Source: a virus. From it: a stretch of DNA of 39,810 bases. The stretch lies in IMG/VR virus record IMGVR_UViG_3300019886_000013, positions 1 to 39,810 of that record; one strand, 5' to 3'. The translations under genes and the position numbers were made by a program. This document shows, in pieces, positions 1 through 39,810 of the stretch. Numbering within the stretch: position 1 is the first letter of the stretch; each line of letters starts with the position of its first letter. Under the pieces are notes generated by a model. The model was not told the DNA's origin. It made no database searches and saw only the letters and a list, made by a program, of their open reading frames with translations.

Positions 1-87
1 AAGATCACTGCCAGCCTTGGCGCCAGTAATTAATGGATTGGCCTGCTCAAATGATAAAGGCTGAAACTGCATGGCTTGGATAGGCAT
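1..87 (-). CDS. Putative DNA ejection protein (gp20 position), N-terminal 29 residues, cut by window edge
   Basis: The ATG at 87-85 overlaps the stop of the preceding gene (TAATG), and the frame runs open to base 1, giving a start MPIQAMQFQPLSFEQANPLI. This Gln-rich start is typical of internal virion proteins in P22-like phages. The open frame entering from base 39810 (ELANRTAKAKAAV...) reads like the continuation of the same protein, so this is probably the 5' end of the gene whose bulk lies at 38517-39810. A direct join of base 1 to base 39810 gives a TGA in frame, so a few bases are missing between the ends. The gap length should be 2 modulo 3. The family assignment rests on position and composition. 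Confidence 0.7.
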   Translation of the reverse strand, partial: MPIQAMQFQPLSFEQANPLITGAKAGSDL

Positions 88-740
88 TAACCACCACCTG
101 CGGGCATTCCCGCATAAGATTTGAATGCGTTACCAAGGAAACCTAGTTCTGCGCCCTCGATACCCAATTTTGATGTATTTTGATTCGCTTTACCTGCATA
201 ACCTAGAGATGCTTGGCTCATTAAATTATTGCCCAAACTTTGAGCTAATTCATTGCTTGCGCCATAGCCTACATCATTCAAATGACTTTCACCTTCCAAT
301 CCCATGCCTTGAATGCCTAATACATGCGAAATCCAATCGTTATAATCTTGATCGGCCAAATGGCCAACCATATCAGCTGTATTTTGTTGATGCTCAGGTG
401 ATCCCGCCATGCCGCCAGCGGCCTCAGCATGAGCTGCGGCTTGTTCAGCTTGTTTGACTCGCCAATCGTAGCCCGGTGATTGCCTGAATTGACTACCAAT
501 TTCATTCAATGAGCCGACAGGATTGGTCGCATACTTTTGGTATTGGTTTTGAAGTACAGGTTGAGCTTGTTTGCCTGCATCAATATAAGGATCATAATAA
601 GGCTTAATAGTACCCGGAACCTTATTTAGATAAGGTTGAGCTGCCTTTGAAGGGTCTTCAAATTTATTGAAATCAGATAGTCCTGCGATGCCTAATGCAC
701 CGAGACCACCTGCTGCCGCTGTCCATGGGTTAAATGCCAT
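87..740 (-). CDS. Putative DNA ejection/internal virion protein (gp7 position)
   Basis: A 217-aa protein with a small hydrophobic Gly/Ala start (about residues 8-22) and an Ala/Gln-rich middle. It carries the motif SPGYDWRVKQAEQAAAHAEA followed by AGGMAGSPEHQQ, which resembles the SPGYxxRxxxGxxAIxxSAAARG motif seen in many podovirus virion proteins near the tail genes. It lies directly after the gp10-like gene and before the gp20-position gene, matching P22 gp7, an ejection protein that leaves the capsid with the DNA. Its stop overlaps the next start by 1 nt (TAATG), implying translational coupling. The motif and order are seen; the ejection role is inferred. Confidence 0.65.
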   Translation of the reverse strand: MAFNPWTAAAGGLGALGIAGLSDFNKFEDPSKAAQPYLNKVPGTIKPYYDPYIDAGKQAQPVLQNQYQKYATNPVGSLNEIGSQFRQSPGYDWRVKQAEQAAAHAEAAGGMAGSPEHQQNTADMVGHLADQDYNDWISHVLGIQGMGLEGESHLNDVGYGASNELAQSLGNNLMSQASLGYAGKANQNTSKLGIEGAELGFLGNAFKSYAGMPAGGG

Positions 741-755
741 AAATCACCTATATCC

Positions 756-1052
756 TTATAGGGTAACTATCGTGTGAAAAGTTCCACTTATGTTTATCTT
801 ACCTAAATTATTTGTTGAATCATATAGCAAAGTCCCGCCCGGACTATTGGTTAAAGCCGCTAGATTTGCAGCAGTTTGAGGCGGTATAAGCAAGCCTTCA
901 GGTGAGAAATTTGTCTGCAAAGCAAGCGTTAAATTCTGGAAATACCATATCCACAAAGGGTGAACTTTGATATTGCCTTTTTCATCTTTCATGACAAAAT
1001 CAGTCTCTCTTGGTAAATCAGGAAAGATTGCTTGTTGCTTTCTTGGGTTCAT
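756..1052 (-). CDS. Small virion-region protein of unknown function
   Basis: A 98-aa protein that starts 2 nt after the gp10-like gene stops and ends 15 nt before the gp7-position gene. Its N-terminus is charged (MNPRKQQAIFPDLPRETDFV), its middle is aromatic (HPLWIWYFQNLTLAL), and its end is a Gly/Ser/Thr-rich beta-type stretch (SPGGTLLYDSTNNLGKINIS) like those of phage fibre-type proteins. In P22 the tail needle gene 26 follows gene 10. This protein is much shorter than gp26 (233 aa) and has no visible long coiled coil, so I do not call it a needle. A small tail-tip or plug component is possible. Confidence 0.6.
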   Translation of the reverse strand: MNPRKQQAIFPDLPRETDFVMKDEKGNIKVHPLWIWYFQNLTLALQTNFSPEGLLIPPQTAANLAALTNSPGGTLLYDSTNNLGKINISGTFHTIVTL

Positions 1053-1054
1053 AA

Positions 1055-2764
1055 TTATTGCCTTACATTAACAAGTCCATTTGTCACAACAAATCGTCCC
1101 ATGCCCCAAAATCTAAATTGCATCACCACATCATTAGCTAATCCTAATTGCCACCATCTTAACATATTTTTATAAACCCCAATGGGGTTAAGGCTATTTG
1201 AAATGTAACTTCCAAATGATTCACCGCCATTATAAGAAAGCGCTAAATCAACTCTTGGTGTCACAGGAACAAATAATTCATTATTAGAGATGAGAAATGC
1301 AAAATCATTTGGATCAGATTGCTCGGCAATAAGATTAAAACCATCTTCAGTTAATAAAAAATCATCAAGCTGAGTGCCTAAAAATAAAGTACTACCTTCG
1401 GTTATTAAAAATTTACCATCTTCAGTAATTAGATTTGGAAATCCAAGATCAAGGTATTGATAATCTGTCGTACCTTGTTCAATGGTAAATCCAATATCAT
1501 TAATAATAAAATAATCCTGTCCGGGCATTCTTACATTACGGCAAATTCTGATGCGAGGTATTTCTACGGGTAGAATTGTAGTAACAGCAGGTATAACAGA
1601 ATTATCAGTAACAGTCGTATCATAAGTTGTATAAATAGTGTCGAATGCATAAAGGTTTCCATCGTTCTTGCTGACAAAATAATATTGGTTTTGAAAGAAA
1701 GCTATTTCCTTCGCAATGAAGTAATTCATGTTTTGATCACAAGCATGATAAAACTTCTTGGTATTAAAATCGTAGAATAATGAAAAATTATCAGTGTAAA
1801 AATTTATATGATAAAAAAGATGTCCATCCTGTCGATAGATAAAAGCCTCTGAATCTTCGGGTGCGACTAACTGAGAAAAAAGATAATCTATTCCATCGGT
1901 GGTGATTTTTTCAGGACGGCCACCATCTGTGAACATAATAATCGGGCCGGACTTTTCATTTTGCGCAAGCCATACGACCACTTCATCAGTTGCAGCAATG
2001 GTTGAAGCATTAATACAACCATAGTCAATGTTGTAACCTGTATTTCTCTGATAAGGGAAAAGTTGTAATCCATTGTCAAACCAAGGTTCTGTTACTGTAT
2101 GACCCATAACATAAACCATGTTACCACCACTAGGGACACGCACAACTGCAACAACATTATCAGGTTTAGTCTCAAGTTTTCCAACGAACTGTGATGCAAA
2201 AGGAAATGTCACCGCAGGAAGAGATGTAATGTCATTTAAACGCCATTCATTTGTACCGGTTGATGCTGCAATAAAATAGCTATCATGAAATGTAATATAG
2301 CCCGGTACAAAATCGATTGAGATTTGTTGTAATGGCGGCGTCAAGTTTGTTGGATCATAAACATAAAGAGCTGTCGTGTCAGATATTAAAATCTGACCGC
2401 TATTATTTTCAGCTATAAAAACATCTGTCTCAGATGTTAAGAGCTGCCCAATGAGCGTCTTAATGAAAATGTAGGGTACATTAGAATTTGGATTAAAGAT
2501 AATATCTATTAGATAGACATTTTGCTCATCAACTAAAATCATCTTTTGGAGAATAGTTGAGGAGTATATCGCGCGACCTTTGAGAGAGTTATTAAGCTCA
2601 GCTGCTGTGATAACAATTTTATAGCCTGCGTAGGGCACCATGAATGAATCTGATTCGAACATATTATAGGTACGCTCAACCGAAATCTTGGGGTATCGGC
2701 CAAATGTGCTACTTCCTACAATATTCAATTCCACTTCTTTAAAGCGGGGAGTTCGATTTATCAT
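1055..2764 (-). CDS. gp10-like packaged-DNA stabilization / tail hub protein
   Basis: A 569-aa protein; P22 gp10 is 472 aa. The N-terminal signature GRYPKISVERTYNMFESD followed by PYAGYK fits the gp10 family, where residues near the start list the tail machine's conserved NMF/pGY motifs. The body is a series of beta-rich repeats, as expected for the beta-propeller-like hub that plugs the portal channel after packaging. Around residues 465-500 there are degenerate repeats (LITEDGKF, LITEGSTLF, LLTEDGFNL). It follows the gp4-like gene with a 22-nt gap, the P22 order 4-10. The family call is from sequence pattern and position. Confidence 0.82.
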   Translation of the reverse strand: MINRTPRFKEVELNIVGSSTFGRYPKISVERTYNMFESDSFMVPYAGYKIVITAAELNNSLKGRAIYSSTILQKMILVDEQNVYLIDIIFNPNSNVPYIFIKTLIGQLLTSETDVFIAENNSGQILISDTTALYVYDPTNLTPPLQQISIDFVPGYITFHDSYFIAASTGTNEWRLNDITSLPAVTFPFASQFVGKLETKPDNVVAVVRVPSGGNMVYVMGHTVTEPWFDNGLQLFPYQRNTGYNIDYGCINASTIAATDEVVVWLAQNEKSGPIIMFTDGGRPEKITTDGIDYLFSQLVAPEDSEAFIYRQDGHLFYHINFYTDNFSLFYDFNTKKFYHACDQNMNYFIAKEIAFFQNQYYFVSKNDGNLYAFDTIYTTYDTTVTDNSVIPAVTTILPVEIPRIRICRNVRMPGQDYFIINDIGFTIEQGTTDYQYLDLGFPNLITEDGKFLITEGSTLFLGTQLDDFLLTEDGFNLIAEQSDPNDFAFLISNNELFVPVTPRVDLALSYNGGESFGSYISNSLNPIGVYKNMLRWWQLGLANDVVMQFRFWGMGRFVVTNGLVNVRQ

Positions 2765-2786
2765 CTAACCATCCTTGGTCTAAAAC

Positions 2787-3497
2787 TTAAGAAGGACGCC
2801 AGCCTTTACCGATATTGACGTCGCCCCAATTGTATCCACTGCCGCTCGTCAAGATGCTCGATTTAATCATAGATAAATCAGGTGGCGAGATATCCAATAA
2901 TTGTTGTTGAATGCCTCTTAAAATCTGTTTTGATTCGGGGTTAAACATAATCCCATACTCAGAACACATATATTGAGCCAATGCATAACGTAAATACTCA
3001 ATATAGGAAGAATCATAAACCGTTAGCATATCTTCTTGAAGCGTTACATCCTGCAAACCAAACTTACCCATGATCTTGATGGGATAGTTTCCAGCCGGAA
3101 GGAAATACATATAAATCGTGCCACCACCTACTTTTCGATTGAACGTCCAGTTAAAAGGTAGTGCTTGAATATTATCAACACGGCTTGATCCAAAGTAACG
3201 TCTACGTGTCGTGAAGTCAGTTGGATAACGAACCACATCGATATTAAAAGTCAGCGATTCAACAGCATAAAGATTGGGAATAAAATAGGCTTCCTGCCCT
3301 TGAACAGCAGGAAACTCATAGTAAGTCCAATAAGGAATAAAATCCGTTTGAATCGTCTTCCAATCTAAAAGCGCATTCAACAGCATCAAGCCATCAGTAA
3401 GCTGATCCCCTGAAACTGTCTGTGCGCCTCTAGCGACTATGCCCGATAGATACCAAGAGCGCGTAATGAGTTGCTGCGCGGTATAAGTCATCGCCAT
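2787..3497 (-). CDS. gp4-like tail accessory factor / head-tail adaptor
   Basis: A 236-aa protein whose N-terminal helices (TAQQLITRSWYLSGIVARG, then DGLMLLNALLDWKTIQTDF) fit the P22 gp4-like head-completion family, which forms a ring beneath the portal and receives gp10. The following aromatic beta segment (IPYWTYYEFPAVQGQEAYFI) and the helical segment at about 165-190 (YIEYLRYALAQYMCSEYGI) are also typical. P22 gp4 is 166 aa, so this is a longer version. The gene sits between an unknown virion gene and gp10. I see no direct evidence for the peptidoglycan hydrolase activity reported for P22 gp4. Confidence 0.8.
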   Translation of the reverse strand: MAMTYTAQQLITRSWYLSGIVARGAQTVSGDQLTDGLMLLNALLDWKTIQTDFIPYWTYYEFPAVQGQEAYFIPNLYAVESLTFNIDVVRYPTDFTTRRRYFGSSRVDNIQALPFNWTFNRKVGGGTIYMYFLPAGNYPIKIMGKFGLQDVTLQEDMLTVYDSSYIEYLRYALAQYMCSEYGIMFNPESKQILRGIQQQLLDISPPDLSMIKSSILTSGSGYNWGDVNIGKGWRPS

Positions 3498-3515
3498 TAC
3501 ACGCTCCTTGTGTCA

Positions 3516-4316
3516 TTAAGCTAATGAAACTGTGTAGCCACTAACCAGTACAGTTACAGCATCACTTGAACTTGTTACTTTGTAATCAATCTCAGGTTTA
3601 GATGAAGCAACACCACACATCACTTGAATAAAGCTTTGTTGTGGAACGCCAGCAGCTACACCTGTGATTGTCACTAAGCCCGCAGTTGCAGTGCTACCTG
3701 TAGGTCTGAACTGAACAACGTCACCAATTGCAGCTGGCGTGAATAGAACATCCAGATAAGCAATAACGAATGGATCAGTTGTAGTTGGGATCGCAGTAGA
3801 CAAATCAATTGCAGTGAAACTTGTCGCATTACCAGCAGACAATACAGATACTTCAGGCTGCAAGTAATAAGACTTGCCACTAGAAATATTGAGAATTGTT
3901 GCAGCTGTAAAGTGAGCTGAGGCATCAGTCGGTGCAAATCCTAACAAGCGATAGGAGTCATAACCGGCTGGCAAAAGTGGATATGCGTTGCTTTGAAGGC
4001 TGATTAATCCTGCAACGGGTTTATAATTGCGGGAATCACCGATAATGTAAACAACGTAATTTGTACTTGCAGCAAGAGTTCCTGCATCTAAACCATTAGC
4101 ACCAACGGTTGCTGAGTTTAAATAAAGAGGAGCCACTAAGTTTGACGTACCTAAAAAGTTTGCACTAAAAGGCATATCAACATTGTTGGTTGAATCTCTT
4201 ACTTGACCGGGAGCGACAGCTAATACAGTAGTCGATGCCACAGAGATATTGGCGCCGCTAATGTAAAGATGAGGCAATGAATAAACTAGATCATTCTGAA
4301 TCGTCAAAGTTGTCAT
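3516..4316 (-). CDS. Putative virion structural/decoration protein
   Basis: A 266-aa, Ser/Thr/Ala/Val-rich, beta-type protein with the motif APLYLNSATVGANGLDAGTL followed by AASTNYVVYIIGDSRNY. That motif recurs in uncharacterised structural proteins of podoviruses and siphoviruses. It lies between coat and gp4, where a capsid decoration or head-surface protein is often encoded. A hairpin (4343-4371) separates it from coat, so it is probably made at a lower level than coat. There is no signal peptide or transmembrane helix. The exact function is unknown. Confidence 0.6.
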   Translation of the reverse strand: MTTLTIQNDLVYSLPHLYISGANISVASTTVLAVAPGQVRDSTNNVDMPFSANFLGTSNLVAPLYLNSATVGANGLDAGTLAASTNYVVYIIGDSRNYKPVAGLISLQSNAYPLLPAGYDSYRLLGFAPTDASAHFTAATILNISSGKSYYLQPEVSVLSAGNATSFTAIDLSTAIPTTTDPFVIAYLDVLFTPAAIGDVVQFRPTGSTATAGLVTITGVAAGVPQQSFIQVMCGVASSKPEIDYKVTSSSDAVTVLVSGYTVSLA

Positions 4317-4342
4317 AGTAGTTTCCTTTAATCCTTTAGTTA

Positions 4343-4371
4343 AAGGGGGCGTTAATTAAGGATGCCCCCTT
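4343..4371 (-). terminator. Hairpin after coat gene, likely partial terminator
   Basis: Arms AAGGGGGC (4343-4350) and GCCCCCTT (4364-4371) form an 8-bp GC-rich stem with a 13-nt loop, starting 9 nt after the coat stop in the direction of transcription. Only three U residues follow the stem, so termination is probably incomplete. This would leave coat mRNA in excess over the tail genes. A short competing inverted repeat (CCTTTA/TAAAGG, 4333-4346) overlaps its downstream side. Confidence 0.55.
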
Positions 4372-4379
4372 ATCCTTTA

Positions 4380-5723
4380 TTAGCCCTGAGATAGAGGGAT
4401 AATAGTTCTCATCGAATATTCAGGAACGACTACTGAACCCCATGTAGAGTCATAGATCATGCCTGTCTGGTTTTGCCCGAATAGAGAACCGTATGTTAAG
4501 CGCAGAGATACACCCGTTTCTGGATCGTATTCATTTGCTGTGTCATATGGTCTTTGTTCAGGTAATTGAGGCATAGCGATATAGAACGCATCGCCACCGA
4601 CAACCATACCCGCTCTGTGAGAAGGAAGAGTTGATGCTTGCATACCAGCTGCTAATGGATTGTTAAGGTTCTGTCCATTTCCGCCAGCCCAATTAAGCGC
4701 AGGGAAAATTGAAACAGTTACTAAACCGCCAGATGTGGAAGCTGCATTTGCGAGAACTCGAACTTGCACAGGGTTGGCACTTTGGGTGTGCCCGATGAAA
4801 GTTAAGTAGCGCATATTAGGTTGACCGCTAACGCCGTCATTAAATTGCATCAAATCGCCAGATAAAATTGCGCTTGCATCAGAGGTGCCTGCACCTGAGA
4901 AAGTTAACGCTGTAACATTTTGTCCGGTTGGATCATTGGTGCTAACTAATGTCAGAGTTGTTCCATTGATACCTACGTTTCCAGAAACATGGATAGGCAG
5001 CAAGTTTGATTGGTAGTACTCAACTTTAGGACTTCCAAAATCACCTACTTCCCATGACATAGCAATTTCATCATTTCGCATTGGTACGAATTGGTTTAAG
5101 CCAGTTCCGACAATGGAAGGAATGATTGTGTCAGGTAAGTAGTGCTTGATGCCATGAGACACTGCGCCGTAGTTTTTGAAGAACATAATTTCCTGAGCAA
5201 GTTGTTGGTAACTTGTCAAAGGTGTCACGCCATTTCCGAAGAAACGATATGGGCCAGATTCAGTATGCAATGCACCTGTTGGAACAGATTGACCATTTTG
5301 ATCAACGGACATAACAGGAACCGCACTGATAACATTCAATGCAATATTAGCTTCGATTTGATTCGCTAATTCTGCCATGAAGGATTTACCGAACACACGC
5401 ATGTAATCTTCTTCACCTTTTTCTAAGTTGAATATGCGTTGTTGCGATGTAACTGCGAAGGAAGCATTACCTGCTTGATCGCAGGATAGAGATTGAACTC
5501 TTTGATCCGCACTTTGCCATGCTGCAACCAAACCATTGGTGACAGTTGCGCGAGGTGGTAAATCAAAGGTAACGACTGATCCAAGATTCGCTTGAATCTT
5601 ATCAAAGTCTTTAAATTTTGTATTTGCTGTGCTGACAAAGCAGCATAGGTTTAATAACAAGCCAAGAGACGATCTTTGATACGTCTGTACTTGTTGTAAA
5701 ATATTAGCAGGATAAACAGCCAT
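4380..5723 (-). CDS. Major coat protein, P22 gp5-like (HK97 fold)
   Basis: A 447-aa protein; P22 coat is 430 aa. It matches the P22-type coat pattern: MAVYPANILQQVQ start, a Thr/Phe/Asp-rich N-arm (VVTFDLPPRATVTNG), and the long spine-helix region EEDYMRVFGKSFMAELANQI followed by EANIALN, all typical of P22-like HK97-fold coats. The central Gly/Thr-rich section (about 245-345) would correspond to the inserted domain. It is the second gene after the promoter at 6677-6705, preceded by the scaffold gene, and has a good ribosome site (AAGGGAG). Scaffold and coat together would assemble the procapsid. Confidence 0.88.
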   Translation of the reverse strand: MAVYPANILQQVQTYQRSSLGLLLNLCCFVSTANTKFKDFDKIQANLGSVVTFDLPPRATVTNGLVAAWQSADQRVQSLSCDQAGNASFAVTSQQRIFNLEKGEEDYMRVFGKSFMAELANQIEANIALNVISAVPVMSVDQNGQSVPTGALHTESGPYRFFGNGVTPLTSYQQLAQEIMFFKNYGAVSHGIKHYLPDTIIPSIVGTGLNQFVPMRNDEIAMSWEVGDFGSPKVEYYQSNLLPIHVSGNVGINGTTLTLVSTNDPTGQNVTALTFSGAGTSDASAILSGDLMQFNDGVSGQPNMRYLTFIGHTQSANPVQVRVLANAASTSGGLVTVSIFPALNWAGGNGQNLNNPLAAGMQASTLPSHRAGMVVGGDAFYIAMPQLPEQRPYDTANEYDPETGVSLRLTYGSLFGQNQTGMIYDSTWGSVVVPEYSMRTIIPLSQG

Positions 5724-5774
5724 GAGATCACTCCCTTAAATTCCATTTAGAGAGGACATGGGCTTACTTAGTGG

Positions 5775-6536
5775 TTACGCTCGATAATTAGGATTTCTCC
5801 GATAATCGCTAACCGACTTCATAGCACCAGTGTCCGTACCAGTATTAGAAGGTCTCATATGATTCAATGGAGATTTAGGTAACTTAAAGTTTTGTGCCGC
5901 TTCGTTGTCTTTAAGACGTTGCGACATTTTAACCATCAAGTTATATGCGAGTTTTGGCGAAGTGTTAATTAATTGCTGCAAGTTTCCGATTTTCTCGGGG
6001 TTCTGCGCAAGGTCATACATCACATCCGCTGTGTTATCCACCATGTTCGCAAGCTGCACGATATGAGGGATATTTTTAAACTCAACATCACCAACGGTTT
6101 GATCCCAATCCTGATATTTAGCTTTGCCTGTATCGAGTTTATTTGTAAACTCATGCGCAATTCGAGTGGCTTCCTGCTCATTCGATTTTTGCTGAGACTC
6201 CTGAATCCATTCGTCTCTCAAGCGTGAGGCTTCTTGGGCTGCCAATTTTCTAACATCGCTTTCAGTAACCTGTGGCATCCCGCCTAATAATTGCGGTTGA
6301 GATTGTGCCTGAGGTTGCGAGTTGGATTGCTGCTGTGATGACGTATATTCGCGTTTACCGCGCTCATACGCTTCCGCTTTCGCACGTCCAACGATGCTAT
6401 CAACATCGGATTGCCTTAAAAGTTTTTCGCTTGTGTCGCTAGATGCCGGTTGTGCCGACGCTGACGACGTTGCTACAGGTTGCGAGCTAGAGTTATCAGA
6501 ACTCTGACTCATTCCATTGTTTACCATTTCAGTCAT
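5775..6536 (-). CDS. Scaffolding protein (gp8-like)
   Basis: A 253-aa, highly charged, Gln/Ser-rich helical protein directly upstream of coat; P22 gp8 is 303 aa. The first ~35 residues are disordered Ser/Gln, followed by a helix-rich core (ESDVRKLAAQEASRLRDEWI) and a C-terminal segment with basic residues (SVSDYRRNPNYRA). In P22 the C-terminal helix-turn-helix with basic residues binds the coat N-arm, and a similar basic end is visible here. Composition, length and position support the call. The start ATG is 13 nt after an AGGGA ribosome site. Confidence 0.8.
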   Translation of the reverse strand: MTEMVNNGMSQSSDNSSSQPVATSSASAQPASSDTSEKLLRQSDVDSIVGRAKAEAYERGKREYTSSQQQSNSQPQAQSQPQLLGGMPQVTESDVRKLAAQEASRLRDEWIQESQQKSNEQEATRIAHEFTNKLDTGKAKYQDWDQTVGDVEFKNIPHIVQLANMVDNTADVMYDLAQNPEKIGNLQQLINTSPKLAYNLMVKMSQRLKDNEAAQNFKLPKSPLNHMRPSNTGTDTGAMKSVSDYRRNPNYRA

Positions 6537-6676
6537 AATGATTCCCTTCGACTATTAGCCCCGTCACGGTGATGTTGCCCCTACGTATCGCGTAAGTTTC
6601 GACTATTTTGCCCGATAGCTCGGTGGTACCTCGCTAATCCGTCACGAGTCTACGTTTTCTTCTTTGTCGCTTAATA
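6537..6676 (-). promoter_or_regulatory. Structured 5' leader of scaffold-coat mRNA
   Basis: About 130 nt of untranslated leader with no ORF. Read on the minus strand it contains the hairpins CTCG...CGAG, CCGA-GCTA-TCGG and TACG-CGA-TACGTA, plus two direct repeats: TTCGACTATT (plus strand, 6547-6556 and 6598-6607) and CCGTCACG (6561-6568 and 6639-6646). The arrangement suggests a folded RNA leader that could tune expression or stability of the capsid mRNA. No known riboswitch or leader class is recognised. Confidence 0.45.
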
Positions 6677-6705
6677 ACATTAGAACTATTTATTGCACAC
6701 GTCAA
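6677..6705 (-). promoter_or_regulatory. Sigma70-type promoter for scaffold and coat
   Basis: Minus-strand -35 TTGACG (6705-6700), a 17-bp spacer, then TAATGT (6682-6677). A better -10 (TCTAAT, 6684-6679) sits at 15-bp spacing. It lies just after the stop of the 6719-6889 gene and 140 nt before scaffold, so capsid genes can be transcribed independently of upstream readthrough. Confidence 0.5.
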
Positions 6706-6718
6706 GCACAATTAAAAA

Positions 6719-6889
6719 TTATGCTTTACGTGGTGTAGTGCCCGCATCACGATTGAAATCAGACTTCTCACGTGGCTTTTGATTCATCTTTCCACCTTGT
6801 CCAACTTCCATATCACCGGGTCGCTGCATAACGCGTCCTATACCTTCTTTTTTCCCACCCTTTTCCATTTTCTCCATTTTCTCTTTCAT
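6719..6889 (-). CDS. Small Lys/Gly/Met-rich protein, unknown function
   Basis: A 56-aa basic, low-complexity protein (MKEKMEKMEKGGKKEGIGRV...). The start chosen at 6889 has a GGGAG site 7 nt upstream and lies one base after the stop of the upstream gene (TGA-A-ATG). A longer frame to 6925 would overlap that gene without a ribosome site. The C-terminal half (QRPGDMEVGQGGKMNQKPRE) looks disordered. Small basic proteins at this place, between portal and scaffold, are common in phages. It may be a minor virion or nucleic-acid-binding protein, but that is a guess. Confidence 0.6.
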   Translation of the reverse strand: MKEKMEKMEKGGKKEGIGRVMQRPGDMEVGQGGKMNQKPREKSDFNRDAGTTPRKA

Positions 6890-6890
6890 T

Positions 6891-7247
6891 TCAATACTCC
6901 CTTTGGTTAATAACATTATAAGCATTTAAATCTTCTAATCCACGTATAGATAATAAAGTTTCTTGATCTATTGATCTAAACGCATAAGAACAAATTTTAG
7001 AACAAAATTTTCTTTCTTCACTATTCTTATAATCTTGTGGTGCAATATAGATCCCTTTGCAAGTATTGCATACAGCTTCCTTACCAAGCGTTCTATATCT
7101 CTTCATTTTATAAGCAGTATTGCATTTTCTGCATGTGCCATTAACATGACCTGTTTTCTTGATAATTATAAAATTTTTTTCATTTCGTAAAAATTCAATC
7201 TTGCAATGAGGGCATATTTTATAACCCGGACGATTTTTTATTCTCAT
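6891..7247 (-). CDS. Zinc-ribbon protein with four Cys pairs
   Basis: A 118-aa protein from the ATG at 7247 (MRIKNRPGYKICPHCKIEF). Cys pairs CPHC, CRKC, CNTC and CSKIC would make two zinc ribbons, resembling zinc-binding N-domains of phage HNH-type proteins, but no HNH catalytic motif is seen. The start at 7247 is supported by the one-base junction (TGA-A-ATG) with the small secreted protein and a GGAG site. A longer frame to 7352 reads through that other gene out of phase. The function is unknown; nucleic-acid binding is inferred from the zinc ribbons. Confidence 0.65.
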   Translation of the reverse strand: MRIKNRPGYKICPHCKIEFLRNEKNFIIIKKTGHVNGTCRKCNTAYKMKRYRTLGKEAVCNTCKGIYIAPQDYKNSEERKFCSKICSYAFRSIDQETLLSIRGLEDLNAYNVINQREY

Positions 7248-7248
7248 T

Positions 7249-7413
7249 TCAAGCATACTCCATAGGCTTACCATTACACTCAAATATAACAGGCGCTGCA
7301 TTCTCAACATTATATGAGGATGATTCATATTGATAGTATAGCTCAAATGCAAAAGCTAAATTCATCACAAATGAAAAAGTGATAGCAATACTACAAAACA
7401 ATTTCTTCCACAT
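7249..7413 (-). CDS. Tiny secreted protein with signal peptide
   Basis: A 54-aa protein. It starts MWKKLFCSIAITFSFVMNLA with FAF following, which is a clear signal peptide: two Lys, a hydrophobic core, and a likely cleavage after LAFA. The mature part is only about 32 residues (FELYYQYESSSYNVENAAPV...) with one Cys. An AAGG site precedes the ATG, and its TGA is one base from the next start. A secreted micro-protein inside the head gene cluster is unusual; candidates are a superinfection-exclusion or envelope-acting factor, but nothing in the sequence identifies one. Confidence 0.65.
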   Translation of the reverse strand: MWKKLFCSIAITFSFVMNLAFAFELYYQYESSSYNVENAAPVIFECNGKPMEYA

Positions 7414-7419
7414 TATGCC

Positions 7420-7572
7420 TTATCCTTTTTTCTTACTAGATTTTTTAGCACCTGATTTGCGCGCTGTATTAAGAGCAATAGCTATAGCTTGCTTTTGAGG
7501 CTTACCAGCTGCCATTTCAGTTTTAATATTAGAACTTACAGTCTTTTTGCTATCACCTTTTTTTAATGGCAT
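7420..7572 (-). CDS. Small basic protein (MPLKKG... type), phage conserved
   Basis: A 50-aa protein (MPLKKGDSKKTVSSNIKTEM...AAGKPQKQAIAIAL...), rich in Lys and Ser at both ends with a short amphipathic helix. Proteins with the same pattern (PLKKG-SKKxISxNI, GKPQKQAxAIAL) are frequent next to portal and coat genes of tailed phages. The start at 7572 has an AAAGGAAAG site and is one base after the previous stop (TAA-A-ATG), so it is preferred over the longer frame to 7629. The role is unknown. Confidence 0.72.
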   Translation of the reverse strand: MPLKKGDSKKTVSSNIKTEMAAGKPQKQAIAIALNTARKSGAKKSSKKKG

Positions 7573-7573
7573 T

Positions 7574-7717
7574 TTACTTTCCTTTTTTGTTCTTAAACTT
7601 ACCCTGATCTTGGGGTTTACCCTTAGCACATGTGGAATTGGGTACTTTAGGGCGTTTTGGTTCCTCGTAAGAGGCTTTTTCTGCTTTCTTGGGCTTCATC
7701 TTTAATCGGCTATTCAT
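7574..7717 (-). CDS. Tiny basic protein, unknown
   Basis: A 47-aa protein (MNSRLKMKPKKAEKASYEEP...), about one-third Lys/Arg, with a single Cys and no hydrophobic segment. It has a strong AGGAG site in the repeat AATAGGAGAAAGTGA, which also precedes the 7954 gene. The stop is one base from the start of the next gene. It is probably part of the same translationally coupled chain running from portal to scaffold. No family recognised. Confidence 0.6.
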   Translation of the reverse strand: MNSRLKMKPKKAEKASYEEPKRPKVPNSTCAKGKPQDQGKFKNKKGK

Positions 7718-7729
7718 CACTTTCTCCTA

Positions 7730-7954
7730 TTAACTTCCATTTTTAATATTGCTTTTAATTTTATCATATCCAGACATCATTGTTTTTTCATTAGTTAATG
7801 AAGGATCATCTTCTGTTTCAGATAAGCCTGAAAACATATTTTCAGAACCTTTCTGAGCTTTTTGACCTTTTACATAATATCGACCGTTTTTATCATCAAC
7901 TCTTGTATTCCATGCATTTTTAGCATCGCTCTTTATCTTATCTAAAGTTCCCAT
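7730..7954 (-). CDS. Small hydrophilic protein, unknown
   Basis: A 74-aa protein (MGTLDKIKSDAKNAWNTRVD...) with two similar ends (DKIKSDAKN near the start and DKIKSNIKNG at the C-terminus), suggesting an internal duplication of a short helix. The start at 7954 has an AGGAG site and follows the previous TGA by one base; the longer frame to 8065 would read over the 56-aa gene. Position between portal and scaffold suggests a head-assembly accessory or host-interaction role, not resolved by sequence. Confidence 0.62.
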   Translation of the reverse strand: MGTLDKIKSDAKNAWNTRVDDKNGRYYVKGQKAQKGSENMFSGLSETEDDPSLTNEKTMMSGYDKIKSNIKNGS

Positions 7955-7955
7955 C

Positions 7956-8126
7956 TCACTTTCTCCTATTGTAAAAATCTTGATAAAATTTGCGCTTTTG
8001 TTCAGCAGGCATACCATCAGTATGCTTGCGAATTTCTTTTTCAACTTCACGGCCTTTGATGCCATATTTATCCATGACAGCGATGCCGTCTTTCAGGTCA
8101 TTGTACGTTACTTTAGGCGTTGACAT
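7956..8126 (-). CDS. Small protein overlapping the portal 3' end
   Basis: A 56-aa protein (MSTPKVTYNDLKDGIAVMDK...) predicted to be helical, with a basic C-terminus (FYNRRK). Its ATG lies 14 nt inside the 3' end of the portal gene, so translation is probably coupled to portal. Its last codons contain the ribosome site of the next gene. No family recognised. Coding is supported by continuous spacing with both neighbours and amino-acid use like that of real genes. Confidence 0.62.
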   Translation of the reverse strand: MSTPKVTYNDLKDGIAVMDKYGIKGREVEKEIRKHTDGMPAEQKRKFYQDFYNRRK

Positions 8127-10251
8127 TAGAGGTGGCTCCTTGTCCTATTTTAGGTTGCGAGATTGTATGATGCAGTTCGATCGCTTTATGGTGCGTGTCG
8201 ATCACATCTTTTGTGTGGCGATGCAGCTGATCTTTATGCGCAAGTTTTAGCTCGACACTCTTGGAGAATATTTCAGCATTTGCTTTTAACTTTTGGACTT
8301 CAACTTCATCTTTGCTTAATAATGCATCAGATATCACCTTCATTTGATCTTGTTGAAGTTTCTGCATATCAATTGTGAATTTAGCTTGATCGGTCTGGCT
8401 CTTTTGTTGAAGTTTAGCCATTTCAATTTGATTTTTCATGACAAGTGGATTGTTTTGCTGTTCAGCCTGAGCTTGAGCCATGGCCGCTTGTTTTTGTTCA
8501 GCCACTTCTTTAAGCCAGCCTTCAGCCATTTGTTTGATTTGGTCAATGCCTCTAATCTCAATATTATCGAGGAGTACGGGTAGTCCTTTCTCATTCATGA
8601 ACTGACCAAATTGTTCACTAGCCTGCATCAATCCTATGATTTGCTGCAATGCGCGAGATTTCTGGATTTGGAAATTGACGCCTGCCTCAACTTTGATATT
8701 AAGCGGGTTATCCGAATAGTCAAGATCGATACCACCCGGCTGATTGATTTTGACATAAGATTTCTCTCCGTCTATGCCTTGAATAGGAATCGTTCTTGGC
8801 GTTTTATAATACTTCGGAATCAGATCAAGAATGCATTCTGCAACGCGCTGCAATCCTTGAAGAAAGCCAACCACATAGGGCATCGCAGCCGCATTAGATT
8901 GGGTTGCGCCCTCTACAATGGCAACACCCGAGAGCTGGTTATCATTAATACCTAATGATGCATCATATGAACCCAAGATATTCTGAATAAGGGCATCAGC
9001 GCCGACAAAAGATTGCACAACTTCTTGCGGCATCGGTACACGTGCTATTTCTTCAGGTGGTGGGCATGGTTTGTCGGGGTCGTTTTCATAGAAAGCGTTG
9101 TAGACCAAGGTTGACGGCTTTTGGATGTCTTTGTACGCTTGGAGCCAGTCTTCTTCTTTGGGGAGCGATTCTTTGGCGACTTTGAATTTGTGCTGCACCA
9201 TATTTTCCATTTCATTGGCAATAGTGATACCAGAAAAGTTTTTAAGGCGTTGAGCGCCTTTCGCTTGATAGACATACGGGCGCGTGACTTGGCAGATGTT
9301 GCCATTTTTGTTTCCCCTTATAAGCATTGAGTTCCCATCAACAAAAACGAGAGGGAAATAGGTATAATCTGTTTCTTCATATTCAATGACGCGATTTTCA
9401 ATAAGACGATATCGAACAATCGTTTCAATTTCAGTAGTGCGAGGCTTTCCAAGGATTGCCGGAGGTGGAATAAAACCTTTCCATTCCTTGACCATTTCAT
9501 TGTATTTTTTGCGAGTCATGACCTTGCCATCAGCGGTCTGTATGATCGTTCTCTTTTTCATCTTCTTTTCGTAATAATCACATACCAAAAGAATCTGATC
9601 AGAGTTGTTAGTGTATGACCAATTGAAACCCGCAAAGTCACGGCGGTAATTAATAGTATCTATATCTACATCCGGGTACTTTTCCTCAAACTTTTCCTTT
9701 TCCATAGGAAATAGTTCAAAGCAGAATTTGCCATCGCCTTTATGGGAATAGCGAGCTAATTCATCAAAGCCGCAAAGTGTTGGATCATAGGCGCGATCGA
9801 AGCAGATATTCTGATTGAAGCTCATTGGATTTGCGTAATCAGTGGTAATCTTGAAAACTGAGAAACCGCCGCTTAGCAAATCTTTGTACACTTCATATTT
9901 AGAATGATAGTTCTTTGCATCAAAAAGCGCATGACGCATATGCTGTTCAACAACCTCAATCGTTTGAGGATCGGCGTTCTCTGGATTTTCTGCACTGACT
10001 TCAATCGATGGTTCTTGCTTTGAAAATTCACCAAGCAGACGTGAAACATAAGCCTCAAGAATATTAAACTCTAGTTGAGGCTTCCCCATAGTCTGGAGCA
10101 GAGTTGTATCATCGGATGAAAGGGATGTTTCGAAAACGAACTTTCTAAATTCATTGTAGCGATCGTAGTTCGGCTTAAAATAATCGTAAGCATTGCGAAC
10201 GGATTTTTTGATTCTTTCTAATTGATCTTGATGCTCAATTGCGACTTCCAT
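8113..10251 (-). CDS. Portal protein, P22 gp1-like
   Basis: A 712-aa protein; P22 gp1 is 725 aa. The N-terminus (RNAYDYFKPNYDRYNEFRKF) and the core (KPQLEFNILEAYVSRLLGEF, then SKQEPSIEV) match the P22-type portal family, as does the later ANEMENMVQHKFKVAKESLP region. The C-terminal ~130 residues are a long Gln/Lys/Ala-rich helix (NQIEMAKLQQKSQTDQAKFT), equivalent to the P22 portal barrel. It forms the dodecameric DNA gate of the capsid. It overlaps the large terminase gene by 17 nt, as expected for coupled packaging genes. Confidence 0.9.
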   Translation of the reverse strand: MEVAIEHQDQLERIKKSVRNAYDYFKPNYDRYNEFRKFVFETSLSSDDTTLLQTMGKPQLEFNILEAYVSRLLGEFSKQEPSIEVSAENPENADPQTIEVVEQHMRHALFDAKNYHSKYEVYKDLLSGGFSVFKITTDYANPMSFNQNICFDRAYDPTLCGFDELARYSHKGDGKFCFELFPMEKEKFEEKYPDVDIDTINYRRDFAGFNWSYTNNSDQILLVCDYYEKKMKKRTIIQTADGKVMTRKKYNEMVKEWKGFIPPPAILGKPRTTEIETIVRYRLIENRVIEYEETDYTYFPLVFVDGNSMLIRGNKNGNICQVTRPYVYQAKGAQRLKNFSGITIANEMENMVQHKFKVAKESLPKEEDWLQAYKDIQKPSTLVYNAFYENDPDKPCPPPEEIARVPMPQEVVQSFVGADALIQNILGSYDASLGINDNQLSGVAIVEGATQSNAAAMPYVVGFLQGLQRVAECILDLIPKYYKTPRTIPIQGIDGEKSYVKINQPGGIDLDYSDNPLNIKVEAGVNFQIQKSRALQQIIGLMQASEQFGQFMNEKGLPVLLDNIEIRGIDQIKQMAEGWLKEVAEQKQAAMAQAQAEQQNNPLVMKNQIEMAKLQQKSQTDQAKFTIDMQKLQQDQMKVISDALLSKDEVEVQKLKANAEIFSKSVELKLAHKDQLHRHTKDVIDTHHKAIELHHTISQPKIGQGATSNVNA

Positions 10252-11812
10252 TCGCTTTCTTCCTTAAAATGTCTACCTGACGACTTCCTGCCGTCATACG
10301 TCTTGCTAGATCATCATACTCTTTTGTCTTTGTTTCAATCAATAGTGGATTAGGGCACGCAAAAGTTAAAGCGAGTGCGTCCGCCCGATCCGGTGAGCGA
10401 ACGCCTCTCTTCTTCATATCCTCTTTGCGTTCAAGGATGAGTCTTGTTTTAGAATCAAATTTATATCTCACGCCGCACAAATCAGCATGTAATGAATCAT
10501 TGTCGGGTATTTGACATGGCAAATCAAGCAACCATTCCTTCATCTCACCCCATATTTCACCGCGTACATTAATATAGCGCTCAGCGTTAAGAGGGGATGC
10601 CCCAAAGTTAACAGCGATAACAATTTGTGCGTGACCCAATTCCAGTAATCTATCATAGACACCTGCGCCGAGGCCGCCAATGTCAATGCAGACTTTAAAT
10701 GGGTGCTCTTCTTTAATAATGCGGTGAACCAAACCAGCCACTTCCATGGTGTCTTTCTTATTATGTGATTCAAGGCCGTAAGCCAATCGCCCTTTGCGTC
10801 TAATAATTGAGGTTGAATCATCGCCGAATCTCGCTGGATCAACGCCTATAATAAGTCTCCCGTAGGGTTGGCAAATGGTCTTGCGTGGTGGCATAACCAT
10901 CTCTGGCGTGATAAAACTATCCTCGCCGGTCGTTTGGAATGCTTCGGTTGGCGTATTAGGATATTCCGACATAAAGGCTTTGGCGCCATCAATGCCGCCT
11001 ACTGAAAGCTCAATAATCTTAATCCGGCGCCAAGCCAGTTGGTCAAAGGTAAGGTTATGAACATCAAGTAATGCCATTTCCTCATCAGTTGGAATGAATG
11101 GGTTCTCTGGATCAATCTCGCGCCTATATTCATTCTGCCAAAACCAAGGCACAAAGATTGGAATGAACTCAGATTGACCAGATTCAGCAAGTTGCCATTG
11201 TTGGTGAAAATAGTTTCCCACGCCATTAGCTGTCGACTCTAGAAAGATTTCAGTATTAGCGGTACCCGGGACAGCTTGCAAGATTCCCTTTGCGTGTTCT
11301 GCAGCATTAGCCCAATAAGCGACTTCGGAGCCATGGAAGTATTGTATAGTTTGTGACCGACCCACGACCTTATTTTCAGCGGTACCAATCTTATAACCTG
11401 AATCAAGATTGCCAAAGATGAGTTCTTTGGAATTATTGATATTGACGGCGGGTCGTACAATTTGTGGGCAGTTTTCATGATAGCGCTGTACCATTTTGAA
11501 AAGGTTGTTCGTGGCATCAAGGGAATGGGTAAGAATAAAAGCCTGCACACCAAAGGAATGGGTGACTCGCTGGTAGAATCGCCCCTCTATATAGGTTGAG
11601 ATTCCTTGCTGTCGCCCTTTGACCACAATAGCTCGAACTTTGCCCGTGCGGCGCTTCTGATCTTCAACTAATGCGTGGACATGGGCTTGCGCCTTATTTA
11701 ATTCAAGCGGCAGAATTTCCCCTGCCTTGGTTCGAATCTTAAGGCACTTCTTTGAGTAATGTGCATAATCATCGCGCAAGCGCGTTCTAATGCGTCGCTC
11801 TGTTTCATCCAT
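10235..11812 (-). CDS. Terminase large subunit
   Basis: A 525-aa packaging ATPase-nuclease. Walker A-like KGRQQGIST is at residues 65-73, a Walker B-like segment ending in Glu163 (QYFHGSEVAYW) at 157-167, and coupling motif LESTAN at 191-196. The RNase H-like nuclease has Asp325 (IIGVDPARFGDD), Asp377 (VCIDIGGLGAG) and Asp475/Asp478 (RSPDRADALAL). All key acidic residues are present, so the enzyme should be active. It would work with the small terminase at 19347-19745, unusually far away (7.5 kb), and with the portal encoded next door. The start at 11812 has AAGG 8 nt upstream. Confidence 0.92.
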   Translation of the reverse strand: MDETERRIRTRLRDDYAHYSKKCLKIRTKAGEILPLELNKAQAHVHALVEDQKRRTGKVRAIVVKGRQQGISTYIEGRFYQRVTHSFGVQAFILTHSLDATNNLFKMVQRYHENCPQIVRPAVNINNSKELIFGNLDSGYKIGTAENKVVGRSQTIQYFHGSEVAYWANAAEHAKGILQAVPGTANTEIFLESTANGVGNYFHQQWQLAESGQSEFIPIFVPWFWQNEYRREIDPENPFIPTDEEMALLDVHNLTFDQLAWRRIKIIELSVGGIDGAKAFMSEYPNTPTEAFQTTGEDSFITPEMVMPPRKTICQPYGRLIIGVDPARFGDDSTSIIRRKGRLAYGLESHNKKDTMEVAGLVHRIIKEEHPFKVCIDIGGLGAGVYDRLLELGHAQIVIAVNFGASPLNAERYINVRGEIWGEMKEWLLDLPCQIPDNDSLHADLCGVRYKFDSKTRLILERKEDMKKRGVRSPDRADALALTFACPNPLLIETKTKEYDDLARRMTAGSRQVDILRKKANGSRN

Positions 11813-11825
11813 GAAACATTCCTTA

Positions 11826-11960
11826 TTATTTTTTGAGAATCTTAGTTTGTTCTAATGGCATCTTATGGTCAAGGTAGCCTTCATAAGCTTGATCAAATGC
11901 AAAACTGATAAAAGCAACACATCCCATAATGCATAACCACTTAACTTGAGCATCTCTCAT
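11826..11960 (-). CDS. Small membrane-associated protein, unknown
   Basis: A 44-aa protein (MRDAQVKWLCIMGCVAFISF...) with one short hydrophobic segment (residues 7-22) and a charged C-terminus. The ATG overlaps the stop of the upstream 42-aa gene (ATGA), and it ends 14 nt before the large terminase. Coupled pairs of tiny membrane proteins are common in phage accessory regions. It is too small for confident functional assignment. Confidence 0.55.
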   Translation of the reverse strand: MRDAQVKWLCIMGCVAFISFAFDQAYEGYLDHKMPLEQTKILKK

Positions 11961-12085
11961 ATTTTTAACTCCAAAGCAGTTACACGTTTTTCTAACTTAG
12001 CTACTCTCTTTGATATATGATATATATCCATTTCTAAGAAAAAGATACAAAATAATATTAAGATTATTAATAATCTAAACGGCAT
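11957..12085 (-). CDS. Tiny membrane protein with short coiled-coil tail
   Basis: A 42-aa protein: an N-terminal hydrophobic helix (MPFRLLIILILFCIFFLEMD) followed by an amphipathic helix with heptad-like spacing (SKRVAKLEKRVTALELKI). Its TGA overlaps the next start (ATGA), and its start follows the 138-aa gene by 7 nt. Membrane anchoring is inferred from hydrophobicity only. Confidence 0.55.
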   Translation of the reverse strand: MPFRLLIILILFCIFFLEMDIYHISKRVAKLEKRVTALELKI

Positions 12086-12092
12086 ATTTATT

Positions 12093-12509
12093 TTAATCCT
12101 TAATTATTCTTGGCATTAATGGAAAATAGAATCGCTCGCCTATGAGGCCATAGGGTTTGATTTCGTTAATATAGTCTTCATTGTAAAATCCGAATTGCCG
12201 AGCATCAAAACCTAGTTGCACATTTATCCAATCAGCAATCGCAGCTGCATCTGATTCAGGCAAAGATAGCTTTTCAGATATGTAATCAGGATTGACCGCA
12301 CGAGTGAGCGTAAATAAAAATGAACCAACTCGCTCAATGCCAATATACAATCCTTCTCGCGGGTTACCTTCATGAAAGGAATGCGCAAAGAAAGCCGTGA
12401 TTCGAAACATCGTACCATTGGCTAAATCTATCCATCTAATAAGAGGAGGTTTATTAATATCTTTCCAATCTAAAACTTTTTCCCATTTGACTTTTACTTC
12501 TTTAATCAT
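12093..12509 (-). CDS. Unknown conserved-looking protein
   Basis: A 138-aa soluble protein with an aromatic N-terminal beta segment (WIDLANGTMFRITAFFAHSF) and a helix (LPESDAAAIADWINVQLGFD), ending in IKPYGLIGERFYFPLMPRI. No catalytic motif is recognised. The start overlaps the upstream stop by 4 nt (ATGA type), placing it in the accessory block between small and large terminase. Confidence 0.68.
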   Translation of the reverse strand: MIKEVKVKWEKVLDWKDINKPPLIRWIDLANGTMFRITAFFAHSFHEGNPREGLYIGIERVGSFLFTLTRAVNPDYISEKLSLPESDAAAIADWINVQLGFDARQFGFYNEDYINEIKPYGLIGERFYFPLMPRIIKD

Positions 12510-12706
12510 ATTAATCCTTTTCCTATTTCTTTTAGTAAATATCTAGCTTCTTCATTAATCCATTCCATTGTATTGTCTCTATCTGGTCTTTCAATAGCTA
12601 GCTCAGTTATAAATTCAAGCATTTTATCATGTCGTTCAATCCAAGCTCTGATACAACCCAAACATGCAAAATCAAGTTTATGCACTTCGCATTTGTATTT
12701 ATTTGC
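12506..12706 (-). CDS. Small zinc-finger-like protein
   Basis: A 66-aa protein from the ATG at 12706 (MANKYKCEVHKLDFACLGCI). Cys7, His10, Cys16 and Cys19 make a CxxH-x5-CxxC zinc site, followed by two charged helices. The start overlaps the end of the upstream gene by 8 nt. A longer frame to 12757 would add only Met/Lys-rich residues that coincide with the upstream coding sequence. This type is frequent in phage accessory clusters, with unknown function. Confidence 0.6.
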   Translation of the reverse strand, partial: ANKYKCEVHKLDFACLGCIRAWIERHDKMLEFITELAIERPDRDNTMEWINEEARYLLKEIGKGLI

Positions 12707-13016
12707 CATCTTTTTCATTTTTGTCATCATCCTTGCAATGTTGAATATGCCAATCATATAAAGTTTTATGGCTCCATTTTATTAGCCATTGATAAGCGCT
12801 TATTTTTTTCATCTGTTCTTCAGTGAGAACCTTACATAATTTACAAAGATGATCATTGATATTTCCCATAGGAAATGCTTTCAAGTGTCTTTTCTCACAT
12901 TCTTGAGCCTGCTCTCTAGTTAATAACCCTTGAGAATCAAAATACATTCTTTCTTTGCATCTTCTCTCAATTTCAGCTTGGTCGTTTTCATCTGGTATTT
13001 CGCAATAACATGGCAT
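12699..13016 (-). CDS. Cys-containing small protein, unknown
   Basis: A 105-aa protein starting MPCYCEIPDENDQAEIERRC, with the charged segment CKERMYFDSQGLLTREQAQE and a later CKLCKVLTEEQ. The scattered Cys (CYC, C20, C58-x2-C61) and a His suggest metal binding. The very charged C-terminus (CKDDDKNEKDGK) overlaps the next gene. Unknown function; probably a conserved phage accessory protein. Confidence 0.62.
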   Translation of the reverse strand: MPCYCEIPDENDQAEIERRCKERMYFDSQGLLTREQAQECEKRHLKAFPMGNINDHLCKLCKVLTEEQMKKISAYQWLIKWSHKTLYDWHIQHCKDDDKNEKDGK

Positions 13017-13032
13017 TATTTATTCCTTTTAA

Positions 13033-13176
13033 TTAATCTCTAATTTTTAGAAAAATCCCGAATAAGCAACATGCTACAAATAAATTAAAAGATGACCAGA
13101 AAGGCTCAGCACCTAAATAATGACAAATACATGAAATTATTAAAACCACCGCACATGATAATATCCAATAAAGCAT
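13033..13176 (-). CDS. Two-helix small membrane protein
   Basis: A 47-aa protein from the ATG at 13176 (MLYWILSCAVVLIISCICHY) with two hydrophobic segments (about 2-19 and 27-43) separated by a short hydrophilic turn. The start is one base after the stop of the 58-aa gene (TAA-A-ATG) and has a GAGAGG site, so the longer frame to 13236 is rejected. A holin-like topology is possible, but the lysozyme gene is far away (21.8 kb). Function unproven. Confidence 0.6.
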   Translation of the reverse strand: MLYWILSCAVVLIISCICHYLGAEPFWSSFNLFVACCLFGIFLKIRD

Positions 13177-13177
13177 T

Positions 13178-13354
13178 TTAAAACCTCTCAATTTTTTCAT
13201 TGCCGCAATGTATGCATTGATACATCCAACCGCCATGCTTTGGTAAAAAAATTTCTTCCTTTTGGTGCATGAAAATTGGCTGAATTGTAATACGCTTCAA
13301 TTCTTCATCGTGAAACCCTAATTTGCATAATAACTTTCTAAAAATTTTCTTCAT
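13178..13354 (-). CDS. Small CxxC protein
   Basis: A 58-aa protein (MKKIFRKLLCKLGFHDEELK...) with a basic, Cys-containing start and a C-terminal HGGWMYQCIHCGNEK zinc-half-site (CxxC with a nearby His). It resembles the small 'CKLGFH...C..CG' proteins found in many phages. It starts 9 nt after the previous stop. The junction with the next membrane protein is one base, supporting both starts. Confidence 0.6.
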   Translation of the reverse strand: MKKIFRKLLCKLGFHDEELKRITIQPIFMHQKEEIFLPKHGGWMYQCIHCGNEKIERF

Positions 13355-13363
13355 ATTGATTCT

Positions 13364-13561
13364 CTATTGATCTTTTTTTATTAACTGAATAGCTTTATCA
13401 TAAATAGATAAAATATGGATTGTGCTATAATTTGAACTTGCACCGTTTCCGCTATCAACATGATCTCTAAATTTCTTAGCCTCACCTAAATCATGGAAGG
13501 CGAATTGAAGCATTGATGCTCTGTTTGCAGCGCCTAGTGTTACGACAAATACTTCTCTCAT
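13364..13561 (-). CDS. Unknown small protein
   Basis: A 65-aa protein from the ATG at 13561 (MREVFVVTLGAANRASMLQF), which overlaps the upstream stop as ATGA. The alternating hydrophobic N-terminus suggests a beta-alpha fold. It ends with TAG, so TAG is used here as a normal terminator. No motif recognised. Confidence 0.6.
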   Translation of the reverse strand: MREVFVVTLGAANRASMLQFAFHDLGEAKKFRDHVDSGNGASSNYSTIHILSIYDKAIQLIKKDQ

Positions 13562-13752
13562 TTTGGTGGCTCCGGTAAATACATCCAATAAAATACATCA
13601 AAACCAATATCGTCACATGACTCACCATTGCTCATATGCCACTCAAGCATTGAACAATAGAATCCAGCAAATACATCTGTGCCATCTGTTATTAGAAGAG
13701 TTTCATTATTATTATCTGGAAGACCGTCTTTCACGCTTATCCATTTACTCAT
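13558..13752 (-). CDS. DUF551-type phage protein, copy 1
   Basis: A 64-aa protein with the DUF551 hallmark ends: WISVKDGLPDNNNETLLITD at the start and WMYLPEPPK at the end. The family is widespread in phages of Gram-negative bacteria and its function is unknown. A second copy lies at 14251-14520, with a similar C-terminal WMPLPENP. It overlaps both neighbours by 4 nt. Confidence 0.75.
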   Translation of the reverse strand: MSKWISVKDGLPDNNNETLLITDGTDVFAGFYCSMLEWHMSNGESCDDIGFDVFYWMYLPEPPK

Positions 13753-14018
13753 GTTACATCCTCAAAGAGATGAAAAACTATATCACCTTGAACCATTTGT
13801 ATACTGCCTATATAAATAAAAACTTCCATTAAATATTCAATCGGTTGACCTGTAGTTATAATAGAAAAATATCTTGAAACTAATGGTTTCTCTGGATTAA
13901 CTAACGCCCATATATATGGTTTATTCTTTTGAACCTGAAAAGTTAAAATCTTTGAATCAACAGGAATCTGTATAGTAAAATTATCTTTAATTGGAACTTC
14001 ATATTTAAAAATTTTCAT
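13749..14018 (-). CDS. Conserved phage protein (MKIFKYEVP type)
   Basis: An 89-aa protein starting MKIFKYEVPIKDNFTIQIPV with the pattern KILTFQVQKNKPYIWALVNP and ending GDIVFHLFE. This layout is shared by many small phage proteins (DUF7352-like), usually beside DUF551-like genes. It is predicted to be all-beta. The substrate and role are unknown. The family assignment is from memory of the motif, not from a search. Confidence 0.68.
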   Translation of the reverse strand: MKIFKYEVPIKDNFTIQIPVDSKILTFQVQKNKPYIWALVNPEKPLVSRYFSIITTGQPIEYLMEVFIYIGSIQMVQGDIVFHLFEDVT

Positions 14019-14254
14019 TAATTATGTTCCTTTAAAGCTAAGCTATGTGCATCATTTAACATTAATTCTACAAATGCAAGAATATCGCCAGTGCATTTCT
14101 TATCCCATGATTCTTTTGTTATAAAACCATATAAACAACCTGAAAATTTAACTTCATAAAAACCAATACCCTCACCTTTGTTATCAGCATTGCTACTAAA
14201 CCATGGTTCATCTCGATATATTATTTCCCATTTCTTCTCTTTATTTTCGCTCAT
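14018..14254 (-). CDS. Unknown small acidic protein
   Basis: A 78-aa soluble protein (MSENKEKKWEIIYRDEPWFS...). It has an aromatic beta-type middle (GFYEVKFSGCLYGFITKESW) and a C-terminal helix. Overlaps with the upstream gene (4 nt) and the downstream gene (1 nt) show a tightly coupled reading chain. No family recognised. Confidence 0.6.
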   Translation of the reverse strand: MSENKEKKWEIIYRDEPWFSSNADNKGEGIGFYEVKFSGCLYGFITKESWDKKCTGDILAFVELMLNDAHSLALKEHN

Positions 14255-14520
14255 TTAGGGTTCTCCGGCAAAGGCATCCAATGAGTAGCATTATATGATT
14301 TATTATCATAGCTATAAAATCTATTAGATTTAAATTTATCACCTAAATAGATTCCAAAAGTAGCTGGTAAAAAGTTTTCATCAGTAGAGCAAAATAATAT
14401 TTCTTGCCCGGCATGAGAAGGATAATTATCTTTAATACTTATCCATTTCGGAATTGAATCAATTAATTCTTTTAATTCGGTATCTGATATGTCAGCTCTA
14501 TCTGTAAAATTATGAGGCAT
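14251..14520 (-). CDS. DUF551-type phage protein, copy 2
   Basis: An 89-aa protein: a helical N-terminal extension (DISDTELKELIDSIP) then the DUF551 core KWISIKDNYPSHAGQEILFC, with the end THWMPLPENPK. It is paralogous to the 13558-13752 protein but has an extra ~25 residues at the start and a longer middle. The two copies flank two unrelated small genes, so they are not a simple tandem duplication. Confidence 0.75.
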   Translation of the reverse strand: MPHNFTDRADISDTELKELIDSIPKWISIKDNYPSHAGQEILFCSTDENFLPATFGIYLGDKFKSNRFYSYDNKSYNATHWMPLPENPK

Positions 14521-14755
14521 CTTTGCACCCGCAGTATTTTAAGAAGTGTTTAACATGGTCTGATTCAGGTTCGTTGTTATCGCGTTGGTGTTGCAATAAA
14601 TCTTTACTAAAAAGAGCCATGTGAATTGAATTTGCAGCGACATGTTTTAGTAAATGCTCTTTAGAAACAGGAAAGATATTGCAAATTAATTTTACTCTAT
14701 CATTAATTTCCATACATAATGCTGCTATAGCTTCATAATCTATTTTGTCTGTCAT
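14510..14755 (-). CDS. Unknown helical small protein
   Basis: An 81-aa mostly helical protein (MTDKIDYEAIAALCMEINDR...) with a Cys-rich end (KYCGCKDAS). Its 3' end overlaps the DUF551 copy 2 gene by 11 nt and its start overlaps the upstream gene by 4 nt. No motif beyond the paired Cys. Confidence 0.6.
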   Translation of the reverse strand: MTDKIDYEAIAALCMEINDRVKLICNIFPVSKEHLLKHVAANSIHMALFSKDLLQHQRDNNEPESDHVKHFLKYCGCKDAS

Positions 14756-15108
14756 TTCTTTTTATCCATAGTGAAAAATTGATTATGGTATTTGGTTAGG
14801 CTATTGAGTCTTTCTATTTCATCGTGGTCGTTCCACTTGGCTTTATTGAGGCGCTCTTTGTAAAACTTTAAATCATTATATTCAGATAATAAATTAACAA
14901 TAGTATAAGCAATAGAAACAAATAACGCGCCAATTGCAATACCGTTAATCCATTTAAATGGATTAGAAAATAACAAGCCAACATTAACAAATAATATGAT
15001 AAAACTAATGATTAAAATATTAAAAAGTTGATTGTAATTTTGCTTACTAATACTTAACTTTAATTCTGATCTTTTAATTTCATTCATTAGTAATTTTCTC
15101 TCATCCAT
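14752..15108 (-). CDS. Two-TM membrane protein with helical flanks
   Basis: A 118-aa protein. A charged amphipathic N-terminus (about 1-25), two transmembrane helices (about 27-47 and 54-73), then a charged helix (LLSEYNDLKFYKERLNKAKW). An internal hairpin membrane anchor with both ends on the same side is implied. Such proteins in phages can be holins, superinfection-exclusion or envelope proteins; nothing here decides between them. Confidence 0.62.
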   Translation of the reverse strand: MDERKLLMNEIKRSELKLSISKQNYNQLFNILIISFIILFVNVGLLFSNPFKWINGIAIGALFVSIAYTIVNLLSEYNDLKFYKERLNKAKWNDHDEIERLNSLTKYHNQFFTMDKKK

Positions 15109-15305
15109 TTCTTATATTCGTCTGTTTGCTTTGAAAACCATTTTTTAAATTTATTATTACATGGAGTGCATAAAACTCTCATCGAATCATTTTTAGTTTC
15201 AGGATATAATGTCAATACCTCCTCGGCTGCTTTAAATTCATTCCAACGGTTATTATTAATTTTATTAAATGTTTTCTTGCAATTATCACATGTAAATTCA
15301 CTCAT
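15087..15305 (-). CDS. Zinc-finger small protein
   Basis: A 72-aa protein with Cys6-x2-Cys9 (FTCDNCKKTF) and a second pair, Cys46-x2-Cys49 (LCTPCNNKF), making one zinc site around a charged helix (NEFKAAEEVL). The C-terminal KKWFSKQTDEYKKWMRENY is strongly basic and aromatic, suggesting nucleic-acid contact. It overlaps the membrane-protein start by 22 nt. Confidence 0.65.
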   Translation of the reverse strand: MSEFTCDNCKKTFNKINNNRWNEFKAAEEVLTLYPETKNDSMRVLCTPCNNKFKKWFSKQTDEYKKWMRENY

Positions 15306-15311
15306 ATAACC

Positions 15312-15590
15312 TCAATGCTCATCGGATTTATCCCAGTGTCTAGTTGTATCTGTTTTCATGTCGATAAAGGTCGTGGCATTTATATTTAATTCTGGCGCTT
15401 CTTTTGATAAATATTCTATAATTTCTTGGATATATTTTTTCATATTTATGATTGCTTCATCTTTGGTTTTGAATATTGTATTACATATAAAATGATGGCC
15501 ATCCGGTTCGCCCAATAATGAAATAAGCATTTCCCATTGCCAGCCACCTTCAACTTCTAATGTTTTTCCTCTGAATCGTGGCATTAACAT
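15312..15590 (-). CDS. Unknown small protein
   Basis: A 92-aa protein; the two possible starts are M1 at 15590, immediately after the upstream stop, and M3 at 15584. It contains WQWEMLISLLGEPDGHHFIC and a helix (KDEAIINMKKYIQEIIEYLS), ending in a charged DTTRHWDKSDEH. It may be a fold with a phage-specific role. No catalytic motif seen. Confidence 0.58.
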   Translation of the reverse strand: MLMPRFRGKTLEVEGGWQWEMLISLLGEPDGHHFICNTIFKTKDEAIINMKKYIQEIIEYLSKEAPELNINATTFIDMKTDTTRHWDKSDEH

Positions 15591-16181
15591 TTATAATTCC
15601 TTCAATCTTTCTGCTATAACATCCCAATGAATAGGCGTTAGATTATTTTGCTCAACGCTTACATTAAAATAATTTGGATCATCTTCGAATTGCTCATCAA
15701 AAGGACTTCTTACTAATATTTCTTTTTCTTCCGCATCCTTATTAACTTTTAAGGAATACAATCCATTAATTGCATGTTGAACTCGCTTGCTATGTAAATG
15801 CCCGTGAATATTAAGCATCCAACGGGAACCTAAACCATTTGGATGAACAGGACTATGACTTAAAATGCATCTATTATAAAAAATGACACCATATAATTTA
15901 TCGAAATAGTGTAAATAATCACTAGTGGGATAAGTATCATGATTACCCATAACCAACTTCTTTTTACCATTAAGTCTTTTCGCAATAATAAGATTCTTTT
16001 TGCCGAAACAAAAGTCACCCAAGTGATAAACAATGTCGTTAGGATTAACAACACTGTTCCAACGCTCAATAAGTGTTTCATGCATTTCCTCGATAGTTGC
16101 AAATGGGCGAGCTTCTTTCTCATACTCTAGTATGTTTTTGTGCCCAAAATGGTGGTCGGATGTGAACCAAGTGTTTATCAT
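15591..16181 (-). CDS. Calcineurin-like metallophosphoesterase
   Basis: A 196-aa protein with the full set of metal-binding motifs: Asp9-x-His11 (FTSDHHFGH), Gly-Asp56 (HLGDFCFG), Gly-Asn80-His81-Asp82 (MGNHDT), His109 (ILSHSP) and Gly-His128-x-His130 (HGHLHS). All dimetal ligands are present, so activity is expected. Phage members of this family are thought to act on phosphoesters such as 2',3'-cyclic or nucleotide substrates, but the substrate is not predictable here. It overlaps no gene and ends directly at the next start. Confidence 0.88.
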   Translation of the reverse strand: MINTWFTSDHHFGHKNILEYEKEARPFATIEEMHETLIERWNSVVNPNDIVYHLGDFCFGKKNLIIAKRLNGKKKLVMGNHDTYPTSDYLHYFDKLYGVIFYNRCILSHSPVHPNGLGSRWMLNIHGHLHSKRVQHAINGLYSLKVNKDAEEKEILVRSPFDEQFEDDPNYFNVSVEQNNLTPIHWDVIAERLKEL

Positions 16182-16193
16182 TATTTTATTTCT

Positions 16194-16493
16194 CTATTCT
16201 AAATCAAATTCATCATATCTTCGTGGAAACTCTTTATAAAATGGAGCATCTAATCTATGGTGATAATTATTAAAAAATCCTTTCTGATTCATCGCGCAAC
16301 TATGAGCTAAATCAGATAACGATTCGCTATAGAGTGTTGCAATCTTATCAGTACAATATTTTCCCGTGTCAACATCTTGATAGCGTTTCGGAAATATCAT
16401 CACTGTATGCATTGATTCCCGAACACGCATCTCGCGTCTTATTTCATAACGCGTATATGGTACCATATTCCATTGGTGTGACTTTAAAAACAT
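16194..16493 (-). CDS. Unknown Arg/Tyr-rich small protein
   Basis: A 99-aa protein, strongly charged (MVPYTRYEIRREMRVRESMH..., ending FPRRYDEFDLE), with one Cys pair separated widely. There is no membrane segment. It lies upstream of the phosphoesterase with a 12-nt gap. No family recognised. Confidence 0.55.
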   Translation of the reverse strand: MFLKSHQWNMVPYTRYEIRREMRVRESMHTVMIFPKRYQDVDTGKYCTDKIATLYSESLSDLAHSCAMNQKGFFNNYHHRLDAPFYKEFPRRYDEFDLE

Positions 16494-16508
16494 TTAAATT
16501 CCTTTTAA

Positions 16509-16658
16509 TTAATCTGTCTTTATATGAACCGAGCAAAATATCAATGCCATTAAAAACCACCAAGGCGACCAATTCTATTTCTCAATCATTATAGCAGTAC
16601 CAGATATAACTGCTAAAAGATAAAGAAAATATAATAGAATGCAAAAGAAATCCTTCAT
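16509..16658 (-). pseudogene. Small membrane protein ORF interrupted by in-frame TAG
   Basis: From the ATG at 16658 (AAGGGA site upstream) a 27-aa hydrophobic peptide MKDFFCILLYFLYLLAVISG...IEK ends at TAG (16577-16575). The same frame then continues NWSPWWFLMALIFCSVHIKT(D) to a TAA at 16511-16509. The continuation looks like a genuine second membrane segment, so the natural product was probably 49 aa with two helices. TAG is used as a normal stop elsewhere (13364, 25709), so general recoding is unlikely. Sequence error, recent mutation or amber readthrough remain open. Confidence 0.5.
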
Positions 16659-16685
16659 TAATAATCCCTTATCAATAATATGCAA

Positions 16686-16844
16686 TCATTCATCCCAACA
16701 TCTATAATAGAGAACCAACCCGATTAATCCTATTCCGTGCCAAAATCCAAAACCTAAGCCCATTAGAAAGCATCCTACTGTACACATTTGGCCTGCTTTA
16801 GTGCGCCATCCCCAATACCACATTTCTTTTAGTATTTCTTTCAT
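16686..16844 (-). CDS. Tiny Gly/Trp-rich membrane protein
   Basis: A 52-aa protein whose ATG overlaps the stop of the upstream gene (ATGA). The N-terminus is amphipathic (MKEILKEMWYWGWRTKAGQM) and a Gly-rich hydrophobic helix follows (CTVGCFLMGLGFGFWHGIGL). One membrane span is likely. With the interrupted ORF at 16509-16658 it fills the stretch between the 16194 and 16841 genes. No function assignable. Confidence 0.58.
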   Translation of the reverse strand: MKEILKEMWYWGWRTKAGQMCTVGCFLMGLGFGFWHGIGLIGLVLYYRCWDE

Positions 16845-17344
16845 TGCACTTTACTCATATAGTTCTCTTCAATGGGAACGTCGCATTTATCATCAGTATT
16901 CTTTTGATACTTTAAATTGCTCGCTGATATCAAGCTACCTTTATCTGATAAGTAAGACATATAAAAGATATTATTCTTATCCAAGAATTTTCTAAACATC
17001 GACCCGCCCAAAAAACAGATTTCATATTCATTAGTCTTATCGTTCATTACTTTAGATAAGCGTAATTGCCATGCAGCACCTTCTTTTTCAGGAAGGATAA
17101 ATAAATCAATATCTTTTTTGATTAGAGCTTCATGAAAGCGCAATGATTCTTTTTCATCTAAAATTAAAGTTGGCTTGCCTTTATTTTGATCGATGCCAAA
17201 ATACATAATGAACTGAACGCAATCAAACCAATCTCGCGGACATCCACCAAGATTATGTTCATATAGAAATAGCGAACCTTTCTTACATTCTTTCTTAATG
17301 AAATCTTCAGTAATACGAACAGGTTTTGGTATCTTAACCGTCAT
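16841..17344 (-). CDS. Unknown protein of the accessory block
   Basis: A 167-aa soluble protein with alternating helix and strand (KPTLILDEKESLRFHEALIK), no transmembrane segment and several Cys (KKECKKGSL, GGCPRDWFDCVQF). The start overlaps the zinc-finger gene by 4 nt. No catalytic motif recognised. Its coupling to a primase-type zinc finger could mean a nucleic-acid role, which is only inference. Confidence 0.62.
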   Translation of the reverse strand: MTVKIPKPVRITEDFIKKECKKGSLFLYEHNLGGCPRDWFDCVQFIMYFGIDQNKGKPTLILDEKESLRFHEALIKKDIDLFILPEKEGAAWQLRLSKVMNDKTNEYEICFLGGSMFRKFLDKNNIFYMSYLSDKGSLISASNLKYQKNTDDKCDVPIEENYMSKVQ

Positions 17345-17529
17345 AAATGTCCTTTTAGATGTTCAATGATTCCTTCTAGATGATTGATAACCATTTGTGT
17401 AACTTCTTTGCTTTCTGATGTATGACCCCATACTCCACAAGTAAAGCAATAATATTTACCTTTAATCAAATCCACTTCGAGAGATGGTGTTTTTTCTTCA
17501 TGATTATGACATTTGAATATAAATTTCAT
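17341..17529 (-). CDS. Stand-alone primase-type (CHC2-like) zinc finger
   Basis: A 62-aa protein with the pattern CHNHEEKTPSLEV...GKYYCFTCGVWG: Cys7, His10, Cys28 and Cys31. This is the zinc finger of DnaG-type primases (CxxHxEKTPSFxV...YYCFxCG), here without Toprim or helicase-binding parts. A short C-terminal helix replaces the catalytic core. It may be a decoy or regulator of host primase, or a DNA-binding remnant. The four ligands are intact, so the fold should form. It is tightly overlapped by both neighbours. Confidence 0.72.
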   Translation of the reverse strand: MKFIFKCHNHEEKTPSLEVDLIKGKYYCFTCGVWGHTSESKEVTQMVINHLEGIIEHLKGHL

Positions 17530-17738
17530 TTTTCATCCCTCTTATTATTTTTATAATAAAGCTCATGAAGCTGTAAACCTGCCATCTCATTCAGGTCTAA
17601 TAATTCACGATATACTTGCGCTAATGTAATTGACTCACGGCCTAATTGATTTAGCAAACCAGATAGTTGACCTACAATTGTTCCAATCAATAATGAAAGC
17701 CGTTCAATCTTAATGTTTAACTTATCATGCTCATTCAT
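17526..17738 (-). CDS. Unknown helical protein
   Basis: A 70-aa protein from the ATG at 17738 (MNEHDKLNIKIERLSLLIGT). It is almost all helix, with a hydrophobic middle (LLIGTIVGQLSGLLNQLG) that is either a short membrane segment or a helical-bundle core. The start two bases after the upstream TAA is preferred over the ATG at 17750. No family recognised. Confidence 0.55.
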   Translation of the reverse strand: MNEHDKLNIKIERLSLLIGTIVGQLSGLLNQLGRESITLAQVYRELLDLNEMAGLQLHELYYKNNKRDEK

Positions 17739-17740
17739 GT

Positions 17741-18724
17741 TTAACCCCATATAATACCTTTCCCTTCACAAGATATACATATAGCGGGTGGTAGATTAGT
17801 ATTTTCGCCTACTGATTCATCCACATACTTTCTTGATAATAAAGTCAATCCATTGCAGACAGGACATTTATAGGGTTTAGGTTGGTAATTAGTCTCAGAT
17901 AATATTTTTCTACATTCATCGCGCAGGTCAAAGAACTCTTTATTGCGAACATAAAGCGCATTGGAAACAGATTTTAATTCTTCTTCTAATCCTAATAGTC
18001 TTGATTCAGCACCTATATTCTCAAGGTCATGAATGCGTTCGTCGTGGTTAGATATAGCTGTTGCTACCTCTTCAAACTTGGGCTGTATTTTTTGCTTTTC
18101 AAACTCACGCAGGAGTGAGTCAACTTTATTGACCCGCATAGATATATCAGCCACAGCATTAACATATTCTGTAAGCGATAAGTTTAAATCTTCGATCAAT
18201 GCGCGGTTATGACATTCGTATCTGCTAATCTCATTAATCTCTTTCCTAAGTTCCTCTAATTGCGCATAGAAGCCAGACTTCTCATCAAAGTTTATTTGAC
18301 ATACCTTTTCTATTTGTTCTAGGCGCTCATTTAAGAATTTCATATTCTCGATAGTCTTCTCAGGATCGTGTAGGGCTATTTTATCTATCTTTCTCATATA
18401 ATCCTCGTGCGCTAATACTAACGGACTAAGGATAGCTATCTTTTCAAGAAGGCCGATAATCTGAGCATGCAGAGTTAAGCCATAATCTTTATTATAATTG
18501 CCACTGGATTCTAATCGTTCAATACGCTTTTCTATTTTTTCGCATTCTTCATTATATACAGAATCAACAGAGCTTATTGCATCTCTGATATGTTCAAATA
18601 GTTTAAAATTCTCGCCACCAGCGCTGCCACATCTATAAGCTAGACTATTTAAACTTTGCTGGAGCTCCTCTAGTTTTTCTTCTATAGATGTAATTTTATC
18701 CATGAATTGAGTATGTTCTAACAT
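17741..18724 (-). CDS. Long coiled-coil protein with C-terminal zinc ribbon
   Basis: A 327-aa protein that is nearly all heptad-type helix (KITSIEEKLEELQQSLNSLA; EKCEKIEKRIERLES-like stretches; HDERIHDLENIGAESRLLG). It ends with two DnaJ-like Cys pairs (KCPVCNG at about 285 and ICISCEGKGI near the end). This is the largest gene of the accessory block. The layout suggests a rod with a zinc head, perhaps a scaffold for a host-directed complex or a minor tail/head spacer. Unknown family. Confidence 0.68.
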   Translation of the reverse strand: MLEHTQFMDKITSIEEKLEELQQSLNSLAYRCGSAGGENFKLFEHIRDAISSVDSVYNEECEKIEKRIERLESSGNYNKDYGLTLHAQIIGLLEKIAILSPLVLAHEDYMRKIDKIALHDPEKTIENMKFLNERLEQIEKVCQINFDEKSGFYAQLEELRKEINEISRYECHNRALIEDLNLSLTEYVNAVADISMRVNKVDSLLREFEKQKIQPKFEEVATAISNHDERIHDLENIGAESRLLGLEEELKSVSNALYVRNKEFFDLRDECRKILSETNYQPKPYKCPVCNGLTLLSRKYVDESVGENTNLPPAICISCEGKGIIWG

Positions 18725-19029
18725 TAGTGTAAATCCTTTCTGCTTTGATTCTTTAAAGTGAGGAGCGGTTGGACAAAAGCTGTAACGCGAGATTCGCTCA
18801 TTTCTTTTGGGAGGATAATACGAAATACAGAGTTATCATTTAACTCCATATCGATTCGCCACTCTGATTTCTTATTGATACCGTCTTTGTCTTCTTCGTA
18901 AAAATACACATCAAGTGTATTAATATGAGGCGACATTAAATTAATATTGAAGTCGGTGTCAATAGTTGCATCATCGGGCGGCATAACAATAGAAGTAAAG
19001 CTATTAACTTTTTTGATCTCTATATCCAT
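18724..19029 (-). CDS. Unknown beta-rich protein
   Basis: A 101-aa protein from the ATG at 19029 (MDIEIKKVNSFTSIVMPPDD). A longer frame to 19113 reads over the 98-aa gene in another phase and starts with an improbable Trp/Tyr/Cys-rich stretch, so it is rejected. Alternating strands (SEWRIDMELNDNSVFRIILP) suggest a small beta domain. It overlaps the coiled-coil start by 1 nt. Confidence 0.6.
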   Translation of the reverse strand: MDIEIKKVNSFTSIVMPPDDATIDTDFNINLMSPHINTLDVYFYEEDKDGINKKSEWRIDMELNDNSVFRIILPKEMSESRVTAFVQPLLTLKNQSRKDLH

Positions 19030-19034
19030 ATAGA

Positions 19035-19331
19035 TTAAATCCAGTGAAATCCATGAGCCATAATAGCAGTGATAGTCGCAAAGCCACCAATAATCCAATA
19101 AAACTGTGTCCAAATTCTATCATTCACTTTATCAAAACGTGAATCGACTTTATCATTTAAGGAATCAATCTTTGAATTTAAATGATCGAAACGTGAATCT
19201 AACTTATTATCTATTCTAACAAGCGCACTTTTGATTTCATTTAATGTGATATTAATATTGTTAATTGTCGTTTCAACTATTGCAATACGTTCATCGTTTT
19301 TCACGGTATTTTCTCTTTTATTTGTAGCCAT
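19035..19331 (-). CDS. Coiled-coil protein with C-terminal TM (XhlA-like layout)
   Basis: A 98-aa protein: a charged start, then repeating heptads (KLDSRFDHLNSKIDSLNDKV, DSRFDKV) and a C-terminal transmembrane helix (about 75-95, WTQFYWIIGGFATITAIMAH). Length and order match XhlA/hemolysin-like and DUF1640-like phage proteins that anchor a coil on the membrane and, in some phages, support holin action. No holin partner is identified next to it. The layout is seen; the function is inferred. Confidence 0.62.
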   Translation of the reverse strand: MATNKRENTVKNDERIAIVETTINNINITLNEIKSALVRIDNKLDSRFDHLNSKIDSLNDKVDSRFDKVNDRIWTQFYWIIGGFATITAIMAHGFHWI

Positions 19332-19346
19332 TGCTATCCTTAAAGT

Positions 19347-19745
19347 TTATTCCAATTCTTTTAATTGCTCTTCATGTGTCATTTTGATATCAGCCGTATG
19401 ATGAATGCGTTCACCGTAAACTTTCGGTGCTAATTTGCAAGCAATCCATTTACGCGTATCAATTCGAGTGCGAGTAACAGCTGCATATTCAGGTGTCGAA
19501 TTATCTGCAATATCAGTGACATCATCGATAAATGCTTCTACTTGCGCTTGCCTAGCATACACGTACAAATCTCTAAATTCCGGGTGTCTTAAGCGCCATC
19601 TAAAGATAGTCGGACGCTTTGGCCAATGCGGATTTTCTTTGCATAAAGTCGCTAATGATTTACTAGTTGTAGAAATAGCCATCGCAATTTCTTCACCAAT
19701 TACAGGATCATAATCAAAAGAAGGACGCCCAGCAGTCATAATCAT
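19347..19745 (-). CDS. Terminase small subunit (Sf6 gp1-like)
   Basis: A 132-aa protein. The start TAGRPSFDYDPVIGEEIAMA, the helix-turn-helix region (TLCKENPHWPKRPTIFRWRL), the central DVTDIADNSTPEYAAVTRTR and IDTRKWIACKLAPKVYGERI match the Shigella phage Sf6 gp1 type. It recognises the pac site and feeds DNA to the large terminase for headful packaging. In Sf6 and P22 the two terminase genes are adjacent; here 7.5 kb of accessory genes lie between them. An AAGGA site precedes the ATG, which overlaps the upstream TGA. Confidence 0.88.
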   Translation of the reverse strand: MIMTAGRPSFDYDPVIGEEIAMAISTTSKSLATLCKENPHWPKRPTIFRWRLRHPEFRDLYVYARQAQVEAFIDDVTDIADNSTPEYAAVTRTRIDTRKWIACKLAPKVYGERIHHTADIKMTHEEQLKELE

Positions 19746-19912
19746 TTATATCCTTTTCCATTGCATTTTTCACATATAACAGTGCGACCAGAACCATCAC
19801 CAACCCACCATTCACCTAAACCTTTACACGGCTTGCATTCAACTTTAATTTCAACAATTGCATCTTTACAAGAATAACTTTTTTCATCAAACACAGAAAT
19901 AATCGCCTTCAT
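19742..19912 (-). CDS. DnaJ-type zinc-ribbon micro-protein
   Basis: A 56-aa protein with two CxxCxGxG-like repeats: CKPCKGLGEWW and CEKCNGKGYK, i.e. a single DnaJ-type zinc hairpin. There is no J domain. The stop overlaps the small terminase start (ATGA), and the start directly follows the upstream stop. DnaJ-like zinc mini-proteins next to terminase genes are common in phages, with unknown role. Confidence 0.7.
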   Translation of the reverse strand: MKAIISVFDEKSYSCKDAIVEIKVECKPCKGLGEWWVGDGSGRTVICEKCNGKGYK

Positions 19913-20212
19913 TTATTTATTCTCAATCTTCTTAGATTTAAAATTCTTTTTATCGTCCATCTTAATAACATTTTCACCCGTTGTCGCAAACACAGCCGGT
20001 TTATCTTCATATCCAATAATAACATCACTTTCTGGAAATACAGTTAAAACAGCGCTATCTTTCATCTTCTCAAGATACGCAATTTCATCATCAATCTGTT
20101 CAAGATACCCCACCCCTTTACAAGTCGGACATTTCATCTCAACCATGCCAAGTCCCATGACAACCTTAGCCGTAAAACACCCATCACACTTCCTAAATCC
20201 CTTAATTTCCAT
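19913..20212 (-). CDS. Zinc-ribbon protein, first gene of the late region
   Basis: A 99-aa protein with DnaJ-like Cys pairs near the N-terminus (KCDGCFTAKV, then KCPTCKGVGYLEQ) and a soluble C-terminal half. It ends TAA directly followed by the ATG of the next zinc micro-protein. Its start lies downstream of a candidate leftward promoter (20260-20288). The role is unknown; it may be a regulator or nucleic-acid binder, inferred from the zinc pair. Confidence 0.66.
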   Translation of the reverse strand: MEIKGFRKCDGCFTAKVVMGLGMVEMKCPTCKGVGYLEQIDDEIAYLEKMKDSAVLTVFPESDVIIGYEDKPAVFATTGENVIKMDDKKNFKSKKIENK

Positions 20213-20259
20213 ACCCTATAAACCCTCATAATCCCTATATTGTCCACCTATTATGCACT

Positions 20260-20288
20260 ATTAAACCAATAATAAAAACCCTCATCAA
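20260..20288 (-). promoter_or_regulatory. Candidate leftward promoter for the late region
   Basis: Minus strand TTGATG (20288-20283), a 17-bp spacer, then TTTAAT (20265-20260), about 50 nt before the first leftward gene. It is a moderate match, placed back-to-back with the strong rightward promoter at 20293-20321. Confidence 0.4.
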
Positions 20289-20292
20289 CCCC

Positions 20293-20321
20293 TTGACAAT
20301 CTATTAGTAGGCTACTATACT
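20293..20321 (+). promoter_or_regulatory. Strong sigma70 promoter with internal palindromic operator
   Basis: TTGACA (20293-20298), a 17-bp spacer and TATACT (20316-20321) form a near-consensus promoter for the 20356-21792 operon. The palindrome TAGTAG-G-CTACTA (20305-20317) fills the spacer and enters the -10, an ideal repressor position. The RHH regulator that ends this operon is the obvious candidate ligand (inference). Confidence 0.75.
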
Positions 20322-20355
20322 ACCCACTTAATCAACTTCTCACAGAGGAAATACA

Positions 20356-20658
20356 ATGAGTATAAAATTTTACCAATACTACGCAACCAACGGCACAACA
20401 AAAGTAAAAATTCATTACAGTCTAGACGGTAGAACCGATAAAAGAAATTGCGTCACTATCTATGCTCGCGATTATAACAGAGCCGATTTTAAAGCTATTT
20501 TCGGCGATATAGCTAGAAACGACAGTGATATGATGACCGACTATTTCGAACAAAGCCACGCCGACATATTCGAATCTCATCCCCTCTACAATCTAGCCCG
20601 TCAAAAAGCCGAACATTACCTAACCAAAATCAAACAACGCAGAAACAGAGGATATTAA
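20356..20658 (+). CDS. Conserved-looking phage protein, unknown
   Basis: A 100-aa protein, first gene of the rightward operon, with an AGAGGAA ribosome site. The pattern CVTIYARDY followed by DSDMMTDYFEQSHADIFESH and PLYNLARQKAEHY recalls small phage and mobile-element proteins with a 'VTIYARDYG...MTDYFE...HPLY' signature. It is soluble and alpha/beta. Function unknown. Its position under the most consensus-like promoter of the window suggests early, strong expression. Confidence 0.68.
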   Translation: MSIKFYQYYATNGTTKVKIHYSLDGRTDKRNCVTIYARDYNRADFKAIFGDIARNDSDMMTDYFEQSHADIFESHPLYNLARQKAEHYLTKIKQRRNRGY

Positions 20659-20659
20659 A

Positions 20660-20827
20660 ATGAGCGAAGCAATAAACATTAAAGTAACCACCCTAAACGG
20701 CTTTCAAAATTCCTTCGACCAATATATAGAATGGTGTGATTCCCAATCGGAAGCTGGATTACCCACCTGTAATTGGGGCACGTGGTGGGATCGCCAAAAA
20801 GAACTAATTAGCGAGGAGATTAAATAA
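20660..20827 (+). CDS. Small Trp-rich protein
   Basis: A 55-aa protein (MSEAINIKVTTLNGFQNSFD...), with a Trp-rich core (EWCDSQSEAGLPTCNWGTWW) and a charged end. Its ATG lies one base after the upstream stop (TAA-A-ATG) and it ends one base before the next start, fitting the tight operon. No family recognised. Confidence 0.62.
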   Translation: MSEAINIKVTTLNGFQNSFDQYIEWCDSQSEAGLPTCNWGTWWDRQKELISEEIK

Positions 20828-20828
20828 T

Positions 20829-21053
20829 ATGAGAAAATCACCCGACCATTTACCCGACGAAATCACAATCACATGGACAGTCGAAGACATCAAAGACCGT
20901 GACCACGAACGAGACGAGCTCAGCCGACATGATTGCCGACAAATTCTAGATATTATGCATCGCCACCATGACGCCAACATCGGCATAAATTGGGAAATAA
21001 TCGATCTAGAAATAGAAAACTTTTACACTGAAAAAGACAATAACAAGGAATAA
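20829..21053 (+). CDS. Small His/Asp-rich phage protein
   Basis: A 74-aa protein (TWTVEDIKDRDHERDELSRH..., ILDIMHRHHDANIGINWEII). The order 'W-V-EDI...DA..GINW..I' is seen in many small early phage proteins that carry a conserved GINWDVI-like ending. The His/Asp content may bind metal. Unknown function. Spacing to neighbours is 1 nt upstream and 3 nt downstream. Confidence 0.65.
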   Translation: MRKSPDHLPDEITITWTVEDIKDRDHERDELSRHDCRQILDIMHRHHDANIGINWEIIDLEIENFYTEKDNNKE

Positions 21054-21056
21054 AAA

Positions 21057-21302
21057 ATGACCCTAGAAAAAAAAGTCTACATCATGCCAGAACCCTACGA
21101 TCACGATAGGGTTCTCTGGACAGATGCAAAGCAAAGACAAAGAGGCGCAGGCTTCATCCAAAAATACGACAAAGATAAACGCCACATCGCCCTCACTCTC
21201 TGCCCTGTCTGCGAAAAAGAAAACCGCATTACCTACATCCTAAAAGGCCAATGCTGCTTCTGCAACTTCAATCCCAATACCATCAAAGAAAAAAAGGATT
21301 AA
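21057..21302 (+). CDS. Zinc-ribbon protein
   Basis: An 81-aa protein with two Cys pairs in the C-terminal half (LCPVCEKENR and CCFCNFNPN), giving one zinc ribbon, preceded by a basic segment (TDAKQRQRGAGFIQKYDKDK). Likely nucleic-acid or protein binding. The operon position before the RHH gene suggests a small regulatory role (inferred). Confidence 0.62.
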   Translation: MTLEKKVYIMPEPYDHDRVLWTDAKQRQRGAGFIQKYDKDKRHIALTLCPVCEKENRITYILKGQCCFCNFNPNTIKEKKD

Positions 21303-21307
21303 CCTTA

Positions 21308-21595
21308 ATGCCATTATTTCGCTTTCATAAAGGTTCGCTTTCCACTTCTTTGGAAACAACCGTTATTGTAAAAAATTTAAATGAATTGAAAACTCTCATT
21401 ACTGATGCCATGCGAGGTTGGATATTTATAAAAGACGATGAAAAAGTAAATATAGAAATTAAACCTTATCCAACCATAAGCACTCATTTCGATTCGCGCA
21501 TCGGCTGGTACACCCATATAGTCATTGCGCGAATCGAAAAAATGACAGCATGCCCAATCGGTTTTTTAAGTGAACCATTACAGGAGATAATCTAA
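21308..21595 (+). CDS. Conserved phage protein, unknown
   Basis: A 95-aa protein from the ATG at 21308 (MPLFRFHKGSLSTSLETTVI), AAGGA upstream. The pattern 'FHKGSLxxSLETTVIVKNLNEL...IxPY...DxRIGWxTHIV' occurs in other phage early proteins of unknown function. A longer frame to 21251 is inside the upstream gene and is rejected. Predicted alpha/beta fold. It ends where the RHH gene starts (1-nt overlap). Confidence 0.65.
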   Translation: MPLFRFHKGSLSTSLETTVIVKNLNELKTLITDAMRGWIFIKDDEKVNIEIKPYPTISTHFDSRIGWYTHIVIARIEKMTACPIGFLSEPLQEII

Positions 21596-21792
21596 TGCCA
21601 AAAACCACCACCACCAAACACAAAAGCACCTCGTTCTATCTATCAGCTCCCGTCAATGATTACTTAGATTACATTGCTAAAATGATGTATGAAAATAAAA
21701 GCCAAGTCATTAACCGATTAATCATTCAAGAATATACGCGAATGGAACGCGTCTTCAAAGATGAAGGTCTTATTTCTGATTCTGATTCTTAA
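21595..21792 (+). CDS. Ribbon-helix-helix (CopG/Arc-like) regulator
   Basis: A 65-aa protein. The basic start leads into a ribbon strand (HKSTSFYLSAPVNDYL), then helices DYIAKMMYENKSQVINRLII and QEYTRMER. The 'NKSQVINRLI' turn fits the RHH fold, where dimers insert a beta ribbon into the DNA major groove. Last gene of its operon, so autoregulation through the palindrome at 20305-20317 is plausible. Its stop overlaps the convergent lysozyme stop by 4 nt. Confidence 0.78.
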   Translation: MPKTTTTKHKSTSFYLSAPVNDYLDYIAKMMYENKSQVINRLIIQEYTRMERVFKDEGLISDSDS

Positions 21793-22217
21793 ATATTGTA
21801 AACCCCTGTCAACATCCCCTGAGCAAGCGAAGCTGATCGACCCTTCACTTGTTCAGCCCATTTCGAGTTAAGCATTTCAAAAGCGGCTCCCTTAAAATCA
21901 CCCTTTGAAATCGCATGAATCATTTTCTTAAATCCTAAAAATTTCTTCCAGCCCATAAATGCCATATCAATCAAAACAATCTGCCTATCCGCATTCAACA
22001 CTTGATACCAATCAAACTCCATCAACTGATTATAAAAATAAAGCACATCTTTCTGATACTGTGTATTAATCCATCCATCATCAATACCCCGATCCGATAA
22101 ATTATAACCAATCCCAATTGTAATTTTTCCAACCGAGTCAATATAAGGAAACTTTTTATAATCCTCGTGGGCAACTAGAGATTTCTTGAGTTTCTCCAAC
22201 ATGTCGACTGTCATCAT
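21789..22217 (-). CDS. Endolysin, T4-type lysozyme (GH24)
   Basis: A 142-aa muramidase. The catalytic triad has the exact T4 lysozyme spacing: Glu18, Asp27 and Thr33 (E-x8-D-x5-T) in HEDYKKFPYIDSVGKITIGI followed by GYNLSDRGI. There is no signal peptide or N-terminal membrane anchor, so a holin is needed for release, but none is identified beside it. The ATG at 22217 is chosen over the GTG at 22226; 22202 is also possible. It overlaps the upstream zinc-ribbon gene by 62 nt. Lysis gene in the replication operon rather than the late one is unusual. Confidence 0.85.
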   Translation of the reverse strand: MMTVDMLEKLKKSLVAHEDYKKFPYIDSVGKITIGIGYNLSDRGIDDGWINTQYQKDVLYFYNQLMEFDWYQVLNADRQIVLIDMAFMGWKKFLGFKKMIHAISKGDFKGAAFEMLNSKWAEQVKGRSASLAQGMLTGVYNI

Positions 22218-22350
22218 AACTTTCACTCATCCATGATAATGCTGATACCGTATCACAAGGCACATCACATTTCCCACAAACATAATAACTCGCGCCTTCA
22301 TGTCCGCATTGAACCCAAACCTTTTCCTTGCAACAGCGACTCACAATCAT
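22156..22350 (-). CDS. Zinc-ribbon protein
   Basis: A 64-aa protein from the ATG at 22350 (MIVSRCCKEKVWVQCGHEGA), with GGAGAG upstream. It has Cys6-Cys7, C15, and YYVCGKCDVPCD, a pattern seen in many small phage zinc proteins (CC..V...GHEGxSYYVCxxCxxPCD). The 3' part overlaps the lysozyme start by 62 nt and reads unusually (SRHVGETQEISSCPRGL), so the natural stop region is constrained by overlap. The palindrome TGATACCGTATCA lies in it (22243-22255). Confidence 0.66.
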   Translation of the reverse strand: MIVSRCCKEKVWVQCGHEGASYYVCGKCDVPCDTVSALSWMSESYDDSRHVGETQEISSCPRGL

Positions 22351-22555
22351 ATTCAACTCTCCATTCCATTGTCTAAATTATTACCATTCCCTCACAATCC
22401 CTATTTCCCTAATCCTCCCGAATCGGGAACAAACGGGAACACGGGAACAATAAGTGCCGATAGGTACCAAGCATTAATCAGCACTAAAATAAATTTAATT
22501 AAATTTTGATCAATCCATTTAAAACGATTTTAAAGCGATTTAAAGCGTCGTAATC
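22351..22555. repeat. Non-coding stretch with CGGGAAC repeats and AT-rich tract
   Basis: No gene seen. CGGGAAC occurs at 22424, 22434 and 22442, the first next to an inverted repeat CCCGA-A-TCGGG (22417-22427). An AT-rich tract (about 22482-22510) follows. Then come near-repeats CGATTTTAAAG and CGATTTAAAG (about 22524-22545). The mix of short repeats and easily melted DNA suits a protein-binding or origin-type site, but no promoter is obvious. Confidence 0.4.
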
Positions 22556-22747
22556 CTACCCGCCTATATGACTCAAATCAATCGAGATTGTCGAACCTTG
22601 CCCCTTTTTCATTTGAATTTGACCCATCGTCTTCACATCTTTACTTTGCACCAACCCTTCCACCCATTGTTCATCCTTTTCTTCAAAGAGTCCCTTCAAT
22701 AATTTCCTAGCTGCCTCTTTATCCGCTAAATTAACGCAATTTCTCAT
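22556..22747 (-). CDS. Small protein, unknown
   Basis: A 63-aa protein from the ATG at 22747 (MRNCVNLADKEAARKLLKGL) with an AAGGA site. It has two charged helices followed by a short beta end (GQGSTISIDLSHIGG). A longer frame to 22813 would overlap the nuclease extension and lacks a ribosome site. It lies directly after the VRR-NUC reading frame. No family recognised. Confidence 0.58.
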   Translation of the reverse strand: MRNCVNLADKEAARKLLKGLFEEKDEQWVEGLVQSKDVKTMGQIQMKKGQGSTISIDLSHIGG

Positions 22748-22778
22748 ATTAATGTCCTTAATGTAATCAATCCATGTT

Positions 22779-23275
22779 TCACGTAGAACCCAAACCCATA
22801 TAATCCGTAACAATTTTAATCAACTCACTCGCCCCTTTTGCCTCAAACCATGCATGCCCCTCCTTGATCAAAAAACCTGATGTTCCGACAACTTCCCACC
22901 CGATAGCCTTTTAAGCTCAATATAAAGCCCATGATACCCTTTCCGAGCATAAGGAATCACAAAGTCAGGGAACCCCGCAGAAGTCCCCATACGTTTAAAT
23001 TTAGCCCCTTCTCGCCAGTCACGAGCCCCACCATTAGGCGAATGGTGATGCACAATCCCCATTTTCACCAACCAAGCATGCGCCCTAAACTGTTCATCTT
23101 GCTCCGACGGCACAATGCAAATCGGCGTCTTAGGCGCTTTCGGCGCTTTAAGCGCCAGAGGCAAAACAGGCGCCGAATCAGAAACAACACTCAGCTCCGT
23201 TTGAATGGGCGTTGAAGTTCCGTAGAGGGAATTGTAATTTTTCCAGAATCGCTTGGTCGGTTTGAATTGCTGCAT
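22779..23275 (-). CDS. VRR-NUC nuclease, split by an apparent -1 frameshift
   Basis: In frame from 23275 the protein ends at a TGA (22870-22868) after 135 aa. Residues 78-133 hold the VRR-NUC core: SPNGGARDWREGAKF, GFPDF with Asp104, and YIELKR with Glu120/Lys122, then Gln133. A six-T run directly before the TGA lets a -1 shift continue with LIKEGHAWFEAKGASELIKI(VTDYMG...), the C-terminal part the family normally has, ending at 22779 (165 aa total). The continuation is therefore the missing end. VRR-NUC enzymes in phages cut branched or damaged DNA. The N-terminal ~55 residues are a Pro/Ala linker. Confidence 0.8.
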
Positions 23276-23454
23276 TGTGGCATCCTTGCCTTAACATCGA
23301 GAAAAGTTTTAATGGGAACATCCAAGTTCTCATAATGTACTTTTACTATACCATTTATATAATCGTTTAAAAAGTACTCATTATCCCCTCCATACGCATC
23401 TGATATTTCTTTAACCAATTTTGCAAGCTTATCTCGTTTAGCCTTCCATCCCAT
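23191..23454 (-). CDS. Unknown charged protein upstream of the nuclease
   Basis: An 87-aa protein from the ATG at 23454 (MGWKAKRDKLAKLVKEISDA), with a helical start and a beta segment (NGIVKVHYENLDVPIKTFLD). Its 3' end overlaps the nuclease gene by 85 nt; the C-terminal residues there (SNRPSDSGKITIPSTELQRP) look less natural. It begins just inside the site array at 23461. Function unknown. Confidence 0.55.
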   Translation of the reverse strand: MGWKAKRDKLAKLVKEISDAYGGDNEYFLNDYINGIVKVHYENLDVPIKTFLDVKARMPQCSNSNRPSDSGKITIPSTELQRPFKRS

Positions 23455-23460
23455 TTCCAA

Positions 23461-23667
23461 GTGATTCACCCTCGCGCGCGTGAAGACAATTACATAGTGA
23501 ATCATATATATCTAAGCCCATATGTAGAGAGGCTTAGAGGTGATTCACTGCCCTGTATCAGTTATGAATATTTGGATCATTTAATGAATCAGTGATTCAC
23601 TACTTATTCACACCTATGAATCACCCTTAGACCGCGCCCCTATTGGGTTACACGGAAAGTGATTCAT
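23461..23667. repeat. Array of GTGAWTCAC palindromic sites (candidate origin)
   Basis: Six near-identical 9-bp palindromes: GTGATTCAC at 23461, 23540 and 23592; GTGAATCAT at 23497; ATGAATCAC at 23616; GTGATTCAT at 23659. A partial ATGAATCAG lies at 23584. Spacings are 36, 43, 52, 24 and 43 bp. They sit directly after the RepA-like ATPase gene, so they look like initiator-binding iterons of a replication origin or operator sites. The intergenic part 23506-23682 has no gene. Confidence 0.62.
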
Positions 23668-23682
23668 CTTTACCTTTTACCA

Positions 23683-24813
23683 CTAGTAATCCCTAACTCT
23701 TCCAGCGATTCTAGCCTTCTTGATCAATCTATTTACAGTAGGTTGGGATATTAAAAGCTCTCTCGCTATCTCTCTCTGAGACATTTTTGCATTAAGACAC
23801 TCCACGACCTTATCTAGAACAGATTGCTCTATTGATCTGTAACTAAACATTTGCTGTTCGAGTGTCACTTCATAAGACACGGCGTCTTTCCCACCAAACG
23901 ATCTGGATTTTTGATAAACAATTTTAAATTTCTTACCTTCTGCATAAACATCTTCCACATTGTCATCATTTACAGGCTGAAGTGAAATGGCAGTATCAGC
24001 GCAATCCAAAAGCCGAGAAGAGCCCCTATAACCATTCTTATCCTTGCCCGCATGATGCACAACAATGATAGATTTTCCCTTAGCTCGTAAAAAAAGTAAC
24101 CAATCAATCACAATCATCCATTCGTGCGATTTATTTTCATCAAGGGTTGTTAAGACAGATAAGTTATCAATAACAATGACTTCATATCCAAATTTATCAA
24201 TAATCTGATTGTAAACATCTTGCCCATAAAGTGTGTCAACTTTAGGCATTCTGATCCCATGTTTTTGTAACTCATCCGGCGTCAACACCCCGAAATTTTC
24301 TGGAAAATCCAACACACCATGAGAACTTTTGATTAAGGCTATGCGCGCTGCCAATTGTGAAAATTTCATTTCACCATCGATATAGAGAACCTTCCTAGGC
24401 TTAGGACAAATATATTTTAAAAATTCACCACCGCCTGCTATTGCGTAGGCCAGATTAAGTGCAAAAAGTGTCTTACCAAGCCCGGCTGCCGCATAAATAA
24501 AACAAATGCCCTGCGTTTCAAGGCATGGATGAAACACATATTCCGGAGGATTGATTTGATAATTATTTAAAATTTCCATCGTAATGGGGTTCATTTTGCC
24601 TACATCAATTTGATGCGAATGCATATTAAGAATATTTGAAAGTTGAGGAGGGTTATAAGTAGGATCAGTTTTTCTAATGTCGGCTAATAATTCATCAGCA
24701 TTCATAATATTTAATTCATTAATTGGATCTATTTCTTTCATATCTTCTTTGAAGGCATCTATAACTTCTTGTGGAATAGGTGATTCCATTTCATCTATAT
24801 TATTATCTTTCAT
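23683..24813 (-). CDS. AAA_25/RepA-like replicative ATPase with C-terminal HTH
   Basis: A 376-aa RecA-fold ATPase of the RepA helicase type. Walker A AAAGLGKT is at 108-115, Walker B VIVIDN at 212-217, sensor-like VVHHAGK at 251-257 and the conserved GYRGSSRLLDCADTAI at 261-276. The end (344-366, MSQREIARELLISQPTVNRL) is a helix-turn-helix, which is not standard in hexameric RepA helicases. An attractive reading is a helicase/initiator that binds the palindromic sites just downstream of its own gene. It overlaps no gene and follows the 138-aa protein by 0-1 nt. Confidence 0.82.
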   Translation of the reverse strand: MKDNNIDEMESPIPQEVIDAFKEDMKEIDPINELNIMNADELLADIRKTDPTYNPPQLSNILNMHSHQIDVGKMNPITMEILNNYQINPPEYVFHPCLETQGICFIYAAAGLGKTLFALNLAYAIAGGGEFLKYICPKPRKVLYIDGEMKFSQLAARIALIKSSHGVLDFPENFGVLTPDELQKHGIRMPKVDTLYGQDVYNQIIDKFGYEVIVIDNLSVLTTLDENKSHEWMIVIDWLLFLRAKGKSIIVVHHAGKDKNGYRGSSRLLDCADTAISLQPVNDDNVEDVYAEGKKFKIVYQKSRSFGGKDAVSYEVTLEQQMFSYRSIEQSVLDKVVECLNAKMSQREIARELLISQPTVNRLIKKARIAGRVRDY

Positions 24814-25230
24814 TTAAAGCTCCTTTTTAACATTAAAAAATTGATCAGGGTAACTTTCTGACCATATATAAATTAGATTAGGTTTAAATTTAAGCAGAAT
24901 TAATGACATTTTCTTGAGCTGTTCCATGCTGAGACCACCCGTATCATAAAGGATGACTTTTTGATTATTAACTGGCCATTCATAACGCGTAAAATCTTCG
25001 CCCGCAGGCAAAAAGGTACAAAGCGTCCCCATTTTTTTTTGAGCAAAACCCTCCTCAGAGGCATTTTTGCCCACAAAGATATAGATAGGAAAATCCAATC
25101 GAATATTTTCTTGCTGATAAGCTGCTAACACTCGCCCAAAGGGGGGAAGCTGAAGTCGATTAAAAGATGAAGAGCTAGATAAATTGCTATTAGAGTTAGA
25201 ATTAAAGCCAATATTATTGTGCATTTCCAT
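24814..25230 (-). CDS. Unknown protein paired with RepA-like ATPase
   Basis: A 138-aa protein. A disordered Asn/Ser-rich start (SNSNSNLSSSSSFNRLQ) is followed by LPPFGRVLAAYQQ, a beta segment (DFPIYIFVGKNASEEGFAQK), YEWPVNNQKVILYDTGGLSM and a Rossmann-like end (LKFKPNLIYIWSE). Proteins with the LPPFG...YxWPV...VILxDTGG pattern occur next to RepA-like genes in other phages. It is likely a replication partner, but the role is not known. First gene of its operon. Confidence 0.64.
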   Translation of the reverse strand: MEMHNNIGFNSNSNSNLSSSSSFNRLQLPPFGRVLAAYQQENIRLDFPIYIFVGKNASEEGFAQKKMGTLCTFLPAGEDFTRYEWPVNNQKVILYDTGGLSMEQLKKMSLILLKFKPNLIYIWSESYPDQFFNVKKEL

Positions 25231-25249
25231 ATCCTTTTAAGGGTTTTAG

Positions 25250-25301
25250 TTGCAATTCCGTTGCAATCATTTATTATAACCCTTGCTTATGGGTGTTATA
25301 A
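25250..25301 (-). promoter_or_regulatory. Leftward promoter of the replication operon
   Basis: A perfect -10 TATAAT (25278-25273) with a weak -35 (TTATAA at 17-bp spacing, 25301-25296). The double TTGCAA site (25250-25266) lies at the transcription start and could be an operator. It precedes the 25230 gene by about 40 nt. Confidence 0.5.
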
Positions 25302-25490
25302 AATTGATTAAAATGGAATTTACATTTGAAAGAGGGGGTCTTCGAACTCCCCCCCTTTCAACTTCACTAATCATATTCTCAACTACTCATTAAGTACAAG
25401 AAATATCGCTAAATCCCTAATTTCAATAATTTAATTCAAATCCAACTCGCCACAAAAAAAACTTACCCACAATTTCTGTGCATAAACCTC

Positions 25491-25519
25491 TTGACAAAAT
25501 GATACCGTAATACAATAAT
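25491..25519 (+). promoter_or_regulatory. Rightward early promoter P1 with RHH operator half-sites
   Basis: TTGACA (25491-25496), a 17-bp spacer, AATAAT (25514-25519), upstream of the Arc-like gene. The spacer contains TGATACCGTA (25500-25509). An inverted half-site GGTAT (25533-25537) lies just downstream. The same ATACC half-site recurs at the second promoter (25709-25741). Confidence 0.65.
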
Positions 25520-25564
25520 TCAAAAACACCGTGGTATAAATATTAATTAAAAAGAGAGGAAAAT

Positions 25565-25711
25565 ATGGAAGATTTGAAGGCGTATAGCATCAGAATGCCA
25601 AAAGATTTGTGGAAATTTTTAAAGAAAGAATCAATGGAACAAGAAGTGTCCATGAATAGCATCATATTAGAATGCATCATAAGATATAAAAATAAATTGA
25701 AAAAAGGCTAG
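25565..25711 (+). CDS. Arc-like ribbon-helix-helix repressor
   Basis: A 48-aa protein (MEDLKAYSIRMPKDLWKFLK...). It has the Arc/Mnt shape: a polar beta ribbon (AYSIRMP), helix A (KDLWKFLKKESM) and helix B (SMNSIILECIIRYKNKLKKG), with the typical 'SMNSII' helix start. Arc of P22 is 53 aa. GAGAGG site 6 nt upstream. It sits between two promoters that share ATACC inverted sites, so it is likely to repress its own operon and the downstream early operon as a DNA-bound tetramer (inferred from family). Confidence 0.8.
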   Translation: MEDLKAYSIRMPKDLWKFLKKESMEQEVSMNSIILECIIRYKNKLKKG

Positions 25712-25741
25712 ACAAGATATGATACCATGATATAATGGTAT
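25709..25741 (+). promoter_or_regulatory. Promoter P2 with a palindromic operator over its -10
   Basis: TAGACA (25709-25714), a 16-bp spacer, TATAAT (25731-25736). An inverted repeat ATACCAT-GATATA-ATGGTAT (25722-25741, 7-bp arms) covers the -10. It drives the early operon from 25816 on. A leader hairpin GCTGAC...GTCAGC (25748-25781) follows. Confidence 0.7.
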
Positions 25742-25815
25742 TAAGGTGCTGACCGAGCCAACGCAAATTCACTCAGTCAGCGATCATACAATCAAACTTC
25801 TCACAGGATCATTAT

Positions 25816-26289
25816 ATGAAGAATGTAAATATATACGCATACCCGATAGAAACGCAACCTTTTTCAACGATCAGTCACCAAGGACGGAGACTAAAAATGG
25901 ATTATGCTCACCAATTAATTAAAGAAATTGACCTTCTCATTGAAAATGATAACACCTCTTTTGAGTCTCTCGACGATCTCGACAAAGATACTCTCGTCAC
26001 ATTAATGATGAAATCTCGCAAGCAAAACGCTTACGAATGCCTCACCGATTCAAATAATCTAATGGAAATCACTGAAAAACTAAATCAATTCATCTATTTC
26101 GGATCAAATGAGATTGCAAAAGAACTCGCAGACCTCATGCGAGAAAGCGCAATTCAATTCTACGCATCTGATCTAACTCAAATTTATGATGAAAGATTTC
26201 AATCTATACAAAGTGACACGCATTACGAAAATGGACTTAAACCTATTCAGGATCAAACCAATGGAGAAATCACATGGATGCGCGCATAG
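25816..26289 (+). CDS. Unknown early acidic protein
   Basis: A 157-aa protein; AGGATC site before the first ATG. A second in-frame ATG at 25897 also has a GGAGA site, so a shorter form may exist. It is mainly helical and acidic (DLLIENDNTSFESLDDLDKD) with a large helical region to about 120. It has no recognisable motif. It is the first gene of the early operon before the nuclease and recombinase, so a regulatory or anti-host role is possible. Confidence 0.6.
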   Translation: MKNVNIYAYPIETQPFSTISHQGRRLKMDYAHQLIKEIDLLIENDNTSFESLDDLDKDTLVTLMMKSRKQNAYECLTDSNNLMEITEKLNQFIYFGSNEIAKELADLMRESAIQFYASDLTQIYDERFQSIQSDTHYENGLKPIQDQTNGEITWMRA

Positions 26290-26414
26290 ATTATAAGGAT
26301 GTCGGAAAGAAAAGAGTGAAATACAAAAAAGAATGTTTCCTAGAAAAAGCATTTTGGTTCGGACTTCTAATAGGACTCATTTATTTATGTTTGCTCACGA
26401 TTTCTAATTATTAA
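26274..26414 (+). CDS. Small single-pass membrane protein
   Basis: A 46-aa protein (MDARIDYKDVGKKRVKYKKE...) with a very basic N-terminal half and one C-terminal transmembrane helix (AFWFGLLIGLIYLCLLTIS). Its start overlaps the preceding gene by 16 nt. The positive-inside rule gives a cytoplasmic N-terminus. No family recognised. Confidence 0.62.
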   Translation: MDARIDYKDVGKKRVKYKKECFLEKAFWFGLLIGLIYLCLLTISNY

Positions 26415-26453
26415 TAAAGATGAAAGTAATACAAAACTAAAGAGGAAAATAAA

Positions 26454-27296
26454 ATGTTAACCGAAGCTCAGAAACAAAGCCGAAGGCTTGGATTAGGTGC
26501 CACGGATTGTGCAGTCGTCATGGGTTTGTCACCCTATAAAACCCGTTATGAACTATGGCTTGAAAAAACAGGCCAAAGCGAAGATGAGCCCATCCTAAGC
26601 GATGATCGTCTACACCTGCGTCATGCTCATGAGGAAACGATTGCTCGTGAATATGCAAGACGTAACAATGTTAAACTTCGACGCGTGAACCAGACCGTCT
26701 ATCATAAGCGTCTACCATTCATGTTTTGCAATCTAGATCGAGTCATTATCGGTCAAAAGAAAATAGTAGAATGCAAATCCTCAAGCGGCTTCATGCGTTT
26801 CACATGGGGGGAGAGTGGTACTGATGAGGCGCCAATCTATTACATCTTGCAAGTTCAACATCAAATAGCCTGCGCCGAATATGATGATGCAGATATCGCA
26901 GCTCTCATTGATATTGACGATTATCGTATCTTTACTCAACCAAGAAATGAAAAGGTTATTAAGAAGATCGAAGACGCAAATGAACGATTCTGGAACGATC
27001 ACGTCCTCGCAAATGTAGCGCCAGAGGCCACAAATCGAAATGACCTAAAATTAATGTACCCTATGAATAACGGCAACTTCATTGAAGCTACACCCGAAAT
27101 TCTTTCATACATTACCGAACGCTCCGTAGTTAAATCTATTATCAAAGACAAAGAAACCGACGTGGAGCTTCTAGACAAAGAGATAATTCAATTCATTGCC
27201 AGCAACGACGGCATTAAAGATGGCGATAGAATCATAGCAACATTCCAAGCCAACAAAAACGGCACACGCTCACTCAGAATCAAAGAGGGGAAATAA
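26454..27296 (+). CDS. YqaJ-type (lambda exonuclease-like) recombination nuclease
   Basis: A 280-aa protein with the YqaJ/lambda-exo core: GATD at 15-18, Glu60 (HEETIAREY), Asp95 (CNLDRVI), Glu106-x-Lys108 (IVECKSSS) and the QVQHQ helix at 133-137. All catalytic residues are present. It resects DNA ends 5'-3' to expose single strands for the annealase encoded next. The C-terminal ~80 residues carry a charged helix and a substrate-side domain. Start with AGAGGAA upstream, 1-nt gap before the RecT gene. Confidence 0.88.
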   Translation: MLTEAQKQSRRLGLGATDCAVVMGLSPYKTRYELWLEKTGQSEDEPILSDDRLHLRHAHEETIAREYARRNNVKLRRVNQTVYHKRLPFMFCNLDRVIIGQKKIVECKSSSGFMRFTWGESGTDEAPIYYILQVQHQIACAEYDDADIAALIDIDDYRIFTQPRNEKVIKKIEDANERFWNDHVLANVAPEATNRNDLKLMYPMNNGNFIEATPEILSYITERSVVKSIIKDKETDVELLDKEIIQFIASNDGIKDGDRIIATFQANKNGTRSLRIKEGK

Positions 27297-27297
27297 T

Positions 27298-28176
27298 ATG
27301 GCTACTCAAAGACAAGAATTATCCGTCATCCCAAACCAACCTTTCATTGTAAGGCCAACATCCTTTCATGAGATGCAGGAATATTGTAACTATCTTGCGA
27401 CAAGTAAACTTTGTCCTGAAGCTGTACGCGGTCGTCCAGCTGATGTATTTATGATTGTTCAAACCGGCGCTGAGCTTGGATTGCACGCGATCCAATCCCT
27501 CAAAACTTTCGGCATCATCAATGGAATGCCTTTTGCTTATGGCGATGGTTTCTTAGGTATCATCAAAACGCACAAAGATTTTGAAGACATGAAGCTTTGG
27601 TTTGAAGGCAAGATTGAGGATCGAACCCTGACGGCGTACTGCATGATGAAGCGCAAGAATCAAAGCCCCATTACTGAATCGTTCAACATGAAAGACGCCG
27701 ACCGCGCAGGACTGCTCAACAAAGGTAGCAAAAGCGCATGGGGAGCCTACACAAACATCATGCTACAGCGACGAGCTATCGCCAAAGTCGGTAAATTCAC
27801 CTTCCCCGATGCTCTCTATGGCATTCCTCATGAAGATGATATACAAAGAAGCAGCAATGAAGCGGATGTCATCAAGCTTAAGGGAAAGGGCATGAAGGGC
27901 TTAGAAGCGACACTCGGAATCGAAGATGAGGAGGAGAATATTACTCCCTCTGTTATCGAAGCTGAATTTACCGAGCAACACGAGGATATAAATAGTGAGA
28001 GCGAAGCACCTACCAATGATGCTATCATCATTAATGAAGTAAAAGCTCTCATTATTGAAAAGAATGTACCGGAAAAGAGCGTTAATAAGTGGTGCAAACA
28101 ATTCAACGTGGACACCATAGAAGGTATTCCCATTGAAGATATAAAGAAGATCATTAATCACATAAAGGAGAAATAA
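27298..28176 (+). CDS. RecT-type single-strand annealing recombinase
   Basis: A 292-aa protein. The core (FHEMQEYCNYLATSKLCPEA; MIVQTGAELGLHAIQSLKTF; YGDGFLGIIKTH; MMKRKNQSPITESFNMKDAD; WGAYTNIMLQRRAIAKVGKF) matches the RecT/phage annealase pattern seen with YqaJ nucleases. The C-terminal ~95 residues are an acidic linker plus a small helical domain (NEVKALIIEKNVPEKSVNKW). It pairs complementary single strands for recombination-dependent replication. Situated between nuclease and SSB-like gene. Confidence 0.82.
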   Translation: MATQRQELSVIPNQPFIVRPTSFHEMQEYCNYLATSKLCPEAVRGRPADVFMIVQTGAELGLHAIQSLKTFGIINGMPFAYGDGFLGIIKTHKDFEDMKLWFEGKIEDRTLTAYCMMKRKNQSPITESFNMKDADRAGLLNKGSKSAWGAYTNIMLQRRAIAKVGKFTFPDALYGIPHEDDIQRSSNEADVIKLKGKGMKGLEATLGIEDEEENITPSVIEAEFTEQHEDINSESEAPTNDAIIINEVKALIIEKNVPEKSVNKWCKQFNVDTIEGIPIEDIKKIINHIKEK

Positions 28177-28179
28177 GGT

Positions 28180-28650
28180 ATGGAATTTACACCATTGAAC
28201 GATCAGCAGTTACGCGAATTGAATCTCTATCCTGAAGGCCGCTATAAATTTGAAGTGCTGCGAACGACTCAAAAAACATCACGAGCCGGGAACGATTACT
28301 TTAATTTAAAGATGCGCATTTGGATCGATGGCAGAGAAAGAGTTTTATTTGATACTCTTTTATTCGAAGGCAAGATGCTATATAAGACGAAGCATTTCTG
28401 CGAGGCAACTGAAATGCTAGATGTCTACGATTCAGGTAATATCATGCCAACCGATTGCGATGGGCGTAGAGGCTACCTAGATTTAGTGCATCGAGCCAAT
28501 TCCGAAACAGGCGAGATTCAAAATTCCGTGAAGGATTATCATGTTCCAGAAGAAACTTTAGTTAGCCCCGCAGAACTTGCGGATATGGCTGCTAAGCATA
28601 ACCCTAATCCTCAAAATACAAACGGCTTTAATGATGAGATTAGTTTCTAA
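28180..28650 (+). CDS. DUF669-type SSB-like protein
   Basis: A 156-aa protein with the DUF669 pattern PEGRYKFEVLRTTQKTSRAG followed by NDYFNLKMRIWIDGRERVLF, an OB-like beta fold. It ends NDEISF, much like the acidic tail DDDIPF of bacterial SSB, used to recruit partner proteins. It follows the RecT gene by 3 nt and completes an exonuclease-annealase-SSB recombination module. The SSB role is inferred from context and tail. Confidence 0.75.
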   Translation: MEFTPLNDQQLRELNLYPEGRYKFEVLRTTQKTSRAGNDYFNLKMRIWIDGRERVLFDTLLFEGKMLYKTKHFCEATEMLDVYDSGNIMPTDCDGRRGYLDLVHRANSETGEIQNSVKDYHVPEETLVSPAELADMAAKHNPNPQNTNGFNDEISF

Positions 28651-28663
28651 AGAAAGCATGCCG

Positions 28664-28688
28664 ATGGGGTGACAAGGAATCACCCCAT
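28664..28688 (+). terminator. Perfect hairpin after the recombination genes
   Basis: ATGGGGTGA (28664-28672) and TCACCCCAT (28680-28688) form a 9-bp stem with a 7-nt loop, 13 nt after the DUF669 stop. No T-run follows, so it may be an mRNA-processing or attenuating hairpin rather than a strong terminator. Confidence 0.5.
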
Positions 28689-28724
28689 TAACACTAATCA
28701 CAATTTTAAATATGGGATAAAATC

Positions 28725-28982
28725 ATGACTGCACATAGACTAAACGAAATAGTAAAATTAATAAACGCTCAAAATGAAGAAATGATAATTATGGTTGAAA
28801 CTCAATCAAAGTTATTAGGTCGCATCGAAACCTCAATAAAGATATCATTAGGCCAAGGCTTCCTAGAAAATCCAGATTCTTTAATCTATTCCCATTTATC
28901 CAATATTGATGATACATTGTCCGACATCATGCAAATAAATGACGACATCCTCGCCAAGCTAAAGAAAGAGGAGTTGCTATAA
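28725..28982 (+). CDS. Small helical protein, unknown
   Basis: An 85-aa protein (MTAHRLNEIVKLINAQNEEM...), alpha-helical with heptad-like leucines near both ends and a flexible Gly/Asp middle. The stop overlaps the next ATG by one base (TAATG). A coiled-coil dimer is likely. No family recognised. Confidence 0.58.
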   Translation: MTAHRLNEIVKLINAQNEEMIIMVETQSKLLGRIETSIKISLGQGFLENPDSLIYSHLSNIDDTLSDIMQINDDILAKLKKEELL

Positions 28983-29050
28983 TGCTGCATTTCATTTGTT
29001 GGATTATAGTCATAATAATATTTATATTATGGATTATGGGTAGACTTTAA
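28982..29050 (+). CDS. 22-residue hydrophobic peptide
   Basis: MLHFICWIIVIIIFILWIMG(RL), starting in the overlap TAATG with the upstream gene. A single membrane helix with almost no flanking residues. Coupling to the upstream gene supports translation; the length makes it uncertain. It ends at the edge of the GC-rich non-coding RNA region. Confidence 0.45.
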   Translation: MLHFICWIIVIIIFILWIMGRL

Positions 29051-29600
29051 AAAAACAGTTCATGGCTCTCGATGACTGGCGCCAAAATTAGTCGTGCTGC
29101 CTTGATAAGACGTAGGCTTGAAAGGGTACCTATCGAATCAAGTGACCCCTTATCACGAGACAGATGTAGAGAGCCGCCAGTTATGGCCGAAGACAAGCAC
29201 AGAGGTCGCAAGCCTTTTAAAACTATGCGGAAAATAGGCCGCTTTTTATCGGGAGATAGTTTAAGGCGGGGATAACACGTGATAAGACCGTAAAACAGCG
29301 GGCTTTGAATCCGCACAATGCAGGTGAAAGCCCTGCTCTTCCGGCTCCTTTATGGCCGACGATACTTAGCCGAACGTACAAGTTTACGGCAACCGCTAGG
29401 GAAAATAGGCCACCATTTTGCTTAACCTACCAATATGGTTTGAATTGATAGATAATCAGTATTTGAGGAAATCGCGGCGTTGACAATGAAACGCATGACC
29501 CCTGCGAGCGGGGAGAAACCCTAGTGGACAATTGGCTTATATAAAATCGTGAGCCTAGCCAGTGCAATTCTGGTCGATTGCCTCTATTAAAAATAGAAAT
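29051..29600 (+). ncRNA. Candidate large structured RNA (class not recognised)
   Basis: A ~540-nt stretch without a credible gene. Counted GC is 31/60 at 29161-29220 and 33/60 at 29341-29400, versus 15/60 at 28981-29040. Clear helices: GGCTCTC 29064 with GAGAGCC 29169; TGACTGGC 29073 with GCCAGTTA 29176 (crossing the first, so a pseudoknot or switch); TGATAAG 29103 with CTTATCA 29149; a 12-bp helix 29212-29226 with 29256-29267; CCGCTAGGG 29393 with CCCTAGTGG 29519; hairpins at 29477, 29499 and 29559. Size and phage context recall the GOLLD and ROOL RNAs. The + strand is inferred from its operon and from G-U pairs. Confidence 0.68.
29250..29344 (+). ncRNA. tRNA-Gln(UUG)-like cloverleaf with expanded D-loop
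   Basis: A 7-bp acceptor (CGGGAGA/TCTTCCG), TA at 8-9, D stem GTTT/AAAC with a 30-nt loop, one base, anticodon stem GCGGG/TCCGC with loop CTTTGAA (anticodon TTG), a 5-nt variable loop, T stem GCAGG/CCTGC with 7-nt loop TGAAAGC, and discriminator G. Geometry is exact apart from the D-loop (normal 7-11 nt) and a T-loop that departs from TTCRANN. It competes with a 12-bp alternative helix (29212-29226/29256-29267). I call it tRNA-like, not a tRNA gene. Confidence 0.45.
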
Positions 29601-29606
29601 AGTGTA

Positions 29607-29612
29607 TATAAT
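29607..29612 (+). promoter_or_regulatory. Perfect -10 box before the 29647 gene
   Basis: TATAAT at 29607-29612 lies 35 nt before the next start. No convincing -35 is found at 16-18 bp. A small hairpin TCTATT-AAA-AATAGA (29583-29597) sits just upstream. Confidence 0.35.
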
Positions 29613-29646
29613 AGCGACATATCAAAATCAATATGGGTGATTTACA

Positions 29647-30012
29647 ATGCGATTTGTTCAAAATGAAGAGTTAACCGAAAAACAACTAAAGATTTTTTCC
29701 GCATCTAATGCGATATATGATGGCGCTATTGATTTTATTAATTCACAAATAGCTAAGCTATCCAATGAACCTGAATTTGCAGAATTACAAGATTTTGAAG
29801 TCATTTCTTTTATGATGAATTTAAATACAAAGATTTTTTCTCATATCTTTATGCTTATGATCACTTTGAAAAATGAACATATGAAAGAATTTGAAGCAAG
29901 CAAAGAAGACCTTCTTATTGAAGGTGTCGATGGTATCTATCGTCTTCTTGACATAGAAAAACCAAATTCAAATTACGAATCAAAAAACGAACCAAGAAAA
30001 ATAATGAATTAA
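29647..30012 (+). CDS. Unknown helical protein
   Basis: A 121-aa helical protein (LTEKQLKIFSASNAIYDGAI; MMNLNTKIFSHIFMLMITLK). It has a weak ribosome site and starts after the RNA region. It ends two bases before the next ATG. It is soluble with a hydrophobic helical core. No family recognised. Confidence 0.6.
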   Translation: MRFVQNEELTEKQLKIFSASNAIYDGAIDFINSQIAKLSNEPEFAELQDFEVISFMMNLNTKIFSHIFMLMITLKNEHMKEFEASKEDLLIEGVDGIYRLLDIEKPNSNYESKNEPRKIMN

Positions 30013-30013
30013 T

Positions 30014-30493
30014 ATGACATTTAAAATCGATGTTTCACTACCAATCTGTTCTTTCGAATTAGCCAAAGAGCTAAATGAAATTGGCTTTAAAGAATTTTCT
30101 ACATTTTATTATTTACCTTCTGTAAATCCTAATTCAAGCAAACCTAGTATTGGAATAAAAGGTAGTTTTGATGAAATGTATCGTCATGATGCAATAAGAG
30201 CCTATACCTCATCCGAATTGATAGAATTTTTACCTAACACTATCACCATAAAAGAAAATGAGCCCTTTAATAATTTTCGATTATTTATCCGAAAACTTTT
30301 ACTTGTACCTGAAGATAAAGTAATCACACATTATGGAATCAATTATGAATGTGATACTTTTGATCCTAGTGATCCATTACCATTTTTACCAGTAACGCTT
30401 TTCAAGCATCATATCATTGACCAAAATTTTTCCAATGCATTAGCAAAAACTCTTCTGCATATAATAAAAAGTGAATATACAAAATTTATATAA
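30014..30493 (+). CDS. Conserved phage protein, unknown function
   Basis: A 159-aa protein. The arrangement SFELAKELNEIGFKEFSTFY, RAYTSSELIEFLP, then ALAKTLLHIIKS resembles a family of small proteins of phages and bacterial mobile DNA (SxELAKxLKEIGFxxxSxFY...AYTxSELxEMLP). Members are usually next to unrelated accessory genes. Predicted mixed alpha/beta. No catalytic site seen. Confidence 0.68.
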   Translation: MTFKIDVSLPICSFELAKELNEIGFKEFSTFYYLPSVNPNSSKPSIGIKGSFDEMYRHDAIRAYTSSELIEFLPNTITIKENEPFNNFRLFIRKLLLVPEDKVITHYGINYECDTFDPSDPLPFLPVTLFKHHIIDQNFSNALAKTLLHIIKSEYTKFI

Positions 30494-30545
30494 TTTACAT
30501 AATAACATTCTTGATCACGCAAAATATAATTAAAAGAAATACTAT

Positions 30546-30881
30546 ATGGATATAAGAATCAAGAATATGTTTATCAAATTGCTTAATAACTATTTTGAAG
30601 AGCCAATGCATTGTTCTGCGCCTCCAAAAATTAACATTTGTCGAAAATGTAATAAAAATCCTGAAATATTTTCAATGCGAGAAAGACAGGATGGTTATCG
30701 CATTCTTTTGATCGGCATAAATATAAGATGTAATTTTTGCAATGAATCTGTCTATATACGTCATTCTGCTTGTCGTTCTACAATACATCCAGATGATTCT
30801 ACAGTTCACGTTGCCATAACCAAATGGAATGAAGCCAATGAAAAAGACCCTATGCCATTGCGGAAAAGAATTGCATTATAG
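30546..30881 (+). CDS. Lar-like zinc-ribbon protein
   Basis: A 111-aa protein. Two Cys pairs, ICRKCNKNP and RCNFCNESV, frame a beta segment with a late Cys, and the end VAITKWNEANEKDP matches the 'A...WN' ending of the restriction-alleviation Lar family. The N-terminal ~28 residues are an extra helix compared with Lar. In other phages Lar modulates host type I restriction; such a role here is only an inference from the pattern. Confidence 0.66.
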   Translation: MDIRIKNMFIKLLNNYFEEPMHCSAPPKINICRKCNKNPEIFSMRERQDGYRILLIGINIRCNFCNESVYIRHSACRSTIHPDDSTVHVAITKWNEANEKDPMPLRKRIAL

Positions 30882-31059
30882 TTCGGGTGCAACCGAGCGA
30901 TTTGTTAAAGATATGGTTAAGACCCTCGGAGAGTATATTGAAATAACAATCATTGAAGGCGAAACTTATAAAGTACAACGTCATTACTTAGCTCTTCATG
31001 GTATAAAAGCACATGAACTAGATCAATTAGGATTTGAGAAAATAAAAAATGAAAATTAA
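30838..31059 (+). CDS. Cys/His small protein, phage conserved
   Basis: A 73-aa protein from the ATG at 30838 (MKKTLCHCGKELHYSSGATE). The pattern CHCGKxLHY...E.FVKDMVKTLGEYIxI...YxVxRHYLALHGIKAxEL is frequent in phage early genes. There is one zinc half-site (CHCG). It overlaps the Lar-like gene by 44 nt. Function unknown; the conserved RHYLALHGIKA block suggests a specific binding surface. Confidence 0.66.
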   Translation: MKKTLCHCGKELHYSSGATERFVKDMVKTLGEYIEITIIEGETYKVQRHYLALHGIKAHELDQLGFEKIKNEN

Positions 31060-31192
31060 TGTCGATGGTTTAGAAATAGAAACTGAAAGAGAAGAGCATC
31101 CCTATAACTGCAAGGAATGCTCGCCAATTACTGATTACATAAAAACTTTAGATGAAGACCAAAAGGATAAACTTTTGCATCTTGTTACTTAG
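31049..31192 (+). CDS. Small acidic CxxC protein
   Basis: A 47-aa protein (MKINVDGLEIETEREEHPYN..., CKECSPITDY, IKTLDEDQKDKLLHLVT). It has one CxxC and a C-terminal helix. It overlaps the upstream gene by 11 nt. Its TAG stop overlaps the convergent fibre-gene stop by 4 nt, so it ends the rightward transcription unit. Confidence 0.6.
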   Translation: MKINVDGLEIETEREEHPYNCKECSPITDYIKTLDEDQKDKLLHLVT

Positions 31193-31758
31193 CGTCTACG
31201 TCTGGCATAAATTCCACCACACATATTAGCAGTTCCTCCTGTTAAATTTATTCTTGCGGATATATAAATCGTAGTAGTACCAGCAAGTGAAAATCTTACC
31301 AAGGGTGCGGTAATTCCTGACTGTGAACCTATAGTTCCAGTTGCTGAATTTAATCCAGAGAATAATGAGTTATCTGGCAAAGCTGCTGATGTTGAACTAA
31401 TCCAAGCTGCCATAAAGGAGGATCCCACTGTCACTGTGCCAAAATTAACATTACCCCAAACGTCCCAGTCACCAGCCGTTAATGAAATGGTTGTTAAATT
31501 TGTATTCGTAGCACTAGAAATAGAAACCGCAGAAGCATCTGCAATAACACTAGAAACAAACTCTCCTACTTTCCCTGCCGCTGCATTATCATTCGTCGTC
31601 GTTCCAATGATACCGCCTGTAGTCGGACTGAAAGCCAGACTTGTTCCAGTCGCAGCGCCTATTACGGGAGTAATCAGCGTTGGTGTATTAGCTCCAACGA
31701 AGTTTCCTGTTCCAGTTGATCCAGCTAACCCTACATTCACCGCATTGTTTGTAGCCAT
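31189..31758 (-). CDS. Fibre/receptor-binding candidate, last gene of the late region
   Basis: A 189-aa Gly/Thr/Ser/Ala-rich beta protein with a VSISSATNTNLTTISLTAGD, WDVWGNVNFGTV segment, the 'SLTAGDWDVWG' layout of phage fibre and capsid-surface jelly-roll domains. Its N-terminal ~60 residues are a repetitive collagen-free shaft (ATGTSLAFSPTTGGIIGTTT). It lies at the promoter-distal end of the late transcript, where host-range proteins often sit. Receptor binding is inferred. Confidence 0.65.
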   Translation of the reverse strand: MATNNAVNVGLAGSTGTGNFVGANTPTLITPVIGAATGTSLAFSPTTGGIIGTTTNDNAAAGKVGEFVSSVIADASAVSISSATNTNLTTISLTAGDWDVWGNVNFGTVTVGSSFMAAWISSTSAALPDNSLFSGLNSATGTIGSQSGITAPLVRFSLAGTTTIYISARINLTGGTANMCGGIYARRRR

Positions 31759-31792
31759 AAATAAAAGTCCTTTTTAAAATTAAAAAATAAAA

Positions 31793-32533
31793 TCACACAA
31801 TCGTTATAATTCCTTGAACGCCAACAGCCGCTGTCCACTCAAGATTGGTATTGGTGCAAACAAGATAAATAGCATCGCGACGATTTGTTGATGCAATGCT
31901 GCCACCTACGCCTGCGGTTGTACTGCTTGAGCCGATAATAATTTGCTGAGATGCAGCTTGCGAGACAGCCCATCCACCAGCGCCACGTCCTATGATTTGA
32001 ATTTCATCGCCAATGGTTGAAGTTGCAGGAAGTGCTAGTGTGACAAGACCTGCATTATCAGCAATGTAGCCATTGTTCGATGCCATGGTTTGAGTCGTGC
32101 CAGTGACATGCGTCCAAGTAAAACCACCAGAACCTGTTGCCGAGATTGTGATTGCGCCTGCTGCATTAACAATTGAAATATTAGTACCCGCTGTCAGCGT
32201 TGAGCGAACAGGTACGACACCTGTTGATCCAATAACCACTTGTCCATTTGTCATGGTACCTAAAATATATGTCCAAACTGCGGTACTTGAAGAACCTGCA
32301 GTTGTGCAAATGAATAAAGCTAAGTCAACCGTGTCCCAGCAAAGCGTATAAAGTGTTCCTGCAACTGATCCATTGGGATTTCCTGCATTGTGAAGAATGA
32401 CACTCCCTTGAAAAAGTGTCATGACTTGTCCAAGAGTCTCTTGCGATGAAATGCCACCCTGTACAGCGCAAATAATATCGCTTGCGAGCGCATTAGTGAC
32501 ACCGGGCAATTGCGTAAACTTTTCTGTTGCCAT
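31793..32533 (-). CDS. Tail fibre protein with shared C-terminal module
   Basis: A 246-aa protein. A start like phage fibre N-domains (EKFTQLPGVTNALASDIICA), repeated 'TAGTNISIVNAAGAITISAT' beta segments, and a C-terminal ~105-aa module (WTHVTGTTQTMASNNGYIAD...) that aligns with the end of the 33585-34949 protein. It is separated from the upstream fibre gene by a terminator (32557-32579), so its expression may be lower. Exact attachment partner unknown. Confidence 0.7.
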   Translation of the reverse strand: MATEKFTQLPGVTNALASDIICAVQGGISSQETLGQVMTLFQGSVILHNAGNPNGSVAGTLYTLCWDTVDLALFICTTAGSSSTAVWTYILGTMTNGQVVIGSTGVVPVRSTLTAGTNISIVNAAGAITISATGSGGFTWTHVTGTTQTMASNNGYIADNAGLVTLALPATSTIGDEIQIIGRGAGGWAVSQAASQQIIIGSSSTTAGVGGSIASTNRRDAIYLVCTNTNLEWTAAVGVQGIITIV

Positions 32534-32556
32534 AATTAAAAATCCTTTTTAAAGTC

Positions 32557-32579
32557 AAAAGCCGCCCGTCATGAGCGGC
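32557..32579 (-). terminator. Rho-independent terminator between fibre genes
   Basis: Read on the minus strand: GCCGC stem, 9-nt loop, GCGGC (32579-32561), then TTTT (32560-32557). It follows the fibre gene at 32587-33546 by a few bases. Confidence 0.65.
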
Positions 32580-32586
32580 CAATTTC

Positions 32587-33546
32587 TTACGACACTAAAT
32601 AACCAATCAATAATGTGCCGTTTAAAGCAGTTGCAGCTGTATTATTGAAAATGGTGAGTGTCGATGTTCCAGCACCGTTAGTTACTTTGAAATTGAGATT
32701 GTTGGTAGCATTATTACTTCCACCCATGATGCTCAATTGAATAACAGAGGTTGTCGTAATAAAGGTATTTGTCCAAGTGATCGCATAAATTGCGCCACCT
32801 GCGGTTGTAAGAGCGGATGTTGTAATGATACCCGACGTGCCGCTTGCTGTGACCGCATTAGCCGCTTCAGTAGCATTTACTTTAGCTAGTACAATGGATG
32901 AGCCTGCTGCCATCGTATTGGTTGAGTCTTTGCGTACTATATTGCTTGCCAAGATTCCGCTGTCAGAAATAGTGCCAGCCGCATCAGCTGCGGTTACAAC
33001 ATCACCAATAGTGAAGCCGGAACCTGCGGTTGAGGCAACTGTTGATAAAGCATTATTAGAAGCTGCTTTTGCTGCTGCTGTTCCTAATACACCACCATCA
33101 CCAATGGTGCCATCTGCCGCTGTAAATGCTGCAACGTGGTTGATGGTTGGAGCCGCATTTAACATAACAACTTTAGTTTTGGCAGCATTAGTAGGGGAAT
33201 AACCTGCATCTTTAATTTGACCAGATGTGCCATTAAAATTTGCGAAATCATTACTAACAACAGGAAGTAATACATCGCCCGGATTAGCCCAATTGACCAG
33301 AGTGATAACACCATTTGAGATTGATGGTGTAAATACGCCATAAGTTCCAGAATTGGTTGCAGAGTTAAAGAGATAGATTAAATCAACAACGTCGGTGCCA
33401 TAAATAACATATCCTTCTAAGCTAGTAGGATTTAAATAGCCTGCGGTTGTAACAGTAGCTAAAGAATCAGTTGCAACAATTTTGATTCGACGAGGATTAA
33501 CGCCAACTTGACCTGCTGTGTCTGTGTAAATAGATACGATACTCAT
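32587..33546 (-). CDS. Tail fibre/structural protein
   Basis: A 319-aa protein from the ATG at 33546 (MSIVSIYTDTAGQVGVNPRR) with a strong AAGGAG site; a frame to 33648 is not preferred. The N-terminal ~100 residues look like a virion-attachment domain and the remainder is an Ala/Thr/Gly beta shaft (NNALSTVASTAGSGFTIGDV...) with many 'DAGxxxTNAA' style repeats. It is the second-last fibre-type gene, just before the terminator. Trimeric shaft is typical for the type, not shown here. Confidence 0.7.
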   Translation of the reverse strand: MSIVSIYTDTAGQVGVNPRRIKIVATDSLATVTTAGYLNPTSLEGYVIYGTDVVDLIYLFNSATNSGTYGVFTPSISNGVITLVNWANPGDVLLPVVSNDFANFNGTSGQIKDAGYSPTNAAKTKVVMLNAAPTINHVAAFTAADGTIGDGGVLGTAAAKAASNNALSTVASTAGSGFTIGDVVTAADAAGTISDSGILASNIVRKDSTNTMAAGSSIVLAKVNATEAANAVTASGTSGIITTSALTTAGGAIYAITWTNTFITTTSVIQLSIMGGSNNATNNLNFKVTNGAGTSTLTIFNNTAATALNGTLLIGYLVS

Positions 33547-33584
33547 TTCAAAAACTCCTTTTAATGAAAAAAATGAAAAACTTT

Positions 33585-34949
33585 TTAAGCAACCGTTAAG
33601 TTGCCAATAACACTTGTAACTGCAAACGTCGTGTTCGCTGTCACACAAACGATTGTTACACTATCCCATAAATTTGTCGATGTGAGAGAACCAGCACTTG
33701 AAGTTGCTGAGCTTCCCAAATGAATAACTTGTCCGGTATTGGCTTGCAATATCCAGCCAGCCGCTCCCTTTCCTTGTACCGCAAAGACTGAGCCTTCGGC
33801 GGCAGTAGCAGGAAGGCTGACAGTGGTTTGTCCAGCATTGGAAATAATATAGCCATTATTGACTGCTGCGGCTTGAGTTGTACCGGCCACATCATTCCAA
33901 GTTAATGTTCCAGACGCACCGCCAGTTAACGCAATAGAGATGCTTCCTGATCCGCTTGTCACGGTGATGCCAGTACCCGAGCTTATTGTCGTTGCAGCTG
34001 GCGCACTTGCGGTCGTTCCTACTAATATCTGACCAGCAGTTAAGGTTTGCCAAGCTGGAACTCCGGCGCCACTTGTCACGAGTGCAGCGCTATTGGCTGT
34101 TGCAAGGCCAGTAACTGCGTTAGTGCCAGATGCGTAAAGAAGAGTGCTTACTGCATAAGTATCTGCAAAAGTAGAGGTTGAATAGACATTATTAGTCGCA
34201 TCGGATCGTAGAATCTTACCAGCTGTTCCACTTACGCTTGGATAGGTCGGCGTTGAATAAGCCAATCCTGATGCTGCACCAGAGCTCACTTGCAGAATTT
34301 GTCCATCTACTGTGCCAACTGCTAAACGTGCATTGGTTGTCGTCCAGACCCAAATATCACCTTTCGTGGTAAGAGGTGATGCTAATAATTGCGCAGTAGT
34401 TGCCAAGGTACCAGAGGTTGGAAAGGTTACAGAGGTCGTATTGGTGAATGTGAATATTGCGCCAAATGCGCCGACGGTTGTTAAAGCACCAGCGGTTGTT
34501 AATGTGCCACCCAATGATAGAGCGAAGGCTCCCCATGAAGGTGCAGCGGTGGCACCTGATAATAAAGGTAGATTTGCTGTAGCAGTTCCTGAAAGGACGG
34601 CCATAGCGGTCGCTGTTGAATAAATAATACCTCCATTGCTAGCGGTTAAACTCGCATTTGAACCACCACGGGTTAATCCTAATTGTCCTGTCCAGCCAAG
34701 TGTGAGTGATGCAGCATGGAGTAATGCAGTTGCAGGTGTGCCACCTAATGTGAGAGTCACGTTTGTATCATCTGTTTTGGTTAATGCAGCTGCTGTGTAA
34801 GGTGCACCAAATTGGGCGCTAAAATTTGAAAATGTCATTGCCGCATCATTGCCGACGCCATAAGGTGATTGACCAAAATACATTAAATCTGTCATGGCAT
34901 TAGATGTAATTGGATTTGCAATAAAAATCTGATTAATATTCTTTGACAT
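33585..34949 (-). CDS. Large repetitive tail fibre protein
   Basis: A 454-aa protein from the ATG at 34949 (MSKNINQIFIANPITSNAMT), with a GGAG site. A virion-attachment N-domain (~50 residues) precedes a long Ala/Thr/Gly shaft with repeats such as GTLTTAGALTTVGAFGA and GDIWVWTTTNARLAVGTVDG. The last ~100 residues (WNDVAGTTQAAAVNNGYIIS...) are the module shared with the 31793-32533 protein. The two likely arose by duplication and could assemble on the same tail. Very low complexity favours recombination. Confidence 0.72.
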   Translation of the reverse strand: MSKNINQIFIANPITSNAMTDLMYFGQSPYGVGNDAAMTFSNFSAQFGAPYTAAALTKTDDTNVTLTLGGTPATALLHAASLTLGWTGQLGLTRGGSNASLTASNGGIIYSTATAMAVLSGTATANLPLLSGATAAPSWGAFALSLGGTLTTAGALTTVGAFGAIFTFTNTTSVTFPTSGTLATTAQLLASPLTTKGDIWVWTTTNARLAVGTVDGQILQVSSGAASGLAYSTPTYPSVSGTAGKILRSDATNNVYSTSTFADTYAVSTLLYASGTNAVTGLATANSAALVTSGAGVPAWQTLTAGQILVGTTASAPAATTISSGTGITVTSGSGSISIALTGGASGTLTWNDVAGTTQAAAVNNGYIISNAGQTTVSLPATAAEGSVFAVQGKGAAGWILQANTGQVIHLGSSATSSAGSLTSTNLWDSVTIVCVTANTTFAVTSVIGNLTVA

Positions 34950-34964
34950 GTGAAACTCCATTTC

Positions 34965-35156
34965 CTAAAGCAATAATAAATCTGTTCCATCCAGTAAAAG
35001 AAAAAATGATCCATCCAAAAGCAGAAAAGCATTCCCCATGAGACCAGAACCATTTTCTATAACATTGGTAAAGACACTATCGACCGCAAAGTCGAAGTTA
35101 GTGTCAGTTGCAAAATTTAGCCCCATTCCCAAAGGCTCATCGTTGCGCATTGGCAT
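34965..35156 (-). CDS. Small virion-region protein with LLLDG repeats
   Basis: A 63-aa protein from the ATG at 35156 (MPMRNDEPLGMGLNFATDTN); M3 at 35150 is equally possible. The C-terminus is a repeat of hydrophobic strands, FLLLDGSFFLLLDGTDLLLL, like a minimal beta-solenoid. It overlaps the preceding gene by 20 nt, so it is coupled to it. Similar 'LITEDGKF' repeats occur in the gp10-like protein. The role is unknown; maybe a fibre-tip or chaperone piece. Confidence 0.55.
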   Translation of the reverse strand: MPMRNDEPLGMGLNFATDTNFDFAVDSVFTNVIENGSGLMGNAFLLLDGSFFLLLDGTDLLLL

Positions 35157-35511
35157 ATAAGCCCACCCAAATATCAGCGCTTGAGGAACCATTATTTAAA
35201 ATATTAATAGTGGCAGCAGTGACTCCATCGGCTTTAAAACAAGATACAATTCTAGCGCCCGGATTAAGTTCAGAGGTTGTTGCAGCAAAAGTGGCACCAG
35301 CAGGAGCTGCGGCATTTCCATTAAATCTCACCCAAATATCACTGCCGGGTTGATAAGAGAAAGCTACAATCCATGTAGGTTTATTTGTAGGGAGCGTTAT
35401 AGATGCATTACCTCCCGCTGCGAGAGTTGCGCTAAACATATTGGTTGAAATAGGCGGTGCATAAGAATTATAGCCTTGAACATCCAATGCAAAATTAAGA
35501 TCCGTTGACAT
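35137..35511 (-). CDS. Small beta-sandwich-like structural protein
   Basis: A 124-aa protein (MSTDLNFALDVQGYNSYAPP; TNMFSATLAAGGNASITLPT; IVAFSYQPGSDIWVRFNGNA). The regular strands and Gly/Asn turns fit an Ig- or jelly-roll-like virion domain such as decoration or fibre-knob proteins. It is preceded by the collar-type fibre gene and overlaps the small LLLDG gene. Function inferred from fold type only. Confidence 0.62.
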   Translation of the reverse strand: MSTDLNFALDVQGYNSYAPPISTNMFSATLAAGGNASITLPTNKPTWIVAFSYQPGSDIWVRFNGNAAAPAGATFAATTSELNPGARIVSCFKADGVTAATINILNNGSSSADIWVGLYANAQR

Positions 35512-35522
35512 AAATTACATCC

Positions 35523-37151
35523 TTATAATTTAATAAATACATTCACAAAAGTTTCTGGTGGTTGGGTTGTCATTGCAGAATTTACTAACCCTGTAACATC
35601 CCCTGTCCTATCAAAATTCTGACCAGCATTAGCGCCAGTATTGTTATAGCTATTATTCGTTCCACCTGTTTCAACAAATTGTCCGCCTGATCCAGTTGTT
35701 GCACTATGTGTATGGCTAGGTAAATTAGCAGTTGCGATTGTTACATTTTCATTACCTGTTGTTTGACCAAGCACCCAAGTTGTTCCAGTATTAGTGCCTG
35801 AACTTGGTGCGCCAACTGAAGCTAATGCGCGGCCTAGGGTTTTTGTCAAAGCGATAGTTTTATGAGCAATAAAATCTGCATAGGCACTTGCACCACGACC
35901 TGTGGAGACAGGTGCATTTGCATTAGAAACATTATTCCAAATAGTGCTATACAACTGAAATGTATCAATATTATGTCTTGTTGAGGCTCCCGAAGTATCA
36001 TCACCAATAGTTCCATCATTCATTGGCACCCATCCAAAAGGTGAGAATGTATTTAATGAGGTTCGAATATCACCAGTACGGGGGCAACTGACGATTGAAT
36101 TAATTTCATCATAGGATTGGAAGCCATTAGTTGCGGCTTCCGATCCTAGATAAAGCTCAGGTTGTGTAAAGTTAATGTCAGTCGTTGTGCCTGTAGGAAA
36201 TGCTATTTGTAAATAATAAGCATCATCGCCTGCGCCACTTAATACGGAGCCATAACCTGTTGGGAAAACTCCTGTATTTAATACATAGCGAGTCCATGTA
36301 TTTGAAACAGTAATTTGAGGCGTTATCAAAATAGGCGCAGGTGATGCGACGCCTGTACCTAAAAATTGATAGAGATAAATCTGCAAATTATTAGATACAT
36401 TTCCAGCAACATTCTGTGCCCAAAGAGCAACCGTATATTGAGTGTTCGCGGTTAAACTTAAGATATGCAAATTAATAGGAAACTGCACAACTTTAGTGGT
36501 TGAGCTGCCTGCAACGGTTGAATTAAAATTTAAATAATATTCAGGAGTAACAGCGCCATTCGCAAGTGTTGAAAGCGTTGCTGCAAACTTTGTAAATGTA
36601 ATAACATCGGTACCGTCATTCACGTCTTTTATATATCGAATATCTGGATTGGTTAAGCCTTCGTGAGCGCCGGGTGCAAGCACTGTATTTAATGCAGCAA
36701 TATTGACCGAACCCACATTTCGCCAAAAGACATTATTCACGAGTACATTATTTAAAGTTGGGTTGCTCGTAGGCGTTGGTGAATTAAGAGATTCAAAAGG
36801 AAATCCGGAACGAGTCCATTGGGGCGCTGCATTTGAATTAAACGTAGTAACAAAATAAAGTTGCTGAATATTTGAATCATTTTCATCAAAAGGATAATAG
36901 AAAAGTAGAATATCATTTCCATTGTCATCTTGAGGCGTTCCAACCGCACTAAGCGTCATCGGATTTGGAGCCGGTAAATAAACGTAGTTTCCCGGTACGC
37001 CAGTTTGATAATAAATATTCTTTAAAAAAGTCCGTGCATTGTCCTGATAAAAAGTAATGGTTCCATCAGATAATGGGGTGCCAGTATCTTTATCAACAAA
37101 ATAAAGTTGCAGCACTGCGGCTGAAACTAGTAGCGACGGATTTATAGCCAT
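35523..37151 (-). CDS. Tail collar-type fibre protein
   Basis: A 542-aa protein. The N-terminus (NPSLLVSAAVLQLYFVDKDT; GTPLSDGTITFYQDNART) is a virion-attachment-like beta domain. The C-terminal ~170 residues have the phage tail-collar pattern: GDIRTSLNTFSPFGWVPMND, GTIGDDTSG, LPSHTHSATTG and final PPETFVNVFIKL. Collar domains with a His-rich loop (SHTH) bind metal in other phages. First fibre gene after the ejection proteins, so it may be the main receptor-binding fibre. Confidence 0.78.
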   Translation of the reverse strand: MAINPSLLVSAAVLQLYFVDKDTGTPLSDGTITFYQDNARTFLKNIYYQTGVPGNYVYLPAPNPMTLSAVGTPQDDNGNDILLFYYPFDENDSNIQQLYFVTTFNSNAAPQWTRSGFPFESLNSPTPTSNPTLNNVLVNNVFWRNVGSVNIAALNTVLAPGAHEGLTNPDIRYIKDVNDGTDVITFTKFAATLSTLANGAVTPEYYLNFNSTVAGSSTTKVVQFPINLHILSLTANTQYTVALWAQNVAGNVSNNLQIYLYQFLGTGVASPAPILITPQITVSNTWTRYVLNTGVFPTGYGSVLSGAGDDAYYLQIAFPTGTTTDINFTQPELYLGSEAATNGFQSYDEINSIVSCPRTGDIRTSLNTFSPFGWVPMNDGTIGDDTSGASTRHNIDTFQLYSTIWNNVSNANAPVSTGRGASAYADFIAHKTIALTKTLGRALASVGAPSSGTNTGTTWVLGQTTGNENVTIATANLPSHTHSATTGSGGQFVETGGTNNSYNNTGANAGQNFDRTGDVTGLVNSAMTTQPPETFVNVFIKL

Positions 37152-37221
37152 AATTCAAAAAGTCCCTTTAGTACAACTTCCATTAACCGAAATCATTTCA
37201 GTCAAATTATTTCCATCTAAA

Positions 37222-38517
37222 TCATTTCTTAGCTGTCAACTCTAAAGCTTTCATGAGCGCAGGTCGCCCCACAGCCCAAGCAGCCCCCAATGAGGAGCCT
37301 ACGAGAGGATGACCCAAAACACTTCCAGTAATCGCACCTGTAGCTATTTTTCCTGCACCTTTTACTTTTCCAGCTATGCTTGATCTTTTTTGTAATTCCT
37401 TAGCCAATTTTTCCATTTCAGGTGAAATATTAGCCTGATAACCATGCTGTTTAGCTTCTAAAATTTTACTAGCAAGCTCTTTCGCATCTTGCGGATGAGC
37501 TGATTGTAATTCATTATACAATACATTATTTTTTCCTGATGTACCTATATCTTGTAATATTTTTTGCACATTTGCAGTTGGATAAGAAAAAATACTTTTA
37601 ACTTCTGAAGGTGTAAATCCCTCGGTTGTTCCTTTTCTGCTTATTTCTGACAAAATTGGATGGTCATCATAAGGAGTGACATTCTCACGCCATTTTTGTC
37701 TAAAAATTTTATTTTGATTAGCAAGATATGGTGATTGTTTTTCAATAAATTGATCTTGATCATTTTGCAATGAAGTTCTTACTTTTTGCAAATCAGCAAG
37801 CTCTTCTTGTTCTGTTTTATCAAGAGGTTCTCTAAGTGATTTTTTCTTTAAATCGCCAATTCTACCGCCTACTGATTGTTGTAAATCGTCTGAATTATTC
37901 AAAGTAGGCTTTTCTACGAATTTATTATTCAATTTTCCTATTGGAGATTTGTCACTATTCCATTTTTTTAAAAGATTACTATTTTCTTCAAAGTAATCTT
38001 TAACATCTCTTTCCTCAAAAATATCATATAAAGGATGATTATAAGAAATATTTTTTTCACCAAGAGCTTCATAAACTGGTGTTTTATGAGCAAGTGCATC
38101 AACAGCATTACTAGTTCGAGAAAAATTGATTCTTTTGGCTAATTCTCTGACATTTTCTTCTGAGGTAGGTTTTGAACCTCCTCCTAATTCAGTCATAAAA
38201 TTTTCAGCCGTTTTATCAGGTTGCAAGTAATCATAAGCTTCTTTTCCAAGCTTAGCTGCTCCTATTGCTCCTTTTATTCCTCTTCCTAATGGCAATAATG
38301 AACCAGCTAGTTCAGCTCCTTTAACAACGGTGGGATTTTCATATGCGCCCATAGGAACATAACCACCAACTTGATTTTGATTTTCAGGAGAAAATTCTCC
38401 AAGAGATAATTTCTGCTCTTGACTTAAAGGCGTATTTTGAGGATTAGCAGCAATAGAACCGGGCTGCGCCCCTAATGGAACTTTATCGCCAGTATCTAAA
38501 TGAGGTAATAGATTCAT
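37222..38517 (-). CDS. Putative DNA ejection protein (gp16 position)
   Basis: A 431-aa protein. A Pro/Asn/Gln-rich start (GDKVPLGAQPGSIAANPQNT), an N-terminal hydrophobic patch (GAELAGSLLPLGRGIKGAIG), a charged helical core (~120-360), and a Gly-zipper end (GAGKIATGAITGSVLGHPLV), typical of membrane-active virion proteins. It lies after the gp20-position gene, where P22 has gp16, which helps DNA cross the envelope. The start overlaps the neighbour stop by 1 nt. There is no lytic transglycosylase motif. Confidence 0.65.
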   Translation of the reverse strand: MNLLPHLDTGDKVPLGAQPGSIAANPQNTPLSQEQKLSLGEFSPENQNQVGGYVPMGAYENPTVVKGAELAGSLLPLGRGIKGAIGAAKLGKEAYDYLQPDKTAENFMTELGGGSKPTSEENVRELAKRINFSRTSNAVDALAHKTPVYEALGEKNISYNHPLYDIFEERDVKDYFEENSNLLKKWNSDKSPIGKLNNKFVEKPTLNNSDDLQQSVGGRIGDLKKKSLREPLDKTEQEELADLQKVRTSLQNDQDQFIEKQSPYLANQNKIFRQKWRENVTPYDDHPILSEISRKGTTEGFTPSEVKSIFSYPTANVQKILQDIGTSGKNNVLYNELQSAHPQDAKELASKILEAKQHGYQANISPEMEKLAKELQKRSSIAGKVKGAGKIATGAITGSVLGHPLVGSSLGAAWAVGRPALMKALELTAKK

Positions 38518-39810
38518 TAGGTTAGCCCTTCTAATTCTTTCATTACTTCTTTTCTGGAAAGACCCGTTGCCTTCATAGTATCTTGAATATTTTGCTCATT
38601 AATATCAGATCGAGAAATAGGACTGTATGAACCTTTTTCCTTGATTGATTTCACAGCACGAGGCGATAGGAAATCTTGCCAGTGATTTAGATTCTGCGTT
38701 AAAACCTTATCGCCTTTCTTGCTGGCAATAGGATATTTGTTTTGATATGCAGTCCAAAGCGCATCGGCATCTTGTTTAGGTAAATCAAGACGTGGATTAT
38801 TGCCTGCTACTGTGTAAAATTGCGCTCTTTCTTGAAGTCGTTTATTGACGGCATTATTAAAATCAGTGTAGAACTTTCTCGTTCCTTCAGTCCATGTGCG
38901 AGAAGGTTTCATGCCTAATGCGACATTTAAATCAGCTACTGCAAATTTTGCAGAGCCCATGGCGTCACGTACTTTTTCAATACCAGAAAGTGAAATTTGA
39001 TTAATAATATTATCAACATTTAGCGAAGCCGTTCCTAATGCTGGCGCACGTCCGCCAATCGGCCCGGATAGATTTGATTGATCCATCCAGTAGTTGTATT
39101 GCGATAACAAACGCGAGGCGTCAACTGCATCAGTTGCAGCTTTATTTGCGCTCTCAACTTCTTTTTTGTAATCGGCATATTGCCCTTGTTGCTGAGCTTT
39201 GGCATTTTCTTGTTTAGGTGTAAAAGTGTCCATGCCAAAAAACATTTTATTAGCGATATCATCAACACTTGGTTCAGGTGATTCAACACCGTAAAAACTA
39301 TTCTTAGCCTGAGTTTGTTGCGCAGGCGCTTGATTAGGTGTTTGTCCTTGTTGAGTTTGTGATGCAGGCGAAGATGGCTGTACACCCATAGAAGGATTAG
39401 CACCATTAGCAGAATTAGCAGCGCCTTGATTCGGATTACTGAATGCACTATTAGCGCTTGGTGTTGACATGCCACCTTGATCTTGAGGTGCGCCGCCTTG
39501 ACTACCTTGAGCGTTTTGAGTGCCTCCACCATGCATTTGATCCATTTTTTCTTTAAGAACGCGGAGCATGAGAGCTTTTTGTTCAGCGTTGGTGCCATAT
39601 AATCCAGCTTCAGCATTTTGAAGTGCGATTTCAGCTTTGGCTTTGTCGCCATACCATTTAGATTGCTGTCCAAGTAAGCCTGCATTAGCATTGGCTTGGC
39701 CTGCTTGAGCTTTCGTTAAACCGGGTAAGGCTTGAGCTTGAGCAAGTTCAGCTTGTGCCATTTGTGGGGCGACAGCTGCCTTTGCTTTTGCTGTTCTATT
39801 GGCAAGTTCA
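38517..39810 (-). CDS. Putative DNA ejection protein (gp20 position), C-terminal bulk, 5' end outside the window
   Basis: An open frame of at least 430 residues: the last 16 codons before the window edge (ELANRTAKAKAAVAPQ) run straight into MAQAELAQAQALPGLTKAQA, so the ATG at 39761 is probably internal. The N-terminal ~120 residues are an Ala/Gln helix, followed by a Gln/Asn/Pro linker (about 80-150, AQGSQGGAPQDQGGMSTPSA) and a helical domain with conserved-looking AKFAVADLNVALGMKPSRTW. The N-terminal piece is at 1-87. Low-complexity Ala/Gln content and P22-like order suggest an internal ejection protein. Confidence 0.72.
   Translation of the reverse strand, partial: ELANRTAKAKAAVAPQMAQAELAQAQALPGLTKAQAGQANANAGLLGQQSKWYGDKAKAEIALQNAEAGLYGTNAEQKALMLRVLKEKMDQMHGGGTQNAQGSQGGAPQDQGGMSTPSANSAFSNPNQGAANSANGANPSMGVQPSSPASQTQQGQTPNQAPAQQTQAKNSFYGVESPEPSVDDIANKMFFGMDTFTPKQENAKAQQQGQYADYKKEVESANKAATDAVDASRLLSQYNYWMDQSNLSGPIGGRAPALGTASLNVDNIINQISLSGIEKVRDAMGSAKFAVADLNVALGMKPSRTWTEGTRKFYTDFNNAVNKRLQERAQFYTVAGNNPRLDLPKQDADALWTAYQNKYPIASKKGDKVLTQNLNHWQDFLSPRAVKSIKEKGSYSPISRSDINEQNIQDTMKATGLSRKEVMKELEGLT

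What the first reader, a model, noticed from the sequence alone, without database searches (positions are those of the whole stretch)
29051..29600. Candidate ~540-nt structured RNA in the early region of the phage
Seen: no credible gene, GC about twice that of the neighbouring sequence in counted stretches, and at least ten complementary helices including long-range ones (29064/29169, 29073/29176, 29103/29149, 29212/29256, 29393/29519). Known: phages carry giant ornate RNAs (GOLLD, ROOL) of similar size, often beside tRNA-like sequence. Inference: this could be a new member or a new class, and it is the best candidate for an undescribed system here.
Basis: partly seen in the sequence, partly recalled or inferred. 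Interest (0 to 1): 0.85.

Follow-up and report, generated by a model that had tools for sequence, protein, structure and literature searches.

The report
Phage arrays of tRNA-like small RNAs
The stretch is not one giant RNA but a string of five small tRNA-shaped RNAs, three of them copies of two new RNA families found in about a hundred uncultured phages, each family keeping a constant tRNA-like frame around a middle part that differs from phage to phage.

Summary
Real structured RNA, but not a single ~540-nt ornate RNA. Window 29064-29583 is a head-to-tail array of five tRNA-like units: T3 (29064-29175), T1a (29185-29240), a tRNA-Gln(UUG)-like cloverleaf (29250-29343), T1b (29354-29411), T2 (29467-29582). 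No Rfam 15 family reaches threshold there. Homologues from viral contigs define two new RNA families with strong covariation. T1: GGCC, invariant 7x7 internal loop GACGAUA/RAAAAUA, covarying stem, GGCC-RCCA; 56 unique copies in 42 records. T2: 8-bp acceptor stem, D-like arm with loop GACARUGA, T-arm with loop UGCAAUU, and a 40-160-nt variable domain instead of an anticodon arm; 59 copies in 53 records. Units are separated by (CCA)GTTTAT linkers and interleaved with canonical tRNAs in relatives; base -1 is nearly always a pyrimidine. Some variable domains are structured modules shared between phages. No match in 50,697 phage records, 72,556 plasmids, or (T1 only, strict pattern) 84,980 prokaryote species. 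Best reading: polycistronic, non-decoding tRNA-like RNAs matured by the host's tRNA enzymes, with a trans-acting, perhaps counter-defence role. Processing and function are inferred; there are no expression data. The long-range helices reported between units compete with covariation-supported ones.

The parts
29064..29179 (+). Unit 1, type T3: acceptor-like stem GGCTCTC (29064-29070)/GAGAGCC (29169-29175), D-like arm GACT/AGTC, then G-CCA (29176-29179)
   Evidence: Homologues in L010, L088 (= L103), L098; alignment A7: all 44 cells paired, D-stem GACU/AGUC, GACA/UGUU, GCCC/GGGC, GUCA/UGAC; own fold z -2.19. Only 4 distinct members.
29180..29184 (+). Linker GTTAT between unit 1 and unit 2
   Evidence: Same (G)TTTAT-type linker between units elsewhere
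29185..29241 (+). Unit 2, T1 copy a (degenerate): GGCC ... GGCC-G, second helix only about 3 bp
   Evidence: R1 46.6 bits, E 1.1e-9; own fold not exceptional, z -0.49
29242..29249 (+). Linker CTTTTTAT
   Evidence: sequence
29250..29344 (+). Unit 3: tRNA-Gln-like cloverleaf; acceptor CGGGAGA/TCTTCCG, D-stem GTTT/AAAC with 29-nt loop, anticodon TTG at 29305-29307, T-loop TGAAAGC
   Evidence: All 21 cloverleaf pairs form; this geometry has 4 hits in 3.26 million tested windows of the record and starts exactly at a linker. ARAGORN 0 genes; Rfam tRNA 19.1 bits, below the 29-bit threshold.
29345..29353 (+). CTCC plus linker TTTAT
   Evidence: sequence
29354..29415 (+). Unit 4, T1 copy b: GGCC-GACGATA-CTTAGC ... 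GCTAGG-GAAAATA-GGCC-A-CCA
   Evidence: R1 71.6 bits, E 1.5e-16 (it is one of the 19 seed sequences); MFE structure equals the family consensus, z -2.53
29467..29583 (+). Unit 5, T2: acceptor GGAAATCG (29467-29474)/CGATTGCC (29575-29582), D-like arm GCGTT-GACAATGA-AACGC (29477-29494), variable domain, T-arm GCCAG-TGCAATT-CTGGT (29558-29574)
   Evidence: R2 85.3 bits, E 5e-19 (one of the 23 seed sequences); MFE structure equals the consensus; covariation
29534..29555 (+). Hairpin of the T2 variable domain: stem GGCTTA/TGAGCC, loop TATAAAATCG
   Evidence: In L021, L136 and L091 the stem is recoded (GACUCU, GAUUUG, GUCUCG with matching partners) while loop bases AUAAAAUCG stay identical

Best explanation
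The stretch is a polycistronic array of five small tRNA-like RNAs in the transcript that also carries the RecE-RecT-SSB genes. Each unit closes on itself with an acceptor-like stem and begins after a short U-rich linker; T1 and T3 units end in RCCA. The host's tRNA-maturation enzymes would cut the precursor: RNase P between the pyrimidine at -1 and +1, nucleases at the 3' side, CCA addition where CCA is not encoded. The products cannot decode: T1 is a rod with an invariant internal loop, and T2 has acceptor, D-like and T arms but a swappable structured domain instead of an anticodon arm. I think they act in trans as tRNA mimics whose constant frame gives processing, stability and entry to tRNA-binding factors, and whose variable domain gives specificity, most plausibly against host defences that act on tRNA or through tRNA-binding proteins. 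Shown: unit borders, conserved structure, covariation, spread, interleaving with canonical tRNAs, modular variable domains. Inferred: transcription, maturation, trans action. Least certain: the counter-defence role (about 0.3).
For: T1 helix P2 covaries: 121 of 204 cells paired against 77.6 +/- 6.7 with partners exchanged, maximum 106 in 5000; covariation score 0.406 against 0.137, 0/500 and, on 46 sequences, 0.346 against 0.137, 0/500. T2: 99.0% of cells paired against 87.9 +/- 0.8, 11 of 18 pairs with two-sided changes, 40 such cells against 10.1. Independent test: a scan with the 3' half of T2 alone brought 17 new loci, all 17 with a T2 model match at that place. Canonical tRNAs lie between units: L106 tRNA-Thr, tRNA-Asn, T2, tRNA-Gln, tRNA-Met; L091 T2, tRNA-Gln, T2; L109 T2, tRNA-Asn, T1; L013 and L017 tRNA-Gln next to T2. 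Base -1 is T in 47 of 50 T1, T or C in 43 of 44 T2; linkers such as CCA-(G)TTTAT between adjacent units. T2 has no conserved stem closing the variable domain, so no anticodon arm and no interrupted tRNA. Modules shared between phages. The arrays sit beside different genes (SSB, Sak4, Gam, RecT, terminase) in diverse phages.
Against: No expression data. P1 of T1 has only 4-5 pairs, short for an RNase P substrate of the acceptor/T-stem kind. CCA is encoded after only 7 of 44 T2. Helix P1 of T1 is almost invariant, so covariation speaks for P2 far more than for P1. Many last units sit 17-34 nt before a start codon with a Shine-Dalgarno sequence (19 of 55 T1, 24 of 58 T2; random places 10%), which also fits a cis role. 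Host and targets are unknown; no anti-sense matches to the units' own loci.
Confidence: 0.6

Rival explanations
1. The units are cis elements: structured punctuation in operon transcripts that controls processing, stability or translation of the next gene, and the excised pieces are by-products.
For: Same strand as most neighbouring coding sequence in 52 of 62 locus-strand groups; a Shine-Dalgarno plus start codon follows within 60 nt in 43 of 113 units against 10% at random places.
Against: Multi-unit arrays with two to four T1 copies, T2 and tRNAs are more than punctuation needs; the downstream genes differ from phage to phage; canonical tRNAs occupy the same places; the variable domains are conserved as modules.
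Confidence: 0.2
2. An ordinary phage tRNA cluster whose members have decayed into pseudo-tRNAs.
For: Unit 3 looks like an altered tRNA-Gln(UUG); canonical tRNAs occur in related arrays.
Against: T1 and T2 are kept under selection for structure in unrelated phages with invariant loops that no tRNA has; decay would not preserve GACGAUA/RAAAAUA or GACARUGA.
Confidence: 0.07
3. An RNA-guide or antisense array (TIGR-like or CRISPR-like), constant frames holding variable guides.
For: Constant flanks and variable inserts in tandem (L017, four T1 copies).
Against: The inserts are themselves paired, vary from 18 to 163 nt, and have no antisense matches in their own loci beyond shuffles (8.8 against 8.9 nt); no Nop-domain or Cas protein among ten neighbours in the window.
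Confidence: 0.08
4. T1 is a small self-cleaving ribozyme that frees the units.
For: Short helices around an invariant symmetric internal loop; tandem copies.
Against: No Rfam ribozyme match; units flanked by T2 or tRNAs have the same linkers without T1; the RCCA ends point to tRNA enzymes.
Confidence: 0.04
5. A single large ornate RNA (GOLLD/ROOL-like) of about 540 nt.
For: Long complementary stretches between units; tRNA-like part.
Against: No Rfam match; units occur singly and in other orders; the long-range pairs are not conserved; whole-region z only -1.44.
Confidence: 0.01

Closest known systems
Phage tRNA clusters, including phage tRNAs that evade tRNA-cleaving defences (PMC10264068, PMC11555353, PMC13096335)
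   Same: tRNA-like ends, tandem layout with short linkers, canonical tRNAs in the same arrays
   Different: T1 and T2 have no anticodon arm and cannot decode; constant frame with a structured variable domain; T1 is not a cloverleaf
GOLLD and ROOL (PMC12286853)
   Same: phage non-coding RNA of unknown function near or with tRNAs; GOLLD can hold tRNAs in its linker
   Different: units of 55-220 nt, not one molecule of 500-800 nt; no sequence or model match
tmRNA, bacterial Y RNA (YrlA) and herpesvirus TMER RNAs (viral tRNA-like head plus effector hairpins); from own knowledge
   Same: a tRNA-like head or end joined to a non-tRNA domain
   Different: no tmRNA found by ARAGORN, no match to any Rfam model; the variable domain replaces the anticodon arm and differs between phages
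TIGR arrays (PMC12045711)
   Same: tandem constant and variable units in phages
   Different: TIGR units give 36-nt RNAs with box C/D and two short spacers next to a Nop-domain protein; none of that here

Membership tests
GOLLD / ROOL | match to the Rfam covariance model | tested here: not met
   no match at gathering score or at E up to 10
GOLLD / ROOL | one conserved structure of 500-800 nt | tested here: not met
   units recur separately and in other orders
GOLLD / ROOL | located in phages near tRNAs | tested here: met
   (relatives); unit 3 in the window
tRNA (decoding) | acceptor, D, anticodon and T arms; score above threshold | tested here: not met
   window: ARAGORN 0, Rfam 19.1 bits of 29 needed. 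Unit 3 has all four arms but an oversized D-loop and T-loop UGAAAGC; T2 lacks an anticodon arm; T1 lacks all arms
tRNA-like RNA (structural sense) | acceptor-type closing stem with T-arm stacked on it, single-stranded NCCA or place for CCA | tested here: met
   T2; T1 and T3: closing stem and RCCA but no T-arm
tRNA-like RNA (structural sense) | cut by RNase P and tailed with CCA | not testable with these tools
   only sequence hints: pyrimidine at -1, RCCA, linkers
tmRNA | tmRNA model match with tag reading frame | tested here: not met
   ARAGORN and Rfam find none
tRNA with an intron | anticodon stem halves on both sides of the insert | tested here: not met
   no pairing of the ends of the T2 variable domain above exchanged partners, best z 1.2 over 49 offsets
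TIGR-Tas | Nop-domain Tas protein beside the array | tested here: not met
   Pfam on ten window proteins around the array; not scanned in all relatives
Hammerhead and other Rfam ribozymes | Rfam model match | tested here: not met
   L041 hammerhead-like stretch

The most novel reading that the evidence does not exclude
Uncultured phages use a general tRNA-framed RNA cassette: constant frames (T1, T2, T3) that the host's tRNA enzymes excise and stabilise, carrying exchangeable RNA effector domains, spread as modules among unrelated phages and used as RNA counter-defence or host-takeover agents.
Probability: 0.35. Interest if true: 0.92.

Novelty: categorically new. Interest (0 to 1): 0.78.

Why it matters
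Two RNA families with clear covariation and over 100 distinct members are absent from Rfam 15, from 50,697 phage records and from 72,556 plasmids as far as blastn can see. They show a construction not described for phages as far as I could find: tRNA-like frames without an anticodon arm, holding exchangeable structured domains, set in tandem among true tRNAs. If the RNAs act in trans, they open phage RNA effectors (decoys, inhibitors) as a class, and give a handle on why phages carry tRNA-like genes that cannot decode. The two covariance models make the question directly testable in metatranscriptomes.

Tried and rejected
Single giant RNA: rejected. Protein gene: rejected. Hammerhead ribozyme suspected by eye in L041 and L010: no Rfam match even at E 5. 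Antisense targets in the units' own loci: none beyond shuffles. Intron-interrupted tRNA for T2: no closing stem. T1 in a Chloroflexi MAG (L050): 17.5 bits, 66% GC, judged chance; hence no convincing T1 in 84,980 species, but the pattern used would find only 24 of 56 known T1 units and T2 could not be scanned there. Chance controls for pattern scans: the T3 scan gave 13 hits of which only L088, L098 and L103 are real; L028, L035, L036, L038 and L039 are one coding stretch; 5'-box hits L137, L139, L141, L142, L144, L148 and L150-L158 are coding or unsupported. Search by the SSB protein found no relatives. Promoter and terminator scan uninformative. The genome search draws no relatives for a virus record. 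Literature searches found no description of such arrays in the papers held.

Full report
What was claimed and what is there. The stretch is non-coding and richer in GC than its surroundings (0.464 against 0.347 and 0.285), and several of the named helices exist, but folding energy of the whole is unremarkable (z = -1.44) and Rfam has nothing there beyond half a tRNA at 19 bits. The window is a 39.8-kb virus record with portal, head and terminase genes and a RecE-RecT-SSB block just upstream.

How homologues changed the picture. A search by the RecE protein brought L002, L003 and L004. L002 and L004 carry, downstream of the SSB gene, short matches to window 29349-29418. Reading them showed a pair of boxes, TTTATGGCCGANGATACT and GGGAAARTAGGCCACC, that also occurs twice in the window. 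Pattern scans of viral contigs for the pair gave 43 stretches, five of which are one coding sequence; the rest share both boxes with an unrelated insert between them.

Family T1. The boxes are the two sides of one RNA element: UGGCC/GGCCR, an invariant 7x7 internal loop GACGAUA/RAAAAUA, then a helix P2 of about six pairs and a variable domain. P2 is supported by covariation: 121 of 204 cells paired against 77.6 +/- 6.7 with exchanged partners, never above 106 in 5000 permutations; score 0.406 against 0.137 on 19 sequences and 0.346 against 0.137 on the 46 model matches (that alignment is fitted to the structure and holds three weak matches). The covariance model R1 finds it in nearly all these records, one to four copies each, usually in one cluster.

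Family T2. Beside T1 stand units such as GGCAATCGCGGCGTGGACAGTGACACGC...GCCGGTGCAATTCCGGCCGATTGCC. A scan for the 5' part gave 33 stretches, all but L094 and L097 real. The structure, an 8-bp acceptor stem, a 5-bp arm with loop GACARUGA and a T-arm with loop UGCAAUU, has 99.0% of cells paired against 87.9 +/- 0.8 in shuffles and two-sided changes in 11 of 18 pairs; one copy in L098 has a wholly recoded acceptor stem (GAGACGCT/AGCGTCTC). A scan with the 3' half alone brought 17 further loci and every one has a T2 model match at that place. No stem closes the variable domain where an anticodon stem should be. In all, 56 unique T1 in 42 records and 59 unique T2 in 53 records, 21 records with both, and a few more later.

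The window, unit by unit. T3 at 29064-29175 has relatives in L010, L088 (= L103) and L098, with a covarying D-like stem; four members only. T1a at 29185 is degenerate in P2. Unit 3 at 29250-29344 forms all 21 pairs of a tRNA cloverleaf with anticodon UUG, a 29-nt D-loop and an odd T-loop; this geometry is met at 4 places in 3.26 million windows and here starts right at a linker. T1b at 29354 folds exactly as the consensus. T2 at 29467-29582 shares its variable domain with L021, L136 and L091 at 81-86% identity; there a hairpin stem is recoded in every sequence while the loop bases AUAAAAUCG stay the same, so that domain is a module under selection, not filler. Other variable domains are shared likewise (L030/L086/L104, L083/L102, L088/L098).

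Signs of tRNA-type maturation. Units follow each other with linkers such as CCA-(G)TTTAT; base -1 is T in 47 of 50 T1 and T or C in 43 of 44 T2; T1 mostly encodes RCCA, T2 mostly does not encode CCA. Canonical tRNA genes sit between units with gaps of a few bases in L106, L091 and L109 and next to T2 in L013 and L017 (with 48, 55, 64). By established knowledge of RNase P (preference for a pyrimidine at -1, RCCA contact), this is the layout of a multi-tRNA precursor. That the units are cut is inferred.

Where and in whom. Flanking genes differ (SSB, Sak4, Gam, RecT, terminase, ParB), and terminases point to different phage groups, so the array is a module used by diverse phages. It has no match in phage and plasmid records (only chance-level hits) and no convincing match in genomes (strict T1 pattern, sensitivity about 24 of 56). 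The host is unknown.

Function. The RNAs cannot decode. Three readings remain: trans-acting RNAs with a tRNA-like frame (preferred), cis elements of the operon (units precede a start codon with Shine-Dalgarno in 43 of 113 cases), or guides (antisense test negative). Phage tRNAs are known to blunt tRNA-cleaving defences (PMC10264068, PMC11555353, PMC13096335), which makes tRNA mimicry in counter-defence plausible, but nothing here tests it.

Novelty. Each single feature has a parallel (phage tRNA clusters; tRNA-like heads on other RNAs), but no known family tested fits, and the construction of a constant tRNA-like frame around exchangeable structured domains in tandem is, as far as the libraries and papers held show, undescribed. 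If one counts it as an extension of phage tRNA clusters, it would be a new variant of a known kind.

Noticed in passing
L106 3056-3249 (+): A T2 unit whose variable domain itself contains tRNA-like D-arm and T-arm sequences, set between canonical tRNA-Asn and tRNA-Gln.
   Followed up: partly
L017 minus strand (locus 5455-5786) with tRNA-Gln at 6037-6109 and a weak T2 match at 5917-6032: Four T1 copies in direct tandem with different inserts, preceded by a T2-like unit and a canonical tRNA-Gln(UUG).
   Followed up: yes
L009 and L012, downstream of T1: Another shared unit, GGGGNNAGAAGGG...CNTCCC, similar in both phages and with an acceptor-like stem; probably a further family.
   Followed up: no
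L017 and L045, upstream of T1: Nearly identical unit GGGAGTCAGGTACAGTCAGCCTACACTCTG...TTGATTCCC in two phages.
   Followed up: no
L018, L030 and L045, downstream of the arrays: Stretches with ...GAGCAAGTTCCCT...CCAGTACCCTGCTCGATACTGGC-like text, look like another conserved structured RNA outside the tRNA-like units.
   Followed up: no
L010 and L041 (minus strands): Similar units with CTGATGAG and CGAAA text resembling a hammerhead core; Rfam does not support it for L041.
   Followed up: partly
L138 6217-7575: T2 matches on both strands and T1 within 1.4 kb, unlike the other phages where units share one strand.
   Followed up: no
L083, L102, L049: T2 variable domain TAATGGCGTCTAATCT... shared by three phages (L049 cut by contig end); in L083 and L102 the stem differs but the 21-nt loop is nearly identical.
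   Followed up: partly
window 32587-34961 (-): Two long ORFs (353 and 458 aa) without any PHROG match between tail-like genes.
   Followed up: no
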